NCBI RefSeq assembly: GCF_000711295.1
Contig: NZ_JOMJ01000003.1
Coordinates: 2,305,501-2,369,500, forward strand
Direction: 5' to 3'
Length of the DNA: 64,000 nt
From: Desulfohalovibrio reitneri
GTDB taxonomy: Bacteria; Desulfobacterota; Desulfovibrionia; Desulfovibrionales; Desulfovibrionaceae
Each line of letters starts with the position of its first letter. Position 1 is the stretch's first letter. A model generated the notes under the pieces. The model was given only the letters and a program-made list of their open reading frames with translations, ran no database searches and was not told where the DNA came from. Position numbers and translations under genes: made by a program. Below are positions 1 to 64,000 of this stretch, in pieces.

Positions 1-1
1 A

Positions 2-1651
2 TCGGAGTTCACCGACGGCGAGGGCAACGTCACCGTCGAGGTGGGCGACCAGGTCGATGTCTTCGTCCTCAACAAGAACGAGTCCGAGGGCACCATCACC
101 CTCTCCCGCGAGCGCGCCAAACGCATGAAGCTCTTCGACAAGCTGGAGGAAGTCCAGGAGCGCGAAGAGATCATCACCGGCAAGATCGTGCGGCGCGTCA
201 AAGGCGGATACACCGTGGATCTGGACGGCATCGAGGCCTTCCTGCCCGGCTCCCACGTGGACCTGCGCCCCGTGCCGGACATGGACGCCCTGGTCGGCCA
301 GGAGTTCGAGTTCCGGGTGCTCAAGATCAACCGCCGCCGCTCCAACGTCATCGTCTCCCGCCGCGTGCTGCTGGAAGAGCAGCGCGAGGAGATGCGAAAG
401 CAGCTCCTGGAGACCATCGACGAGGGCCAGGTGGTCGAAGGCAAGGTCAAGAATATCACCGAATACGGCGTGTTCGTGGATCTCGGCGGCCTCGACGGCC
501 TGCTGCACATCACGGACATGTCCTGGAAGCGCATCAAGCATCCCAAGGAGATGGTCTCCCTCGGCGACGAGCTGGAGCTGAAGATCCTCTCCTTCGACCG
601 CGATTCCAACAAGGTCTCCCTGGGCATGAAACAGCTCGTGCCCGACCCCTGGGAGAACATCGCCGAAAAGTACCCCGAGGGGGCCCGCTTCACCGGCAAA
701 GTCACCAACCTGGTGGACTACGGCGCCTTCGTGGAACTGGAGCCCGGCGTCGAGGGCCTGGTGCACATCTCCGAGATGAGCTGGACCCGCAAGCTGCGCC
801 ATCCCTCGCAGATGGTTTCCGCCGGGGAAGAGGTCGAGGTGGTCATCCTCGGCGTTGACCAGGACAAGAAGCGCATCTCCCTGGGCATGAAACAGGTCAA
901 GCCCAACCCCTGGGACGTGGTGGCCGAGAAGTACCCCGAGGGCACCATCCTCGAGGGCGCGGTCAAGAACATCACCGAGTTCGGCCTCTTCATCGGCATC
1001 GAGGACGGCATCGACGGCCTCATCCACGTGTCCGACATCTCCTGGACCAAGAAGATCCGCCACCCCTCCGAGATGTACCAGGTGGGCGACACCGTGCAGG
1101 CCAAGGTGCTCACCGTGGACAAGGAGAACGAGAAGTTCACCCTGGGCATCAAGCAGCTGCACGAGGACCCCTGGAACAAGGTGCCCGACAACTACCCCGT
1201 GGGCGCCACCGTCGAGGGCACTGTGACCAACATCACCGACTTCGGCCTCTTCGTCGAAGTCGAGGAAGGCATCGAGGGTCTGGTCCACGTCTCCGAGATC
1301 TCCAGTAAGAAGATCAAGGACCCCTCCGAGATGTTCAAGGAGGGCGTGACCATCACCGCCAAGGTCATCCACGTCTCCGCCGACGAGCGCCGCCTGGGGC
1401 TGTCCATCAAGCAGCTCAAGGACGAGGAGGAGCGCAAGCGTCCCCGCGAGTTCCGCGGCGGCGGTGGTGGCGGCGGTGGCCGCGGCCCCTCCGAAGGCGG
1501 CTTCACCCTGGGCGACGTGATGCAGCAGCAGCTCAGCCAGGCGGGCGAGCCCGAGACCGTTGAGCAACCGTCCGAACCCGAGCCCGAGGAAGTGCCGGAA
1601 GCTCCGGAGTCCGAGGGGTCCACCCAGACGGATGACGACGAGCAAGCCTAG
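2..1651 (+). CDS. rpsA: 30S ribosomal protein S1 (5' end outside window)
   Basis: Ribosomal protein S1 binds mRNA and helps load it on the 30S subunit. The reading frame is open at the left edge, so the N-terminus is missing; a GTG at 41 lies inside the protein and is not the start. The visible part holds the end of one S1 repeat and then five consecutive S1 (OB-fold) repeats, each with the pattern G-x-V-x-x-I-x-(D/E)-(F/Y)-G-x-F-V followed by GL(V/I/L)H(I/V)S-(D/E). The C-terminal tail has a run of eight glycines (FRGGGGGGGG) and then an acidic, Gln-rich end. The last 20 bases overlap sppA, suggesting translational coupling. The identification is secure; only the start is unknown. Confidence 0.95.
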   Translation, partial: SEFTDGEGNVTVEVGDQVDVFVLNKNESEGTITLSRERAKRMKLFDKLEEVQEREEIITGKIVRRVKGGYTVDLDGIEAFLPGSHVDLRPVPDMDALVGQEFEFRVLKINRRRSNVIVSRRVLLEEQREEMRKQLLETIDEGQVVEGKVKNITEYGVFVDLGGLDGLLHITDMSWKRIKHPKEMVSLGDELELKILSFDRDSNKVSLGMKQLVPDPWENIAEKYPEGARFTGKVTNLVDYGAFVELEPGVEGLVHISEMSWTRKLRHPSQMVSAGEEVEVVILGVDQDKKRISLGMKQVKPNPWDVVAEKYPEGTILEGAVKNITEFGLFIGIEDGIDGLIHVSDISWTKKIRHPSEMYQVGDTVQAKVLTVDKENEKFTLGIKQLHEDPWNKVPDNYPVGATVEGTVTNITDFGLFVEVEEGIEGLVHVSEISSKKIKDPSEMFKEGVTITAKVIHVSADERRLGLSIKQLKDEEERKRPREFRGGGGGGGGRGPSEGGFTLGDVMQQQLSQAGEPETVEQPSEPEPEEVPEAPESEGSTQTDDDEQA

Positions 1652-2522
1652 CTTCAGTCAGCGCCACCCCTTCCTGTTTGGGGTGGCGCTTATTCTTGTG
1701 GCCGTGGTCCTCCTTACGGGGGCCACGGCCCTTGTGCGTTTGTGGCTCTTCGGCGGCATGGAGCGCATGGCCTCGGAGAAGATAGGCCTGGTCCGCGTGG
1801 AGGGCATGATCACCTCCTCCGAGGACGTGGTGGACTGGATCGCCCGCCTGGCCCGCGACGACACGGTCAAGGGCGTGGTGGTGCGCGTCAACTCGCCCGG
1901 CGGCGTGGTGGCTCCCTCCCAGGAGATATTCCGGGCCGTGCGCCGCCTGTCCAAGGAGAAGCCCACGGCCGTGTCCATGGCCTCGGTGGCCGCCTCGGGC
2001 GGCTACTACGTGGCCTGCGGCGGGTCGCGCGTTTTCGCCAATCCGGGCAGCCTGACAGGTTCCATTGGGGTCAAGGCGGAGTTGCCGGACATCAAGGGAC
2101 TGCTGGACAAGCTGGGCGTGTCCATGCGCGTCATCGCCTCCGGCCCCTACAAAACCGCCGGGTCTCCCTACGAATCGTTGACCGACCGCCAGCGCGAGAT
2201 GCTGACTCGCATGGTCATGGACATCCACGACCAGTTCGTGGGCGACGTGTCCGAGGCCAGGGGCATGGAGCGGGGGGAGGTTGAGAAGCTGGCCCGGGGG
2301 CAGGCCTACACCGGCCGCCAAGCCAAGGAGCTGGGGCTGGTCGACCAGCTTGGCGGCCTGCGCGACGCCGCGGCCTGGGTTCGCTCCCAGGCCCAGGTGG
2401 GCCCCGGCGTCCCCGTGCTGAAGGGGCCGCCCGAGGAGTCCGCCGGGCTGTTGCGCCGCATTCTCGGCGAGCTGTCACTGGAGCTTTCGGAGGGCGGGGG
2501 CCTGCGCCTCACCGCCAGATAG
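1632..2522 (+). CDS. sppA: Signal peptide peptidase SppA (S49 family, short form)
   Basis: SppA is a membrane-anchored serine protease that degrades cleaved signal peptides. This 296-residue protein has one N-terminal membrane segment (about residues 14-38) followed by a single S49 domain, the short bacterial type. The Ser-Lys dyad is visible: Ser122 in ASGGYYVA and Lys174 in GPYKTAGSP. I chose the ATG at 1632 (MTTSKPSF) because it gives a compact N-terminus directly before the membrane segment; a longer frame from 1560 would add residues from inside rpsA. It overlaps rpsA by 20 bp and is followed by a strong terminator. Confidence 0.9.
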   Translation: MTTSKPSFSQRHPFLFGVALILVAVVLLTGATALVRLWLFGGMERMASEKIGLVRVEGMITSSEDVVDWIARLARDDTVKGVVVRVNSPGGVVAPSQEIFRAVRRLSKEKPTAVSMASVAASGGYYVACGGSRVFANPGSLTGSIGVKAELPDIKGLLDKLGVSMRVIASGPYKTAGSPYESLTDRQREMLTRMVMDIHDQFVGDVSEARGMERGEVEKLARGQAYTGRQAKELGLVDQLGGLRDAAAWVRSQAQVGPGVPVLKGPPEESAGLLRRILGELSLELSEGGGLRLTAR

Positions 2523-2546
2523 AGCCGGACGTTACACCTGCTTGTA

Positions 2547-2578
2547 AACCCCGCGTACCCAGGTGCGCGGGGTTTTTT
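2547..2578 (+). terminator. Rho-independent terminator after sppA
   Basis: A 9-bp stem (AACCCCGCG paired with CGCGGGGTT) with a 10-base loop is followed directly by a T tract. It closes the rpsA-sppA unit and lies between convergent genes. Confidence 0.85.
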
Positions 2579-2606
2579 CGTGCGGAATGGTGGAAGGCAA
2601 AGCGGC

Positions 2607-3074
2607 CTAGCGAGAGGCCAAATCCCGCTCCAGGCCCAGCAGCCATTGCTTCATGGCCAGTCCGGGGCCGAAGCCGGTCAGCCCGCTGGAGCCCACCACC
2701 CTGTGACAGGGGACTACCAGGGGCCAGGGATTGGTGGCCATGACCCGGCCCACGGCCCGGGCGGCTCCGGGGCTGCCGCACCGGGCGGCCAACTCCCCGT
2801 AGGTCAGGGTGCGGCCCGCCTCGGTGGCGGCCAGGGCGCGCAGAATCTTTTCCTGGAAGGGCGTCAGCCGTTCCCAGGCAAGGGGCAGGTCGGGCCACCT
2901 GCAGGCCCGCCCGTCCACATAGTCACGCAGGGCGTCCAGAAGCCGTCCGCCCGCCTCGGTGCTCGGCGCGCGGCGGGGGCGGCCGCCGGACCATTCAAGG
3001 CTGATGGAGGCCAGCCGCCCGTCCTCCCAGACCAAGGTCAGGGCCAGGGGCGGGGCCACGAGGTATTCGTACAT
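2607..3074 (-). CDS. ogt: Methylated-DNA--[protein]-cysteine S-methyltransferase
   Basis: This repairs O6-alkylguanine by transferring the alkyl group to its own cysteine. The active-site motif VPCHRVVGSSG is present near the C-terminus, as is the helix-turn-helix region with GxVxTYGELAxRxGSPxAARAVGRVMATNP-like order. The start is the ATG at 3074 (MYEYLVAPP), preceded by GGAGGAGTG; the protein is then about 155 residues, normal for Ogt. An upstream extension of the frame runs through the end of the neighbouring radical SAM gene and is not coding. It lies 11 bp downstream of that gene and is probably co-transcribed. Confidence 0.9.
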   Translation of the reverse strand: MYEYLVAPPLALTLVWEDGRLASISLEWSGGRPRRAPSTEAGGRLLDALRDYVDGRACRWPDLPLAWERLTPFQEKILRALAATEAGRTLTYGELAARCGSPGAARAVGRVMATNPWPLVVPCHRVVGSSGLTGFGPGLAMKQWLLGLERDLASR

Positions 3075-3085
3075 CACTCCTCCGC

Positions 3086-5195
<2,110 letters not shown>

Positions 5196-5261
5196 GCCGC
5201 TGATGGAGATGCTCGTGCCCGCCACCTCCCATACCCGCCAAGGCTCCCGGGGCGGTCGCGC

Positions 5262-6182
5262 ATGAAGGGCGGCTTCGGAATCAAGCGCCTGATCTTCCTC
5301 TTTCTGGTTCTGCTTCTCGCCTACCTCACGCTCTACACCTGGAACCTCAAGAGCGGCGTTCTGGACGAGTTGGCCGGCAACACCGGCCTGGAGTTCACCG
5401 GCGTGGTCCTCGCCCCGGGCAAATGGGTCCACCGCGAGTCGCTGGCCCTGTGGGACCGCTACGTGCACCTGGTGGGCGTGGAGGGGGAGAACGAGCGCCT
5501 CAAGGACAGGGTGGACGAGCTGGTGCTGGAAAACGTGCGCCTGCGGGAGTCCAAGGAGCGGGTGGAACGGCTGGAGCGGCTTTTGCGCTTTCGGCCGCCG
5601 CCGCGCTGGGAGAGCCTGGGAGCGCGGGTCATCGCGCACAAGCTGGGCCCGGTGGGCAGCCTGGAGACCATGCTGGTGGACCGGGGCTCGGCCGAACGGG
5701 CCGACCTGGACCAGCCGGCCATCACGCCAACCGGCGTTGTGGGGCGGGTGCTGCGCACCGCGCCGCACTTCTCCACCCTGCTGCTGCTTTCCGACCCCAA
5801 CTCGCGGGTGGCCGTGGCCGGGCGAAAGTCCCGCACCACCGGCATCCTGGTGGGGCAGGGGCCGGGCGAGCCGCTGCGGGTGCGCTACGTGCCCCTCAAC
5901 GAGCCCCTGGCCGAGGGGGAGGTGCTCGTCACCTCCGGCCTGGCGGACATCTACCCCAAGGGGTTGCCGGTGGCCCGGGTGACGGGCATCCGGCGTTCGG
6001 ACATCTCCCTCTTCCAGGACGTTTCGGCCGAGCCGGTGGTGGACCTGCGCGACCTGGAGGAGGTGCTGCTGCTGCTGCGGCTGCCGCCGGAGGTGGCCGG
6101 CGTGGGATCCGCCAACGCCACGGCTCCCGGCAACGCTACCGCGGGGGGCGAAGCCCTCCTCCCGGCCGCGGACGGGGGCTGA
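5262..6182 (+). CDS. mreC: Rod shape-determining protein MreC
   Basis: MreC is the periplasmic scaffold linking MreB filaments to PBP2. The 306-residue protein has an N-terminal membrane segment (about residues 7-25), a charged coiled-coil region (about 70-105, rich in E/R/L/V heptads), and a beta-rich C-terminal domain with SNPNSRVAV-like and VTSGLADIYPKGLPVARV segments characteristic of MreC. The extreme C-terminus is a low-complexity Ala/Asn/Gly tail. It lies 66 bp after mreB and directly before mreD. Confidence 0.93.
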   Translation: MKGGFGIKRLIFLFLVLLLAYLTLYTWNLKSGVLDELAGNTGLEFTGVVLAPGKWVHRESLALWDRYVHLVGVEGENERLKDRVDELVLENVRLRESKERVERLERLLRFRPPPRWESLGARVIAHKLGPVGSLETMLVDRGSAERADLDQPAITPTGVVGRVLRTAPHFSTLLLLSDPNSRVAVAGRKSRTTGILVGQGPGEPLRVRYVPLNEPLAEGEVLVTSGLADIYPKGLPVARVTGIRRSDISLFQDVSAEPVVDLRDLEEVLLLLRLPPEVAGVGSANATAPGNATAGGEALLPAADGG

Positions 6183-6183
6183 C

Positions 6184-6660
6184 GTGCGCTCCTGGCTCTT
6201 CTGGCTGGCTTTCACCGTGGCCGGGGTCTGGGCGCAGCACTTCGCCCCGGGCCTTGACTTCCTGGCCGCCGGGCTCATCGTCAGCCTGCAGGAACAGCGT
6301 CCGGGCAGGACCCTGTGGCTGGCCCTGGCCTGGGTGCTGGTGCAGGAGGGCATGGGCAGCCTGGCCTTCGGCACGGTCATCCTGCTCTACGCTTCGCTGG
6401 GCATCATGTACGCCGTCGGGCGGTGGCTGTTCGAGGCCAAGAATCTTCTTTTCGTCTGTCTGCTGGGCGTGGGCTACGCCCTGGTCATGGCCGGTCTGAA
6501 CCTGACCATGGCCACCCTCCAGGACGCGGTGGCGCCGGTGGAACGCCTGCTGCGCCTGGGGTTCATGCAGGCGGTGCTCACGCCGGTGGAATGGCTGGTC
6601 CTGTCCAGGCTGTTCGCCAAGTACGGGGAAAAACGGAGTGCTCGCACGGTTCCAATCTGA
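6184..6660 (+). CDS. mreD: Rod shape-determining protein MreD
   Basis: A 158-residue, strongly hydrophobic protein with about five predicted membrane segments, starting at GTG two bases after the mreC stop codon. Sequence conservation in MreD is low, so the call depends on size, topology and position between mreC and mrdA. The 3' end overlaps mrdA by 23 bp, implying translational coupling. Confidence 0.85.
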   Translation: MRSWLFWLAFTVAGVWAQHFAPGLDFLAAGLIVSLQEQRPGRTLWLALAWVLVQEGMGSLAFGTVILLYASLGIMYAVGRWLFEAKNLLFVCLLGVGYALVMAGLNLTMATLQDAVAPVERLLRLGFMQAVLTPVEWLVLSRLFAKYGEKRSARTVPI

Positions 6661-8530
6661 CGCCAACAGCGCGCCCCGCCAGGGGCTGGTGCTGCTGCAG
6701 GTCCTCATCGTGGGCCTGTTCTGCGTCTTCGCCCTGCGCTTGTGGTACCTGCAGGTGCACAAGGGCGCGTACTACGCGGAAAAGGCCATGGACAACCGCC
6801 TGCGGCAGGAGCCCATGTACGCCCCGCGCGGCCTCATCCGCGACCGCGACGGCCGTCTGACAGCGGTCAACGAACCAGCCTACGCCCTGGGACTGGTGCG
6901 CGAGGACGTGGAGGATCTTGAGGCCACCCTGGGGCAGGTCTCCAGGCTGACCGGCGTCCCCCGGGCCGAATTGCGGGAGAAGTACGACCGCCTCCGCCGC
7001 CGCGTGAAGCCCTTCGAGACCATGGTGCTGGCCCCGGACCTGGCTTTCGACACCCTGGCCCGCGTGGAGGCCCTGGCCCTGCGCTGGCCGGGCCTGGAGA
7101 TCGTGGTCCGGCCCAAGCGCCACTATCCCCAGGGCGAGCTGCTGGCCCACGTGCTGGGCTACGTGGCCGAGGCGGATGAAAAGGAACTCGAGGAGCGGCC
7201 GGAGCTGGACCTGGGCGACACCGTGGGCAAGCAGGGCCTGGAATACGTGCTGGAGGACCGGTTGCGCGGCACCAAGGGGCTGCGGCAGATGGAGGTGGAC
7301 GCCTCCGGCCGCGGGCTCAACGATCTGGTGGTCAAGCCGCCCCGGGCGGGCAGGAACCTGACCCTGTCCATCGACCTGGACCTGCAGCGCAAGGCCACCG
7401 ACCTGCTGCGTTCCGGCAACCACACCGGATCCGTGGTGGCCCTGGAACCGTTCTCCGGGCAGGTTCTGGCCCTGGTCACCAACCCCTCCTACAACAACAA
7501 CGATTTCGCCACCGGCCTTTCCACCAAACAGTGGGCCGAGCTGCGCGACGACCCCCGCCATCCCATGCAGAACCGGGTCATCCAGTCCGCCTACCCGCCG
7601 GGTTCGGTCTTTAAGCTGATCATGGCCGGGGCGGCCATGTGGGCGGAAAAGATGGACCCGGGGGAGACCGTCTACTGCCCGGGCCACTACCGCCTGGGGC
7701 GGCGGGTGTTCCGCTGCTGGAAGAAGCGGGGCCACGGCCACATGGACCTGGAGCAGGCCCTGGTGCAGTCCTGCGACGTCTATTTCTACGAATGGGGCCA
7801 CAGGCTGGGCGTGGACCGCATCGAGGAATTCGCCAAGGCCTGCGGCTTCGGCGAAAGGACTGGCATCTCCCTGCCGCATGAGCGCAGCGGACTCATTCCC
7901 TCGCGGGAGTGGAAGCGAAAACGGTTCGGCCAGCGCTGGCAGGGCGGCGAGAACCTGAACATGGCCATCGGCCAGGGCTACACCCTGGTCACGCCGCTGC
8001 AGGTGGCCCGCTTCCTGGGCGGGCTCATCAACGGCGGCGACCTGCTCCGCCCCAGGCTGCTGGCCGGGGGCGAGCCGGAAAAGAGCGGCTCCGTTCCGCT
8101 GGACAGGAGACAGCGCCTGGCCATCCTCGACATCATGCGGGACACGGTGGAGTCGCCGCGCGGCACCTGCCGCAGGCTGGAGATGGATGGCGCGGTCATC
8201 GGCGGCAAGACCGGCACAGCCCAGGTGGTGCGGCTCAAGGAGGAGGACCGGGGGGCGGAGACCGAGGAGATCAAGTACCGCTTCCGTGACCACTCCTGGG
8301 TGGCCACCTGGGGAATCAAGGACGGTCGGGCCGTGGTCATCGTGGTCATGGTGGAGCACGGCGGCCACGGCAGCGAGTCCTCCCTGCCCGTGGCCAAGGC
8401 CATGTACCGTTTTCTGTATGACGAGGGCGCGGCCATGGGGCCCACCTGGCCCTACGTGACCCCCGACCCCCCGGAGGTGCTGCGGGTGGATCGGGAAGAT
8501 CCGGATGAGGAAGCGGGAGGCCAGGGCTGA
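6638..8530 (+). CDS. mrdA: Penicillin-binding protein 2 (peptidoglycan DD-transpeptidase)
   Basis: Elongation-specific transpeptidase of 630 residues. It has an N-terminal membrane anchor (about residues 19-37), a dimerisation/pedestal domain starting with RGLIRDRDGRLTAVN, and a C-terminal transpeptidase domain carrying the three catalytic motifs: SVFK in PPGSVFKL, SCD in VQSCDVYFYEWG, and KTGT in GGKTGTAQVV. The start is GTG inside the end of mreD; its stop overlaps the rodA start (TGATG). It should act as a pair with RodA. Confidence 0.94.
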   Translation: MLARFQSDANSAPRQGLVLLQVLIVGLFCVFALRLWYLQVHKGAYYAEKAMDNRLRQEPMYAPRGLIRDRDGRLTAVNEPAYALGLVREDVEDLEATLGQVSRLTGVPRAELREKYDRLRRRVKPFETMVLAPDLAFDTLARVEALALRWPGLEIVVRPKRHYPQGELLAHVLGYVAEADEKELEERPELDLGDTVGKQGLEYVLEDRLRGTKGLRQMEVDASGRGLNDLVVKPPRAGRNLTLSIDLDLQRKATDLLRSGNHTGSVVALEPFSGQVLALVTNPSYNNNDFATGLSTKQWAELRDDPRHPMQNRVIQSAYPPGSVFKLIMAGAAMWAEKMDPGETVYCPGHYRLGRRVFRCWKKRGHGHMDLEQALVQSCDVYFYEWGHRLGVDRIEEFAKACGFGERTGISLPHERSGLIPSREWKRKRFGQRWQGGENLNMAIGQGYTLVTPLQVARFLGGLINGGDLLRPRLLAGGEPEKSGSVPLDRRQRLAILDIMRDTVESPRGTCRRLEMDGAVIGGKTGTAQVVRLKEEDRGAETEEIKYRFRDHSWVATWGIKDGRAVVIVVMVEHGGHGSESSLPVAKAMYRFLYDEGAAMGPTWPYVTPDPPEVLRVDREDPDEEAGGQG

Positions 8531-9645
8531 TGACTCCCATCGACCGCAGGCTGCTTCTGCACGTCAACTGGACGCTGCTGGGCCTGACCGCCGTGCTCTT
8601 CGGCCTGGGGGTGCTGAACCTCTATTCCGCCTCGGGCTTCCGGCTGGAGGCCGGGCTGTCCGTCTCCCCCTACTACCAGAAGCAGCTTGTCTGGGGGCTG
8701 GTGGGACTGGGCGGCATGCTGGCCTTCGTCATCCTCGACTACCGCCATCTGAAGGTGCTCTCCTGGCCGCTGTATTGGCTCACCGTGGCGCTGCTTCTGT
8801 ACGTGCTCTTCATGGGCAAGGTGGCGGGCGGCTCCCAGCGGTGGATATCCCTGGGCTTCATCAGCTTCCAGCCCTCGGAGATGGCCAAGATCGCCATTCT
8901 GGTCTTGGGGGCTCGCCTGCTGGCGCGCGAGGCCGGGCCGCTGGACTGGCGGGGGTTGTTCCGCATCCTCTGCTTCGGCATGCTGCCAGCGGCCCTCATC
9001 ATCCTGGAGCCGGACCTGGGTTCGGGGCTGAACATCCTCCTGCTTTTGGGCGGCATCATCCTCTTTCGCGGGCTTCTGCCGCGCATTGTCAAGACCGCGG
9101 TGGTGGTGCTGCCGGCCATCGTTCCCCTGGGCTGGTTCTTACTGCACGACTACCAGAAGCGGCGCATCCTGACCTTCCTCAACCCCTCGGAAGATCCCCT
9201 GGGCGCGGGCTACCACATCATCCAGTCGCAGATCGCCATCGGCTCCGGCCAACTCACGGGCAAGGGGTTCCTGGCGGGCACCCAGAGCCAGCTTCGCTTT
9301 CTGCCGGAGAAGCACACCGACTTCGCCGTGGCCGTGTTCGGGGAGGAATGGGGCTTCATCGGCACCATGGTCCTGCTGGGCCTGTTCTGCCTCTTCCTGT
9401 ACCGGATCTACATGGTGGCGCGCGACGCCAAGGACCGCTTCGGGGCCTTCCTGGTGGCCGGGGTGTTCTTTTATTTCTTCTGGCAAATCCTGATCAACAT
9501 GGGTATGGTCCTGGGCCTCATGCCGGTGGTCGGGATACCGTTGCCGTTCCTCAGTTACGGAGGCAGCGCCCTCTTCGTTAACTTCTGCCTCATCGGACTC
9601 GTCCTGAACGTTTCCATGCGGCGTTACGTCTTCAAGCAGAGTTGA
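8530..9645 (+). CDS. rodA: Rod shape-determining protein RodA (SEDS peptidoglycan glycosyltransferase)
   Basis: RodA polymerises glycan strands during lateral wall growth, with PBP2. The 371-residue polytopic protein has about ten membrane segments and SEDS signatures such as GGSQRWISLGFISFQPSEMAKI, EPDLGSGL, and PLPFLSYGGSALFVN near the C-terminus. The ATG overlaps the mrdA stop by one base. Confidence 0.95.
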   Translation: MTPIDRRLLLHVNWTLLGLTAVLFGLGVLNLYSASGFRLEAGLSVSPYYQKQLVWGLVGLGGMLAFVILDYRHLKVLSWPLYWLTVALLLYVLFMGKVAGGSQRWISLGFISFQPSEMAKIAILVLGARLLAREAGPLDWRGLFRILCFGMLPAALIILEPDLGSGLNILLLLGGIILFRGLLPRIVKTAVVVLPAIVPLGWFLLHDYQKRRILTFLNPSEDPLGAGYHIIQSQIAIGSGQLTGKGFLAGTQSQLRFLPEKHTDFAVAVFGEEWGFIGTMVLLGLFCLFLYRIYMVARDAKDRFGAFLVAGVFFYFFWQILINMGMVLGLMPVVGIPLPFLSYGGSALFVNFCLIGLVLNVSMRRYVFKQS

Positions 9646-9670
9646 GAAAGCAATGAGGAGACGCGGGAAG

Positions 9671-10042
9671 ATGGCCAAAGACGAGATCAACGCCTTTCTC
9701 GGGGCGGGGACTTCCTATCAGGGCAAGCTCAACTTCCAGGGCTCGGTGCGCATCGACGGCGCCTTCCAGGGCGAAGTGACCAGCGAGGGGACGCTCGTGG
9801 TCGGCCAGGAGGCGGACGTGGAGGGCACCATCGACGTGGGGCAGCTGGTTCTCTCCGGCCGCATGAACGGCGAGGTGCGAGCCCGCGAGCGGGTGGTGCT
9901 GCACCGTACCGCCAACCTCCACGGCACCCTCATCACTCCGGTGCTGGTCATGGAAGAGGGCGCGGTCATAGACGGCCGCATCACCATGACCTCGGACAGC
10001 GCCGAGGCCCTCCCCTCCGAGCAGACCTCCATCGAGTCCTGA
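9671..10042 (+). CDS. Bactofilin family cytoskeletal protein
   Basis: About 123 residues. After a short leader (MAKDEINAFLGAG) comes the repetitive beta-helix core of bactofilins, with repeating G-x-(V/L)-x-(V/I) turns such as FQGSVRIDGAFQGEV, EGTIDVGQLVLSG and NLHGTLITPVLVMEEGAVIDG, then a polar Ser/Glu tail. Bactofilins self-assemble into non-polar filaments and often cooperate with wall enzymes. I prefer the ATG at 9671, preceded by AGGAGACGCGGGAAG; an in-frame ATG at 9653 would add six residues. It is 25 bp behind rodA, so it probably belongs to the elongasome operon. Confidence 0.88.
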   Translation: MAKDEINAFLGAGTSYQGKLNFQGSVRIDGAFQGEVTSEGTLVVGQEADVEGTIDVGQLVLSGRMNGEVRARERVVLHRTANLHGTLITPVLVMEEGAVIDGRITMTSDSAEALPSEQTSIES

Positions 10043-10074
10043 ACCCGTCGGCCGGGAGTCCCCGGCAGACGGGA
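10043..10074 (+). terminator. Possible terminator hairpin after bactofilin gene
   Basis: Nested stems CCCGTC/GACGGG and GCCGGG/CCCGGC form a compact hairpin directly after the stop region. There is no good T tract after it, so termination is uncertain. Confidence 0.35.
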
Positions 10075-10156
10075 AACAGCGGCGTGAATTTTGGCACAAA
10101 CCGCGCCGCGCAAGGCTTCCGGAAGTCCTGGGAGCCGTTTTAGCGGCAAAAAGCCG

Positions 10157-10185
10157 TTGACGCCCGGTCGCAAATTGTTTAAAGC
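10157..10185 (+). promoter_or_regulatory. Predicted sigma70-type promoter of the ATP synthase operon
   Basis: TTGACG (10157-10162), a 17-base spacer and TAAAGC (10180-10185) lie about 45 bp upstream of the first atp start codon. The -35 box is near consensus; the -10 box matches only partly. Confidence 0.5.
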
Positions 10186-10230
10186 CGCACTGGCTTTGGT
10201 CAAAAATTCACAACCTCCGCGGGGGCGAGC

Positions 10231-10647
10231 ATGATCGATCTCGACATTACCATCTTTATCCAGCTCGTGAACTTTCTCATCATGTGGTTCGTTCTGGACC
10301 TCATCCTCTTTAGGCCGATCCGGGGCATCATCCGGAAACGCAACGAGCACATGGAACAGCAGATGGACACCGTGGAGAAGTTCAGCGGCCAGGCCACGGA
10401 GAAGCTGAAGAACTACGAGGCCGCTCTCGCCGAGGCGCGCACAGCGGGCGCCCAGGAGCGGGACCGGCTCAAGGAAGAAGGGCTGGGCAAGGAGCAGGAA
10501 CTTGTGGGCGCCGCCCAGAAGGACGCCTCCGCAAAGGTCCAGGCCTCCCGGCAGGAGATCAGCGCCGAGGCCGACAAGGCCAAGGAGACGCTGAAGGCGG
10601 ATGTTCGCAAGCTGGCGGAAGCGGCCACGGCGAAAATTCTCGGCTGA
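10231..10647 (+). CDS. F0F1 ATP synthase subunit b' (AtpF-like)
   Basis: A 138-residue peripheral-stalk subunit: one N-terminal membrane helix (about residues 5-25) with the LFRPIRGIIRKRN segment typical of b-type subunits, then a long charged coiled coil. It precedes a second b subunit, so the stalk is probably a b/b' heterodimer. It lacks a signal peptide, unlike the following gene. First gene of the atp operon. Confidence 0.9.
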   Translation: MIDLDITIFIQLVNFLIMWFVLDLILFRPIRGIIRKRNEHMEQQMDTVEKFSGQATEKLKNYEAALAEARTAGAQERDRLKEEGLGKEQELVGAAQKDASAKVQASRQEISAEADKAKETLKADVRKLAEAATAKILG

Positions 10648-10667
10648 ACCATCGAGGAGGGACCATC

Positions 10668-11243
10668 TTGAACCGCACGCGCACAATCGCAATTTCGCTG
10701 GCCATCGTCCTGCTGGGCGCCGGCGTGGCCTTCGCCGCCGAGGGCGGCGGAGGGGGAGACCACGGCCTGCCCTGGGCCAACTTCGGCTTCCGGGTCCTGA
10801 ACCTGGTCATCGTCGTCGGCATCATTTGGAAGTTCGGCGGCAAGGCCATCCGCGACCTCTTCCTGGGCCGCCGCGACAAGATCAAGAGTGAGCTGGACGA
10901 CCTGGAGACCCGCCGCAAGGACGCCGAAGGCAAGCTGCGGGACGTCGAGCAGAGCATCGCCAGCATCGAGCAGGAGAAGGAAGATATTCTTTCCGAGTCC
11001 CGCCGCCAGGGCGAAGCGCTGAAGCAGGCCATCATCGAGGAGGCCGAGCGCAAGGCCGAGCAGATTCGCACCTCCGCCGAGGCCAGCGTGGCCGCCGAGC
11101 GCCGCATGGTCCTGCAGGACCTGCGCGCCGAGGTGGCCGACATGGTCGTCGAGGCCGCCGAGTCGATGCTCAAGGAAAAGCTGACCGAAGAAGACCATCG
11201 CAAGCTGGTCGATGACTATCTCAAGAAGGTGGTGCTCAATTGA
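10668..11243 (+). CDS. atpF: F0F1 ATP synthase subunit b
   Basis: The 191-residue b subunit begins with TTG, preceded by GAGGAGGG. The N-terminus looks like a cleavable signal (LAIVLLGAGVAFAAEG), followed by a membrane helix (NLVIVVGIIWKFGG) and a long Lys/Glu/Ala coiled coil ending in a delta-binding region. A b subunit with a signal-like leader before the anchor is a known feature of Desulfovibrio-type ATP synthases. The stop overlaps the atpH start. Confidence 0.92.
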   Translation: MNRTRTIAISLAIVLLGAGVAFAAEGGGGGDHGLPWANFGFRVLNLVIVVGIIWKFGGKAIRDLFLGRRDKIKSELDDLETRRKDAEGKLRDVEQSIASIEQEKEDILSESRRQGEALKQAIIEEAERKAEQIRTSAEASVAAERRMVLQDLRAEVADMVVEAAESMLKEKLTEEDHRKLVDDYLKKVVLN

Positions 11244-11791
11244 CCGAGAACATCGTTGCCCGACGGTACGCCAAGGCCCTCTTCTCGTTGGGCGCCCGCA
11301 AGGGCGACAAGGAGCTTGAGGCCATCGGCAAGGACCTGGCCTCGGTGGCGGAAACCTTCGCCGCCGCACCCGATCTGATCCGGACCTTCCGCAACCCCCT
11401 GTTCAGCGCCCAGGAAAAGTCGGCCGTGGCCGCCAAGGTCCTGGACAAGCTGGGGGTCAAGGGCACGGTCCGCAACTTTGTCCTGCTCCTCGGCGACAAG
11501 GACCGCCTTGGCTACCTGCCCGGGATCGAGCGGGTCTTCTCCGAGCTCCTCGACGAGCGCCAGGGTGTCCTGCGCGGCAGCCTGGTGACGGCCGTGGACA
11601 TTCCCGAGGATACGCGCGAGTCGCTCAAGAAGCGGCTCGAGGAACAGACCAAGGCCACGCTGGTTTTGGGTTACGAGGTTGATCCCGACATCCTGGGCGG
11701 CGTTGTGCTCAAGGTCGGCGACAAGGTTTTGGATGCGAGTTTGCGCGCGCAGCTCTCCATGCTGAAAGAAAACATGACAAGGGGTGAGTAG
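11240..11791 (+). CDS. atpH: F0F1 ATP synthase subunit delta
   Basis: This 183-residue subunit connects F1 to the peripheral stalk. It begins at TTG overlapping the atpF stop by 4 bp. Family features include the N-terminal [13 protein letters not shown] and the C-terminal [26 protein letters not shown], the usual delta signature. Confidence 0.93.
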
Positions 11792-11795
11792 GGCC

Positions 11796-13304
11796 ATGCA
11801 GATCAAAGCGGAAGAAATCTCTCAGATCATCGAGTCCCAGATCGAGAATTACGAGTCCCAGGTCGAGATGAGCGAGACCGGGACCGTTCTGAGCATCGGT
11901 GACGGTATCGCCCGCGTCTACGGCGTCCGGAACGCCATGGCCATGGAGCTCCTCGAGTTCCCCGGCGGCGTGAAGGGTATGGTTCTCAACCTCGAGGAGG
12001 ACAACGTCGGCGTGGCCATGTTGGGTGACGACACCGACATCAAGGAAGGCGACCCGGTCAAGCGCACCGGTGACATCTTCTCCGTCCCCGTCGGCGAGGG
12101 CGTGTTGGGCCGCGTGGTCAACCCCATCGGCGAGCCCATCGACGGCCAGGGCCCCATCGAGGCCGCCGAGACCAAGGAGGTCGAGGTTGTCGCTCCCGGC
12201 ATCGTCGCCCGCAAGTCGGTCCACGAGCCCATGTACACGGGCCTCAAGGCCATCGACGCCATGACCCCCATCGGCCGCGGCCAGCGCGAGCTGGTCATCG
12301 GCGACCGCCAGGTCGGCAAGACGGCCATCGGCATCGACGCCATCCTGGCCCAGAAGAACACCGACGTGAAGTGCTTCTACGTGGCCATCGGCCAGAAGAA
12401 AGCCTCTGTCGCCCTGGTGGCCGACGTCCTGCGCCAGCACGGCGCTCTGGAGTACACCACCATCATCTCGGCCACCGCTTCGGAGCCCGCCTCCCAGCAG
12501 TTTATCGCCGCCTACGCCGGCACGGCCATGGCCGAGTACTTCCGCGACCGCGGGCAGCACGCCCTGATCATCTACGACGACCTTTCCAAGCAGGCCGTCG
12601 CCTACCGCCAGATGTCGCTGCTGCTGCGCCGCCCCCCGGGACGCGAGGCCTTTCCCGGCGACGTTTTCTACCTCCACTCCCGCCTGCTGGAGCGCTCCTG
12701 CAAGCTCAACGACGAACTGGGCGCCGGCTCCCTGACCTCGCTGCCCATCATCGAAACCCAGGCGGGCGACGTGTCGGCTTACATCCCGACCAACGTCATC
12801 TCCATCACCGACGGCCAAGTCTACCTGGAGCCCAACCTCTTCTACGCGGGCGTCCGGCCGGCCATTAACGTCGGCCTCTCGGTCTCCCGAGTGGGCGGCG
12901 CGGCTCAGATCAAGGCCATGAAGCAGGTCGCGGGCACGCTCCGTCTTGACCTCGCCCAGTACCGCGAGCTGGCCGCCTTCGCCCAGTTCGGCTCCGACCT
13001 GGACAAGGCCACCCAGCAGAAGCTCGCCCGCGGCGAGCGCATGGTCGAGCTGCTGAAGCAGCCGCAGTACCAGCCCTTCCCCGTCGAGGAGCAGGTCGCC
13101 TCCATCTTCGCCGCCGGTCGCGGCTACATGGACGACATCCCGGTCGAGGCGGTGAACAAGTTCGAGACCGAATTCCTCGAGTTCATGCGCAACGCCAAGT
13201 CCGACATCCTCAAGGACATCAAGGAGAAGGAGAAGCTGGACGACGACCTGGAAGGCCGCCTGAAGGCCGCCGTGGAGGAGTTCAAGAAGGGCTTCAGCGC
13301 CTAA
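11796..13304 (+). CDS. atpA: F0F1 ATP synthase subunit alpha
   Basis: Non-catalytic nucleotide-binding subunit of F1, 502 residues. The P-loop GDRQVGKT, the [25 protein letters not shown] segment and the [17 protein letters not shown] signature are present. I chose the ATG at 11796 ([12 protein letters not shown]), the usual family N-terminus; an in-frame GTG at 11784 overlaps atpH and would add four residues. Confidence 0.96.
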
Positions 13305-13316
13305 AGGGGTCAGCCA

Positions 13317-14213
13317 ATGGCTTCGCTTCGAGACGTCAAGAACCAGATCAACGCGGTCAAAAAGACCAAGCAGATCACCAGGGCCATGAACATGGTGGCC
13401 TCGGCGAAACTGCGTGGTGCTCAGTCCAAGATCGAGCGCTTCCGGCCCTACGCCGAGAAGTTCTACGAGATGCTGACCGAGCTGGCCGCCGGCACCGACC
13501 CCTCCATCCACCCTCTTCTGGAGACGAGGGAGGAGGTCAATACCGTTGGCATCGTGGTGGCCACTTCCGAACGTGGCCTCTGCGGCAGCTTCAACACCAA
13601 CCTGGCCCAGATGGCCCGCAAGCTTGCGGACAACAAGATCGCCGAGGGCAAGCAGGTCAAGATGATCTGCGTGGGCAAGAAGGGTCGCGACTTCTTCAGA
13701 AAGCGCGGCTACGACATCATGTCCGATCACACCGGGGCCATGAACGACTTCGACTTCACCCTGGCCAACCAGATCGGCATGGAAGTCATCGGCGCCTACC
13801 TGCGGGGCGAGCTTGATGAAGTCCACATGGTCTTCTCCGAGTTCGTCTCCATGGCCAAGCAGGTTGCCACCTCCCTGCCGCTCCTGCCCCTGGCGGGCGC
13901 GGCCGAAACAGCCGCCGAAACCGAGGCCGAGCAGCCCGGCGCAGGCGGCATGAGCGAATACATCTACGAGCCCTCGGTTGAAGGGCTTTTGGCGGAGCTT
14001 CTGCCCCGCTACGTCAAGGTGGTCATCTACCGCGGCCTGCTGGACACTTCGACCAGCGAGCACGCGGCCCGCATGGCGGCCATGGATAACGCGACCAAGA
14101 ACTGTGACGAGATGGTCGACACGCTGACGCTGCAGTACAACAAGGCGCGTCAGGCGGTCATTACCACGGAACTCATGGACATCGTCGGTGGCGCCGAGGC
14201 GCTGAAAGGATAA
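13317..14213 (+). CDS. atpG: F0F1 ATP synthase subunit gamma
   Basis: Central rotor shaft of F1, 298 residues. The N-terminal helix MASLRDVKNQINAVKKTKQI and the C-terminal KNCDEMVDTLTLQYNKARQAVITTELMDIVGGAEAL are the conserved coiled-coil pair. A non-conserved Ala/Glu-rich insert (around residues 195-215) precedes the C-terminal part. Confidence 0.95.
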   Translation: MASLRDVKNQINAVKKTKQITRAMNMVASAKLRGAQSKIERFRPYAEKFYEMLTELAAGTDPSIHPLLETREEVNTVGIVVATSERGLCGSFNTNLAQMARKLADNKIAEGKQVKMICVGKKGRDFFRKRGYDIMSDHTGAMNDFDFTLANQIGMEVIGAYLRGELDEVHMVFSEFVSMAKQVATSLPLLPLAGAAETAAETEAEQPGAGGMSEYIYEPSVEGLLAELLPRYVKVVIYRGLLDTSTSEHAARMAAMDNATKNCDEMVDTLTLQYNKARQAVITTELMDIVGGAEALKG

Positions 14214-14224
14214 GCAAGGGGTGA

Positions 14225-15631
<1,407 letters not shown>

Positions 15632-15640
15632 GGAAGAGCC

Positions 15641-16069
15641 ATGGCTGAGCAAATCCAGCTTGAGATCGTCACCCCCGACCGGAAGGTCATGAGCCAGCCG
15701 GTCGACTATGTGGGGGCCCCGGGCATCGAAGGGGAATTCGGCATCATGGCCAACCATGTGCCCTTCCTCTCCGCCCTGGGCATCGGCAACCTCTACTTCA
15801 AGGAACAGGGCCGGTACCACTATGTGTTCGTGGCTGGCGGCTTCGCCGAAGTCTCGAGCAATAAGGTGACTATCCTGGCAGAGATCGCGGAATTGGCCGC
15901 CGAGATCGATGTGGAGCGCGCCAAGCGCTCCCGCGAGCGGGCCGAGGAACGCCTCCGCATCCAGAAGGAAGAGGTCGACTTCGCCCGCGCCCGCGCGCAA
16001 CTGCAACGGGCCATGGCCCGCATGCGCTGCCGCAGCTCGGCCGAATCCGCCGGTACCTGCAGCATCTAG
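15641..16069 (+). CDS. atpC: F0F1 ATP synthase subunit epsilon
   Basis: This 142-residue subunit couples F1 rotation to the c ring and can inhibit hydrolysis. It has an N-terminal beta-sandwich ([38 protein letters not shown]) and a C-terminal helical hairpin rich in Arg/Glu/Ala. Last gene of the operon; no a (atpB) or c (atpE) gene is in the cluster. Confidence 0.94.
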
Positions 16070-16094
16070 GCCCCGTACCACCCCGTGCAATCCA

Positions 16095-16140
16095 GCGGAC
16101 CCAGCCTTCTTCGCGAAGAAGGCTGGGTCCGCTTTTCTTT
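16095..16140 (+). terminator. Rho-independent terminator of the ATP synthase operon
   Basis: A near-perfect palindrome (GCGGACCCAGCCTTCTTC pairing with its complement ending at 16132) is followed by TTTTCTTTT. Confidence 0.93.
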
Positions 16141-16194
16141 TCACAGCCGCCCTGGTATCCCTGCGGCGAGAACGCCTTTCTCCACGGAGGAGAC

Positions 16195-17568
16195 ATGCTG
16201 GAAAACTCCTGCGCGCTTGTCCTGGCCGCGGGCAAGGGAACGCGCATGCATTCGGGGGACCGGCCCAAAGTGCTGGCCGAACTCCTGGGGCGACCGATGC
16301 TGTGGTACGTGCATCGCGCCCTGGCCCCCGTTTTCGAGGACCGGGTACACACCGTGGTCGGCCACGGAGCGGACCTTGTCGCCGCGGCCTTTCCTGAACA
16401 CAAGGACCGCTTTATCCACCAAGCGGAGCAACTGGGCACCGGCCATGCCCTGCAAGTGGCCTGGCCCCGCCTCAAGGCCCTGGGACTGCGCTATGTGGTC
16501 GTGGTCAACGGCGATACGCCGCTGCTGGACACCGCCTCTGTGGAGAAGCTGACCGAACGTGCCGCATCCTCCGGCGCGGCCGTGACCTTCCTGACCATTT
16601 CCCCTGAGGGGGAGAACGCATACGGCCGCGTGCTGCGCGACGAGTCCGGCGCGGTGCTGGGCATCGTGGAAAAACGAGACTTCGATCAGTCCAAGCACGG
16701 CCCGGAACCCCGCGAGGTCAACGCCGGTATCTACTGCCTGGACATGGAACGCGTCGCCCCACTGTTGGACTGGCTGGGGAACTCCAACAAGGCCCGCGAG
16801 TACTACATCACCGACCTGGTGGAACTGGCCATGGCCGACCAGGAGGGCGTGGAGGCCGTGGAGTGCGGCTCTGACGAGGGCCTGATGGGCGTCAACACCC
16901 CGGCCGAGCTTGTCTTGGCCGAGGAACGCCTGCGCGAATCCATCGTGGCCGGGCACGCCGCCTCTGGCGCCCTCATCCGCAACCCCGCCGCCTGCCGCAT
17001 CGGCCCGGAGGCCACCATCGCTCCGGGCGCGGATATCACCGGCCCCTGCGAGATCACCGGCCAGGCCGTGCTGGCCCGCAGTTGCCGCGTGGAGCCGTTC
17101 TGCCACGTCATCGAGTCCTGGCTTGCCGAGGGCAGCCTTGTCCGTTCCTTTTCGCACCTGGAGCAGGCCGAGGTGGGGCCGGGCTGCGTGGTCGGCCCCT
17201 ACGCCCGGTTGCGCACCGGCAGCGTGCTGGAGGAGAAGGCCAAGGTGGGCAATTTCGTGGAGATGAAGAAGGCCGTCCTGGGCAAGGGCTCCAAGGCCTC
17301 CCACCTCACCTATCTCGGGGACGCCGAGATAGGCGCCGGGGTCAACATCGGCGCGGGCACCATCACCTGCAACTATGATGGCCGGAACAAGCACCGCACT
17401 GTCATCCGCGACGGCGCCTTCATCGGCTCCAACACCGCCCTGGTGGCTCCGGTGGAGATTGGCGCGGACGCCCTGGTGGGGGCGGGCTCCACCATCACCA
17501 AGAACGTCTCGCCCGGCCATCTGGCCGTTACGCGGGCAAAGCAGGCCGAGGTCCGCAAACGCAAATGA
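16195..17568 (+). CDS. glmU: Bifunctional GlmU: GlcN-1-P acetyltransferase / GlcNAc-1-P uridylyltransferase
   Basis: GlmU makes UDP-GlcNAc for peptidoglycan and LPS. The N-terminal uridylyltransferase half shows LAAGKGTRM-(x)-DRPKVL and VVNGDTPLL; the C-terminal left-handed beta-helix shows hexapeptide repeats with KKAVLGKGSKASHLTYLGDAEIG and NIGAGTITCNYDG. The 457 residues match the family. ATG at 16195 follows GGAGGAGAC. It starts a new unit after the ATPase terminator and leads into zapB-zapA. Confidence 0.96.
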   Translation: MLENSCALVLAAGKGTRMHSGDRPKVLAELLGRPMLWYVHRALAPVFEDRVHTVVGHGADLVAAAFPEHKDRFIHQAEQLGTGHALQVAWPRLKALGLRYVVVVNGDTPLLDTASVEKLTERAASSGAAVTFLTISPEGENAYGRVLRDESGAVLGIVEKRDFDQSKHGPEPREVNAGIYCLDMERVAPLLDWLGNSNKAREYYITDLVELAMADQEGVEAVECGSDEGLMGVNTPAELVLAEERLRESIVAGHAASGALIRNPAACRIGPEATIAPGADITGPCEITGQAVLARSCRVEPFCHVIESWLAEGSLVRSFSHLEQAEVGPGCVVGPYARLRTGSVLEEKAKVGNFVEMKKAVLGKGSKASHLTYLGDAEIGAGVNIGAGTITCNYDGRNKHRTVIRDGAFIGSNTALVAPVEIGADALVGAGSTITKNVSPGHLAVTRAKQAEVRKRK

Positions 17569-17607
17569 CGCTTGCGTTTACGGGCTTCGAGACTTAAGGT
17601 CAATCGT

Positions 17608-17784
17608 ATGGATTTGCTTGAGCAGCTTGAGCAGCGCATGAACGAGCTGCTGAGGAAAAACAAGGAGCTTGAAGAAGACAACCGGCTCCTTCGGCAGGAG
17701 CTGGAGGAGGTCAGGCAGAACAGAGACGCCGTTCTCGAACGAATCGACGGCCTCTTGAAGCGGGTTCAGGGGGAACTCGGCTAG
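17608..17784 (+). CDS. zapB: Cell division protein ZapB-like coiled-coil protein
   Basis: A 58-residue, all-helical protein (MDLLEQLEQRMNELLRKNKEL...) with strong heptad spacing and no other domain, as in ZapB/DUF904 proteins that bundle at the division site. The ATG at 17608, preceded by TAAGGT at good spacing, is preferred over an upstream frame extension. Its position immediately before zapA supports the call; coiled coils are poorly diagnostic by themselves. Confidence 0.75.
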   Translation: MDLLEQLEQRMNELLRKNKELEEDNRLLRQELEEVRQNRDAVLERIDGLLKRVQGELG

Positions 17785-17793
17785 CGGTTGGAC

Positions 17794-18045
17794 ATGGCGC
17801 AGTACACGTTGAACGTCCTCGGCCTGGACATCACGTTCAGAACGGACGCCGACGCCGACCGCGTCCACGCGGCCAAAAACCTCGTGGAAGAGCAATTCAG
17901 TCAGTTCAATCAGGACGGCAAGAACATCAGCAAGGAAATGCTGCTGACGGTGTTGGCCTTGAGTTTGGCCGACGACTACCTGCAGGCCAAAAGCGAACTG
18001 CGGGAGATCGAAAACAAACTGGGCTCGCTTTTGAAGATACAGTAG
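17794..18045 (+). CDS. zapA: Cell division protein ZapA
   Basis: ZapA promotes FtsZ ring bundling. The 83-residue protein has the N-terminal strand-rich part (MAQYTLNVLGLDITFRTDAD) and C-terminal coiled coil (LLTVLALSLADDYLQAKSEL) of the family. A TTG at 17788 is an alternative start. It is followed directly by a 6S RNA, a linkage known from many bacteria. Confidence 0.88.
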   Translation: MAQYTLNVLGLDITFRTDADADRVHAAKNLVEEQFSQFNQDGKNISKEMLLTVLALSLADDYLQAKSELREIENKLGSLLKIQ

Positions 18046-18054
18046 GACGGAATG

Positions 18055-18255
18055 GAGAGAAATTTCCCCTGGATGGTTCGTGATTGCCGCATGCTATTGC
18101 TGAGCCAACGAGTAGAAAAACGTGGTGCAGCTTCCATCCGGCCCGTGCGCAAGCCCGGCGAGAACCGGGAAGCCTGACGGCCGGACAGCCGCGCCCCCAC
18201 TGAACATTAGGTTCAGAATACCGGCAACACGGCCACTTCCGGGGTTCCATTTCCA
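18055..18255 (+). ncRNA. ssrS: 6S RNA (RNA polymerase-binding regulator)
   Basis: The region downstream of zapA folds into the 6S architecture. The closing stem pairs CCCC(T)GG-(A)-TGG and CGTG-(A)-TTGCCG on the 5' side (18066-18089) with CGGCAACACG, CCA and CCGGGG on the 3' side (18222-18244). A large central bubble follows, whose 3' side carries the small hairpin TGAAC-ATTAG-GTTCA (18201-18215). The terminal arm includes TCCGGCC/GGCCGGA and CCCGG/CCGGG. 6S RNA sits next to zapA in many bacteria. Exact ends are estimates. It should mimic an open promoter and hold sigma70 RNA polymerase. Confidence 0.85.
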
Positions 18256-18433
18256 CCGTCCCCTCCCTGTAGGAGCGGCTCCCCCGCTCCCACCGTCGCG
18301 GGCCGAGGCCCGCACGCATACCAGCGGCCTTTCCGGCTGACCTGCCTCCCTCCCCGAGCGCCTGCCCCAGCGCGCGGCGTTTCGTCGCGCCCCTAACCAG
18401 GCGGGGCATAGCCTGTACAAATAGGGAGACGTC
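18256..18433 (+). other. Leader between 6S RNA and rny
   Basis: About 180 bp without a gene. It holds two hairpins (GGAGCGG/CCGCTCC near 18271-18290 and GCGGGCC/GGCCCGC near 18297-18313) without clear T tracts. They may trim or end the 6S transcript or structure the rny leader. Confidence 0.4.
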
Positions 18434-19993
18434 ATGAGCTTTTCATCCGTCGTGTTGCTGGTCATCGGACTTATCGGCGGCGCGGCCGCGGGCTATGTCC
18501 TGCACAAGGTCATCCAGTCCAAGCGGCTGGCAGAGGCCAAGGACCTCGCCGACCGCATCCTGGACGAGGCCCGCAAGGAGGCCCAGGCCGCCAAGAAGGA
18601 ATATCTCCTGCAAGCCCAGGACGAGGTCTACAACCAGAAAAAGGAAATGGAGAAAGAGTACAAGGAGCGCGAATCCTCCCTCAAGTCCAAGGAGGCCAAG
18701 CTGGCCGACAAGGAGGAGCGGCTGGAGAGCAAGCTCGAGAAGGTCGCCCAGAAGGAGACCAGCGTCATCGACCTGGAGAAACGTCTCACCAAGCAGGAGC
18801 GCGAACTCACCGACCGCGAGGAGTCCCTGGCCGCCAAGGAGGAAGAGGAGCATCGCAAGCTGGAGGAAATCTCCGGCCTCACCGCCGAGGAGGCGCGCAA
18901 GCGGCTTCTCGAGGACATCGAGTCCCGCACCCGCCACGAATCCGCCAAAATGATCCGGGCCATCGAGACCGAGGCCAAGGAGGTCGCCGACAAAAAGGCC
19001 AAGGAAATCCTGGCCCTGGCCATCTCCCGTTACGCCGGCGATTTTGTGGCCGAGCAGACCGTCACCGCGGTCTCCCTGCCCAGCGAGGACATGAAGGGCC
19101 GCATCATCGGCCGCGAGGGACGCAATATCCGCGCCCTGGAAGCGGCCACCGGCGTGGACCTCATCATCGACGACACCCCCGAAACAGTCATTCTTTCCGC
19201 CTATTCCCCCCTGCGGCGCGAGATCGCCAAGCAGGCCCTGGAACGCCTCATCACCGACGGCCGCATCCACCCCGCCCGCATCGAGGACATCGTGGCCAAG
19301 GTGGAGCAGGAGATGGACGTCAAGCTCCGCGAGATCGGTGAGCAGGCCACCTTCGACGTGGGCGTGCACGGCATCGATTCCGATATCATCCGCCTTCTCG
19401 GCCAGCTTCAGTACCGCACGTCCTTCTCCCAGAACGTGCTGCAGCACTCCCTGGAAGTCGCCTTCCTGTGCGGCATCATGGCTGCGGAGCTGAACCTGGA
19501 CGAGAAGCGGGCCAAGCGCGCCGGGCTGCTGCACGACATCGGCAAGGCCGTGGACCACGAGGTTGAAGGCCCCCACGCCCTCATCGGAGCGGACCTGGCC
19601 AAGAAGCACGGCGAGCCCGAGGACATCGTCAACGCCATCGCCGCCCACCACGAGGACGCCACTCCGGACACCATCATGGCCGTGTTGGTGCAGGCCGCGG
19701 ACGCCCTCTCCGGCGCCCGTCCCGGCGCCCGCAAGGAGTTGCTGCAGAACTACGTCAAGCGTCTTGAGGAGCTTGAGGGCATCGCCACGGACTTCGACGG
19801 CGTCTCCAAGGCCTACGCCATTCAGGCCGGCCGCGAGATCCGCGTCATGGTGGATTCCGAGCGCATCCCGGACGAGAAGGCCTACATCCTCTCCCGCGAC
19901 ATCGCGCACCAGATCGAGGAAAACCTGACCTATCCAGGCCAAATCAAGGTCACCGTAATCCGCGAAAAACGCGCCGTGGAATACGCGAGGTAG
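18434..19993 (+). CDS. rny: Ribonuclease Y
   Basis: RNase Y is a membrane-anchored endoribonuclease that starts mRNA decay. The 519 residues show one N-terminal membrane helix ([20 protein letters not shown]), a long Lys/Glu coiled coil (about residues 30-170), a KH domain with [20 protein letters not shown], and an HD domain with [12 protein letters not shown] and AHHED. ATG follows GGGAGACGTC. Standard length and order. Confidence 0.95.
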
Positions 19994-20119
19994 GTGGGGC
20001 CGTCGAGGTCGCCCCCTGGCTTCGTTGCTCGGGGATGCGCGAGGGCGGGCCGTACTGGTGTACTGTCCCGCCCTCGCGCACCCCTCGCGCCTCGCCAGGG
20101 AACGACCTCGACGGCCCAC
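19994..20119. repeat. 126-bp imperfect inverted repeat
   Basis: The left arm begins GTGGGGCCGTCGAGGTCG immediately after the rny stop codon; the right arm ends CGACCTCGACGGCCCAC. The arms stay largely complementary inward (CCCCTGGC/GCCAGGG, GCGCGAGGGCGGG/CCCGCCCTCGCGC) to a centre around GTACTGGTGTAC. It could be a very long hairpin terminating rny, or a MITE-like element. No protein is encoded. Confidence 0.8.
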
Positions 20120-20247
20120 TGGTTGGGTTGTTGCCGCGCTTGCGCGCGCGGGCTCGTCCGCGCCTGCGGCGCGAACATCGCGGAAGATGGCTCGTTTGCG
20201 CGGGGCGCAAACATTGCTGGGGGCCTTGCGCGGCCCTGGGAAGAAGG

Positions 20248-20349
20248 GCTTGAGCGCCCTGAAGAGGGGGCTTGAGCGCCCTTGGAAGATGGGGAGGCTT
20301 GAGCGTCCTTGGAAGATGGGGAGGCTTGAGCGTCCTTGGAAGATGGGGG
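20248..20349. repeat. Tandem repeats of about 27 bp
   Basis: Units of the form CTTGAGCG(C/T)CCTTGGAAGA followed by TGGGGAGG recur at about 20271, 20298 and 20325, with degenerate copies on both sides (20248 and 20350). No coding function is apparent. The stretch between rny and tyrS otherwise contains only GC-rich sequence. Confidence 0.8.
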
Positions 20350-20437
20350 CTTGCGCGCCCTTGGGAGAGAGACGGGCCCGGGGTCTTGGATGAGAGGCGG
20401 GGCGGCTCTGGCTGGGTGGTCCCTTTCTGTGAATGCC

Positions 20438-20467
20438 GCCCGTCCTGGAGAGGGCGGGCTTTGTCGT
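20438..20467 (+). terminator. Possible terminator upstream of tyrS
   Basis: An 8-bp stem GCCCGTCC/GGGCGGGC (one G-T pair) with a 6-base loop is followed by a weak T-rich stretch (TTTGTCGTTGT). It would insulate tyrS from the repeat region. Confidence 0.4.
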
Positions 20468-20550
20468 TGTGGGCCGCTTGCCCGGGGCGGCTCTCGCGGG
20501 TAGTCTGTTCGTCCCGCTTTCGCGGGGAAAGTTCATTTCAGGAGTTCGGC

Positions 20551-21816
20551 GTGAATCTGTACGATGATCTGTTGTGGCGGGGGCTGGTCAACCAGGTTTC
20601 GGACGAGGACAAGGTGCGGGAGTATCTCGCCACGCCCGGCCGCCCGGTCTATTGCGGCTTCGACCCCACCGCCAAGAGCCTGCACATCGGCAACATGGTG
20701 CCCCTCATCTCCCTGCTGCGCTTCCGCGAGGCCGGGCACCGGCCCATCTACCTCGCGGGCGGGGCCACCGGTCTCATCGGCGACCCCTCCGGCAAGGAGG
20801 CCGAGCGCTCCCTGCAAAGCCCGGAGGAGATCGAGGCCAGGCTGGCCAACATCAAGATCCAGGTGGAGCGCGTTTTCGGCGGCGAGGTCTGGATGGTCAA
20901 CAACTACGACTGGGCCAGGAACCTCTCCGCCATCGAGTGGCTGCGCGACGTGGGCAAGCACTTCACCGTCAACTGGATGATGGCCAAGGACTCGGTCAAA
21001 TCCCGCTTGGGCCGCGAGGAAGTGGGCATCTCCTACACCGAGTTCTCCTACATGCTCCTGCAGGCCTACGACTTCTACCACTTGGCCAAGGAGCATGACT
21101 GCCTGCTGCAGATCGGCGGCTCCGACCAGTGGGGCAACATCACCGCGGGCACCGAGTTCATCCGCCGCAAGATGCACCGCGAGGCCTTCGCCCTGACCTT
21201 CCCCCTCATCACCACGGCCGAGGGCAAAAAGTTCGGCAAGTCCGAGAAGGGCGCGGTCTACCTCGACCCCGAAATGACCCCGCCGGCAGAGTTCCACAAC
21301 TACTGGATGCTGGTGGACGACCGCGACGTGGTGCGCTTCCTCAAGCTCTTCACCTTCCTGCCCAAGGAAGATATCGACCAGCTGGCCCGGCTCACCGCCG
21401 AAAAACCCGAGGCGCGCGAGGGGCAGAAGCGGCTGGCCGCGGAAATGACCCGGCTGGTCCACGGCCCCGAGGTGCTGGCCGAAATCGAACGCGCGCACGC
21501 CGCCCGTTTCGGCGGGGAAGGGGAGAAGGACGTTGAGGCGCTGTACGGCGCTGTGCGCGATTCCGCCCCCACCGTTACCTATCCCTCGCTGGCCGAGTTG
21601 CCCGACCTGCCGCAGATGCTGGTGGACCTGGAGTTCTACCCCTCCAAGGGCCAAGCGCGGAAGGGCATCGCCCAGGGCGCTGTGCGCGTGAACACCGCCA
21701 AATGCCAGGACAGCGACTACGCTCCCACCTCCGCCGACCTGCTGGCCGGGGAGGCCTTCCTCCTGGGCAAGGGCAAAAAGCGGCTGGGCGTGGTCAAGGT
21801 GGAGTCCGTCCAGTGA
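20551..21816 (+). CDS. tyrS: Tyrosyl-tRNA synthetase
   Basis: Class I aminoacyl-tRNA synthetase, 421 residues. It has the HIGH-type motif HIGN (about residue 45), the tyrosine-binding GGSDQWGNITAG segment, the KMSKS-type motif KFGKSEKGA and a C-terminal S4-like RNA-binding domain (FYPSKGQARKGIAQGAVRVN). The GTG at 20551, six bases after AGGAG, gives the family N-terminus; longer in-frame extensions run into repeats. Its stop overlaps the next gene by 4 bp. Confidence 0.95.
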   Translation: MNLYDDLLWRGLVNQVSDEDKVREYLATPGRPVYCGFDPTAKSLHIGNMVPLISLLRFREAGHRPIYLAGGATGLIGDPSGKEAERSLQSPEEIEARLANIKIQVERVFGGEVWMVNNYDWARNLSAIEWLRDVGKHFTVNWMMAKDSVKSRLGREEVGISYTEFSYMLLQAYDFYHLAKEHDCLLQIGGSDQWGNITAGTEFIRRKMHREAFALTFPLITTAEGKKFGKSEKGAVYLDPEMTPPAEFHNYWMLVDDRDVVRFLKLFTFLPKEDIDQLARLTAEKPEAREGQKRLAAEMTRLVHGPEVLAEIERAHAARFGGEGEKDVEALYGAVRDSAPTVTYPSLAELPDLPQMLVDLEFYPSKGQARKGIAQGAVRVNTAKCQDSDYAPTSADLLAGEAFLLGKGKKRLGVVKVESVQ

Positions 21817-22262
21817 TAGAGACCGCCGCCCTCATGCTCTGCGCCGTGCTGGCCGGAGTGGCGGCCACGGTGCAGGCGGGCCTCAACTCCACCCTGCGCA
21901 CCTACCTGGGCAGCCCGGAGTCGGCCGCCCTGGTCTCTTTCTTCATCGGCACCGCCGCCCTGGCCGGAGTGGTCCTGGCAGGAAGGCTGCCCTTCGCGCT
22001 CGGCACCGCCATCGGCCGCGCCCCGGCCTGGTGCTGGCTGGGCGGCTTCCTGGGCGCGTTCCTGGTCACGGTCACGGTCTACGCCGCCCCCAAGCTGGGC
22101 GCGGCCACCATGATGGCCCTGCTCGTCTCCGGGCAGATGGTCGCCTCCCTCATCCTGGACCACTACGGCCTCATCGGCTTCCCCCTGCGCGAGGCCTCCG
22201 GGCTGCGCATCCTCGGGGTATTCATGCTGGTGGGCGGAGTCTTTCTCATCAACCGCTTTTAG
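21813..22262 (+). CDS. DUF606/YdcZ-family DMT membrane protein
   Basis: A 149-residue hydrophobic protein with about five membrane segments, one DUF606 repeat (half a drug/metabolite-transporter fold). Typical elements are AATVQAGLNSTLRTYLGSPESAALVSFFIGTAAL and LLVSGQMVASLILDHYGLIGFP. The GTG at 21813 overlaps the tyrS stop (GTGA). Some family members act as homodimers or paired halves; the substrate is unknown. Confidence 0.8.
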   Translation: MIETAALMLCAVLAGVAATVQAGLNSTLRTYLGSPESAALVSFFIGTAALAGVVLAGRLPFALGTAIGRAPAWCWLGGFLGAFLVTVTVYAAPKLGAATMMALLVSGQMVASLILDHYGLIGFPLREASGLRILGVFMLVGGVFLINRF

Positions 22263-22289
22263 ACGCGACAACACACCGAAAGAGCCCAT

Positions 22290-23144
22290 ATGCTCGGCCC
22301 CGTCCGCACATTCGCCCGCATGGTCAAGATCGAGCACTCGGTCTTCGCCCTTCCCTTCGCCTACACCGGCCTGTTCTGGTCCGCCGATGGGTGGCCCGGC
22401 TGGCGCGCTTTCCTGCTGGTCACGCTGGCCATGGTGGCCGTGCGCTCCTTCGCCATGGCCTTCAACCGCATCGCTGACCTGCCCTTCGACCGTGACAACC
22501 CCCGCACCCGCGACCGCCCCCTGGTCACAGGCGAGATGTCCCTCCACGGCGCGTGGGTGCTGACCGTCACCTGCGCCGCCGTGTTCGTGGCCGCCTGCTG
22601 GTCCATCAACCCACTGGTGTTCACGCTCTCGCCCATCGCCCTGGTCATCGCTGGAGGGTACTCCCTGACCAAGCGTTTCACCTGGCTCTGCCACTTCGTG
22701 CTCGGCGCCACTCTGGGCCTGGCCCCGCTGGGCGGCTGGCTGGCCGTGCAGCCCGCCTTCGCCCCGGCCCCGGTCGTCCTGGCCCTGGGCGTCACCTTCT
22801 GGGTGGCCGGGTTCGACATCCTCTACGCCGCCCAGGACATCGGCTTCGACCGCGAGCGGGGCCTCAATTCCCTGCCCGCCCGTTTCGGCCTGGGCACCGC
22901 CCTGGCCCTGTCCACCTTCTGCCACGTGCAGACCGGGCTGTTCTTCCTCCTGGCGGGCTGGACCGCCGGGGCGGGCTGGCTCTTCGCCGGGGTCATGGCC
23001 GTGGTGGCCCTGTTCCTGGCCCTGGAGCACCTGCTCATCTCGGAACGCGACATGAGCCGGGTCAACCTGGCCTTCTTCACCGTCAACGGCGTCATCGCCC
23101 TGGCCGTCTTCGCCGGGGCCCTGGCCGACATCTACTGGGGCTGA
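22290..23144 (+). CDS. mqnP: UbiA-family prenyltransferase, probably MqnP-type for menaquinone
   Basis: A 284-residue polytopic membrane enzyme with both UbiA aspartate motifs: NRIADLPFDRDNPRTRDRPL (first) and DILYAAQDIGFDRERG (second). It attaches a polyprenyl chain to an aromatic acid. Since the window also encodes futalosine hydrolase (mqnB), a polyprenyl synthase and UbiE, the likely role is the prenylation step of futalosine-pathway menaquinone synthesis. From sequence alone a UbiA-type specificity cannot be excluded. Confidence 0.8.
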   Translation: MLGPVRTFARMVKIEHSVFALPFAYTGLFWSADGWPGWRAFLLVTLAMVAVRSFAMAFNRIADLPFDRDNPRTRDRPLVTGEMSLHGAWVLTVTCAAVFVAACWSINPLVFTLSPIALVIAGGYSLTKRFTWLCHFVLGATLGLAPLGGWLAVQPAFAPAPVVLALGVTFWVAGFDILYAAQDIGFDRERGLNSLPARFGLGTALALSTFCHVQTGLFFLLAGWTAGAGWLFAGVMAVVALFLALEHLLISERDMSRVNLAFFTVNGVIALAVFAGALADIYWG

Positions 23145-23147
23145 GCA

Positions 23148-24407
23148 ATGGAACAGGCGTGGGCCGAATTCCTGGCCTGGCTGGAGCCGCTGAAGGACCT
23201 CATGATCTGGCGGGCCGGGGTGCGCACGCTCATCATGCTGGCGGCCATGGCCGTCTCCTACCCCCTGGTCAAGCGCCTCATCGCCAGGGTCATTCACGGG
23301 GTGGTGCGCCGCACCCGCACAGACTGGGACGACGTCCTGGCGGACAAGGGCTTCTTCTCCGCCCTGGCCCTGTTCGCCCCGGTGGCCGTATTCGACGCCT
23401 TCACCGACGTGCTGCTCCCCCAGTACAAGGGGGAGTGGTCGCGGATCATCATCTCGGTCTACACCACCTTCGTCACGGTGGTGCTCATCGACCGCTTCCT
23501 GGACGCGGCCCTGGCCATCTACCAGAAGTACCCGGTCTCCCGCCGCCGTCCCATCAAGGGGTACGTCCAGCTCTTCAAGATCTTCATCTACATCATGGGC
23601 GGCCTCTCCGCCCTGGCCCTGCTCCTGGACCGCTCGCCCTGGGGCCTGCTCTCGGGCATTGGCGCGCTTACCGCCGTGCTCATGCTGGTCTTCAAGGACA
23701 CCATCCTCTCCTTCGTGGCCGGCATGCAGATCGCCTCCAACGACATCATGCGCGTGGGCGACTGGGTGACAATGGAGGAGTACGGTATCAACGGCGAAGT
23801 GGAGGAAATCGCCCTCAACATCATCAAGGTCCGCAACTTCGACAAGACCCTGGCCTCCCTGCCCACCCACAAGGTGCTGGAGGGAGCGGTGCAGAATTGG
23901 CGCGGCATGCAGGAGACGGGCGGTCGCCGCATCATGCGCTCCCTGCTCATCGACCAGTCCTCGGTGCGTTTTCTGACCGTGGAGGAGATCGCCAAGCTCG
24001 AGGGCATCGCCCTGCTCAAGCCCTATATCCAGAAGCGGCGTCGGGAGATCGTGGAATGGAACGCTTGGCGCGGGGTGGACCTGTCCCATCCCGTCAACGG
24101 CCGCCGCATGACCAACCTGGGCTGCTTCCGCGCCTACGTGGACGCCTTCCTGCACGACAAGCCGGACATCCGCAGCGACCTGACCTTCCTGGTGCGCCAG
24201 CTCCAGCCAACCTCCAAGGGCATCCCCCTGGAAGTCTACGTATTCACCAACACCACAGTCTGGGCCGAATACGAGCGCATCCAGGCGGACATTTTCGATC
24301 ATCTCCTGGCGGCTCTGCCCCACTTCCATCTGCGCCTTTTCCAGGATCCCGCCGGGGCCGACCTGGGCGACCTGACGCGCTGCCTGGGCCGGGGCGGAAA
24401 CAAGTAG
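23148..24407 (+). CDS. MscS-family mechanosensitive channel (YbdG-like)
   Basis: A 419-residue protein with about five membrane segments, then a pore-lining helix and beta domain (GALTAVLMLVFKDTILSFVAGMQIASNDIMRVGDWV, followed by NGEVEEIALNIIKVRNFDKT). The long C-terminal region with RRIMRSLLIDQSSVRFL and TFLVRQLQP is as in the YbdG subgroup, which opens under osmotic downshock. Starts 3 bp after the prenyltransferase stop. Confidence 0.85.
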   Translation: MEQAWAEFLAWLEPLKDLMIWRAGVRTLIMLAAMAVSYPLVKRLIARVIHGVVRRTRTDWDDVLADKGFFSALALFAPVAVFDAFTDVLLPQYKGEWSRIIISVYTTFVTVVLIDRFLDAALAIYQKYPVSRRRPIKGYVQLFKIFIYIMGGLSALALLLDRSPWGLLSGIGALTAVLMLVFKDTILSFVAGMQIASNDIMRVGDWVTMEEYGINGEVEEIALNIIKVRNFDKTLASLPTHKVLEGAVQNWRGMQETGGRRIMRSLLIDQSSVRFLTVEEIAKLEGIALLKPYIQKRRREIVEWNAWRGVDLSHPVNGRRMTNLGCFRAYVDAFLHDKPDIRSDLTFLVRQLQPTSKGIPLEVYVFTNTTVWAEYERIQADIFDHLLAALPHFHLRLFQDPAGADLGDLTRCLGRGGNK

Positions 24408-24448
24408 AACGGGTTCCCGCCGGAACCGGAACCAAGAATGGAGGCCCC

Positions 24449-24739
24449 ATGCCAGCCTATCTTTTGATCCACACCCTGGAGATCACGGACCAGGACACCT
24501 ACGCCGAGTACCAGGCCAAGGCCCGCGAGATCATAGAGAACCACGGCGGCCGCTACGTGTTCAGCAGCGACAGGGTCACGCGCCTCTCCGGCGACGTCGA
24601 GCCGGTGCGTTCCGTGGCCATCGAATTCCCCACGCGCGATAAGCTGGACGCCTGTTTCGCCAGCATGGACTACAAGGCCGTCGCCCCGCTGCGCGAGAAA
24701 TCCGTACAGGGCTGGACCCTCATCGCGGAAACGGACTAG
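24449..24739 (+). CDS. DUF1330 family protein
   Basis: A 96-residue ferredoxin-like (dimeric alpha/beta barrel) protein: PAYLLIHTLEITDQDTYAEYQAKAREIIENHGGRY then VAIEFPTRDKLDACFASMDY. The ATG at 24449 follows GGAGGCCCC. Biochemical role of DUF1330 is not established. It ends a unit closed by a terminator. Confidence 0.82.
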   Translation: MPAYLLIHTLEITDQDTYAEYQAKAREIIENHGGRYVFSSDRVTRLSGDVEPVRSVAIEFPTRDKLDACFASMDYKAVAPLREKSVQGWTLIAETD

Positions 24740-24746
24740 GGGGGCG

Positions 24747-24785
24747 AAAAAAAAGGCCGGACGTCTCCGCCCGGCCCCGCTTTTC
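24747..24785. terminator. Bidirectional terminator
   Basis: A GGCCGG/CCGGCC stem flanked by an A tract (24747-24754 region) and CGCTTTT serves the plus-strand DUF1330 gene and, in reverse, the minus-strand secreted-protein gene. Confidence 0.75.
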
Positions 24786-24804
24786 GCTTGGGTATGGAGA
24801 AGGG

Positions 24805-25212
24805 CTACTGGCGTTCCATGATCCGGCAATGGACCACGCGGAACCCGGCGTCCGCCTCCATGTAACACAGCTCCATGCTCTTCCCGAGAAGGCGTCCCTC
24901 CAGGTAGCCGTCCTCGTCCACCATGAGGATGGTCCCGTCTGAGCGCACCGCGCCCACCAGGTCCTCGCATTTCTTGGTGCTGCAGAACTCCCCGTGGAAG
25001 GCCCGGCCGTCCTCGCTCTGCTCGGAGATTCTCAGAGTCCACTCGTCCTCGGCTCGCCAGGTGTCGCCCTTGAAGACGCCATGGTTTCCATGCCCCGTTC
25101 CGGCTCCCCAGCTGTCCACTGCCGTCCACTCGCCTGTCAGGTCGGCAGCGGCGGCTGTTCCGCAGGCCAGGGCCAGCACGGCCATCGTCAGGGTTACAGC
25201 CAGAATCCTCAT
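24805..25212 (-). CDS. Small secreted protein of unknown function
   Basis: About 135 residues. The N-terminus is a Sec signal peptide (MRILAVTLTMAVLALACGTAAAA, likely cut before DLTGEW). The mature part begins DLTGEWTAVDSWG and has four cysteines in two pairs (CSTKKC and CYMEADAGFRVVHC) that could form disulfides. The ATG at 25212 has GGAGGA upstream, better than an in-frame start at 25269. I do not recognise a family; it resembles small lipocalin-like periplasmic proteins only in pattern. Confidence 0.7.
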   Translation of the reverse strand: MRILAVTLTMAVLALACGTAAAADLTGEWTAVDSWGAGTGHGNHGVFKGDTWRAEDEWTLRISEQSEDGRAFHGEFCSTKKCEDLVGAVRSDGTILMVDEDGYLEGRLLGKSMELCYMEADAGFRVVHCRIMERQ

Positions 25213-25307
25213 AAGGTCCTCCTCGCTAAAAAAGGTAATGGGAACCACACAATAGCCTGTGAGCCGCACGCCGCAACCAGTGAACGCGGCTTTGGCGAAA
25301 CCGTGCG

Positions 25308-25556
25308 CTACTCCGCCGCCGGTTCAGCCGTGGGAGGCGGCGCGTTCTCCCCTTTCGTCCCTATCTCGATGAAGCCGATGAGGGCGGCGTACCACCATCT
25401 GAATACGTACATGAATGCCGCGACGAGCGCGGCCAGGCCAACGAGGGTGCTCAGGGGGAAGTCCATCTGCATGATGGTCATGGGCAGGACAAACGACGCG
25501 ATGTCGGCCAGCAGACGCCAAGCGACCTCGATGAAGGATGTTCAAGGCATTGACAT
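25308..25556 (-). pseudogene. Remnant of a small membrane-protein gene with in-frame TGA
   Basis: An 82-codon frame beginning at ATG 25556 (MSMP) meets TGA at codon 5 (25542-25544) and then stays open for 77 codons to the stop at 25308-25310. The open part encodes two credible membrane helices (LLADIASFVLPMTIM and STLVGLAALVAAFMYVF) followed by RWWYAALIGFIEIGTK and a Pro/Ala tail. No ribosome site supports an internal start. The TGA may be a mutated Trp codon (TGG). Selenocysteine is conceivable but unsupported. Confidence 0.5.
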
Positions 25557-25720
25557 GACGTTAGGTTTTCTCGCGGCTTTAATCCAAGAAGGAAGATTTT
25601 GTCCTGCGGGCGACCAGGGCCTGCGCGGCTCTGGTCGTCCGCGGCAAACTTAAGAACTTATCCGTAAATAACTAGACTAAACTGAACAGTTCGAGCATTC
25701 TCCTCAAAAGAGGAGGACGC

Positions 25721-26212
25721 ATGGGAAAGCGAGTTCAATCTTGGGAAGTTTCTGATGAATTCTGGGCTATTGTCGAGCCGCACATTCCTGTATCTCAACA
25801 TGATACCACGAGGAAATACAAGCGAAAACCAGGGGGCGGTAGAAAGCCTCTCCCGCCTCGGAGAGTCTTTGAGGCCATCGTATATGTTTTGCGCACTGGG
25901 ATTCAATGGAAGGCCTTACCCAAAGAAGTGTTTGGGAGCCCAAGCTCTATCCATGCCTATTTCAGAAAGTGGGAAAAGCAAGGCTTTTTTCTGTCGCTTT
26001 GGCAAGCAGGTCTCGCTGAATATGATGAAATGATGGGGATTGCTTGGGAATGGCAAGCCGTTGACGGGGGTGCGCTTAAAGCACCTTTGGCCTGTGAGGC
26101 GGGTGGCAGGAATCCGACAGACCGGGGAAAAAAAAGGTTCCAAACGCCACATTCTTGTGGACGAGCGTGGCGTCCCGTTGTCGATCGTCGGAACAGGCGC
26201 AAATCGACATGA
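25721..26212 (+). CDS. IS5-family transposase, upstream frame
   Basis: N-terminal half of a DDE transposase. It starts MGKRVQSWEVSDEFW after GAGGAGGACGC and includes GGGRKPLPPRRVFEAIVYVLRTGIQWKALP and the first catalytic Asp in AVDGGALKAP. Meaningful sequence ends near the A8 tract (26128-26135); beyond it this frame is noise to the stop at 26212. A +1 (or -2) frame change in the tract joins it to the downstream frame, probably by slippage. Confidence 0.85.
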   Translation: MGKRVQSWEVSDEFWAIVEPHIPVSQHDTTRKYKRKPGGGRKPLPPRRVFEAIVYVLRTGIQWKALPKEVFGSPSSIHAYFRKWEKQGFFLSLWQAGLAEYDEMMGIAWEWQAVDGGALKAPLACEAGGRNPTDRGKKRFQTPHSCGRAWRPVVDRRNRRKST

Positions 26213-26567
26213 TGTATCCCGGTTGGAGAATGTGTTGAAAGGCAAAGTCGTGGGCGGGCCTTTCGAGCCAGAGGTGGCAGATAATCTCTGTGCCGATGCA
26301 GGCTACACCGGCGACAACGCACGGCAAGTAATTGAGAACGCAGGGTATCTCCCCCATGTTCGGCCGCGTGGTGAAGAGATCGCAGAGAAGGAACGCAACC
26401 CTGAATTCAAGCCACGAAGGTGGGTTGTAGAAGTGAGCCTGTCTTGGCTTAATCGCTTCAGGAAGCTTCTGGTCAGGTTTGAAAAGCTGCATTCAACTCA
26501 TTTGGCATTAACCCATCTGGCGGCCGCCATCATCGCTCTGAGAAAGACAGGAATTATTTACGGATAA
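26040..26567 (+). CDS. IS5-family transposase, downstream frame
   Basis: C-terminal half of the same transposase, meaningful from about 26130. GSKRHILVDERGVPLSIVGTGANRHDV, the second Asp in CADAGYTGD, and the Glu region RWVVEVSLSWLNRFRKL complete the DDE set. It is expressed presumably only as a fusion with the upstream frame; the ATG near 26040 is probably not used. Confidence 0.8.
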   Translation: MLGNGKPLTGVRLKHLWPVRRVAGIRQTGEKKGSKRHILVDERGVPLSIVGTGANRHDVSRLENVLKGKVVGGPFEPEVADNLCADAGYTGDNARQVIENAGYLPHVRPRGEEIAEKERNPEFKPRRWVVEVSLSWLNRFRKLLVRFEKLHSTHLALTHLAAAIIALRKTGIIYG

Positions 26568-26784
26568 GTTCTAAGTTTGCAGGTGCGACGCGTGTTGGTG
26601 CTTGTCAGGGAAAGAGAAGGAGTAGCCCGCGAATCTGCGACTGATGCGCTCGCTTACTCGGTACAACCTCGCCCCGGCCGTTTGGCTCCAGATGCAATGA
26701 ACGCTTCATTGTGCTGAAATCCCTCGCCAACCAACCACCTCCCATTCCCCAACACCTCTTCCCCTCGCACCCCACAAACGGAAA

Positions 26785-26817
26785 GGGCCGGTGCGAGGCA
26801 TCGCCTCGCACCGGCCC
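26785..26817. terminator. Strong hairpin at the end of the hyuA-HDAC operon
   Basis: A 15-bp perfect stem (GGGCCGGTGCGAGGC with its complement, loop ATC) lies about 60 bp beyond the HDAC stop codon, with T-rich sequence after it on the minus strand (CTTTCCGTTT). The region 26702-26784 before it shows nothing recognisable. Confidence 0.7.
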
Positions 26818-26878
26818 GTTTTCCGATTTACGCCTTGTTCTTCCTGCTACTTCTTCGCCTTGCCCCGCCCCCCTCCTT

Positions 26879-28195
26879 TCAAAAACCCACTCGTTCCAGT
26901 TCGTTGTCTCGTCGGTTGACGAACTGGATGTAGCGGTAGCCGCCTTTGAGCTGGGCGTCCTCGAAGACGCGGTAGCCTTCGTCGCGGCAGGCGTCGCAGG
27001 CGTGCAGGGGGATTTCCAAGCCCAGGGACTGCTGGATGCGGTTGGATTTGGTTTCCAGGCGGAGCAGGCCCCGGCAGTTGCCGCAGTCGTAGATCATCTC
27101 GCGTTGTTGTTCGCGGATGCCGTCGGTGTCGTAGAATACTTCCTTGACCCGTGCCCAGTAGTCGCCAACGCGGGTGTGGGTCTCGTCCTCGGGCGGGTTG
27201 AAGTAGACCTGCGGCAGCTGGTCGGAAAGCTGCTTGAGGTATTCGGTGATTTGCGGGTCCTGCGTGAGGCCGCCTTCGGGGTAGTCGGGTTCGCGCACGC
27301 CGTCGTAGTCCATGCCCGCCATGGCCAGGCAGATGCCCAGGTTGACGTAGGGCAGGGCGCCCTGGATGGAGTAGCCGCCTTCCAGCACCGCGATGTGCGG
27401 GTTGAGTATGGAGTTGAGGCGGGCGTAGCCCTGGGCGGAGAAGTTCATGGTGGTGATGGGGTCGGAGAAGTGGTTGTCCTGTCCGGCGGAATTAATGACG
27501 ATTTCCGGCTGGAAGTCCTCCAGGATGGGCATGACGATGTGCTCCAGCACGTGCAGGAAGCCCTCGTCCGATGTGTAGGGCGGCAAGGGGATGTTGACCG
27601 TCCGGCCTCGCGCTTTGGGGCCGCCGCACTCGTGCGGGAAGCCGGAGCCGGGATAGAGGGTGCGGCCGTCCTGGTGCATGGAGATGAAGAGCACGTCCGG
27701 GTCGTGCCAGTAGATGTCCTGGGTGCCGTCGCCGTGGTGGCAGTCGGTGTCCACCACCGCGATGCGCTTCACGCCGTGGTGTTCGCGCAGGTGCTCGATC
27801 ATCACGGCCTCGGTGTTGATGGTGCAGAAGCCGCGCGTGCCGTGCACGGATTTCATGGCGTGGTGGCCTGGGGGCCGCACCAGGGCGAAGGCGCGGTCGC
27901 GCTCGCCGGAGAGGACCAGGTCGGCGGCGCGCATGGTGCCGCCAGCGGCCGCCAGATGTGAGCGCGTGCAGACGTCCTCCACCTCCGGGAAGCAGAAATG
28001 GGTGCGCTCCACGTCCTCGCGCGTGGCCACGTGGGGCTTGTACTCGGCCACTCCCTCAACGTCGAAGAGTCCTTCCTCGTGCAGCTGGTCCTGGGTGTAG
28101 AGCAGGCGCTCCTGCCGTTCCGGGTGAGTGGGGGAGATGGCCCAGTCGAAGGCCGGAAAGAGGATGACCCCCAGGCTGCGCGGCGTTTTCAGCAC
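26879..28195 (-). CDS. Histone deacetylase-family protein with C-terminal zinc-ribbon-like cysteines
   Basis: 438 residues. The N-terminal ~310 residues are a class I/II HDAC-like (AcuC/HDAC) arginase fold with the charge-relay and zinc motifs RPPGHHA, DTDCHHGDGTQ, and SAGQDNH. Family members remove acetyl groups from lysines or polyamines. A C-terminal ~80-residue extension has CGNC and CDAC pairs that could bind zinc; this is unusual for AcuC-type enzymes. The GTG at 28195 overlaps the upstream hydantoinase stop by 7 bp, so the two are translationally coupled. The substrate is unknown. Confidence 0.85.
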   Translation of the reverse strand: MLKTPRSLGVILFPAFDWAISPTHPERQERLLYTQDQLHEEGLFDVEGVAEYKPHVATREDVERTHFCFPEVEDVCTRSHLAAAGGTMRAADLVLSGERDRAFALVRPPGHHAMKSVHGTRGFCTINTEAVMIEHLREHHGVKRIAVVDTDCHHGDGTQDIYWHDPDVLFISMHQDGRTLYPGSGFPHECGGPKARGRTVNIPLPPYTSDEGFLHVLEHIVMPILEDFQPEIVINSAGQDNHFSDPITTMNFSAQGYARLNSILNPHIAVLEGGYSIQGALPYVNLGICLAMAGMDYDGVREPDYPEGGLTQDPQITEYLKQLSDQLPQVYFNPPEDETHTRVGDYWARVKEVFYDTDGIREQQREMIYDCGNCRGLLRLETKSNRIQQSLGLEIPLHACDACRDEGYRVFEDAQLKGGYRYIQFVNRRDNELERVGF

Positions 28196-29880
28196 AGTTT
28201 CCCCCGCAGGTTCTTGTAGCGGTGCAGAATGCCCGGCTTGATCTGGGCGGCCACGCGGATGGTGTCGCCCACCCGCCGCATGCCGTCCACCATGGCGAAG
28301 GACGAGGCGTGGGTGATCTGCAAATTCTCCTCGCGCACGGGAATGCCCTGCTCGCGCAGGTGCTTCAGCAGGGCGCGGCGGGCGTCGCGCTTGGCGTCCT
28401 CCAGGCCGTAGCGCGGCTCCACCGCCTTGCTCACGCCCAGGGATGGCACGTACATGCGCAGCTTCTCGGTGTCGGCGAAAACCTCCACCTCGTCCGTGGT
28501 GCGGGTGAGGGCGGAGCCCACGGCGTTGGCCACGGCGAAGTGCCTGGGCACCTCAACGGACAGCTCGAATGCCCGGAACAGCGGCATGCGGAAGGCCTTG
28601 GCCGGGCCGCCCACCACGTACACCTTCTTGGGCACGATGCGCGCGCCGTCGATGAGCTCGTGGATGGTGTACACAGGCCGGTCGTTGATCTCGGCCACCA
28701 TCTCCCGCGCGGCCTGTTCGATGCGCGCCACCGCCGCGTCCACGGCCTTTTGGGCCAGGGTTTCGGCGGGGATGGAGCGTTCCGAGGCGAACTCCTCGAT
28801 GCCGCGCACCGAAGCCTCCACGTCGCCGTGCGTGTCGTCCCCGGTCTTGCGGGCAAGATAGTTGAAGGCGTCCATGAGCGCGGGCTGCCGGCCCCCGGCG
28901 CACATGCACGGCCCCACGCGCCTTGGCCCCACGCGCACCTCCTCGCCCAGCACGGAAATGGCCGAGTCGCCGCCCACGCCAATGGAGCGGGTCATGAGCG
29001 CCCGCACCAGGGTGGGGTAGGAGCCGATGTCGATACCGTCGTTCTCCATGAGCGGCGCGCCCTGGGCGAAAACCGCGATGTCCGTGGTGGTGCCGCCGAT
29101 GTCGAGGATGATGGAGTCCAGGGCGATGTCGCACATGGACACCAGCCCCATGACGCTGGCCGCCGGGCCGCTCAAAATGGACTCCACCGGCCGCTTGCGC
29201 GCCGTGGCCAGGGGCATGGTGCCGCCGTCCGCCTTGAGGATGTTGACCATGCAGCGCACGCCCTTGTCCTCCAGGCCGCGCGTCACGGCGAAGGCGAACT
29301 CGTTGAACCGCCGCCAGGAAGCCGCGTTGAAATAGGCCGTGGCAATGCGGCGGGGAAAATTCAGCCGTCCGCCCATCTCGTGCCCCATGGTCACCATGTC
29401 CGCCTGGCCCTCCACCGCCTCGGCCATGCGGCGCTCGAACTTCGGGTTGCGCGGCGAGAACTTGGACACGCAGGCGTAGGTCAGCACGCCGTTCTCCCGG
29501 CAGGACTCGGCCGCTTGGCGCAGCTCGCCCGGGTCCAGGTCCTTGAGCGAGGTGCCCCGGTGGTCCGTGGCCCCGGACAGCACATGGTAGTCGCGGCACA
29601 TGCGGTAATTTCCCGGGTCGATGCCCGGACCGCCGCAGACCAGCACCCCCACGTCCTCGATGGTCCCCTCCACGATGGCGTTGGTGGTCAGGGTGGTGGA
29701 CAGGTTCAGCCGCTCGGCCTCGCGCAAATCCACCCGCTCGCCCAGCTTCTCCAGCACGGCGAATACGGAAGACAACAGATTCTCGTGATCGGTGACCGCC
29801 TTGGCCGTGGCCAAAACACCGTCGAACCCGACAGCCACCGCGTCGGTGTGGGTCCCGCCCACATCAATGCCGAGCAACAT
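28189..29880 (-). CDS. Hydantoinase/oxoprolinase family protein (HyuA-like)
   Basis: 563 residues of the HyuA / acetone-carboxylase-beta / oxoprolinase A fold. The actin-like ATP motifs are visible: LLGIDVGGTHTDAVAV at the N-terminus and ILDIGGTTTDIAVFAQG in the middle, with YVVGGPAKAFRMPLF. Such proteins perform ATP-dependent ring opening or carboxylation of cyclic amides or related substrates. There is no HyuB partner here; instead the gene is coupled to an HDAC-like gene, hinting at sequential amide/acetyl hydrolysis. Substrate cannot be told from sequence. Confidence 0.85.
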   Translation of the reverse strand: MLLGIDVGGTHTDAVAVGFDGVLATAKAVTDHENLLSSVFAVLEKLGERVDLREAERLNLSTTLTTNAIVEGTIEDVGVLVCGGPGIDPGNYRMCRDYHVLSGATDHRGTSLKDLDPGELRQAAESCRENGVLTYACVSKFSPRNPKFERRMAEAVEGQADMVTMGHEMGGRLNFPRRIATAYFNAASWRRFNEFAFAVTRGLEDKGVRCMVNILKADGGTMPLATARKRPVESILSGPAASVMGLVSMCDIALDSIILDIGGTTTDIAVFAQGAPLMENDGIDIGSYPTLVRALMTRSIGVGGDSAISVLGEEVRVGPRRVGPCMCAGGRQPALMDAFNYLARKTGDDTHGDVEASVRGIEEFASERSIPAETLAQKAVDAAVARIEQAAREMVAEINDRPVYTIHELIDGARIVPKKVYVVGGPAKAFRMPLFRAFELSVEVPRHFAVANAVGSALTRTTDEVEVFADTEKLRMYVPSLGVSKAVEPRYGLEDAKRDARRALLKHLREQGIPVREENLQITHASSFAMVDGMRRVGDTIRVAAQIKPGILHRYKNLRGKLC

Positions 29881-29985
29881 GGCCCACCTCTACCACGCCC
29901 CGGCGAACAGCGGCAACGACCCATCAGGCAAGCGGTCGTGTAAATACGGTGAATGGCGGGAAGAAGGGGAAGTAGGGGAAGAAGT

Positions 29986-30337
29986 GAAGATTTCGCCCTG
30001 GCGGGCGACCAGGGGGCTGCGCGCCCCCTGAACCCTGCGGCAAAGCAACTTTGCATGTGTATTCGCGGGTTGGGGTGCGGTGGTTCGCGGGGGTGGAGCG
30101 CTTCGGCGAATTGACGAGTGTGGCGCGTTTATACCCGGCAAAACCTCGCCCTGGCCGTTTGGCAACAGATGCGCTGGACCCGAAATTGGGCGGTGGTCCC
30201 CCGGCAGCCATTTGCCAGTACCCCGCCCCCGAGCGAAGCGAGAGACAAGAAGTTTGGCGGAAGGAGGATGAGGGTTTGGGAGAAGGAGGAAACCGCTTTT
30301 TTAAAAGGGGTTTCCTCCTTCTCCCAATGCCCTGAAT
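29986..30337 (+). repeat. Dispersed structured repeat, copy B
   Basis: Most complete of four related elements (about 350 bp), filling the gap between hyuA and cydB. In order: GAAGATTTCGCCC, stem CAGGGGGC-TGCGC-GCCCCCTG, stem GCAAAG-CAA-CTTTGC (30040-30054), TTCGCGGG, the box CCTCGCCCTGGCCGTTTGGC with CAGATGCG, CCCCCGGCAGCC, CCCGAGCGAAGCGAG, and a 17-bp perfect terminal stem GGGAGAAGGAGGAAACC (30278-30294 with 30309-30325), ending ATGCCCTGAAT. The hyuA promoter must lie in or left of the first part. Confidence 0.85.
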
Positions 30338-30385
30338 CATGACCCCAACCAGCCATCTTCCATTCCCCCACGCCCGCAAAAGAGA

Positions 30386-30420
30386 ACGCCCGTGCCCGGC
30401 GTTTCGCCGGGCACGGGCGT
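30386..30420. terminator. Strong hairpin terminator after cydB
   Basis: A 15-bp perfect stem (ACGCCCGTGCCCGGC with its complement, 5-base loop) lies 28 bp beyond the cydB stop; on the minus strand it is followed by GTTCTCTTTT. Confidence 0.8.
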
Positions 30421-30447
30421 ATTTCACACTCTCTTTGTCTTTTCCGC

Positions 30448-31473
30448 CTAGTAGGCTTCTTCGTAGGCCAAGTCGTCTTCGTCCATGCGGTGGGCGAAGT
30501 TTTTGTAGGTCCAGGCCTGGTAGAAGATGACGATGGGTATGAATACCAGGGTGACGCCGAGCATGATGGACAGGGTGAGGTCCGATGAGGAGGCGTTGGC
30601 CGTGGTCAGGGAGTAGGCGGGGTTGATGGTGGAGGGCAGCAGGCGCGGGAAGAGGCCGATGATGCCGAAGAAGGCGCAGCCCACGATGACGGCGGCCGAG
30701 CACGCCCAGGCTTTCCACCATTGTTCCGTGCCCATGTAGACGCGGGCGGCGATGAGGCCCAGCACGGGAACCAGCAGCACCAGGAACAGGGCCGGGGTTT
30801 GCAGGTAGTTGGCGAAGAGGTCCGTGGTGGCCGCGGACATGGCCAGGAAGCCGAGGATGGCGAAGACCTGCACTGGCCAGAGGTAGACGGCCGTGTGGGC
30901 GGCGCGTTCGTGCAGCGGCCCGGAGGTGCGGATGGCCAGCCAGATGGCGCCGTGCACCAGGAAGAGCACCAGGAAGAGGATGCCTCCGGCCAGGCCGTAG
31001 GGGTTGATGAGGTCCAGGATGCCGCCGCGCACGATGCCCTGGCTGTCGATGGGCAGGCCCTGGAAGATGTTGGCGAAGGCCACGCCCAGCAGCACGGCCG
31101 GGACCACGGAGCCGACGAACTGGCAGGTGTCCCAGAGTTTGCGCCAGCCTTTGCCGGTGAGCTTGGAACGGAACTCGAAGGAGACGGCCCGGATGATGAG
31201 GCCGAAGAGCAGCAGCATGAGCGCGGTGTAGAGGCCGGAGAACATGGTGGCGTACACCTGCGGGAAGGCGGCGAAGGTCACGCCGCCCGCGGCGATGAGC
31301 CAGACCTCGTTGCCGTCCCAGAAGGGGCCGGCGGCGTTGATGACGTAGCGTTTTTCCTCGTCGTTCTTGGCCAGGAAGGGCATGAGCGTGCCCGCGCCCA
31401 GGTCGAAGCCGTCGAGCATGAAGTAGACGGCCCAGAGCAGTCCCCAGAGGAAGAACCAGATTTCAGGCAGCAT
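30448..31473 (-). CDS. cydB: Cytochrome bd oxidase subunit II
   Basis: 341-residue integral membrane subunit with about eight membrane helices. The N-terminus MLPEIWFFLWGLLWAVYFMLDGFDLGAGTL and the following NEVWLIAAGGVTFAAFPQVYATMFSG are highly typical of CydB. It lies 15 bp downstream of cydA. The oxidase reduces oxygen to water at very low concentration, which in an anaerobe is chiefly protective. Confidence 0.95.
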   Translation of the reverse strand: MLPEIWFFLWGLLWAVYFMLDGFDLGAGTLMPFLAKNDEEKRYVINAAGPFWDGNEVWLIAAGGVTFAAFPQVYATMFSGLYTALMLLLFGLIIRAVSFEFRSKLTGKGWRKLWDTCQFVGSVVPAVLLGVAFANIFQGLPIDSQGIVRGGILDLINPYGLAGGILFLVLFLVHGAIWLAIRTSGPLHERAAHTAVYLWPVQVFAILGFLAMSAATTDLFANYLQTPALFLVLLVPVLGLIAARVYMGTEQWWKAWACSAAVIVGCAFFGIIGLFPRLLPSTINPAYSLTTANASSSDLTLSIMLGVTLVFIPIVIFYQAWTYKNFAHRMDEDDLAYEEAY

Positions 31474-31488
31474 CTTTCACATCCCCCT

Positions 31489-32805
31489 TTAGGACTTGTG
31501 GTTTTCGGGGCCTTTGCGGGCGTAGTGGGCGGTCAGGCCGAAGCCCGCCAGCCCCAGCACCGCGTACAGGGCGCACATGACGATCATGGAGAACCAGATC
31601 TGGCCCGGGACCACGGCTGGCGAGTGGGCGTCGGCGGTGCGCATCATGCCGTACACGATCCACGGCTGGCGTCCCACCTCGGCCACCACCCAGCCCGCCT
31701 GGATGGCGATGAAGGGCAGCGGTATGGCCCATATGAGCGATCGCAGCAGCCACGGTTTTTCCGTGAGGCGGTTGCGGTACAGCCAGGCCGCGCCCATCAG
31801 CAGGATGAACAGCCCGCCCAGGCCGACCATGATGCGGAAGGAGTAGAAGGTGATGGCCACGGGCGGCCGGTCCTCCTTGGGGTAGTCCAGCAGGCCTTTC
31901 ACTTCGGCCGAGGGGTCGTTGAAGGCCAGCAGGGAGAGCAGGGAGGGGATTCTGATGGCTTCCACCAGGTTCCGCTCGTTCTCCTCGTCCGGAATGACCA
32001 GCAGGTGCATGGCCGCGGGCTTGGAGGTCTCCCAGTGGGACTCCATGGCCGCCAGCTTGGCTGGCTGCTTGTGGGCCACCTCGTTGCCGTGGATGTGGCC
32101 CTGTCCGGCCAGGAAGAGGGCGGCGATGAGGCCCAGGGGCAGGGCCATCTTGAAGGAGCGGGTGAAGAAGTCGATGTGCTGCTTGCGCAGCAAGTGGTAG
32201 GCGGAGATGCCCATGACGAACATGGCAGAAAGCATGTAGGCCCCGGCGATGGTGTGGAAGAACTGCTGCCAGGCGAAGGAGTTGGTCAGCACGGCGCCGA
32301 AGTCCGCCAGCTCGGCGCGGCCGTTGCGCATCACGTAGCCAACGGGGTTCTGCATGAAGCCGTTGGCCAGGATGATCCAGATGGCCGAGAGGTTGGAGCC
32401 CAGGAAGACCAGCCACATGACCATCATGTGGGCCTTCTTGGAGAGTTTCTTCCAGCCGAAGACCCAGACGCCGATGAAGGTGGATTCCAGGAAGAAGGCG
32501 GCCGTGGCCTCAATGGCCAGCAGCGAGCCGAAGATGTCGCCCACGTAGGCGGAGTAGCGGGACCAGTTGGTGCCGAACTGGAACTCCAGGGTGATGCCGG
32601 TGACCACGCCCACGGCGAAGAGGATGAGGAATATCTTTCCCCAGAACTTGGTCATGCGCAGCCAGGTCTCGTCCCCGGTGCGCACGTACTTGGTCTCGTA
32701 AATGGCCACCAGCAGGGAAAGCCCCAGGGTGACCGGCACGAACAGAAAGTGGAACATGGTGGCTGCGGCGAACTGCAGCCGTGACAAAAGCAACGCTTCT
32801 TCCAT
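31489..32805 (-). CDS. cydA: Cytochrome bd oxidase subunit I
   Basis: 438-residue subunit carrying the quinol site and hemes. Conserved parts include LSRLQFAAATMFHFLFVPVTLGLS (heme ligand His), VGDIFGSLLAIEATAAFFLESTFIGVW, GQGHIHGNEVAHKQPAKLAAMESHW, and GWVVAEVGRQPWIVYG. The quinol loop is the short type. ATG at 32805 is preceded by an AGGGGG run; a candidate -10 box TATAAC lies about 20 bp upstream on the minus strand. Head of the cydAB operon, divergent from the AT-rich island gene. Confidence 0.95.
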   Translation of the reverse strand: MEEALLLSRLQFAAATMFHFLFVPVTLGLSLLVAIYETKYVRTGDETWLRMTKFWGKIFLILFAVGVVTGITLEFQFGTNWSRYSAYVGDIFGSLLAIEATAAFFLESTFIGVWVFGWKKLSKKAHMMVMWLVFLGSNLSAIWIILANGFMQNPVGYVMRNGRAELADFGAVLTNSFAWQQFFHTIAGAYMLSAMFVMGISAYHLLRKQHIDFFTRSFKMALPLGLIAALFLAGQGHIHGNEVAHKQPAKLAAMESHWETSKPAAMHLLVIPDEENERNLVEAIRIPSLLSLLAFNDPSAEVKGLLDYPKEDRPPVAITFYSFRIMVGLGGLFILLMGAAWLYRNRLTEKPWLLRSLIWAIPLPFIAIQAGWVVAEVGRQPWIVYGMMRTADAHSPAVVPGQIWFSMIVMCALYAVLGLAGFGLTAHYARKGPENHKS

Positions 32806-32993
32806 TTGGCGCCCCCTGAATGACGTTATAGCGGACTTTGTCCACCGAAATACCCGCCCGCCGAAAAAATGGCAACCGGGGCGGGGAAATATGTGGGGGG
32901 TGGGTAGGGAAGAGGGAACAAACCAGCTTAAAGTAAGGCAACATTCAAAAAGCGGTCAAACCGGATGAGCTTCATTGGAAGTAAAGTATAGTA

Positions 32994-33022
32994 TTGACTA
33001 TCATTGTAAATCCATATAGCTA
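32994..33022 (+). promoter_or_regulatory. Predicted promoter of the AT-rich island gene
   Basis: TTGACT (32994-32999), a 17-base spacer and TAGCTA (33017-33022), or TATAGC with 15-base spacing, lie upstream of the 33061 gene. A nearly identical motif TTAAAGTAA(A/G)G flanks the region at about 32930 and 33038. Confidence 0.45.
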
Positions 33023-33024
33023 GG

Positions 33025-33037
33025 CCACTTTAAGTGG
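33025..33037. promoter_or_regulatory. Dyad at the predicted transcription start (operator candidate)
   Basis: CCACTT-T-AAGTGG is a perfect 13-bp dyad placed just after the predicted -10 box, where a repressor could bind. It could also fold as a small hairpin at the transcript 5' end. Confidence 0.35.
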
Positions 33038-33060
33038 TTAAAGTAAAGGGTGAGGTGCAA

Positions 33061-34317
33061 GTGTCAATTCCATTTTCTGCTCGGTTTGTCTTGAATCGTC
33101 TTGGGACAGCCCTCGGATGTACTTCTACATTTCTGACTCGTCATTCTGGAGCATTGAAAAGAAGTAATGGTGTTTATGAACTGGAAAGATGGGATGTAGT
33201 AATTCGATTTTCCAGAAAAGTGGATTTCACTACAAATGAGAAGAAGTTTATTAGAATAGTAATAGATAGCTACGATAGGCTGGATAAGCAATGGAAAACG
33301 AGAGGTGTTGCCCACCAGTATATGCAAACTGCAATCACCTCGTCTGTTTTTGACATAGGTGTATCTCGGTTTGTTTCTGATTCCAGGAGAAACTTTTTAA
33401 ATATCCACCGCCTAATTCAATACTTCAAGTTGCTGAGCTATGAAAAATACGAAGGAGAACAGGTAAAAATCGGTTGCTTAGTGACACCTTCAAGGGACAT
33501 TGAACAAAAAGAATACAAAATAGGGAATACAAAATATGAACTTGTACCTGCATCAAGTAGCGTTTCCATAAATCAAGAGTTAATTGGAGACAGCGCTTTT
33601 TGGAGGTATGTTAATGGCGTTGATTCATTCTATATGTGTGATACTAGCTTAAATGTTTATGGTTTTTTGAACGTTCTTTCTAGCGAATACGATAATTTTA
33701 GAAATATTACGAGCTCTTGCATTGAGGATTATGTTGATGATGATGGGGAGATTTTGTTTTATATTGGGGTTACTGGGAGTGCAGATTTGGAATTATTTGT
33801 TGACGATAGTTTTCGATTATTGTTTAGGAAAGGGCGTTGGTACTTTATCGACTGTGATTTGATCAATTCTGTTGTATCACCAGGATACAGCACTATTGAA
33901 CCTTGGAAGGTTCTGTATTCTATGTCAAAGATAAAAAAGGGGACAGTTATTCTGATTGTGGATGATAATAACGCTGATTTAAAAGACCTTGTTGTTCGAC
34001 ACACATCAAGTGAGACAGGAATGCGTAGCGCTATGAGGGGGTGTGTTGTCGGCAATGATCTAAAACGTTTGTGTGAAACTGGTGAGATGATGAGGATACT
34101 GTCAACGGATGGAATGACTATTTTGGATAATAGGTTTAGTAAAATAATGGATTTCAATGCGATTGTAAACACTGGACTGTCTAACTCTGAATCAGGTGGC
34201 GGTGGACGAACAAGTGCAGCCATTGCTGGATCGGTTTACGGCACTACTATAAAGGTTTCAGAGGATGGCCCTATAACAATATATAAAGACCAAGATCAAA
34301 TTTACAAAGTTGGATAA
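33061..34317 (+). CDS. Orphan protein with C-terminal diadenylate-cyclase (DisA_N)-like domain
   Basis: About 418 residues, no signal peptide or clear membrane helix. The last ~85 residues follow the diadenylate cyclase pattern: MMRILSTDGMTILDN aligns with the DGA motif region of DisA, and GGGGRTSAAIAGSV then TTIKVSEDGPITIYK aligns with its GTRHR-A region and following strands. The key residues differ (DGM for DGA, GGGRTSA for GTRHR-A), so cyclase activity is doubtful. The segment FRLLFRKGRWYFIDCD before it fits predicted sensor (DACN-type) regions that precede such domains. I prefer GTG 33061, after AAAGGGTGAG; GTG 33034 is an alternative. Base composition is strikingly AT-rich compared with all neighbours, indicating transfer. 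No partner gene is present; an ISL3 element follows. Confidence 0.55.
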   Translation: MSIPFSARFVLNRLGTALGCTSTFLTRHSGALKRSNGVYELERWDVVIRFSRKVDFTTNEKKFIRIVIDSYDRLDKQWKTRGVAHQYMQTAITSSVFDIGVSRFVSDSRRNFLNIHRLIQYFKLLSYEKYEGEQVKIGCLVTPSRDIEQKEYKIGNTKYELVPASSSVSINQELIGDSAFWRYVNGVDSFYMCDTSLNVYGFLNVLSSEYDNFRNITSSCIEDYVDDDGEILFYIGVTGSADLELFVDDSFRLLFRKGRWYFIDCDLINSVVSPGYSTIEPWKVLYSMSKIKKGTVILIVDDNNADLKDLVVRHTSSETGMRSAMRGCVVGNDLKRLCETGEMMRILSTDGMTILDNRFSKIMDFNAIVNTGLSNSESGGGGRTSAAIAGSVYGTTIKVSEDGPITIYKDQDQIYKVG

Positions 34318-34366
34318 ACCTGTGGGCATATAGGTGATTTCGATCTTTCGTACGTTTTAAGAAAGA

Positions 34367-35698
34367 GGTTCTTCCGGAATTGTCGTGGGTAGCAGCCTGA
34401 GGTAGTCCTCTGTTCTAGAGGAGACATTGCTCATGAGGGACATCGATTTCTATGCTCAGATTCTTGGCATTGACCACCCCTGGCATGTGGATGACGTGAA
34501 GCTCCAGACTGGGGCTGGGCGAGTGGATGTGTGGATCGATCATGAGCCTGGCGCTCTTTGGTCTTGCCCAGAGTGCGGGCGAGAGTTGGCTTGCCGGGAT
34601 CATGCCGAAGAACGGACATGGAGACATCTAGATACCTGCCAGTTCAAGACATTTCTTCATGCACGTATTCCACGAGTTAACTGTCCTGATCACGGCGTAC
34701 GCCAAGCACAGGTCCCCTGGGCCGCTCCCCATTCTCGTTTCACCCTGCTCATGGAGCGCATGGCCATTGACGTGATTACGGCCTGTTCGACCATCGAAGG
34801 TGCACGCAGGCTGTTGCGTATTTCCTGGGACGAGACCTGGGGGATCATGGAACGAGCCGTCAAAAGAGGCTTGAGCCGCAAGGAACAGCGCAATATCCAC
34901 TACCTCGGGGTGGACGAGAAGGCTTTCCGCAAGGGACACAAGTACATGACCGTCGTCTGCGATCTGATGAGGGGCACAGTTGAGCATGTTGCTGAAGATC
35001 GCCGAACGGCGAGCCTCGAGGCGTATTATCAAAGCCTGAGTAGCGAGCAGCTGGAAGCAGTGCGGGCCGTGAGCATGGACATGTGGCAGCCGTATTTTTC
35101 GGCCACTATGAAGTGGATCCCTGAGGCAAGCCGGAAAATCGTCTTTGACCGTTTCCACGTCATGCAACACGTGGGGAAAGCGGTGGACACTGTCCGGCGT
35201 CAGGAACACAAGGCCCTGATGGCCGAAGGGGAGTCAATCCTCAAGGGCACCAGATACCTGTGGCTTTACGGCGAAAGCCGTCTGCCGGATAAGCACAGAC
35301 CTCGGTTCGATGACCTCAAGCAGGCCAACCTGAAGACGGCCAAAGCCTGGGCCATGAAGGAAAGCCTGCAGGATCTGTGGGGCTACATGAGCCCTGGCTG
35401 GGCAAAGAGGTTCCTGGAGAAATGGTGCGGTTGGGCCACGCGATCCCGGATCACGCCGATGAAGAAGGTGGCCCAGACCTTGAGAGCTCACATGGACAAC
35501 GTGGTGACCTTTTGCCGGCATCGAATCACCAACGCCGTGGCCGAGGGACTGAACAGCAAGATCATGGCAATCAAACGCCGAGCTTGCGGCTACAGGAACA
35601 AAGAGCACTTCAAGACGGCGATCTACTTCTTCTGTGGTGGATTGGACCTCTATCCGGCCTGCAAAACCGGAGCCACCCACTGAAATCCCGGAAGGACC
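34367..35698 (+). mobile_element. ISL3-family insertion sequence, about 1.33 kb
   Basis: Imperfect terminal inverted repeats (left GGTTCTTCCGGAATTGTC, right end complement GGTCCTTCCGGGATTTCAG) enclose one transposase. An 8-bp target duplication AAGAAAGA occupies 34359-34366 and 35699-35706, the ISL3 hallmark. The element looks intact and recent. Confidence 0.9.
34433..35683 (+). CDS. ISL3-family transposase
   Basis: About 416 residues. An N-terminal zinc-finger-like CPECGRELACRDH and CPDHG are followed by a DDE domain: YLGVDEKAFRKGHKYMTVV (first Asp), VSMDMWQPYFSATMKWIPEA and VFDRFHVMQHV (second Asp), and ITNAVAEGLNSKIMAIKRRACGYRN (Glu). ATG 34433 has AGAGGAG upstream; TTG at 34427 is an alternative. 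High GC, unlike the preceding AT-rich gene. Confidence 0.93.
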   Translation: MRDIDFYAQILGIDHPWHVDDVKLQTGAGRVDVWIDHEPGALWSCPECGRELACRDHAEERTWRHLDTCQFKTFLHARIPRVNCPDHGVRQAQVPWAAPHSRFTLLMERMAIDVITACSTIEGARRLLRISWDETWGIMERAVKRGLSRKEQRNIHYLGVDEKAFRKGHKYMTVVCDLMRGTVEHVAEDRRTASLEAYYQSLSSEQLEAVRAVSMDMWQPYFSATMKWIPEASRKIVFDRFHVMQHVGKAVDTVRRQEHKALMAEGESILKGTRYLWLYGESRLPDKHRPRFDDLKQANLKTAKAWAMKESLQDLWGYMSPGWAKRFLEKWCGWATRSRITPMKKVAQTLRAHMDNVVTFCRHRITNAVAEGLNSKIMAIKRRACGYRNKEHFKTAIYFFCGGLDLYPACKTGATH

Positions 35699-35738
35699 AA
35701 GAAAGAAGGCCGCACCCCCGGTGGATGCGGCCTTTCTT
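35699..35738 (-). terminator. Terminator of the dfx-rubredoxin-roo operon
   Basis: A stem GGCCGCA/TGCGGCC flanked by A-rich and T-rich arms (AAGAAAGAA and TTTCTT) lies 27 bp beyond the roo stop; on the minus strand it ends in a TTCTTTCTT tract. The ISL3 element inserted exactly at its outer edge. Confidence 0.75.
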
Positions 35739-35764
35739 AGCTCGCGTTGGTTGTCTTCGCCCTC

Positions 35765-36991
35765 CTACCCCTCGAAGCCCGCGATCTTTTCCTTGAGGGA
35801 CTGGGCGATCTTTTTGCCGTATTCGAAGCAGGTTTTGGCGTCGTCGTGGGTGGGTTGGTACTGGACCTTCACGGGGTCGTCCACCACGTCCATGTTCATG
35901 GACTCGGCCCATTCGCGCAGCACCTTGACCGACTCGCCGGACCAGCCGAAGGAGCCGAACACGCCGGCCACCTTGTTCTGGGGCTTAAGCCCCTTCATGT
36001 ACTGCATCATCCCGGCCACGCTGGGCAGGATGCCGTTGTTGTGCGTGGGCGAGCCCATGCAGACGGCGCCCGAGCGCAGCAGCTCGGTCATGACGGTGGA
36101 GTGGTGGTGCTGCTTGAGGTGCATGACGCGCACGTCCACGCCCTCCTCCTTGAGGCCGTCGGCGATGGAGTGGGCCATCTGCTCGGTGGCGTACCACATG
36201 GTGTCGTAGATGATGAGGGCGCGCTTGGTCGGCTTGGCCGTGGCGTACTCGCGGTAGCGGTCCATGACCCAGGCGCAGTCCTCCTTGGTGCGGTAGATCA
36301 GCCCGTGGTCCGGGGCGATCATGTCCACGTCCAGGTTCAGCTCCGCCAGCTTGTCCAGGGTCTTGATGACGATGGGGGAGTAGGGCTGGACGATGTTGGC
36401 GAAGTACTCGCCGAGGAGGTGCTCCAGGGTGGGGCGGTCCACCTCGTCCACGAAGCGCTCGGAGGTGGCCCAGTTCTGGCCGAAGGCGTCCGAGGAGATG
36501 AGCAGCTTGGAGCCGGGCAGGTAGGTGGCCATGTTGTCCGGCCAGTGCAGCATGCGCGTTTCCAGGAACTGCATGGTGTGGCCGCCCAGGTCCACCTCGG
36601 TGCCGGACTCGCAGACCTCGATGGGCCAGTCCTCCTTGCCCTTGTGGTGGATGCGCGCCAGGGACTTCACGCCCATCTTGGAGACGTAGATCTTCTCCGG
36701 CTTCATGCGCTCCACGGCTTCCACCAGGCAGCCGGAGTGGTCCGGCTCCAGGTGGTTGACCACCATGTAGTCCACGTTCTCCAGGCCGCCGGCCACGTTG
36801 GCCACGTTGCAGAAATATTCGTCCTTGTGGGACTCCTTCACCGTGTCGAAGACGGTGATCTTGTCGCCCTTGAGGCAGTAGGCGTTGTAGGTGGTGCCCC
36901 TGGGGGAGATGGCGTAGCCGTGGAAATCGTAGGATTCCCAGTCCACCGCGCCGACCCAAAACACGCCTGGTTTGATTTCGACAGGACGCAT
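35765..36991 (-). CDS. roo: Rubredoxin:oxygen oxidoreductase (flavodiiron protein)
   Basis: Reduces oxygen (or NO) to water (or N2O) with electrons from rubredoxin. About 408 residues: an N-terminal metallo-beta-lactamase domain with diiron ligands in NHLEPDHSGC, RMLHWPDNM, SSDAFG and APDHG, and a C-terminal flavodoxin domain starting KRALIIYDTMWYATEQMA with SPTHNNG and GSFGWSGESV. ATG 36991 (MRPVEIKPGVFWVGAVDW) is the family start; a longer frame would run back through the intergenic gap. Third gene of the oxygen-defence operon. Confidence 0.95.
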   Translation of the reverse strand: MRPVEIKPGVFWVGAVDWESYDFHGYAISPRGTTYNAYCLKGDKITVFDTVKESHKDEYFCNVANVAGGLENVDYMVVNHLEPDHSGCLVEAVERMKPEKIYVSKMGVKSLARIHHKGKEDWPIEVCESGTEVDLGGHTMQFLETRMLHWPDNMATYLPGSKLLISSDAFGQNWATSERFVDEVDRPTLEHLLGEYFANIVQPYSPIVIKTLDKLAELNLDVDMIAPDHGLIYRTKEDCAWVMDRYREYATAKPTKRALIIYDTMWYATEQMAHSIADGLKEEGVDVRVMHLKQHHHSTVMTELLRSGAVCMGSPTHNNGILPSVAGMMQYMKGLKPQNKVAGVFGSFGWSGESVKVLREWAESMNMDVVDDPVKVQYQPTHDDAKTCFEYGKKIAQSLKEKIAGFEG

Positions 36992-37060
36992 GAACAAACC
37001 TCGCTTGGAATTGGCTGGAGAAAACGGGCGGCCGGGCCGGACCCGGCCGCCGGACGGCAT

Positions 37061-37222
37061 CTAGCCTTCGGGCTCGAAGTCTTCCTTGCCCGCGCCGCAG
37101 ACCGGGCAGACCCAGTCCTCGGGCAGGTCCTCAAACTTGGTGCCCGCGGGGATGTCGTTGTCGGGGTCGCCCTCGGCGGGGTCGTAGACGTAGCCGCAGA
37201 TGGTGCAGACGTACTTCTGCAT
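37061..37222 (-). CDS. Rubredoxin
   Basis: A 53-residue one-iron electron carrier: [20 protein letters not shown], then [17 protein letters not shown]. Both CxxC pairs that bind the iron are present, as is the [10 protein letters not shown] signature. The ATG is preceded by AAGGAG. It donates electrons to the roo product encoded next and sits 12 bp behind dfx. Confidence 0.95.
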
Positions 37223-37234
37223 GGTCGTTTCTCC

Positions 37235-37621
37235 TTAGGCTTCGGCCTTCCAGTGGCCGTGGATGTTGCAGTACTCGCGGGCCGTGACCGTGGCCGCCTG
37301 GATGCAGAACTCGGCCTCGGGGGCGTCGCCCGGGGAGAGGAACTGGTGGTAGCTCTTGCCGTCGGCGATGAGCTCGATCCACTCGATGTAGTGCTTCTCC
37401 TCCATGGGGTGGGCCACCTCGCCGACCTTGACCTTGAAGCCGTTGGCGGTCTTTTCGATGACCGGCACGTGCTTCTCCTTGGCAGCGTCCACGGTGCCTT
37501 CCTCCATGAGCTTCATGGGCTGGTCGCAGCAGACCAGGTCGCCGGGACCGCCGTGCATGACCGCGACGATGTTGCCGCAGACATCGCATTTGTAGACTTG
37601 ATAGCGTTCAGCCACTGTCAT
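37235..37621 (-). CDS. dfx: Desulfoferrodoxin (superoxide reductase)
   Basis: 128 residues. The N-terminal desulforedoxin-like iron centre has KCDVCG and VCCDQPM (four Cys). The C-terminal superoxide reductase centre has [10 protein letters not shown] (Glu-Lys-His) and the CNIHGHW motif at the end. It reduces superoxide to peroxide without making oxygen. ATG 37621 follows AGGAGGAA. First gene of dfx-rubredoxin-roo, a classic arrangement in sulfate reducers. Confidence 0.96.
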
Positions 37622-37790
37622 TTCCTCCTGATTTTCGCCCGTGCCGGGGAACGTCCGGCGCGGGCCGCCGATCCGGTTCGCGTTCGGCGTCCCGGCCGCC
37701 GCCTACGGGCGGACGCACGAGACGCCATGAGGCACTATAGCGTCTCGGCGAGAATTTTCAATGAGGGAATGGACGGAAAGGGAGTACGCC

Positions 37791-38159
37791 TTACGCGGTC
37801 AGCATGCGCTGCAGGTCGCCGACCCCCACCGGCAGTTCGGAGGCGAACTGCACGCCGAATTCCGGGGCGTTGGTCCAGCGCACCGTGCAGCCCAGGCCGT
37901 CCAGGCGGAATTCCTCGTTTTGCACGCGCAGCGGGGAGTGCAGGGTGATGGACGTTCCCACGGTGAAGAGGTGGCCCGCGTCGTGGCGCTTGAGCCGCAG
38001 CCGCGCCCCGCCGGGGCTGAGGTCCACCAACAGGGCAGGGATATCGGCGTCGCCGACCCCCCGCAGGGCGCACTCCCTCTGGAAGCCGTAGGCCTTGAGG
38101 ATGATGCGCGGGTGCGCGCGGCGCTCCTGGCCGTGGCCGAGCGGCGGGGTGGGCGGCAT
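37791..38159 (-). CDS. PilZ domain protein
   Basis: 122 residues with a single PilZ domain: the RRAHPRI motif (RxxxR type, about residues 13-19) and DLSPGGARLRL are the c-di-GMP-binding signatures. The ATG lies 3 bp after the MCP stop, with AAGGAG inside the MCP end. Co-expression with a chemoreceptor suggests a link between sensing and c-di-GMP-controlled motility or attachment. Confidence 0.82.
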   Translation of the reverse strand: MPPTPPLGHGQERRAHPRIILKAYGFQRECALRGVGDADIPALLVDLSPGGARLRLKRHDAGHLFTVGTSITLHSPLRVQNEEFRLDGLGCTVRWTNAPEFGVQFASELPVGVGDLQRMLTA

Positions 38160-38162
38160 GGG

Positions 38163-40172
38163 CTACTCCTTGAAGCGTTGCACCAGTGAACTCAACTCCT
38201 CCGCCATCCTGGCCACGTCCTGAATACGCTGGTTGGCGGTCTGGATGCGTTTGGAGATGTCCTGCGAGGTTTCGTTGATCATGTTCACGTTGGTGTTGAT
38301 CTCCTCGGACGTGGAGGACTGCTGTTCGGAGGCGGTGGCGATGTTGCGCACCATGTCAGCCATGGAGTTGGACTGGCTGACGATCTCCTCCAGCATCTTT
38401 CCGGAGTTTTCCACAAGGTCGGAGGCCTTGTCCACCCGTTGCCGGGTGTTCTCCATCTCGTCCACAGCCTCGCGGGTGCCGGACTGGATTTCGGAGATGA
38501 CCTCGTCCACCTCCTTGGTGGCGGACATGGTCTTTTCGGCCAGCTTGCGCACCTCGTCGGCCACCACGGCGAAGCCGCGCCCGGCCTCGCCCGCGCGGGC
38601 GGCCTCGATGGCCGCGTTGAGCGCCAGCAGGTTGGTCTGGTCGGCGATGTCGTTGATCACCGAGAGCACCCGGCCTATGTCCTCGGCCTTGGAGGACAGG
38701 CCGTTGAGGGTCTCGGCCAGGGCGTTGGTGGTCTGGGCCACGCCCCGGGTGGTCTCCACGGTCTGACGGATTTCCTCGCCGCCCTTCTGGGCCACCTTGT
38801 TGGCCTGGTCCGCGGACTCGGAGGTGGATGAGGCGTTCTGGGCCACCTCCAGCACGGTGGCGTTCATCTCCTCCATGGCCGTGGCCACTTGGGAGGTGCG
38901 GTCGGCGGTGTTGTCCACGCCCTGTGTCAGCTCCTCCATCTGTCCGGAGAGCTGCTGGGAGGCATCGGTCAACTCGTGGGCCACTGTGGTGACCTGCTCG
39001 GCCACCTCCAGCAGGTTCTGGCGCTGGGCCTCCAGGTCGGCCTTGTCGCGCTCCTCCTGGGTCAGGTCGATGAGCACGCCGATGGCGCCCACGATCTGTC
39101 CCGAGGCATCCCGCAGGGGGGAGACCTCGTAGTGCAGTGGGAACTCCACCCCGTCGGAGCGGGTGTAGCGCAGGTTGCCGGACTGGGAGGTGCCGGTCTT
39201 GAGCACCCGCGCCGAGGCGCTCTCCTCCTTCTTGTCCTTGTAGAACAGCTGGGAGGGGTGCCCGCCGATGACTTCCTCCTCGCTCTTGCCCAGGATGCTG
39301 AGCAGCGGGGCGTTGGCGAACTCGAGCGTCTCGTTGGCGTCGGTGACGTACAGGGGGACGATGATGCCGTTGAGGATCCCGCGGTTGTACTCCAGCTGGT
39401 TCTTGATGCGCGAGATCATGTTGGTCAGGTAGTGGGAGAGGTCGGCCATCTCGTCCTTGCCGCCCACGTCGAAGGAGACGTCGAGTTTGCCCCGGTTCAC
39501 CTCCTCGGTGTGGTGGGCGATGGTGCGGATGCGGTTGACGATGGATTTCTTCATGAAAAGGAGCAGCGCGCTCAGCAGCAGGACGAGGCCGACCACGGAA
39601 ATGATGGCCCCCTTGAACTGGGTGGACTTGAGGATACCCACCTCATTGCTGACGTCCTTGATCATGACCAGCGAGCCGAGGATGTCCTTGGAGGAACCGT
39701 GGCAGTGGTGGCAGGATTCCTCGTTGGGAATGGAGACCACCTCGGTGAATACCGGCTGGCCCCGCACGTCCATGATGTGTCCCTTCTCCATCTCCGTGGC
39801 CAGGCTCTCCTCGGTCATGGAGACCACGGATTCGGGCTCCACCTCGGCCATGTCGCTGCGCAAGGCGTCCGCATGGGTGGAGTAGGTGATGTTGCCCTTG
39901 AAGTTGGTCAGGTGGACGCGGGTGTTGGGGAAATTGTCCGCCAGCTTCTGGAACTGCTCGATGGTGCCTTCGTTGTCGCCCACGCGCATGGGTTCGGCGA
40001 TGGACATTTGCACCAGCTCGGCCCCGCGCTTGGAGGACTCCTCGATGGTGTGCATCATCCCCTGGCGCTGCCAGTGGGAGTTGGCCAGGAAGAGGCCGGT
40101 GAAGGCCAGGATGGTCAGGGCCGAGGTCAGCAGCAGGACCTTGGCGCCGAGAGAACGCGAGATGAATCCCAT
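38163..40172 (-). CDS. Methyl-accepting chemotaxis protein with periplasmic heme-c motif
   Basis: 669 residues. Membrane helix 1 at about 11-30, a periplasmic sensor domain with a CHHCH heme-c attachment motif at residues 154-158, helix 2 at about 188-207, a HAMP domain (to about 265), a PAS domain (about 270-390, [22 protein letters not shown]), and a C-terminal signalling domain with the hairpin tip [32 protein letters not shown]-type sequence. The design recalls DcrA, a heme-c redox/oxygen chemoreceptor of Desulfovibrio vulgaris, though homology should be tested. It lies 9 bp behind a tetraheme cytochrome gene. Confidence 0.9.
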
Positions 40173-40181
40173 ACGCCGGTC

Positions 40182-40655
40182 CTAGTGCGCCCCGCCGTAC
40201 AGCAGGGGTTTGAAATCGAAGGATTCGACCCGTTCCTCGTTGTGGCAGCCCGTGCAGTCCTCCAGGGCCAGGGAGCCCTTGATGACCGAGGGGTCGCCGC
40301 CGTATTCCACGTGCAGGGAGCCGGGGCCGTGGCAGACCTCGCAGCCCGCGTCGCCCATTCCGGGCGTTTCCTCGTAGCTGACGAACCCGCCCGGCTGGCC
40401 ATACCCGGTGGTGTGGCAGCCGTAGCAGCTTTCCAACTCGGCCGGGGTGAGGTCCGAAGCCATCATCTGCACGCTTTCGGCCGAAGTGGCCTTCTTGGAG
40501 TGCGTGGTGAAGTTCTCGTACTCGTCGGGGTGGCAGCCCTGGCAAGCCTGGCTGCCGACGAACTCGGCCTGTTCCTGGCCCAGGGCCGGGCCGGCTATGA
40601 AGACAAGGAGGACCGCCGCGATAAAAGCGGCCCCGGGAAAGAGAAGCTGTCGCAT
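40182..40655 (-). CDS. Periplasmic tetraheme cytochrome c (c554-like)
   Basis: 157 residues. A signal peptide (LLFPGAAFIAAVLLVFIAGPALG) is followed by four CxxCH sites: CQGCH, CYGCH, CEVCH and CTGCH. Spacing and segments like GSQACQGCHPDEYENF fit the cytochrome c554-type family. ATG 40655 chosen; a GTG one codon upstream is possible. First gene of a cytochrome-MCP-PilZ operon, so it may pass electrons to or report redox state through the heme chemoreceptor. Confidence 0.87.
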   Translation of the reverse strand: MRQLLFPGAAFIAAVLLVFIAGPALGQEQAEFVGSQACQGCHPDEYENFTTHSKKATSAESVQMMASDLTPAELESCYGCHTTGYGQPGGFVSYEETPGMGDAGCEVCHGPGSLHVEYGGDPSVIKGSLALEDCTGCHNEERVESFDFKPLLYGGAH

Positions 40656-40745
40656 CACGGAAGACCCCCTGTGCAGACGTTCCTGGTTGCGTTTTCCCTG
40701 TGAGAAAACTGCGACGCTTCTACCCCGCTTTCACCAAAAGGTAAA

Positions 40746-40757
40746 GTTTCCGGAAAC
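40746..40757. promoter_or_regulatory. Palindrome upstream of the cytochrome-MCP operon
   Basis: GTTTCCGGAAAC is a perfect 12-bp palindrome about 90 bp upstream of the cytochrome start codon. It could bind a dimeric regulator; the remaining sequence of the gap (40656-40834) shows nothing else clear. Confidence 0.3.
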
Positions 40758-40834
40758 GTAGGCGTGGCGGGGGTTGAGCGAGGCATGGGGCAACAGGTCG
40801 TCCGATTTTTCCGGACACTCGCGTCCGCGCTGGC

Positions 40835-43804
40835 CTATTCCAGCAGGGTCTTTTTGAACGCGTGCGCGAGGTCCTCCGCTTTCTCGGACAGAAGTTCGAT
40901 ATTCTTTAGGCGTATCGAGAGGTTGGGTTCGTTGATCACCACTCCCAGCCTGGCCATGGCCTGACCCTGGAAGAGGGACTCGAACTCGCTGGCGAGGTCG
41001 GCGGGCACCGTGACCACCAGCCGCGAGGCGGACTCGCTGAAGAGCAGGACCGCCGGACTCATGTCCTCGGGCTGGCGCGGGGCGTCGTCCAGGTCCACCC
41101 CGGCGCCCAGGCGGCCGCCCAGAGCCATCTCCGCCAGGCAGCAGGCCAGGCCGCCGTCGGAGCAGTCGTGGCAGGCCGTGACCAGCCCGGCCATGGCCGC
41201 CTTGTGCACGGCGCGGTAGCGGGCCAGGGCGGGGGCCGCGTCCACCTTGGGGGCGGTGCCGCCGGTGATGCCAAGCTCCTGGGCCAGTTCGCCGCCGCCC
41301 AGCTCGTCAAAGGTCTCGCCCAGCAGGTAGATCGCCTCGCCGGGTTTCTTGAAGTCGGAGGAGAGGCCTCGGTTGACGTCCGGCAGGATGCCGCAGACCG
41401 AGAAGAGCACCGTTGGCGGGATGGAAATCTTGCGGCCGCCGCCGGTGTAGTCGTTCTTCATGGAGTCCTTGCCGGAGATGCAGGGCACCCCGAAGCCCCG
41501 GCAGACCTCGTCCAGGGAGCGGCAGGCCCGCACCAGCTGGGCCAGCTTGTACTCGCCGTCCGGGGTCTTTTCGCTCTTCACCGGGTCGCACCAGCAGAAG
41601 TTGTCCACGCCCACCAACCGGTCCGGGTCGGCCCCGGCGGCCACGGCGTTGCGCACCGCCTCGTCGATGGCGCAGGCCATCATGTCGTAGGTGTCGAAGT
41701 CGGAGTACTTGGGGCAGATGCCGTGGGACACGGCCAGACCCACCTCGGAGTCCAGCAGGGGGCGGATGACCCCGGAGTCGCCCGGGCCGTCGCGCTCGAC
41801 GCCCACCATGGGCTTGATGACGCTGCCGCCTTGCACTTCGTGGTCGTACTGCCGCACCACGGATTCCTTGGAGCAGACGTTGAGCCGCGAGAGCATGGTC
41901 TTGAGGGTCTCTCCGAGGTCCAGGTCCCCGGGCAGCTCCGCCGGGCCGCGCTGGGGGCGTTTCCAGACCGCGGAAAGCTCCATCTGGGGCAGGCCGTGGT
42001 GCAGAAACTCCATGTTCAGGGCGGCCACCGGGGTGTCGTTGTAAAAGACGTCGAAGCGGCCGGAGTCGGTGAACTCGCCCAGCACGGAGCACTCCACGTC
42101 CATCTCCCCGGCCAGCTCCAGAAAGCGGTCCAGGTTCTCCGGCGGCACGGCCAGGGTCATGCGCTCCTGCGCCTCGGAGAGCAGGATCTCCCAGGGGCGC
42201 AGCCCGGCGTACTTCAGCGGGGCGCGGGCCAGGTCGATGCGCGCGCCGCCGGTGTCCTCGGCCATCTCGCCCACGGAGGAGGACAGCCCCCCCGCGCCGT
42301 TGTCCGTGATGGCCGAGTACAGGCCCAGGTCCCGGGCGCGCATGAGAAAGTCGTACATCTTGCGCTGGGTGATGGGGTCGCCGATCTGCACGGCCGTGGC
42401 CGGGGAGCCCTCGTGCAGTTCCTCGGAGGAGAAGGTGGCGCCGTGGATGCCGTCCTTGCCGATGCGCCCGCCAGCCATGACCACGGCGTCGCCCGGCTTG
42501 TGGTATTTCTCGTAGGCGGGGCGGCCGCCGATCTCGGTGGGCATCATGCCCACGGTGCCGCAGTAGACCAGCGGCTTGCCCAGGTAGCGCTCGTCGAAGA
42601 CGATGGAGCCGTTGACCGTGGGGATGCCGGACTTGTTGCCGCCGTGTTCCACGCCCTCGCGCACGCCCTCCATCACCCGGCGCGGGTGCAGCAGCCTGGG
42701 CGGCAGCTCCTGGTCGTAGAAGGGCGAGGCGAAGCAGAAGACGTCGGTGTTGCACAGCAGGTTGGCCCCCAGCCCAGTGCCCATGGGGTCGCGGTTGACG
42801 CCCACGATGCCTGTCAGCGCGCCGCCGTAGGGGTCCAGGGCCGAAGGGGAGTTGTGCGTCTCCACCTTGATGCAGGCGGCCCATTCGTCGGTGAGCTTGA
42901 ACACCCCGGCGTTGTCCTTGAACACGGACAGGCAGAGGTCGTCCTCGCCCTTGGCCTGGCGGATGGCCTCGGTGGATCCGGCGATGTGGGTCTTGAACAG
43001 CGAATCCACCAGGGTCCGCTCGCCCGTCTCCTCGTCGCGGTAGTCGATGCGGGCGTTGAAAATCTTGTGCTTGCAGTGCTCGGACCAGGTCTGGGCCAGA
43101 CACTCCAGCTCGGCGTCGGTGGGCTCGGCCGGCAGGCCCAGGGCGGCACGCTTCTCCCGGGTGGCCGGGGCGGCGTAGTGGTCGCGGATGAGGCGCATCT
43201 CCTCCAGGGTGAGGGCCAGCACATTGTCGCGGGAGAAGGCCATGAGCCCCTCGTCGCTCATGGCGGCCAAGTTCACGCTGGCCACTTCCTCCACAGCTTC
43301 GGCCGTTACCTTGGGCACCTCCACGTCCACGGGCGCGCCCTCGTCCGCGGAGCGCACCTCGACCTTGTGGATCAGCTCGTTGGCCAGCAAGTCCGTGCCG
43401 ATGCGCCCGGCCTCCTCGCGGCCGATGGCCCCGCGCAGCAGGTACTGCCTGGAGGTGTACACCCCCACTTCCGAGGCCTCCTCCCCGAACAGGCCGCGCA
43501 GCACGGAAGCGGCGGTGCGGCCCTCGTTGTCCGTGACACCGGGGCGGAAGGAGACCTCCACCAGCCAGTCGAAGGGCTCGTCCAGGGGGGCGGTGGAAGC
43601 CTGGTGCAGCACGGGGTCGTGCAGGGCGGCCAGGGCCAGGACGTCCCCGGCGCGTTCCGGGGGCAGGCCGTCCACGGTGTAGACCGCGTGCACCCGCACG
43701 GCATCCAGGCTGATATGCAGGTCGTGGCGCACGGCTTCGGCCGTCTTGCGGCCTACTGTGTCAGGCAAATGGGGCTTCACTCCGACGTGCACGCGGAAGG
43801 GCAT
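40835..43804 (-). CDS. purL: Phosphoribosylformylglycinamidine synthase (PurS-PurL fusion)
   Basis: Fourth step of purine synthesis: FGAR to FGAM using ammonia from a glutaminase partner. 989 residues. The N-terminal ~190 residues contain PurS-like strands (FRVHVGVKPHLPDTVGRKTAEAVRHDL and a second ferredoxin-like repeat FDWLVEVSFRPGVTDNEGRTAA). The PurL core follows with TWSEHCKHKIFNARI, CIKVETHNSPSALDPYGGALTGIVGVNRD, and GLYSAITDNGAGGLSSSVGEM. No PurQ glutaminase domain is fused, so PurQ must be encoded elsewhere. Confidence 0.9.
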   Translation of the reverse strand: MPFRVHVGVKPHLPDTVGRKTAEAVRHDLHISLDAVRVHAVYTVDGLPPERAGDVLALAALHDPVLHQASTAPLDEPFDWLVEVSFRPGVTDNEGRTAASVLRGLFGEEASEVGVYTSRQYLLRGAIGREEAGRIGTDLLANELIHKVEVRSADEGAPVDVEVPKVTAEAVEEVASVNLAAMSDEGLMAFSRDNVLALTLEEMRLIRDHYAAPATREKRAALGLPAEPTDAELECLAQTWSEHCKHKIFNARIDYRDEETGERTLVDSLFKTHIAGSTEAIRQAKGEDDLCLSVFKDNAGVFKLTDEWAACIKVETHNSPSALDPYGGALTGIVGVNRDPMGTGLGANLLCNTDVFCFASPFYDQELPPRLLHPRRVMEGVREGVEHGGNKSGIPTVNGSIVFDERYLGKPLVYCGTVGMMPTEIGGRPAYEKYHKPGDAVVMAGGRIGKDGIHGATFSSEELHEGSPATAVQIGDPITQRKMYDFLMRARDLGLYSAITDNGAGGLSSSVGEMAEDTGGARIDLARAPLKYAGLRPWEILLSEAQERMTLAVPPENLDRFLELAGEMDVECSVLGEFTDSGRFDVFYNDTPVAALNMEFLHHGLPQMELSAVWKRPQRGPAELPGDLDLGETLKTMLSRLNVCSKESVVRQYDHEVQGGSVIKPMVGVERDGPGDSGVIRPLLDSEVGLAVSHGICPKYSDFDTYDMMACAIDEAVRNAVAAGADPDRLVGVDNFCWCDPVKSEKTPDGEYKLAQLVRACRSLDEVCRGFGVPCISGKDSMKNDYTGGGRKISIPPTVLFSVCGILPDVNRGLSSDFKKPGEAIYLLGETFDELGGGELAQELGITGGTAPKVDAAPALARYRAVHKAAMAGLVTACHDCSDGGLACCLAEMALGGRLGAGVDLDDAPRQPEDMSPAVLLFSESASRLVVTVPADLASEFESLFQGQAMARLGVVINEPNLSIRLKNIELLSEKAEDLAHAFKKTLLE

Positions 43805-43919
43805 GGGCGTCTCCTGGGAATTGGCGGCTGTTCCCGGCTCGGGCCGGGTGAGGTGATGGGTACCAGAAGCGCGGGGGGTTTGAAAGCCCCGGACGGAAGG
43901 GGGAGCCTCGCGGCGCGGC

Positions 43920-46379
43920 TCAATCGGCCATGGTGATGGTCCGGCCGCCCTTGGACTTGGAGGTGTAGGCCGCCTCGTCCGCCCGCTTGACCAGGGAGGT
44001 GGAGTCCTCCCCCTCCTTGAGGAGGGCCACTCCTGCGGAGAGCCCCAACTTGCCGTCGAAGGCGCGGCGAACGGCGTCCTCCAGCCGCTGGGCCAGCATG
44101 GCGGTCTGGCGGGGGGTGATCTCGGTGTAGACCACGGCGAACTCGTCCCCGCCGTAGCGTGAGGGGAAGTCCATGCCGCGGCGGACGTTCTGCAGCAGCA
44201 CCTCGCCCACTTTCTTCAACACCCTGTCGCCCGCCTGGTGCCCCTCGGTGTCGTTGATCTTCTTGAAGTCGTCCAGGTCCAGGAAGATCAGGCCCAGGGC
44301 GCGGCCGGTGCGGCGGGAGCGCTGCACCTCGCGGTCCAGCACGCTCTGGAACTGGGTGTGGTTCAGCAGGCCGGTGAGGCCGTCGTACATGGCCTGCTTC
44401 TTGAGTTTTTCCTCAAGGCGGCGGATGGCCGTCATGTCGCGGCCCACGACCAGGTGGCTCTTGCCGTCGGAGAGGTCGCCGGAAAGGGGGGAGAAGACCA
44501 GCTCCAGCCGCAGGCAGCGGTCGCGGGAGACCATGACCACGGCCTCCACCGTGTTGGTGTGCGGCTCGTGCAGGAAGGTGGGGTCCCACTTGCCGGAGTA
44601 GGGCCCGGTGGGCTTGGAGATGCTGAACAGGTTCTTGCCGGTCAGCTCCGGGCTCACCGAGGGTGAGGCGAAGGTGACCGTTCCCTCGTCGTCCAGGGTG
44701 AAGACCAGGTCGCGCATGGAGGAGACCAGGGTTTCCATGAACCCCAGCTGCTTCATGGCCTGCATCTCCAGCTCGGAGACCTCGGTCACGTCCTCCAGCA
44801 TGAAAAGGATGTCCTCGTCGCGCTTGTGGGCGGAGAGGTAGAGGCAGGGCGGCTGTTCCGCGTCTCTGCTGGACTCGCAGAAGAAGCTGGAGATGCGGGG
44901 GCGGTCGTTCTGCAGAAAGGCCCGCCATTCCGGGTCCTGGAAGATGCCGGGTACTTCGGTCAGGGATTCGGGCAGGCCGCCGTGTTCGGTGCGGGGCCCC
45001 AGGTACTCGGCCAGCCGCTCGTTGTGGTCCAGCAGGCGGCCGGAGCGGTCCATGCGGGCCACGCCCACCGGCAGGCTCTCGTAGACGCCGGCCCGGCTTT
45101 CCAGAACCGCCTGCTGCCGGGAGTACTGCTCGAAGAACTGGGAGGCGAAGCGCAGATACAGCTCCAGGGAAGCGTTGTCGTTGTGGCTGAGGGCGGCGGA
45201 ACGGGGCAGGCGCAGCTCGCCGATGGCCTCGCCGGAGGCGGTCAGGGCGCGGCCGCGGCCCCGGATGGACCAGGGCAGGTCGCGGCGGCCCTCCGCCCGG
45301 CCCGTTTGCAGGGCCCGGCGGTCGCCGTCGGCGTAGCTGAAGAGCCGCCAGCAGCCGCCGTCGGGGTCGCGCAGGGCCAGTTCCATTTCCCTGGGGCCGA
45401 TGTGCAGGCGGATGGTGCCGGCCACCCTGCCCAGGCCGCCGGAGGCGGTGAGGATGTCCATGCCCAGGAAGTAGGCCCGCTGCATCTCCTGCAGGGAGTG
45501 CTGGTAGAAGCGCTTGTCCGGGGCGCTCTCCTTGATGCCCAGGGTCTTGAGCATCTCCCTGAACCGTTCCACACAGCGGCCGCGCAACTCGGCCATTTCG
45601 GCCTCGTCCAGGCCCACGTGGGCCTTGAGCAGCTGGTCCACCCGCAGTACGGGAAAGGGGTCGGCGGCCGAGGAGAGTTCCGCCTCGGACCAGCAGGTGG
45701 CCAGGATGACCGCCTGGGTCATGGGGTCGTGGCGGTCGAGGTTTTCGTAGTCGTGGTGGTGGGGGATGGCCGGGCAGCTCTCCGGGGCCATGCCCAGCTT
45801 GGACAGAATCTGGTTAGTCAGCTCGGGGTGCTCAACGCCCAGCAGTTCCCGCTCCTCGTCCAGCTGGTTGGGCCGCAGACAGACCAGGACGTTGCCCCCT
45901 GAACCGGGGAAGAGGTCCGGGGCGGCGCAGTCCATGAGCAGCAGGGAGAGGTCCTTGAACAGGGCGCAGAGGTAGGCCTGGTCCGCCTGCCCCGGGGCCA
46001 GCCGCTCGGCCAGCAGCTCGGCGGCGATGGCCGACCAGACGATAACCCGCCAGGTGGCGTAGGAGTCCTTGTCCCGGGTCCGGGCCACGTCCGAGAGGTT
46101 CTTGTGGAAGGACACGGACAGGGCCAGCTTGAGGATTTCCTTGCTGCCCAGCACCACGGCGGCGCGCTGCAGGTCGGTGCAGCGCTGGGAGAGGGAGTAG
46201 AAGGGGGAGTTGACCAGGCCGAGGACCGCGGCGGCCAGCACCGGGTCCATGCGGATGACCTCGGCCAGGGCGGCGAAGTCCGGCTTGTCCTTGACCGCCT
46301 CTTGGATGAGCCGGGTAGTCACCGGCGGAAAGGCCTTTTGCAGGCAGTCGTTCAGGGACGTGAAGAGTTCGGTTTGCAT
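43920..46379 (-). CDS. HDOD-PAS-GGDEF signalling protein
   Basis: 819 residues. An N-terminal HDOD domain (about 15-210: DPVLAAAVLGLVNSPFYSLSQ, then GSKEILKLALSVSF), a middle sensor region, two PAS-like segments (about 440-640), and a C-terminal GGDEF domain with YDGLTGLLNHTQFQSVL and the intact RYGGDEFAVVY site, so it probably makes c-di-GMP. ATG 46379 (MQTELFTSL) has AGGGGGAG upstream; a longer frame to 47444 runs antiparallel-frame through the next gene and is spurious. It ends the minus-strand unit that begins with the nucleotide-sugar dehydrogenase. Confidence 0.87.
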   Translation of the reverse strand: MQTELFTSLNDCLQKAFPPVTTRLIQEAVKDKPDFAALAEVIRMDPVLAAAVLGLVNSPFYSLSQRCTDLQRAAVVLGSKEILKLALSVSFHKNLSDVARTRDKDSYATWRVIVWSAIAAELLAERLAPGQADQAYLCALFKDLSLLLMDCAAPDLFPGSGGNVLVCLRPNQLDEERELLGVEHPELTNQILSKLGMAPESCPAIPHHHDYENLDRHDPMTQAVILATCWSEAELSSAADPFPVLRVDQLLKAHVGLDEAEMAELRGRCVERFREMLKTLGIKESAPDKRFYQHSLQEMQRAYFLGMDILTASGGLGRVAGTIRLHIGPREMELALRDPDGGCWRLFSYADGDRRALQTGRAEGRRDLPWSIRGRGRALTASGEAIGELRLPRSAALSHNDNASLELYLRFASQFFEQYSRQQAVLESRAGVYESLPVGVARMDRSGRLLDHNERLAEYLGPRTEHGGLPESLTEVPGIFQDPEWRAFLQNDRPRISSFFCESSRDAEQPPCLYLSAHKRDEDILFMLEDVTEVSELEMQAMKQLGFMETLVSSMRDLVFTLDDEGTVTFASPSVSPELTGKNLFSISKPTGPYSGKWDPTFLHEPHTNTVEAVVMVSRDRCLRLELVFSPLSGDLSDGKSHLVVGRDMTAIRRLEEKLKKQAMYDGLTGLLNHTQFQSVLDREVQRSRRTGRALGLIFLDLDDFKKINDTEGHQAGDRVLKKVGEVLLQNVRRGMDFPSRYGGDEFAVVYTEITPRQTAMLAQRLEDAVRRAFDGKLGLSAGVALLKEGEDSTSLVKRADEAAYTSKSKGGRTITMAD

Positions 46380-46414
46380 GGCGCGGGAACTCCCCCTTGC
46401 CCCCATATCGGAGG

Positions 46415-47389
46415 CTACTTCTCCCGGGTTAAGACCAGATCCAAAGATTGCTCCAGAATGGCCCGCTCGGTGCACTCGGGGAGAAGGCCCAGGGCGTCCC
46501 TGGCCTTTTCCGCGTAGCCTGCGGCGAAGTCGCGCGTCTTGGCGTCGTAGCCCCCCTCCAGGACGTCGCCCACCACGGCCTCGATCTCCTCCTCGCCCAG
46601 GGCGCGCTCGGCGACGCGCTCCAGCAGGGCGCGCCGTTCCTTGTCCGGCCTGGTCTCGGCCAGAAGCAGCAGCGGCATGGTCAGCTTGCCTTCGCGCAGG
46701 TCCGCCCCGCGCGGCTTGCCGCTTACCTCGGGCGGTGAGGCGTAGTCCAGTGCATCGTCCACAAGCTGGAAGGCGATGCCCATGTTCAGGCCAAACTCCC
46801 CGGCGGCGGTTACCTGCTCCTCGTCCGCCCCGGCCAGGATGGCCCCGGCCTGGCCAGCGGCCTGGATGAGATAGGCGGTCTTGCCGGTGATGATCTCCAT
46901 GTAGCGGTCCAGGCTCAGGTCGCCCTCGCCGCCGGACATGATCTCCTCGATCTCGCCCACCACCGTGCGCATGACCGCGTCGGAGAGCACGGAAACCAGG
47001 CGGGGGCGGCCGTAGTCGGCCACCATGCGGTTGGCCAGGGCCAGCAGCACGTCCCCGGCCAGGATGGTCTCGCCCCGGCTGAAGATGACGTGGGCGGTGG
47101 GCTTGCCGCGCCGCAGCGAGGAGCCGTCCAGGATGTCGTCGTGCAGCAGGGTGGCGGAGTGCAGGAACTCCAGGGAGCAGGCCAGGGGGTAGACGTCGTC
47201 CCCGCCGTGCCCCAGGGCCCGGGCGTAGAGGATGGTCAGCAGTGGGCGCAGGCGCTTGCCTCCGGCGGCGAGCACATGGCGCGTCAGGGGCTGCACCAGC
47301 GGCTGCAGCTTGTCCGTTTCGGCGTGCAGCAAGTCCTCGATGCGGGCCAGCTCCCGGCTCAGATATTCGGAATGGGCGGTCATGGTCAT
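46415..47389 (-). CDS. Polyprenyl diphosphate synthase
   Basis: Trans-type prenyltransferase of about 324 residues that builds the isoprenoid chain, here probably for menaquinone. First aspartate-rich motif LLHDDILDGSSLRRG and second VDDALDYA; GGKRLRPLL and GKPRGADLREGKLTMPLLL are also typical. The residues before the first motif lack the bulky pattern of short-chain enzymes, which suggests a long-chain (e.g. octaprenyl or heptaprenyl) product. ATG 47389 or 47383. Next to mqnB. Confidence 0.9.
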   Translation of the reverse strand: MTMTAHSEYLSRELARIEDLLHAETDKLQPLVQPLTRHVLAAGGKRLRPLLTILYARALGHGGDDVYPLACSLEFLHSATLLHDDILDGSSLRRGKPTAHVIFSRGETILAGDVLLALANRMVADYGRPRLVSVLSDAVMRTVVGEIEEIMSGGEGDLSLDRYMEIITGKTAYLIQAAGQAGAILAGADEEQVTAAGEFGLNMGIAFQLVDDALDYASPPEVSGKPRGADLREGKLTMPLLLLAETRPDKERRALLERVAERALGEEEIEAVVGDVLEGGYDAKTRDFAAGYAEKARDALGLLPECTERAILEQSLDLVLTREK

Positions 47390-47462
47390 GTCGCGGTTTT
47401 GTTTCCGGTTGCGGCACACTACCCGCGCTGGGGCGCAGGGGCAAGAAGCGCGCCGTGATATA

Positions 47463-48170
47463 TCAGGACAGCAAGCTCACCAGGGCCGTGTGCAGGGCGT
47501 CGAAGGCGGGTTCAAGATCCCAGTCCTCTCGTGACCCCACGGTGTTGGAGACGGCCCGCACCTCCAGGAAGGGGATGCCCAGTCCCGCGCAGCCCAGGGC
47601 CAGGGCGAAGCCCTCCATGGACTCCACGGACGCGCCGGTGCGCCGCCGCACCAGCTCGGCCCGCTCCGGGCAGCCGCTCACTCCGGCCACGGTGGCGAAG
47701 GCCGCGCGGGGCCAGTGCGGCTGGAGGAAAAGCCCGATGTCGCCGGCGGCCCGTTGCGGGTCCAGGGGCAGGCGTTGAAAGATCTCCTCCTCCCCGCAGC
47801 GGCCCTGGCCGAAGCCCAGCCCCTCCGGGGCCAGGCCGCCCACGCCGTGCAGCCCGAACTCGGGGAAGCACTCGGCGGTGGCCACGGCCAACGAGCCCAG
47901 GGGCAGCTCCTCGGGGCGAAATGTGCCGCCCAGCCCCATGTTGAGCACGCCGAACACGGATTCCGGTTCCATTTCCCCGATGGCCCGCCCCAGGGAGAAG
48001 GCCGCGGCCGAGGGGCCGACTCCGGTTATCAACGCGGCCATGGGCAGCACGTTCCACGGCCACTCGTCCGGCAGTTCCGACAGTTCACCGGGGCGCTCGG
48101 GCAGGTGGGCTTTGCCGCCCAGGGCGGCATCCAGTTCACGCTCGGTGGCGCAGGCCAGAATCAGCGGCAT
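47463..48170 (-). CDS. mqnB: Futalosine hydrolase
   Basis: Nucleoside-phosphorylase-fold hydrolase of 235 residues that splits futalosine in the alternative menaquinone pathway. Visible features: N-terminal ILACATERELDAAL, ITGVGPSAAAFSLGRAI, FGVLNMGLGGTFR, and the substrate-binding SVESMEGFALALGCAGLGIPFLEVRAVSN. The MEG-A signature with RAVSN favours MqnB over MTA/SAH nucleosidase. Context with polyprenyl synthase supports it. Confidence 0.87.
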   Translation of the reverse strand: MPLILACATERELDAALGGKAHLPERPGELSELPDEWPWNVLPMAALITGVGPSAAAFSLGRAIGEMEPESVFGVLNMGLGGTFRPEELPLGSLAVATAECFPEFGLHGVGGLAPEGLGFGQGRCGEEEIFQRLPLDPQRAAGDIGLFLQPHWPRAAFATVAGVSGCPERAELVRRRTGASVESMEGFALALGCAGLGIPFLEVRAVSNTVGSREDWDLEPAFDALHTALVSLLS

Positions 48171-48197
48171 GTCTCCCTCCGTCCCCGGATGGGCGTC

Positions 48198-49511
48198 CTA
48201 CAGCCGCCAGATGGTGAAGCCTTCGGCGCGCAGGACGTCGGGGTCCAGGGCGGCCTTGATGTCCAGCAGCACCCTGGCCTTGCCGTCGGCGTAGAAGCGG
48301 GACAGCTCGTCAGTGCCCAGGGCCAGGTACTCGCGGTGGGGCACGGCCAGCACCAGGGCGTCCAGCCCGGTCATGCCCTCCAGCGGCGTCAGCTCCAGGC
48401 CGCACTCGTGGCGGGCCTCGACCGGGTCGGCCTGGGGGTCGTGCACCAGCACCCGGCAGCCGAAGTCCTCCAGCTCCGCCACGATGTCCGTGACCCGTGT
48501 GTTGCGCAGGTCCGGCACGTTCTCCTTGAAGGTCAGCCCCAGCACGCCCACCCGCGCGGTGTTGACGATGGCCCCGTTCTTGATGAGCAGCTTCACGCAG
48601 GCCTCGGCCACGTGTTTGCCCATGGAGTCGTTGATGCGGCGGCCCGCCAGGATCATCTGCGGGTGGTAGCCGGTCTCCTCCGCCTTGTGGGTCAGGTAGT
48701 AGGGGTCCACGCCGATGCAGTGGCCGCCCACAAGGCCCGGCGAGAAGGGCAGGAAGTTCCATTTGGTGCCAGCGGCCCGGAGCACCTCGGTGGTGTCGAT
48801 GCCCAACCGCTCGAAGATCAGCGACAGCTCGTTCATCAGGGCGATGTTGATGTCGCGCTGGGTGTTCTCGATGACCTTGGCCGCCTCGGCCACCCGGATG
48901 GAGGACGCGCGGTGGATGCCCGCCTCCACCACCGTGCCGTAGAAGCGCTCCAGCAGGTCGGCGGTCTCATCCGTCTGCCCGGCCACCACCTTCACGATGG
49001 TGGACAGGGTGTGGATCTTGTCGCCGGGATTGATGCGCTCCGGTGAGTAGCCCAGGAAGAAATCCTCGCCCGCGCGCAGCCCGGAGGCCTCCTCGATGAT
49101 GGGACCGCAGATCTCCTCAGTGAGGCCGGGATAGACCGTGGACTCGAAGACCACCACCGCGCCCTGGCGGAGGTTGCCGCCCACCGCCTTGGAGGCGGAG
49201 CGCACGGGGTGGAGGTCCGGGCGGCGGTTGGAGTCGATGGGCGTGGGCACGGCCACCACAACCATGCCCGCCTCGCGCAACCGCGCAGGGTCGGTGGTGT
49301 AGTCGATGTCCGCCCCGGCCAGGGACTCGGAATCCACCTCGGCGGTGCGGTCGTCGCCGGCGCGCAGTTGGCGCACCCGCTCGGCCGAAACGTCGAAGCC
49401 CAGCACCTTGAAGTGCTTGCACAAGGCCACGGCCAGCGGCAGGCCCACGTAGCCCAGACCGACGACGGCCACGGGGGAGCGGTGTTCCCGCAGTTCCTCG
49501 AAAGTGATCAT
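48198..49511 (-). CDS. Nucleotide-sugar dehydrogenase (UDP-GlcNAc/UDP-GalNAc type, TviB/WbpA-like)
   Basis: 437 residues oxidising a UDP-sugar C6 to an acid for surface polysaccharide. N-terminal NAD-binding VAVVGLGYVGLPLAVAL, VVFESTVYPGLTEEICGP, YSPERINPGDK, and the catalytic SPGLVGGHCIGVDPYYLTHKA with the active-site Cys. The GDK-HTL segment and YYLTHKA favour the UDP-HexNAc dehydrogenase subgroup over UDP-glucose dehydrogenase. It is divergent from DUF2065 and leads into mqnB. Confidence 0.88.
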   Translation of the reverse strand: MITFEELREHRSPVAVVGLGYVGLPLAVALCKHFKVLGFDVSAERVRQLRAGDDRTAEVDSESLAGADIDYTTDPARLREAGMVVVAVPTPIDSNRRPDLHPVRSASKAVGGNLRQGAVVVFESTVYPGLTEEICGPIIEEASGLRAGEDFFLGYSPERINPGDKIHTLSTIVKVVAGQTDETADLLERFYGTVVEAGIHRASSIRVAEAAKVIENTQRDINIALMNELSLIFERLGIDTTEVLRAAGTKWNFLPFSPGLVGGHCIGVDPYYLTHKAEETGYHPQMILAGRRINDSMGKHVAEACVKLLIKNGAIVNTARVGVLGLTFKENVPDLRNTRVTDIVAELEDFGCRVLVHDPQADPVEARHECGLELTPLEGMTGLDALVLAVPHREYLALGTDELSRFYADGKARVLLDIKAALDPDVLRAEGFTIWRL

Positions 49512-49606
49512 GTCTTGCTCCTGCTGTGTCGGGACTTGGCAGTACCCCAGTTCAATCCGTGCTTCAAGCCGTGGACAGCCTTGTCCGGGGAGGGTAGGGA
49601 GGGCCC

Positions 49607-49804
49607 ATGTCCATCGACTGGTCCCTGATTCTCACCGCCTTGGGGCTGGCCCTGGTTTTCGAGGGGCTGCCCTATTTCCTGTGGTCCGAGCGCATGCCCG
49701 AGGTGCTGCTGCGCCTGGCGGCCATGCGCCCCGGGAGCCGACGCCTGCTCGGCCTGACTTCCATCGTGGCCGGACTGGTCGTCATCTGGCTGGTCCGCGC
49801 CTGA
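49607..49804 (+). CDS. DUF2065 small membrane protein (YjeT-like)
   Basis: 65 residues with two hydrophobic helices separated by a basic loop: WSLILTALGLALVFEGLPYFLW and LLGLTSIVAGLVVIWLV. This is the YjeT/DUF2065 pattern, often near surface or stress genes; function unknown. Its last 23 bases overlap the 3' end of ubiE on the other strand. Confidence 0.85.
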   Translation: MSIDWSLILTALGLALVFEGLPYFLWSERMPEVLLRLAAMRPGSRRLLGLTSIVAGLVVIWLVRA

Positions 49805-50528
49805 CGTCGTCCGTGGGGGCCTTTTCGGCCACGTGGAGGTAGACGATGCCGGAAAGCAGCGGCAGCCAGGCCACCCGGTCGAACCCGGCTTGGCGCATTT
49901 CCCCGGCCAGCTCCCGCGCCGGGGGGAACTCGCGGATGGTGTCCGCCAGGTAGCGGTAGGCCCCGGAGTCGCCGGAGACCAGCCGCCCCACGCCGGGCAG
50001 CACGCGGTTCAGGTAGAAATTGTAGGCCCCCTTCCAGATGCGCGCCCGCCCGGTGCCGAACTCCAGCACGCCCAGCCTGCCCCCGGGGCGCAGTACGCGG
50101 TGCAGCTCGGCGAAGGCGTCCGAGCGAGGGCGGATGTTGCGGATGCCGAAGGCTATGGAGGCGGCGGCAACGGACTCGTCAGGCAGGGGCAGGGCGCGGC
50201 CGTCGGCCAGGGCGGGCAGCACCGAGCCTATCTCGCCCCGGGCCAGGGCCTTGTCGCGGCCCCGGCGCAGCATGGGTTCGGAAAAGTCCATGGCCAGCAC
50301 CGGGGTGTCCGGATAGCGGCGGCGGCATTCCAGCCCCACGTCCAGGGTGCCGCAGGCCAGATCCAGCACGGGGCGGCCGGGCTCCGGACGCAACGCGGCC
50401 ACCAGCCGCTTGCGCCACCAGACGTCCTGTCCCAGGGAGAGGGTGCGGTTGAGCGGGTCGTAGACGCGGGCGATGCGGCCGAACATGGCCGCCACCCGCG
50501 CGCCGTGTTCGGCGGGGGGGCGGCTCAC
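49782..50528 (-). CDS. ubiE: Demethylmenaquinone methyltransferase UbiE/MenG
   Basis: SAM-dependent C-methylation finishing menaquinone. About 248 residues with the conserved N-terminus MFGRIARVYDPLNRTLSLGQDVWWRKR, the SAM motif VLDLACGTLDVGLE, FGIRNI(R)PR, and LVSGDSGAYRYLADTIREFP. The GTG at 50528 overlaps the upstream small gene by 4 bp; a long upstream frame is not coding. It completes the quinone gene set of this region. Confidence 0.9.
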   Translation of the reverse strand: MSRPPAEHGARVAAMFGRIARVYDPLNRTLSLGQDVWWRKRLVAALRPEPGRPVLDLACGTLDVGLECRRRYPDTPVLAMDFSEPMLRRGRDKALARGEIGSVLPALADGRALPLPDESVAAASIAFGIRNIRPRSDAFAELHRVLRPGGRLGVLEFGTGRARIWKGAYNFYLNRVLPGVGRLVSGDSGAYRYLADTIREFPPARELAGEMRQAGFDRVAWLPLLSGIVYLHVAEKAPTDDVRRGPAR

Positions 50529-50695
50529 GACTCGCTTGGATCCCCGTTCTTGCCGCCCTGCAGGGTGCGCAGGACCTCGTCGTAGATGGGCGGGAAGTAG
50601 TCGGAAAAGTTGGTCGGGGAGATACGGCCCACCTCGATGAACTTGACCACGATTTCCTTGGCCGTCTGTAGGGCCAGCTGCCGTTCCTTGTCCAT
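50525..50695 (-). CDS. Conserved-looking small protein of unknown function
   Basis: 56 residues, mostly helical, no signal or membrane helix: MDKERQLALQTAKEIVVKFI then RISPTNFSDYFPPIYDEVLRTL. I do not recognise a named family, but the compact frame with GTGA overlap to ubiE supports that it is real. ATG 50695 chosen over an in-frame start at 50743. The 230-bp gap upstream holds a dyad GACCG-T-CGGTC at 50774-50784 and nothing else clear. Confidence 0.6.
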   Translation of the reverse strand: MDKERQLALQTAKEIVVKFIEVGRISPTNFSDYFPPIYDEVLRTLQGGKNGDPSES

Positions 50696-50927
50696 GTCCG
50701 CGCCTGCTGGTGATCGGGCCCCGTAGGGCCCGGATGGGTTCAAGAAACCCGCCCTGGGGAAATGGCCTTGGCCGACCGTCGGTCAAAGCGGGGGCGGGAA
50801 GAAGGACATAGCCGTGAACCACGCCCTTCTTTTGTCCGGCCGCTAGCACGGCGCGCCGGGAAAGTCGAGGGGGCGCGGAGCCCGGCGGCGCCGGGTGCGC
50901 CGGGCGGTTTGGCGGTCCGTCCGCTGG

Positions 50928-52658
50928 CTAGTATTCGTCCTCGTCCAGCTCCCTGGCCATGGCCGCGATCTCCTCCCGGATGACGCGGGCCGCAGCCTTG
51001 GGGATGGTGTGGTCCAGCTCGGCGGTGATGTCGTCGCGGATCTCCCGCCGCAGCTCTTCCTTCATGGTCTCGCGGAAGCGTTCGGCCAGCCCCTCGAATT
51101 TCTCCTCCAGGCTCTGCTCCAGCCTTTCGCCCAGGGCCTCCTCCAGCTCGCCCATGGCCGGGGAGCCGGCCGTGAGGTGGCCGTCCAGGTCCGGGGAGGA
51201 CAGCTTGGCCTCGATGGCGCTGAGCTTGGCCTCGATGCGCTCCAGGGAAGCCAGCCGATCGGCCAGGTCCGGGGGCAGGGCGGCGGCCACCTCGGGGGAA
51301 ACCCCAGCGGTCGGCTCTGCGCTTGCGGCGGTGGGCGCTTCCTCGCCGTCGGACTCGGGCTCGTCCCGCAGGCCCTCCAGCATGGCGTCCACTTCCAGGT
51401 CGTCGAAATCCATTTCCTCGCCAGCCGCCTCCCCGGCGGCTTCCCCATCACTTTCGGCAGCTTCCCAGGCCTTTTCGCCCGCGTCGGCCTCGTCAGCCAG
51501 CATGGCGGCCACGTCCGGCTCGATTTCCGGCTCGGCTGCGGACTCGGGTTCAGCGGCAGCCTTGGGCGCGGCCTCTTCCCAGGCCTCTTCGCCCGCGGCG
51601 GCCTCCTCGGCCAGCAGGTCGGCGGCGGGCGCTTCTTCGGGAGATTCACCGGCGGCCTCCGCCTCCTCGTCCGCCTCCAGGTCGCCCAGGATGGCGGCCA
51701 GGTCCTCGTCGAACTCGGCCCCGGGCTCTTCTCCGGCAGCCTCCTCGAGGCGAGGCTCCGCGGCGGCGGGTTCTTCGCCGGCGGGTTCGGGCGCGGATTC
51801 CTCGAAATCTTCCCCGGCTCCCGCCGCGGGAGCGGCCTCCTCGGCCGGAGGCGGCGCGGGCGTCTCCTCCTCGGCACCCTGGGCCAGGAGGGCGTCGATG
51901 TCGTCCTGCCCGGCTGGCCCGGGCTTGGCCTCGACCTGTGGTTCAGGCTCCGGCTCAGGTTCAGGCTCCGGCCCGGGCTCAGGCGCGGCGGGCGCTTCCC
52001 CGGCCGGCTCCTCCTCGCCCATGCTCTCCAGCAGGGCGTCGAAATCGTCGAGGTCTTCGCCTTCCCCTGCTGGCGGGGCGGGTTCTTCCCCGGCGGGCTG
52101 TTCCGGGGCGGGTTCCTCCTCCCCACCGGCTCCGCTTTCCAGCAGGGCGTCGATGTCGTCCTGCCCGGCGGGTCCGGCTGCGGCTTCTTTCTGGCCGGAG
52201 GATGATTCCTCGTCCTCGTCGTCCAGTCCGGCGAGCAGGTCGTCGAGATCGTCCCCGCCGCCCACGTCGCCTTCGTCGCCCTGGCCGCCGAGCATGGCTT
52301 CGATGTCGTCCTCTCCGGCATGGGACTGGTCGCCGCCCATGCCGTCCAGCAGGTCGTCCAGGCCCTCCATGTCCACGTCGTCCTCGCCGCCGGAATCCTC
52401 GGTCGTGTCCAGGCCGTCGAGGTCGGAAAGGTCGATGTCCTCGTCCCCGGCGGACTCCTCCCCGGAGGCGTCGGTTTCGGAGGGTTCGTCCATGAGGTCG
52501 TCGAGGGAGGCGTCCTCTCCCTCCCCGGAAGCGTCCCCGCCGAGGAGGTCGTCCAGCTCCTCGTCGCCGCCCGAGTCCTGTTTGGACTCGGCGTCCCCCG
52601 CCTCGATGAGGTCGGTCAGTTCGATGATGTCGTCGCCGGATTCGTCAGGGGGAAGCAT
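50928..52658 (-). CDS. Large acidic repeat protein with multiple IDALL-type motifs
   Basis: 576 residues, extremely Glu/Asp/Ala/Pro-rich and probably disordered for the first ~450. It carries about a dozen short hydrophobic motifs spaced by acidic linkers, such as ELDDLLGG, GLDDLLDGM, DDIEAMLGG, DDLDDLLAGL, and two copies of AGQDDIDALL. The last resembles the N-terminal EIDALL peptide of FliM/FliN that binds CheY. The C-terminal ~110 residues form amphipathic helices with Leu/Glu heptads. ATG 52658 follows AGGGAG. Function unknown; a multivalent scaffold is plausible. Confidence 0.8.
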   Translation of the reverse strand: MLPPDESGDDIIELTDLIEAGDAESKQDSGGDEELDDLLGGDASGEGEDASLDDLMDEPSETDASGEESAGDEDIDLSDLDGLDTTEDSGGEDDVDMEGLDDLLDGMGGDQSHAGEDDIEAMLGGQGDEGDVGGGDDLDDLLAGLDDEDEESSSGQKEAAAGPAGQDDIDALLESGAGGEEEPAPEQPAGEEPAPPAGEGEDLDDFDALLESMGEEEPAGEAPAAPEPGPEPEPEPEPEPQVEAKPGPAGQDDIDALLAQGAEEETPAPPPAEEAAPAAGAGEDFEESAPEPAGEEPAAAEPRLEEAAGEEPGAEFDEDLAAILGDLEADEEAEAAGESPEEAPAADLLAEEAAAGEEAWEEAAPKAAAEPESAAEPEIEPDVAAMLADEADAGEKAWEAAESDGEAAGEAAGEEMDFDDLEVDAMLEGLRDEPESDGEEAPTAASAEPTAGVSPEVAAALPPDLADRLASLERIEAKLSAIEAKLSSPDLDGHLTAGSPAMGELEEALGERLEQSLEEKFEGLAERFRETMKEELRREIRDDITAELDHTIPKAAARVIREEIAAMARELDEDEY

Positions 52659-52727
52659 GGGCACTCCCTGGGAGAGGATGGGTGAAAGAAGGGGGGCCGC
52701 CCGGCGGCCCCGCGTCTTGAATCGTTG

Positions 52728-53117
52728 TTAGTCCCTGGGGTGGCACTCGGTGCAGATTTTGGGACCCTTGCCTTCTTTCGAGTGGCAGCCGACGCAGGAG
52801 GCTTCGTTCTTGCGGTCGTGGAAGGCCGCGTAGAAGGAGCCGCCGCCCTTGCGGGCCTTCATGTCGGTGTGGCAGCCCTCGGCGGAACAGGACTTGATCT
52901 CGCCCTGGCCGTCCCAGGTGTGGTGGCAGGTCTGGCAATCGTACTCGGCGTGGCCGGGGCGCTTGTGGGAGAAGCCCACAGGGGCCTGGGTTTTCTCGGC
53001 GCCTTCGGGCACGGTCACCATCATGTCTTCGGGGGCGTCCACGGCGTACACGGCCGGCAGGGCGAACAGCCCCAGCACGGCGGCGCACGTCAAGCAGACG
53101 AACAGCAGTTTCCTCAT
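52728..53117 (-). CDS. Tetraheme cytochrome c3 (class III)
   Basis: 129 residues: a signal peptide (RKLLFVCLTCAAVLGLFALPAVYA) then a ~105-residue cytochrome with four heme sites, CQTCHH, CSAEGCH (CX4CH), CVGCH and CTECH. The histidines FSHKRPGH provide distal ligands. The pattern is that of the periplasmic type I cytochrome c3 that carries electrons between hydrogenases and membrane complexes in Desulfovibrio. ATG 53117 lies just after AAGGAGGT. Confidence 0.92.
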   Translation of the reverse strand: MRKLLFVCLTCAAVLGLFALPAVYAVDAPEDMMVTVPEGAEKTQAPVGFSHKRPGHAEYDCQTCHHTWDGQGEIKSCSAEGCHTDMKARKGGGSFYAAFHDRKNEASCVGCHSKEGKGPKICTECHPRD

Positions 53118-53193
53118 CCATACCTCCTTACCAATGGTGCGAACAATATTCCCTACTTCACGAAACCCCAATAGAGTACCCGCGGAACCCCTG

Positions 53194-54000
53194 TCAAGGC
53201 GCGTCGTCCGCCGGTTCCCGCCTGTCGCGGTCGCCTTCGGAGCCTGCCAGGTCGTACTTCTCGCGGTACCCTCGCGGAGTGACCATGGCTTCCGGGTCGG
53301 AGCCTTTCCGGCCCAGAAGTCTGGTAGAGGAGTTACCTAGCACCAAAAGGGAAAGCATATCAACCCTGGCGGGGTCCACGGTAGCCAGCGTTCCCCGCCA
53401 TACGGACTCTTTTTCCCGGCTGGCCGCGCGCACGTGCCCCACGGGGGTTTCGGGGGGGAGATGGCGCCCGGCGATGTCCAGGGCGCGTCGCAGCAGGTGG
53501 GGGCGTTTTTTGGAGCGCGGGTTGTACAGCACCAGGACGAAGTCGGCGGACGCCGCGGCCTCCAGCCGTTTTTCGATGGTCTCCCAGGGGGTCAGCAGGT
53601 CGGAAAGGCTGATGACGGCGAAATCGTGCATGAGCGGCGCGCCCAGCAGTGCGGAGGCGGCCGAGAGGGCGGGCAGTCCGGGCAGCACCTCCCAGTCCAG
53701 GGATTCCAGCAGGCCTCGTTCCTCAAGCATCTCCAGCACCAGCCCGGCCATGCCGTAGACCCCGGGGTCGCCAGAGGAAACCAGCACCGTGTCCAGTCCG
53801 GATGCGGCCGCCTCGATGGCCTCGGCGCAGCGCTTCACCTCGCGGGTCATGCCAGAGGAAATGATTTTCTTGCCTTCCAGCAGGGCGGGGTCGATGAGGC
53901 CCAGGTAGGTGGTGTACCCGGCCACGGCCCGGGCCTCCTCCAGCCGGTCGCGCACCTCGGGGGTTAGGTGGCGCGCGCCGCCGGGCCCCAGCCCGGCCAC
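53194..54000 (-). CDS. cobJ: Precorrin-3B / cobalt-factor III C17-methyltransferase
   Basis: About 268 residues of the tetrapyrrole methylase fold. N-terminal AGLGPGGARHLTPEVRDRLEEA, VLVSSGDPGVYGMAGLVLEML, GLPALSAASALLGAPLMHDFAVISLSDLLTPW, and LVLYNPRSKKRPHLLRRAL are hallmarks of CobJ/CbiH. Start GTG 54000, 2 bp after the cbiG stop. With cbiG it acts in ring contraction of the anaerobic corrin pathway. Confidence 0.9.
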   Translation of the reverse strand: MAGLGPGGARHLTPEVRDRLEEARAVAGYTTYLGLIDPALLEGKKIISSGMTREVKRCAEAIEAAASGLDTVLVSSGDPGVYGMAGLVLEMLEERGLLESLDWEVLPGLPALSAASALLGAPLMHDFAVISLSDLLTPWETIEKRLEAAASADFVLVLYNPRSKKRPHLLRRALDIAGRHLPPETPVGHVRAASREKESVWRGTLATVDPARVDMLSLLVLGNSSTRLLGRKGSDPEAMVTPRGYREKYDLAGSEGDRDRREPADDAP

Positions 54001-54002
54001 GC

Positions 54003-55070
54003 TCAGCCTGCCGGGCGTTTCGCCCACAGCCGGGCCACGGCCACGGTGGCCGTCGTGTTGCTGCGCTTGGGACACGCCAACTCCTTGTTTTGGTTGAGGG
54101 AACGCGCGGCGGCCAGCTCGTCCGCCAGCAGCAGGGCGGCCGCCTCGCACACGCTGGGCGTGCCGGTGGCCGCCTCCACCCGCGCCGACGGGGTGGGCGC
54201 GTCTACTGCCGCCAGGGCGGGCGCGGGGTAAAAGACCGGCTCCAGGCCCAGCCTGGCCGCCGCCTCCAGCAATCCAGGCTCGTCGCGCTTCAATTCCACC
54301 GAGGCCAGTCCGGCCACGGCCAGGGGGGAAAGGTTCAGGTCGGACAGGACAGTCTGGATCAACTCCAGAATGTCACCCGCGGCCGCGCCCCGGCGGCAGC
54401 CCGCGCCCAGCGCCAGGGCCGGCGGGCGCAGGGCCAGGTGGCCGGGGGGAAGGCCGCGCAGCCGGGCCTCCACCCACACTCCGGCCTCCATGGCGGCCAC
54501 GTCCTCCGCGCCGCCGCGCTGGAAAAAGGATTCCTCCCCGGGCTCCAGGGGCAGCCAGCCCTCGGGGTCGTACAGCCCCACCGGCTCGCCCTCGGCCAGG
54601 GCCAGATTGGTCCGCACCACCGCCTCGCGCCCGTCCACGGCCAGTCCGGCGCGGACGGCCAGCATCTCGGCGGCCGGTGCTCCGGCGGCGTCGGTGGCCG
54701 TGGTGACGACCGGCTGGGCTCCGAGCAGCTCCGCCGCCCGCCGGGCCAGATCGTTGGCCCCGCCCAGGTGGCCGGAGACCAGGGACACGGCGAATGTCCC
54801 GGCGGCGTCCACCGCCACCACGGCCGGGTCGGAGTACTTGTCGCGCAGGTGGGGGGCGATGGTCCGCACGGCCACCCCGCAGGCGGCCACGAAGATGTGG
54901 GCGTCGTAGGCGCGGAAGGTCCGTGCCACCAGTTCCGGCAGGGAGTCGAACCCCGGCTCCCCCGCCCCGGCCAGCCGCCGGGGCAGGTGGAGGTCGGCGG
55001 ACAGGGCGGCGGCCAGCCGCCGCCCCATCTCCGCCCCCCGCCGGGTCAGGGCGTAGACCGCCGTTTTCAC
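54003..55070 (-). CDS. cbiG: Cobalamin biosynthesis protein CbiG
   Basis: 355 residues. CbiG opens the delta-lactone of cobalt-precorrin-5A. N-terminal domain has VAACGVAVRTIAPHLRDKYSDPAVVAVD and VSLVSGHLGGANDLARRAAELLG; the C-terminal CbiG domain starts LALGAGCRRGAAAGDI and contains GLASVELKRDEPGLLEAA. GTG start immediately follows the hemL stop (TAGGTG). Presence of CbiG marks the cobalt-early (anaerobic) pathway. Confidence 0.92.
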   Translation of the reverse strand: MKTAVYALTRRGAEMGRRLAAALSADLHLPRRLAGAGEPGFDSLPELVARTFRAYDAHIFVAACGVAVRTIAPHLRDKYSDPAVVAVDAAGTFAVSLVSGHLGGANDLARRAAELLGAQPVVTTATDAAGAPAAEMLAVRAGLAVDGREAVVRTNLALAEGEPVGLYDPEGWLPLEPGEESFFQRGGAEDVAAMEAGVWVEARLRGLPPGHLALRPPALALGAGCRRGAAAGDILELIQTVLSDLNLSPLAVAGLASVELKRDEPGLLEAAARLGLEPVFYPAPALAAVDAPTPSARVEAATGTPSVCEAAALLLADELAAARSLNQNKELACPKRSNTTATVAVARLWAKRPAG

Positions 55071-56325
<1,255 letters not shown>

Positions 56326-56339
<14 letters not shown>

Positions 56340-56838
56340 TGGCGTCCTCCATGTCGTCCGGGGCGAAGTAGACCATGGAGGTCTTCTTCAGCTCCCGTTC
56401 GCTTTCCAGAATGTCGTAATCCGGCAGGCCCAGCTCGGCGGCCAGGCGCGCGGCCAGGTCGCGGCACTCGCCGGGGTTTCTGCCGTGCAGCATGGTATAG
56501 TGGGTATAGGGCCAGTCCTCGGCGGTGCGGCGGCGGTAGCAGTGGGATATCTCCGGCCGCGCGGCCAGGGTCTTGCCCACTTCCTCGGCCCGTTCTTCCG
56601 GCACCTTCCAGGCCACCATGGCGTTGTGGCCGTAGCCCGCCTTCTGGTGGCGCAGGGTGGCGCCAAAACGCCGGATGACCCCGTCCTCCTTGAGGCGGCG
56701 CACCAGGGCGAGCACCTCGTCCTCGGACAGCCCCACCCGCTCGGCCACATCCCTGAAGGGGGTGGCCGAATCCGGCAGGTCGCGCTGGAGTATGGCCAGG
56801 GCGCGCTTTTCCGCCTGGCTGAAATCGAGATTGGTCAT
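56326..56838 (-). CDS. ahbB: Siroheme decarboxylase subunit (AhbB-like, Lrp/AsnC fold)
   Basis: 170 residues: an N-terminal winged-helix of Lrp type ([58 protein letters not shown]) and a C-terminal AsnC-like domain with [22 protein letters not shown]. This is the AhbA/AhbB signature of enzymes that decarboxylate siroheme to didecarboxysiroheme in the alternative heme pathway of sulfate reducers. The RHQKAGY and CYRR segments favour AhbB. A plain Lrp-type regulator is the less likely alternative. Confidence 0.85.
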
Positions 56839-56916
56839 GGGGTTGATTGTCTACCTGCCGCTCGAGGGGAAGGCAAGGGCGGGACAAGACCCCCTCGGCA
56901 CGCGTAGGGTGCGGCC

Positions 56917-57672
56917 ATGTCCTACGTCATCCACATTCCACACGACGGCGACGACGGGGCTGCCGTGGAGGCGGCCCTGGCCGGGCTGGACCCGGTGCCC
57001 GGGCTGGCCGGGGCCGAGGTGGTTCTGCTCAAGCCCAACCTCATCAACGCCTCCCCCTTTCCGGTGACCAGCAGGGCGGAGTTCGTGCGGGCGGTCATCC
57101 GCGCCATGCGCGCCCGCTCGGACGCCGCCATCGTCATCGGCGAGGGCTGCGGCGACGCCACCAGCGAGACCCCGGAAATCTTCACCGCCCTGGGCTTCGA
57201 CCAGCTTGCCCGGGACGAGGGCGTGGAGCTTCTGGACCTCAACCACGCCGAGTTGACCGAGACCGAGCGGCCGGAGTGCGCGGTCTTTCCGCGAATGCAC
57301 CTGCCGGAAATCCTCTTCCGCTCCTTCGTCGTCTCCTTGCCCGTGCTCAAGGCGCACACCCTGGCCGGGATAACCGGCGCGGTGAAGAACATGATGGGCG
57401 TCTGTCCGCCGTCCCACTACGCCGCGGGCGGCTGGAAGAAGTCCTGCTTCCACAGCCGCATGCAGGGCTCGGTGGCCGACCTCTACGCCCACCGCCCGCC
57501 CGACCTTTCCATAATGGACGCCTCGGTGGGGCTGCGTTCCTCCCACCTGGGCGGCCCGCCCCTGTCCCCGCCAGCCAACGCGGTGCTGGCCGGAACCGAC
57601 GCCCGCGAAGTGGACCGCGCCGCCTGCGGCCTGCTGGGCATGGACTGGCGGGACGTGGGCCATCTGCGCTGA
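56917..57672 (+). CDS. DUF362 domain protein
   Basis: 251 residues of DUF362: VVLLKPNLINASPFPVTSRAEFVRAVIRAM, IGEGCGDATSETPEIF, LPVLKAHTLAGITGAVKNMMGVCPPSHY, and a C-terminal AVLAGTDAREVDRAACGLLGMD. No ferredoxin domain is fused, though DUF362 proteins often have one. Function unknown. It is divergent from ahbB and ends about 55 bp before a candidate small RNA. Confidence 0.85.
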   Translation: MSYVIHIPHDGDDGAAVEAALAGLDPVPGLAGAEVVLLKPNLINASPFPVTSRAEFVRAVIRAMRARSDAAIVIGEGCGDATSETPEIFTALGFDQLARDEGVELLDLNHAELTETERPECAVFPRMHLPEILFRSFVVSLPVLKAHTLAGITGAVKNMMGVCPPSHYAAGGWKKSCFHSRMQGSVADLYAHRPPDLSIMDASVGLRSSHLGGPPLSPPANAVLAGTDAREVDRAACGLLGMDWRDVGHLR

Positions 57673-57694
57673 AAAAACCGGGGCCTGCCGCACC

Positions 57695-57722
57695 TTGACG
57701 CCGCACTTGGTGGTCTTATCAG
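57695..57722 (+). promoter_or_regulatory. Predicted sigma70 promoter of the candidate small RNA
   Basis: TTGACG (57695-57700), 16-base spacer, TATCAG (57717-57722). The predicted start is about 57729, just at the foot of the downstream hairpin. Confidence 0.5.
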
Positions 57723-57728
57723 AACCCT

Positions 57729-57853
57729 AGGAAAGAAGCCGGATCGAGGTTTCGGAGCCGGGGCCAACAGGCAGCAAACGCGACACAGTCGCCAGGGGAG
57801 CCATCCCCATGTGAGTAGAGGACCCCCAAGCCCGCCTCGATCCGGCTTTTTTC
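57729..57853 (+). ncRNA. Candidate structured small RNA of about 125 nt
   Basis: A 14-bp perfect stem joins AAGCCGGATCGAGG (57736-57749) to its complement (57835-57848), directly followed by TTTTTT. The 85-base interior contains the hairpins GCGAC-ACA-GTCGC and GGGGA-GCCA-TCCCC and several GGA triplets. A promoter-like pair precedes it. It matches no RNA family I can name; it may be a free small RNA, or a leader/attenuator of the ABC transporter genes that start 49 bp later. Confidence 0.5.
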
Positions 57854-57901
57854 GCTTCCCTCCGCCTTGCCCGGTGCGGCCAAAGCCTCTACAACCAGTC
57901 C

Positions 57902-58864
57902 ATGGCCGCTCCCGTCCTTTCCGTCACCGACCTGCGTGCCTCCTTCTTCACCCCCCGGGGCGAGGCGCGGGCCGTGGACGGCGTGAGCCTGGACATCCAC
58001 CCCGGCGAGACCCTGGCCGTGGTGGGCGAGTCCGGCTGCGGCAAGACCATGGTGGCGCTGTCCGTGCTGGACCTGGTGCCCGGCCCCTCCGGCCGGGTGG
58101 TGGGCGGCTCGGTGAAGCTCGGGCAGACCGAGCTGCGCTCCCTCTCCGCGCGGCAAATGCGCGACGTGCGCGGCAACCGCATCGCCATGATCTTCCAGGA
58201 GCCCATGACCTCCCTCAACCCCGTATTCCGGGTGGGGGAGCAGATCGCCGAGCCCCTGCGCCTGCACAAGAACCTCTCCAAGAGACAGGCCGCGGAAAAG
58301 GCCGTGGAACTGCTGGCCATGGTGGGCATCCCCAACCCCGCCCGTCGCGCCCGCTCCTACCCCCACGAGCTTTCCGGCGGCATGCGCCAGCGGGTGGTCA
58401 TCGCCATGGCCCTGTCCTGCGGGCCGGAAGTCCTGCTGGCGGACGAGCCCACCACCGCCCTGGACGTGACCATCCAGGCGGAAATCCTGCGCCTTCTCCA
58501 GCGCCTGCGCGAGGAGGAAGGGGCCGGGGTCATGCTCATCACCCACGACCTGGGCGTGGTGGCCGAGGCCGCGGACCGGGCCGTTGTCATGTACGCCGGA
58601 CAAGTCGTTGAGCAGGCGGACGTGCGCTCCCTTTTCCGCGACCCCCTGCACCCCTACACGCGCGGCCTGCTGGAATCCCTGCCCCGCGTGGAGGAGGGCG
58701 GAGTCCACCTCAACCCCATCGAGGGCATGGTGCCCTCCCTGCTGGATCTGCCCGGGGGCTGCCGTTTCCGCCCCCGTTGCCCCCGCGCCTTCGGCAAGTG
58801 CCCCCAGGACCCCCCGCTGTTCCAGCGCTCCGGCCGTCTGGTGCGCTGCTGGCTGCACGAGTAG
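57902..58864 (+). CDS. Oligopeptide-type ABC transporter ATPase (OppD/DppD)
   Basis: 320 residues. Walker [11 protein letters not shown]-loop [10 protein letters not shown], signature [16 protein letters not shown], Walker [13 protein letters not shown], and the C-terminal oligopeptide-transporter cysteine domain ([21 protein letters not shown]) that may hold an iron-sulfur cluster. It pairs with the next gene. No permease or binding-protein genes are adjacent, so they must be elsewhere. Confidence 0.9.
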
Positions 58865-58868
58865 ATCC

Positions 58869-59824
58869 ATGGCCGATCCCCTTCTTTCCATACAGGACGC
58901 CAGCAAGCACTACCAGACGGGCAAGGGCTGGCTGGGCAAGGGCGGCGGGCTGGTCCGCGCCGTGCGCCACGTCAGCCTGGACATCCTGCCCGGCGAATCC
59001 CTGGGTCTGGTGGGCGAGTCCGGCTGCGGCAAGTCCACCCTGGGCCGCCTGGCCGTGGGCCTGGAGCCGCCCACCTCCGGCCAGCTCCGCTTCCAGGGCT
59101 CCGTCCTCCCGGCCAAGCCGCCCAAGTCCTTCCACCGCCAGGTGCAGATGATCTTCCAGGATCCGTACTCCTCCCTCAACCCGCGCCACCCCATCGGCTC
59201 CATCGTGCGCGAGCCCCTGGACATCCACGGACTGGGCAGCCGCGCCCAGCGCAAGGAAAAGGCCCTGGAGCTGCTGCGCCTGGTGGGCGTCCGGCCGGAA
59301 CACGCCTCCCGCTTCCCCCACCAGTTCTCCGGCGGACAGCGCCAGCGCGTGGCCATCGCCCGCGCCCTGGCCCTGGAACCCGCCCTGGTGGTCTGCGACG
59401 AACCCGTCTCCGCCCTGGACGTCTCCATCCAGGCCCAGGTCCTGCGCCTGTTGGGCGACATGCGGGAACGCTTCGGACTGGCCTACCTCTTCATCTCCCA
59501 CGACCTCTCCGTGGTCGGGGCCGTCTGCCAGCGGGTGGCCGTCATGTACCTGGGAAGGCTGGTGGAAATCGCCCCCCGCGCCGACCTCTTCAACTCCCCC
59601 CTGCACCCCTACACCCGCGTCCTCATGGCCGCCATGCCCAAACCCGACCCCGACGCGCCCCGCCAGCGCGAATCCCTCCAGGGCGAACCCCCCAGCCCCC
59701 TGGACCCCCGCCCGGCTGCCCCTTCCACACCCGCTGCCCCCACGCCTCCGAACCCTGCGACAAGGAGTTCCCCCCCTGGTCCGAACCCCGGCCCGGACAC
59801 CGGGTGGCCTGCTATCTGTATTGA
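58869..59824 (+). CDS. Oligopeptide-type ABC transporter ATPase (OppF/DppF), 3' frameshift
   Basis: Starts 5 bp after the partner gene. Walker A GESGCGKSTL, FQDPYSSLNPRHP, signature QFSGGQRQRVAIARAL and Walker B VVCDEPVSALD are intact. Near 59705-59709 (a run of five C) the frame shifts: the uninterrupted frame continues with Pro/Ala-rich noise into a repeat and stops at 59993, whereas the next frame gives the expected ending CPFHTRCPHASEPCDKEF...HRVACYLY and TGA at 59822-59824. One missing C explains it. This may be a mutation or a sequencing error; the ATPase core is unaffected. Confidence 0.8.
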
Positions 59825-59842
59825 AGAAGGAAGAGGGAAGAG

Positions 59843-60185
59843 GAAGATTTCGCCTTCGGCGACCAGGACCTGCTCGGCCCTGGACCCGAGGCAAACTCAG
59901 TTTGCATGTGTGGTCGCGGGACAGGGGGGTGGTTGTTCGCGGGAAGGGAGCACCCCGGCGAACCCGCCATTGCAGGGTTTTCAAAGCCGGTAGAACGTCG
60001 CCCTGCCCTTGGTCACAGATGCGTGGGACGCGGAATTGGGCTGAAGTCCCCCGGCTGCACCATGCCGGTAACTCGCCCCGAGCGAAGCGAGCGGTAAGCA
60101 ATTTTTTGAAGGAGTTTGGGGTGTTGGGGAAGAGGGTTTTTTTTGTCGCCAGAATCAAGTTCACTCTTCCCCCACTGCCCTGAAC
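59843..60185 (+). repeat. Dispersed structured repeat, copy C
   Basis: Fills much of the gap between the OppF-type gene and the MFS gene. It shares GAAGATTTCGCC, CCAGGACC-TGCTC-GGCCCTGG, GCAAAC-TCA-GTTTGC (59891-59905), GCATGTGTGGTCGCGGG, CAGATGCGTGGGACGCG, CCCCCGGCTGC, CCCGAGCGAAGCGAG and a degenerate final hairpin (GGGGAAGAG with CTCTTCCCC) ending ACTGCCCTGAAC. The remaining sequence to 60337 shows no gene; it must contain the MFS promoter. Confidence 0.85.
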
Positions 60186-60337
60186 GTCCGCCCCGGCCAG
60201 CCACCCTCCATTCCCCTCCACCGTCGCCTCCACCTTCTTCCTTCCCCTCATGGACAGACAGTTCACTGGGGTTTATGTGGGGCGGCTCGGCGGCTGTTCG
60301 GGTGTCGCCGGGTGATGTTTTGTAGTGGAGAGCGAGT

Positions 60338-61630
60338 ATGGCTGAATCGGCGAGTGGTGTGAGTTCCAAGCGGCAGGCCCTGGTGGCGGCCCGGAGCGTG
60401 TGGGTGTTGTTGTTCGGCATTTGCCTGTTGATGCTGGGCAACGGCTTGCAGGGCAGTCTGCTGGGTGTGCGGGCCACGCAGGAGGGGTTCGGCGGCGGTT
60501 TGACCGGTCTGGTCATGTCCGGGTTCTTCGCCGGGTTCCTGCTTGGGTCGCGCTGGACGCCGAGCGCGGTGCGGAGCGTGGGCCACGTGCGGGTGTTCGC
60601 GGCTCTGGCCTCGGTGGCTTCGGTGTCCATCCTGGTGCACGCGGTGTTCGTCACGCCGCTGGTCTGGGGCGTCATGCGGTTTCTCACCGGCCTGTGCCTG
60701 GCCGGGGTGTACGTGGTGGCCGAGAGCTGGCTGAACGACCGGGCGGGGAACGGCAGCCGGGGGCAGCTTTTGGCCATCTACATGGTGGTGACCTTCCTGG
60801 GCATGGGCGGCGGACAGTTCCTGCTCAACGCGGCGGATCCCGGCGGCGCGGAGCTGTTCATACTGGCTTCGGTGCTCATTTCCCTGGCCGTGGTGCCCAT
60901 GCTGCTGACGGCCGCGCCGGTGCCCGAATCCGGCGCGGTTGACCCGGTGGGCCTGCGGCGGCTTTTTCAGGTCTCGCCGCTGGGCACGGTGGGGACGTTC
61001 GTGGCCGGGATAACCAACGGCACGGTTTTCGGCATGGGCGCGGTGTACGCCCATCAGGCCGGGCTTTCCGTGGCCGAGGTGGCGCTCTTCATGGGCGTGC
61101 TCATCGCGGGCGGGGCTGTGTTCCAGTACCCGGTGGGCATGCTTTCGGACATCTTCGACCGGAGGGTGGTCATCATGGGGGTGGCCTTCGCCGCGGCCGG
61201 GGTGGCCGTGGCGGCGCAGTGGGCCGCGGGCTGGTCCGAGGGCTGGCTGCTGGCGCTGGTCGGCCTGTTCGGCGGGCTGGCGCTGGCGGTTCACTCGCTG
61301 TGCCTGGCCTACACCAACGACTCCCTGTATTCCTCGGAGATGGTGGCGGCCAGCTCCGGCTTGGTGCTGGTGCTGGGCGCGGGCTCCATCCTCGGCCCGC
61401 CGGTGGTGGGCTGGCTCATGGATGTTTTGGGGCCGGGAGGCTTCTTCTGGTGGCTGGCCCTGGTGCACGTGGCCATCGGCCTCTACACCCTGTGGCGCAT
61501 CGTCTACCACTCCGGAACCCCGGCCGAGGAGCAGGGGCCGTACGTGGCCATGCCCGCACAGGCCTCGCAATTCGCCACGGAAGCCGCCGAGGAGGTCTAC
61601 GCCGAGCAGGAGGAGGAGCGGGCGGAGTAA
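60338..61630 (+). CDS. MFS transporter (YcaD-like)
   Basis: 430 residues with twelve predicted membrane helices. Motifs: GFFAGFLLGSRWTPSAVRSVGHVRVFA (MFS motif A region), RFLTGLCLAGVYVVAESWLNDRAG, and QYPVGMLSDIFDRRVVI. The ESWLND segment is typical of the YcaD-type subgroup, whose substrates are poorly known. The last ~45 residues are a cytoplasmic acidic tail. ATG 60338 is preceded by a GGAGAGCGAG stretch. Confidence 0.85.
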   Translation: MAESASGVSSKRQALVAARSVWVLLFGICLLMLGNGLQGSLLGVRATQEGFGGGLTGLVMSGFFAGFLLGSRWTPSAVRSVGHVRVFAALASVASVSILVHAVFVTPLVWGVMRFLTGLCLAGVYVVAESWLNDRAGNGSRGQLLAIYMVVTFLGMGGGQFLLNAADPGGAELFILASVLISLAVVPMLLTAAPVPESGAVDPVGLRRLFQVSPLGTVGTFVAGITNGTVFGMGAVYAHQAGLSVAEVALFMGVLIAGGAVFQYPVGMLSDIFDRRVVIMGVAFAAAGVAVAAQWAAGWSEGWLLALVGLFGGLALAVHSLCLAYTNDSLYSSEMVAASSGLVLVLGAGSILGPPVVGWLMDVLGPGGFFWWLALVHVAIGLYTLWRIVYHSGTPAEEQGPYVAMPAQASQFATEAAEEVYAEQEEERAE

Positions 61631-61715
61631 CCCGCCGTGCGCTGTAGCCTCTGCCTGAACGGGTGAAGTGTTCCATGCCTGCCCTTCCCCGGACGGCCCC
61701 GCGGAGGGCGAGTCG

Positions 61716-62162
61716 TCAGTCAGCCTTGTGCAGCCTTTCCTCAACGTAGCCGAGGAACCACAGCGTGACGAAGTTCAACGCCGCCAGCACCACGGCGATC
61801 TCCAGGCGGCCGTAGGCCACAGCCAGTCCCATGGCGCCGGTGCCCCATATGCCGGCTGCCGTGGACGTGCCCGAGACCCCCTCGCCCTTGTTTTTGAGGA
61901 TGGCCCCGCCGCCGATGAAGCCGATGCCGGTGATGATGCCCTGCACTACCCGTGATTCAGCTTCCGTACTGTCCAGCACGTCGATGCCGATGAGCATGAA
62001 GCCGCACGAAGCCACGGCCACCAGGGGGAAGGTCCGCAACCCCATGCCGTATTTGCTTCGCTCGCGGTTCCAGCCCACCGGCAAGGCCAGCACGTAGGCC
62101 ACGAACAACCGCACCAAGTGGGCCAGAACCACGCTCCAGTCCAGTCCCGGCAGCGGGTTCAT
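61716..62162 (-). CDS. MgtC/SapB family membrane protein
   Basis: 148 residues, about four membrane helices, with the MgtC-domain signature GWNRERSKYGMGLRTFPLVAVASCG and GIGFIGGGAILKNKGEGVSGTSTAAGIWGTGAMGLAVAYG. The virulence-type C-terminal ACT-like domain of MgtC is absent, so it is the short SapB-like form. Its start overlaps the preceding small gene by 4 bp (ATGA). Confidence 0.9.
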   Translation of the reverse strand: MNPLPGLDWSVVLAHLVRLFVAYVLALPVGWNRERSKYGMGLRTFPLVAVASCGFMLIGIDVLDSTEAESRVVQGIITGIGFIGGGAILKNKGEGVSGTSTAAGIWGTGAMGLAVAYGRLEIAVVLAALNFVTLWFLGYVEERLHKAD

Positions 62163-62338
62163 GCCCTGGCTCTACGCGGTCCCGCCAGCAGCCAGATGAT
62201 GAAGCCGATGAGCGGCAGGAGCAGAATCAGCAGGACCCATAGCAGTTTATGCACTCCGGTGGTGGAGCGGGACCCCAGCACGTTGATGATGGCCCAGATG
62301 TCCAGAATGAGAATGAGTATGGCGGCGACGCTCGACAC
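62159..62338 (-). CDS. PLDc_N-type small membrane protein
   Basis: 59 residues: VAAILILILDIWAIINVLGSRST, TGVHKLLWVLLILLLPLIGF, IIWLLAGPR. Two membrane helices with the W-(V/L)-L-(L/I)-P-L-(I/L)-G pattern match the PLDc_N (phospholipase-D nuclease N-terminal) stand-alone proteins. The GTG has TAAGGAGGA upstream. Coupled to mgtC; function unknown. Confidence 0.8.
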   Translation of the reverse strand: MSSVAAILILILDIWAIINVLGSRSTTGVHKLLWVLLILLLPLIGFIIWLLAGPRRARA

Positions 62339-62359
62339 GGCGTTCCTCCTTAACTGGGG

Positions 62360-62545
62360 TTATTGATCAGTGGACTCTTCCAGTTCGTCCGCCATCTCCT
62401 CCGCCTGGTCGGCGGCCTCCTCGGCGGCCTCGTCAATCTGCTCACCGGCCTCCTCCATCGGCCCCTCATTCTCGCAGGCCGTCAAGGAAAACATCGAAAA
62501 CGTCAGCATCAACACAGCGAGCAGGGCAAGAATACGCTTCCACAT
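62360..62545 (-). CDS. Small acidic lipoprotein
   Basis: 61 residues. The signal sequence KRILALLAVLMLTFSMFSLTAC ends in a lipobox (LTAC). The mature part is a highly acidic helix of Glu/Ala repeats (GEQIDEAAEEAADQAEEMAD). ATG 62545 has AAAGGAG upstream. It resembles small outer-membrane or periplasmic lipoproteins but I cannot name a family. Ends 22 bp before the PLDc_N gene, so likely one operon with mgtC. Confidence 0.75.
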   Translation of the reverse strand: MWKRILALLAVLMLTFSMFSLTACENEGPMEEAGEQIDEAAEEAADQAEEMADELEESTDQ

Positions 62546-62622
62546 GGCAAACTCCTTTGCCATCCATGTAGCACGAGGACGGGAGACGGCAAAGCGGGAA
62601 GCGAAGAATTGGAGGGAAGAGG

Positions 62623-62948
62623 GAAGATTTCGCCCTTCGGGCGACCAGGGCCTGCGCGGCCCTGGACCCGCGGCAAAATAATTTTGCATTTGTATTCGCG
62701 GGATTGAGCACTCCGGCGAATCGGCGATTGTGGGGCTCCTAAAACCGGGACAACTTGGCCCCGGCCGCTTGGCTTCAGATGCGTTGAACGCGGGGAATTG
62801 GCCTCGTCCCCCCGGCTGCCACCCGCCTGTCCCACGCCCCCGAGCGAAGCGAGCGATAAAAATTTTCGGAAAAGGAGGGTGAGGGTGTGGGAGAGGGAGG
62901 AAAAACCATTTTTAAAGGGTTTTTCCTCCCTCTCCCACTGCCCTGAAC
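62623..62948 (+). repeat. Dispersed structured repeat, copy D
   Basis: Between the lipoprotein start and the IS3-family element. Stem CGCCC-TTC-GGGCG, stem CCAGGGCC-TGCGC-GGCCCTGG, stem GCAAAA-TAA-TTTTGC (62673-62687) enclosed by CCCGCG/CGCGGG, the box CTTGGCCCCGGCCGCTTGGC with CAGATGCGTTGAACGCG, CCCCCGGCTGCC, CCCCCGAGCGAAGCGAGCG, and a 19-bp perfect terminal stem (62889-62907 with 62918-62936), then ACTGCCCTGAAC. The lipoprotein promoter must lie at its left edge. Confidence 0.85.
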
Positions 62949-62973
62949 TCCAAACCCGTGTACTGCCCCCGGT

Positions 62974-63750
62974 TTAGCAAGCCTTTTTTAAGAGAGTCCG
63001 CGAGTTGATCAGTTCCTGCTCGGTTGTCACCGGGGTTTTATACCCCAGCGCCGAGTGCAGGTAGCCTTGGTTGTATTCTTCGATCCAGGAGCCCAAGGCT
63101 TGGTAAAAGGCCGTGGGGCTACGCCATTCATTGATCCAGACCAACTCTTCCTTCATGGTGCGCATGAAGCGCTCGGTGTCGGCGTTGCCTTTGGGGTTGT
63201 TGTAGCTGGTGAAGGCGAGTTTGATGTCCATGACGCGGCAAGCCTTCATAAAGCTCGTCGAGGTCGGTTGGCAGCCGTTGTCGGCCATGAGATGAAGACC
63301 GCCGCCGCGCACGCCTTCGGGGAACTGCCTGCCGACAGCAGCGTTGAGCGCCGAGAGCCAATGCCATGCCTTGGCTTGATCGCCGGCGTAGTGGCCGACG
63401 ACCTTCTTGGTGCGCCAGTCAAGCACAATGACCACGTACAGCCAGCCGTAGCCGTCAATCTTGATTTTGGTCATGTCGATACCCCACCACTCGTTGGGTC
63501 GCGAGGGCCGGGGCTTGACGCCGGTCGGCCTGCGTTTTGCCTTGAGTCGCAGGTTGGGCTTCACCGTGAGGTCATGCTCGCTCATGAGCCGGTAGACGCG
63601 GTTTTTGCCGACGACTACGCCGTCCACGAAGCGCAGAAACGCCCAGACCCGACGGTATCCCCGGAACGGATGGTCGGCCTTGATGCCGCGAATGCGGGCC
63701 AGGAGGCCGGCGTTGCGCTCGGCGACCTTTGCATATGGTCCACGCTTCAT
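62974..63750 (-). CDS. IS3-family transposase OrfB
   Basis: 258 residues with an rve integrase core: WWGIDMTKIKIDGYGWLYVVIVLDWRTKKVVG (first Asp), HLMADNGCQPTS (second Asp) and NPKGNADTERFMRTMKEELVW (Glu), plus the N-terminal HTH_21 region with HPFRGYRRVWAFLR. It is probably made as a fusion with OrfA by -1 slippage at the A7 run (minus strand of 63764-63770). Confidence 0.92.
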   Translation of the reverse strand: MKRGPYAKVAERNAGLLARIRGIKADHPFRGYRRVWAFLRFVDGVVVGKNRVYRLMSEHDLTVKPNLRLKAKRRPTGVKPRPSRPNEWWGIDMTKIKIDGYGWLYVVIVLDWRTKKVVGHYAGDQAKAWHWLSALNAAVGRQFPEGVRGGGLHLMADNGCQPTSTSFMKACRVMDIKLAFTSYNNPKGNADTERFMRTMKEELVWINEWRSPTAFYQALGSWIEEYNQGYLHSALGYKTPVTTEQELINSRTLLKKAC

Positions 63751-64000
63751 CCGAACGGCCCGCTTTTTTTAGCTCAATGGTCAGCTCGCCGATCAGGCTT
63801 TTGAGCTTCATGTTCTCGCGCTCAAGCTTGGCCGTACGCTGTGCGCCGTGCTCGGGCTCAAACGCTTTGTGCGCCTGGGCGAGGAATTGATCGCGCCACT
63901 TGTAGTACTGGTTCTGCGAGATGGCGTACTCGGCGCACACTTCGCCCACGGGTCGTCCTCGAAGGCCTTCGAGGACGACCCGAGTCTTCTGCTCCGGGGT
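63572..64000 (-). CDS. IS3-family transposase OrfA (5' end outside window)
   Basis: N-terminal DNA-binding protein with a helix-turn-helix (TPEQKTRVVLEGLRGRPVGE, then AISQNQYYKWRDQFL) and a leucine-zipper-like segment (LERENMKLKSLIGELTIELKK). The frame is open at the right edge. Meaningful sequence ends at the A7 slippage site; the rest of the frame to 63572 overlaps OrfB and is not expected to matter. Confidence 0.85.
   Translation of the reverse strand, partial: TPEQKTRVVLEGLRGRPVGEVCAEYAISQNQYYKWRDQFLAQAHKAFEPEHGAQRTAKLERENMKLKSLIGELTIELKKAGRSDEAWTICKGRRAQRRPPGPHSRHQGRPSVPGIPSGLGVSALRGRRSRRQKPRLPAHERA

Follow-up and report, generated by a model that had tools for sequence, protein, structure and literature searches.

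The window, a stretch of 64,000 nucleotides from Desulfohalovibrio reitneri (contig NZ_JOMJ01000003.1, positions 2,305,501 to 2,369,500), contains an open reading frame of the diadenylate cyclase (DAC) family at 33061-34317 on the forward strand. The frame is open and complete, encodes 418 residues from a GTG start, and has no internal stop. The ORF listing begins earlier in the same frame, at GTG 33034, for a product of 427 residues. On sequence grounds GTG 33061 is the preferred start, because the start of L142, a relative with 51% identity, aligns there (MQIPFSA versus (V)SIPFSA in the window protein) and because GAGG occurs ahead of it at 33052-33055. An earlier note had singled this gene out as AT-rich in a GC-rich window, and so it is: its GC is 0.379 and its GC3 0.327 against 0.656 for the window, and the lowest of the window's 1-kb GC bins, 0.369, is 33001-34000. 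A 60-bp GC profile places the gene in an AT-rich island at about 32940-34366. A tRNA scan found none, Rfam gave a single match that falls under its gathering score, and a promoter scan found 6 against 3.7 expected, a difference too small to be informative.

To the left of the island is a cydA-like gene (31489-32805, reverse strand). To the right are an ISL3 element (34367-35698, forward strand) and a roo-like flavodiiron gene (35765-37060, reverse strand); the cyd and roo names are read from sequence. These are the neighbors given in the earlier note, an ISL3 transposase on the right and cydBA on the opposite strand on the left, and its description of a lone gene also holds, as no recognized effector adjoins the DAC-like gene among the ORFs of the window. 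The two outer genes, cydA and roo, occur adjacent and on the same strand in 9 of 19 other cydA loci of relatives, with about 67-841 bp between them; their spacing in the window is 2959 bp. By tblastn, a DAC gene appears in 0 of the 19 loci, which extend 1.5 kb past cydA. The DAC-like gene interrupts the roo-cydA order of related bacteria.

Members of the family are sparsely distributed. A search with the single protein finds them in 14 of 395 genomes of the phylum, and a profile search finds them in 18 of 288 genomes and 8 of 44 genera of the bacterial family, with one match at the limit of E 0.001; both counts include the D. reitneri genome itself. Sequences of the window type occur in 5 of 307 genomes of the class, a sixth match being distant. 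A scan of contigs returned 94 relatives, and 78 of the loci were retained. Their titles point for the most part to Geobacter-like organisms and further Desulfuromonadales, while Alkaliphilus, Mucilaginibacter and Treponema contribute one member each; such a scan with the window protein as single query returned no relatives. Viral contigs yielded no relative to the window protein, to profile A4 or to profile A3, and one (L180) to the profile of the other branch of the family. Phages searched with the window protein gave none, as did E. coli genomes searched at the DNA level with the gene of the Agrobacterium vitis relative L119. The host genome, searched with the other-branch profile, returns the window gene only. 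A second, weaker DAC match to an ORF of about 480-600 residues recurs in many of the relatives' genomes.

Relatives that match the window protein along its full length share 36-51% identity with it. The six proteins of the window type group together (support 100/99) in a tree of 46 sequences; the deep branching order is unsure, because long branches meet and six rows have uneven composition. The match between the profiles of the window-type and other branches extends across 334 columns (E 2e-23), so the architecture is common to both. Compared with the DNA around them, four of the six window-type genes are far richer in AT, and the other two differ little. That the gene is rare and inserted is well supported, and its base composition and distribution speak for horizontal acquisition.

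The assignment to the DAC family rests on relatives and structure prediction, since searches of the window protein itself against Pfam, NCBIfam and PADLOC give no hit, even at E 10. Model PF02457 matches 8 of 14 family members, with a best E of 1e-4; two members score 12.3 and 18.9 bits, against a gathering score of 27. With 48 relatives as input, AlphaFold2 gives a model of mean pLDDT 85.5 and pTM 0.86. Residues 274-418 (33880-34314, forward strand) are almost certainly a DAC domain, judging from this model. Foldseek against PDB gives 45 chains at E 0.001 or better, rows 1-49 are all DAC proteins, and the best match is DisA (3c1y, E 3e-5). VIA gives Z of 12.0-14.3 across 40 rows, mostly over 121-131 residues inside 266-418. 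The structural check proposed in the earlier note thus predicts a DAC fold, with every confident PDB match a DAC protein; the DisA_N-like alignment described there was right as to identity and too short in extent, the domain being about 145 residues rather than about 85. A sequence-only profile of the DAC region finds nothing significant in PDB, with DisA at E 1.1 amid unrelated chains, and the viral structure library contains nothing at E 0.001. Profile A3 matches the host's CdaA by hhalign with E 2e-4, but over columns other than the active site.

Active-site positions were mapped by aligning the host CdaA with 22 DAC regions of the family, using the CdaA ligand list given in PMC7288161. In that mapping Asp71, Gly101 and Arg103 of CdaA correspond to D350, G381 and R383 of the window protein, and Ser122, Glu123 and Glu124 to S400, E401 and D402. 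Three forward-strand motifs carry these residues: DGM (D350-M352, 34108-34116) in place of DGA, GGGR (G380-R383, 34198-34209) in place of the GTR in GTRHR, and KVSEDG (K398-G403, 34252-34269) in place of (V/I)SEE. DGM, GGGGRTSAA and KVSEDGPITIYK are all present, in agreement with the earlier note, and its description of a divergent active site is apt. D350 and G351 are kept while Ala becomes Met; GxRHRxA is reduced to its Gly and first Arg (GGGRTSAA); VSED keeps the Ser and has Asp at the metal position. Across the family, D350, R383, S400 and D402 are invariant in 22 of 22 aligned members, down to about 20% identity, and the 12 invariant columns include these and G351, G381, G382, K398 and G403. 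The position of Thr102 is Gly in all 22, and that of His104 is variable, with His lost in most members. Among the 22, DGM or DGL is found in the branch of the window protein and DGA in the other; the further member L206 has DGC.

By this alignment, retention of the ribose, phosphate and metal ligands in the DAC domain is well supported, and the phosphate site reads as remodelled under selection. An active enzyme is somewhat more likely than not. The protein might instead be a catalytically dead DAC, acting as a sensor or sponge for nucleotides or cyclic dinucleotides and signaling by protein contact, as could be suggested by the missing Thr and mostly missing His of GTRHR, the change of SEE to SxD, and the weak Pfam scores. 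We consider this unlikely, given that D350, R383 and S400, together with an acidic residue at the metal position, are retained throughout a set of 22 members that diverge to about 20% identity, and that DGA persists in one branch.

The region upstream of the DAC domain had been read in the earlier note as sensor-like, with DACN sensors as the precedent. No Pfam DACN model matches it, while the control protein L016 from the same genome (403-1932 of host contig C3), a DACND-DACNH-DAC protein, does match. The other-branch profile aligns with L016 in register across the DAC, at a probability of 0.7%. Residues 1-273, modelled alone, reach pLDDT 83.8 and pTM 0.84. The first 17 VIA rows for this model are all DACs, matching residues of about 104-260 (33370-33840, forward strand) with Z 6.6-8.5; one example aligns 119 residues to 3c1y at 3.0 A with Z 8.0. 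Since Z under about 8 can reflect a common arrangement, this signal is borderline. Foldseek likewise places DisA in its top row at E 0.024 and probability 0.80; none of its rows reaches E 0.001. When the two halves of the protein are compared as profiles, the hairpin VTGSADLELF pairs with VSEDGPITIY; the score of 20.0 is reached by 0 of 60 column shuffles (mean 11.0, maximum 17.2), and hhalign gives the match a probability of 2.7% over 20-21 columns. Taken with the predicted structure and this weak repeat signal, the segment is probably a degenerate DAC domain in tandem with the catalytic one. Two DAC domains pair face to face in DAC enzymes (PMC7288161), and here a single chain could provide the two partners. 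Later VIA rows cover residues 1-84 (33061-33312, forward strand), with Z no higher than 5.5 and phytochrome GAF rows at about 5; this N-terminal piece is weakly GAF-like, and a Z of about 5 is too weak for a GAF fold to be claimed.

Outside the Geobacterales-type set, the neighborhoods of 29 loci, that of the window among them, were inspected; six rpoBC-linked loci were counted once, leaving 24 distinct loci, two of them at contig ends. A defense-type gene directly adjoins the DAC gene in 7 of the 24. In L118 and L143, from two genera, the DAC gene lies between two hsdM genes of a type I restriction locus (6649-12144 and 7373-11643, respectively), with ORFs that overlap or are separated by 3-8 bases. 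The L118 cassette is followed by hsdS, hsdR and a UvrD-type helicase; hsdR was not seen at L143. A KAP NTPase scored as PDC-S20 adjoins the DAC gene in two phage-like regions, L145 (7163-9964) and L180 (7581-10674). The L180 contig comes from IMG/VR; in L145 the surrounding genes are, by our reading, phage-like. The two KAP proteins share 32% identity over 277 residues; the DAC of L145 is of the window type, whereas that of L180 was found by the other-branch profile and is outside the tree. L154 has Vsr beside the DAC gene, followed by a cytosine methyltransferase and mza genes, and L092 has AbiJ/HEPN before it and GmrSD after it. In L119, on the A. vitis plasmid pRvVAT039d (NZ_AP023285.1), the DAC gene is flanked by Cap15 and, on its opposite side, by a patatin-containing type II CBASS. 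The Cap15-type gene (6436-7074), annotated as hypothetical and divergent from the DAC-like gene, encodes a cyclic dinucleotide receptor by PF18153 (E 7e-15). That model matches in 0 of 27 genomes of host and carriers; control genomes are likewise without a match, so the zero is no evidence of absence.

Three more loci are counted apart from the seven. An hsdR-like gene lies about 3.7 kb off in L206, and a cytosine methyltransferase and a Vsr-like gene lie about 6.4 kb off in L117, all read from sequence. In L036, within the Geobacterales-type set, the DAC-like gene is immediately preceded by a type I system. The L206 gene (7552-8772) comes from another family of the same order, has GC 0.28 and DGC for DGA, and is near three AT-rich unknown genes as well as the hsdR-like gene.

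The vicinity of the window gene holds no recognized defense gene. In 5 of the 6 window-type cases, namely the window and four of the five relatives nearest to it, no such gene lies directly beside the DAC gene. No S-2TMbeta-type effector was seen among the window ORFs, and an adjacent CD-NTase with effector, absent from the ORFs neighboring the window gene, is present in L119 alone. The earlier note suggested that homologs be searched for neighboring effectors; some relatives have adjacent defense genes and in one case a cyclic-dinucleotide receptor, and none was recognized beside the window gene itself.

A small matched contrast over 6.5-kb flanks found a recognized system in 4 of 12 loci and 1 of 13 control stretches (p 0.16, not significant), counting among the matches listed, which cover 25 of 194 families for the test set and 25 of 43 for the control. 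Systems at the test loci were assigned by us, and control matches to QatA, QatB and QatC were counted, untraced, as one stretch. The test set began as 126 neighbor proteins at the 12 loci; 9 were dropped and 3 better calls for the window were added, giving 120 scanned. Controls comprised 189 proteins in 18 stretches of our choosing, about one and two thirds of the contig away, with the scan covering the 138 proteins of the first 13 stretches and leaving out the last 5. Genes were called with a crude tool that is error-prone in GC-rich DNA. Control stretches also have single matches to generic models such as RtcR, DruE, BrxH and PDC-S20.

The Geobacterales-type set has no constant partner; the commonest other family occurs in 27 of 77 loci, at varying positions. 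With the flanks of many of these loci cut by contig ends, nifK or nifEN is counted near the DAC-like gene in 10 of 77, and any of eight markers in 13 of 77. The loci with nifK and/or nifEN are L026, L036, L038, L042, L044, L048, L055, L056, L061 and L066, with variable insertions between. A nif-linked function as the general role was rejected, the linkage being confined to these 10 of 77 loci and to one subgroup. Members of one genus (L147-L150, L155, L156) keep the DAC-like gene just upstream of rpoB-rpoC, where it is preceded by a large gene that looks sensor-like; these names are read from sequence.

Such contexts would fit an active cyclase, acquired horizontally, that makes c-di-AMP or a variant for ordinary stress or metabolic signaling outside defense. 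The nif and rpoBC linkages, the want of a constant partner, the solitary window gene and a host that has its own CdaA all speak for that reading. The last point carries little information as regards host CdaA or dependence on c-di-AMP, because PF02457 is found in 57 of 59 relatives as well as in 26 of 26 carriers tested. We regard ordinary signaling as doubtful, given that the window's branch is rare, patchy, AT-rich and moved between sites, and that relatives are tightly coupled with restriction, KAP, Abi and CBASS genes.

Our best explanation, to which we give a probability of roughly 0.45, is that the gene was acquired horizontally and encodes a nucleotide cyclase that stands alone, belongs to a divergent DAC family and is used in anti-phage or anti-plasmid signaling. 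Because some distant cousins lie inside or beside anti-phage genes, the protein is a possible uncharacterized maker of an immunity signal; for a defense role as such we put the chances at about even. We infer a mechanism in which tandem pairing, catalysis, product, cue, effector and defense would fit together as follows. A single chain would comprise an N-terminal cap, a probable degenerate DAC, and a DAC that keeps the ligands for ribose, phosphate and metal. As DAC enzymes require two DAC domains facing each other, the degenerate one might act as an internal partner, or else as a site where a nucleotide regulates the protein; the chain would then be an asymmetric counterpart of the DisA/CdaA pair. 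An infection cue would alter production of a cyclic dinucleotide, which would act either on an effector whose gene lies elsewhere or via the host c-di-AMP network. For the lone window gene, an infection-responsive cyclase is the favored form of this explanation.

A more specific version, by analogy, is rather improbable. The single-chain, asymmetric pseudo-DAC/DAC cyclase would serve immunity and in some hosts act as a Panoptes-like guard with DAC replacing mCpol, while lone copies would act via effectors elsewhere or the c-di-AMP network. The Cap15-DAC-CBASS order on the A. vitis plasmid suggests such a guard, in which the DAC might restrain (or switch on) the Cap15-like membrane effector beside CBASS. 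A decaying or chance ORF without function would agree with the single copy and the lack of a family model match, and was rejected as very improbable, since relatives 36-51% identical span the full length, 12 of 12 family-invariant DAC positions are kept, and the frame is open.

Least probable of all, to the point of being negligible, is that the DAC-like gene is cargo of the neighboring ISL3 element, from which it is separated by 49 bp: the gene is outside the IS ends, the IS has its own 8-bp target duplication (AAGAAAGA, at 34359-34366 and 35699-35706), and the remaining nine genome copies are without the gene. The element, identified by a family match of its transposase, is present 10 times in the genome, with 8 matches at 100% and 2 at 97%. 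Matches extend past the IS ends at the window place alone, so ISL3 represents a separate insertion, independent of the DAC-like gene.

DAC enzymes are known mainly as makers of c-di-AMP for cell physiology, and a divergent DAC family of this kind would raise the question of products beyond canonical c-di-AMP. A remodelled phosphate site, a probable degenerate partner and placement in defense loci would together widen the range of folds in nucleotide immunity. Genes of this kind are easily overlooked, as the window protein escapes the models of Pfam, NCBIfam and PADLOC; the repeated sites in restriction operons, in phage-like regions and beside CBASS make them candidates for direct assay. Among the papers listed for DACN names, for DACs in conflict or defense, and for tandem or degenerate DACs, we recognized none on the divergent family; Galperin 2023 and Burroughs 2015 may already describe it.

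Among known systems, DisA, CdaA and CdaS (PF02457) resemble the window protein in the fold of its C-terminal domain and in the GALI-like Gly, the DG, the Arg, the Ser and the acidic residue at the metal position. The window protein differs in having no Pfam match, in the changes of GTRHR to GGGRx and of SEE to SED, and in a chain that carries a probable second, degenerate DAC. DACs with DACN sensors, such as L016, likewise have a divergent DAC preceded by an N-terminal region that is soluble, whereas no DACN model matches the window protein and the DAC parts match very weakly by profile. DS-2 is described as a CBASS locus that includes a DAC, and defense there depends on the predicted catalytic residues of this DAC; 15 of 30 homologs of that DAC lie with CBASS, and the same source states that no DAC had been validated in phage defense before it (PMC13092281). 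The window gene has no CBASS beside it, and the comparison with DS-2 is by description rather than by DAC homology; the likeness is to the relative L119, where a DAC is likewise beside patatin and CD-NTase genes. In Panoptes, as described, the cyclic-dinucleotide synthase mCpol restrains a Cap15-like membrane effector and guards CBASS (PMC12657218, PMC12657230). The family has a DAC instead of the mCpol that Panoptes pairs with an S-2TMbeta/Cap15-like effector, and L119 is the sole relative so arranged. There, as in Panoptes, a synthase-type gene lies beside Cap15 and next to a CBASS of the patatin/E1-E2 type.
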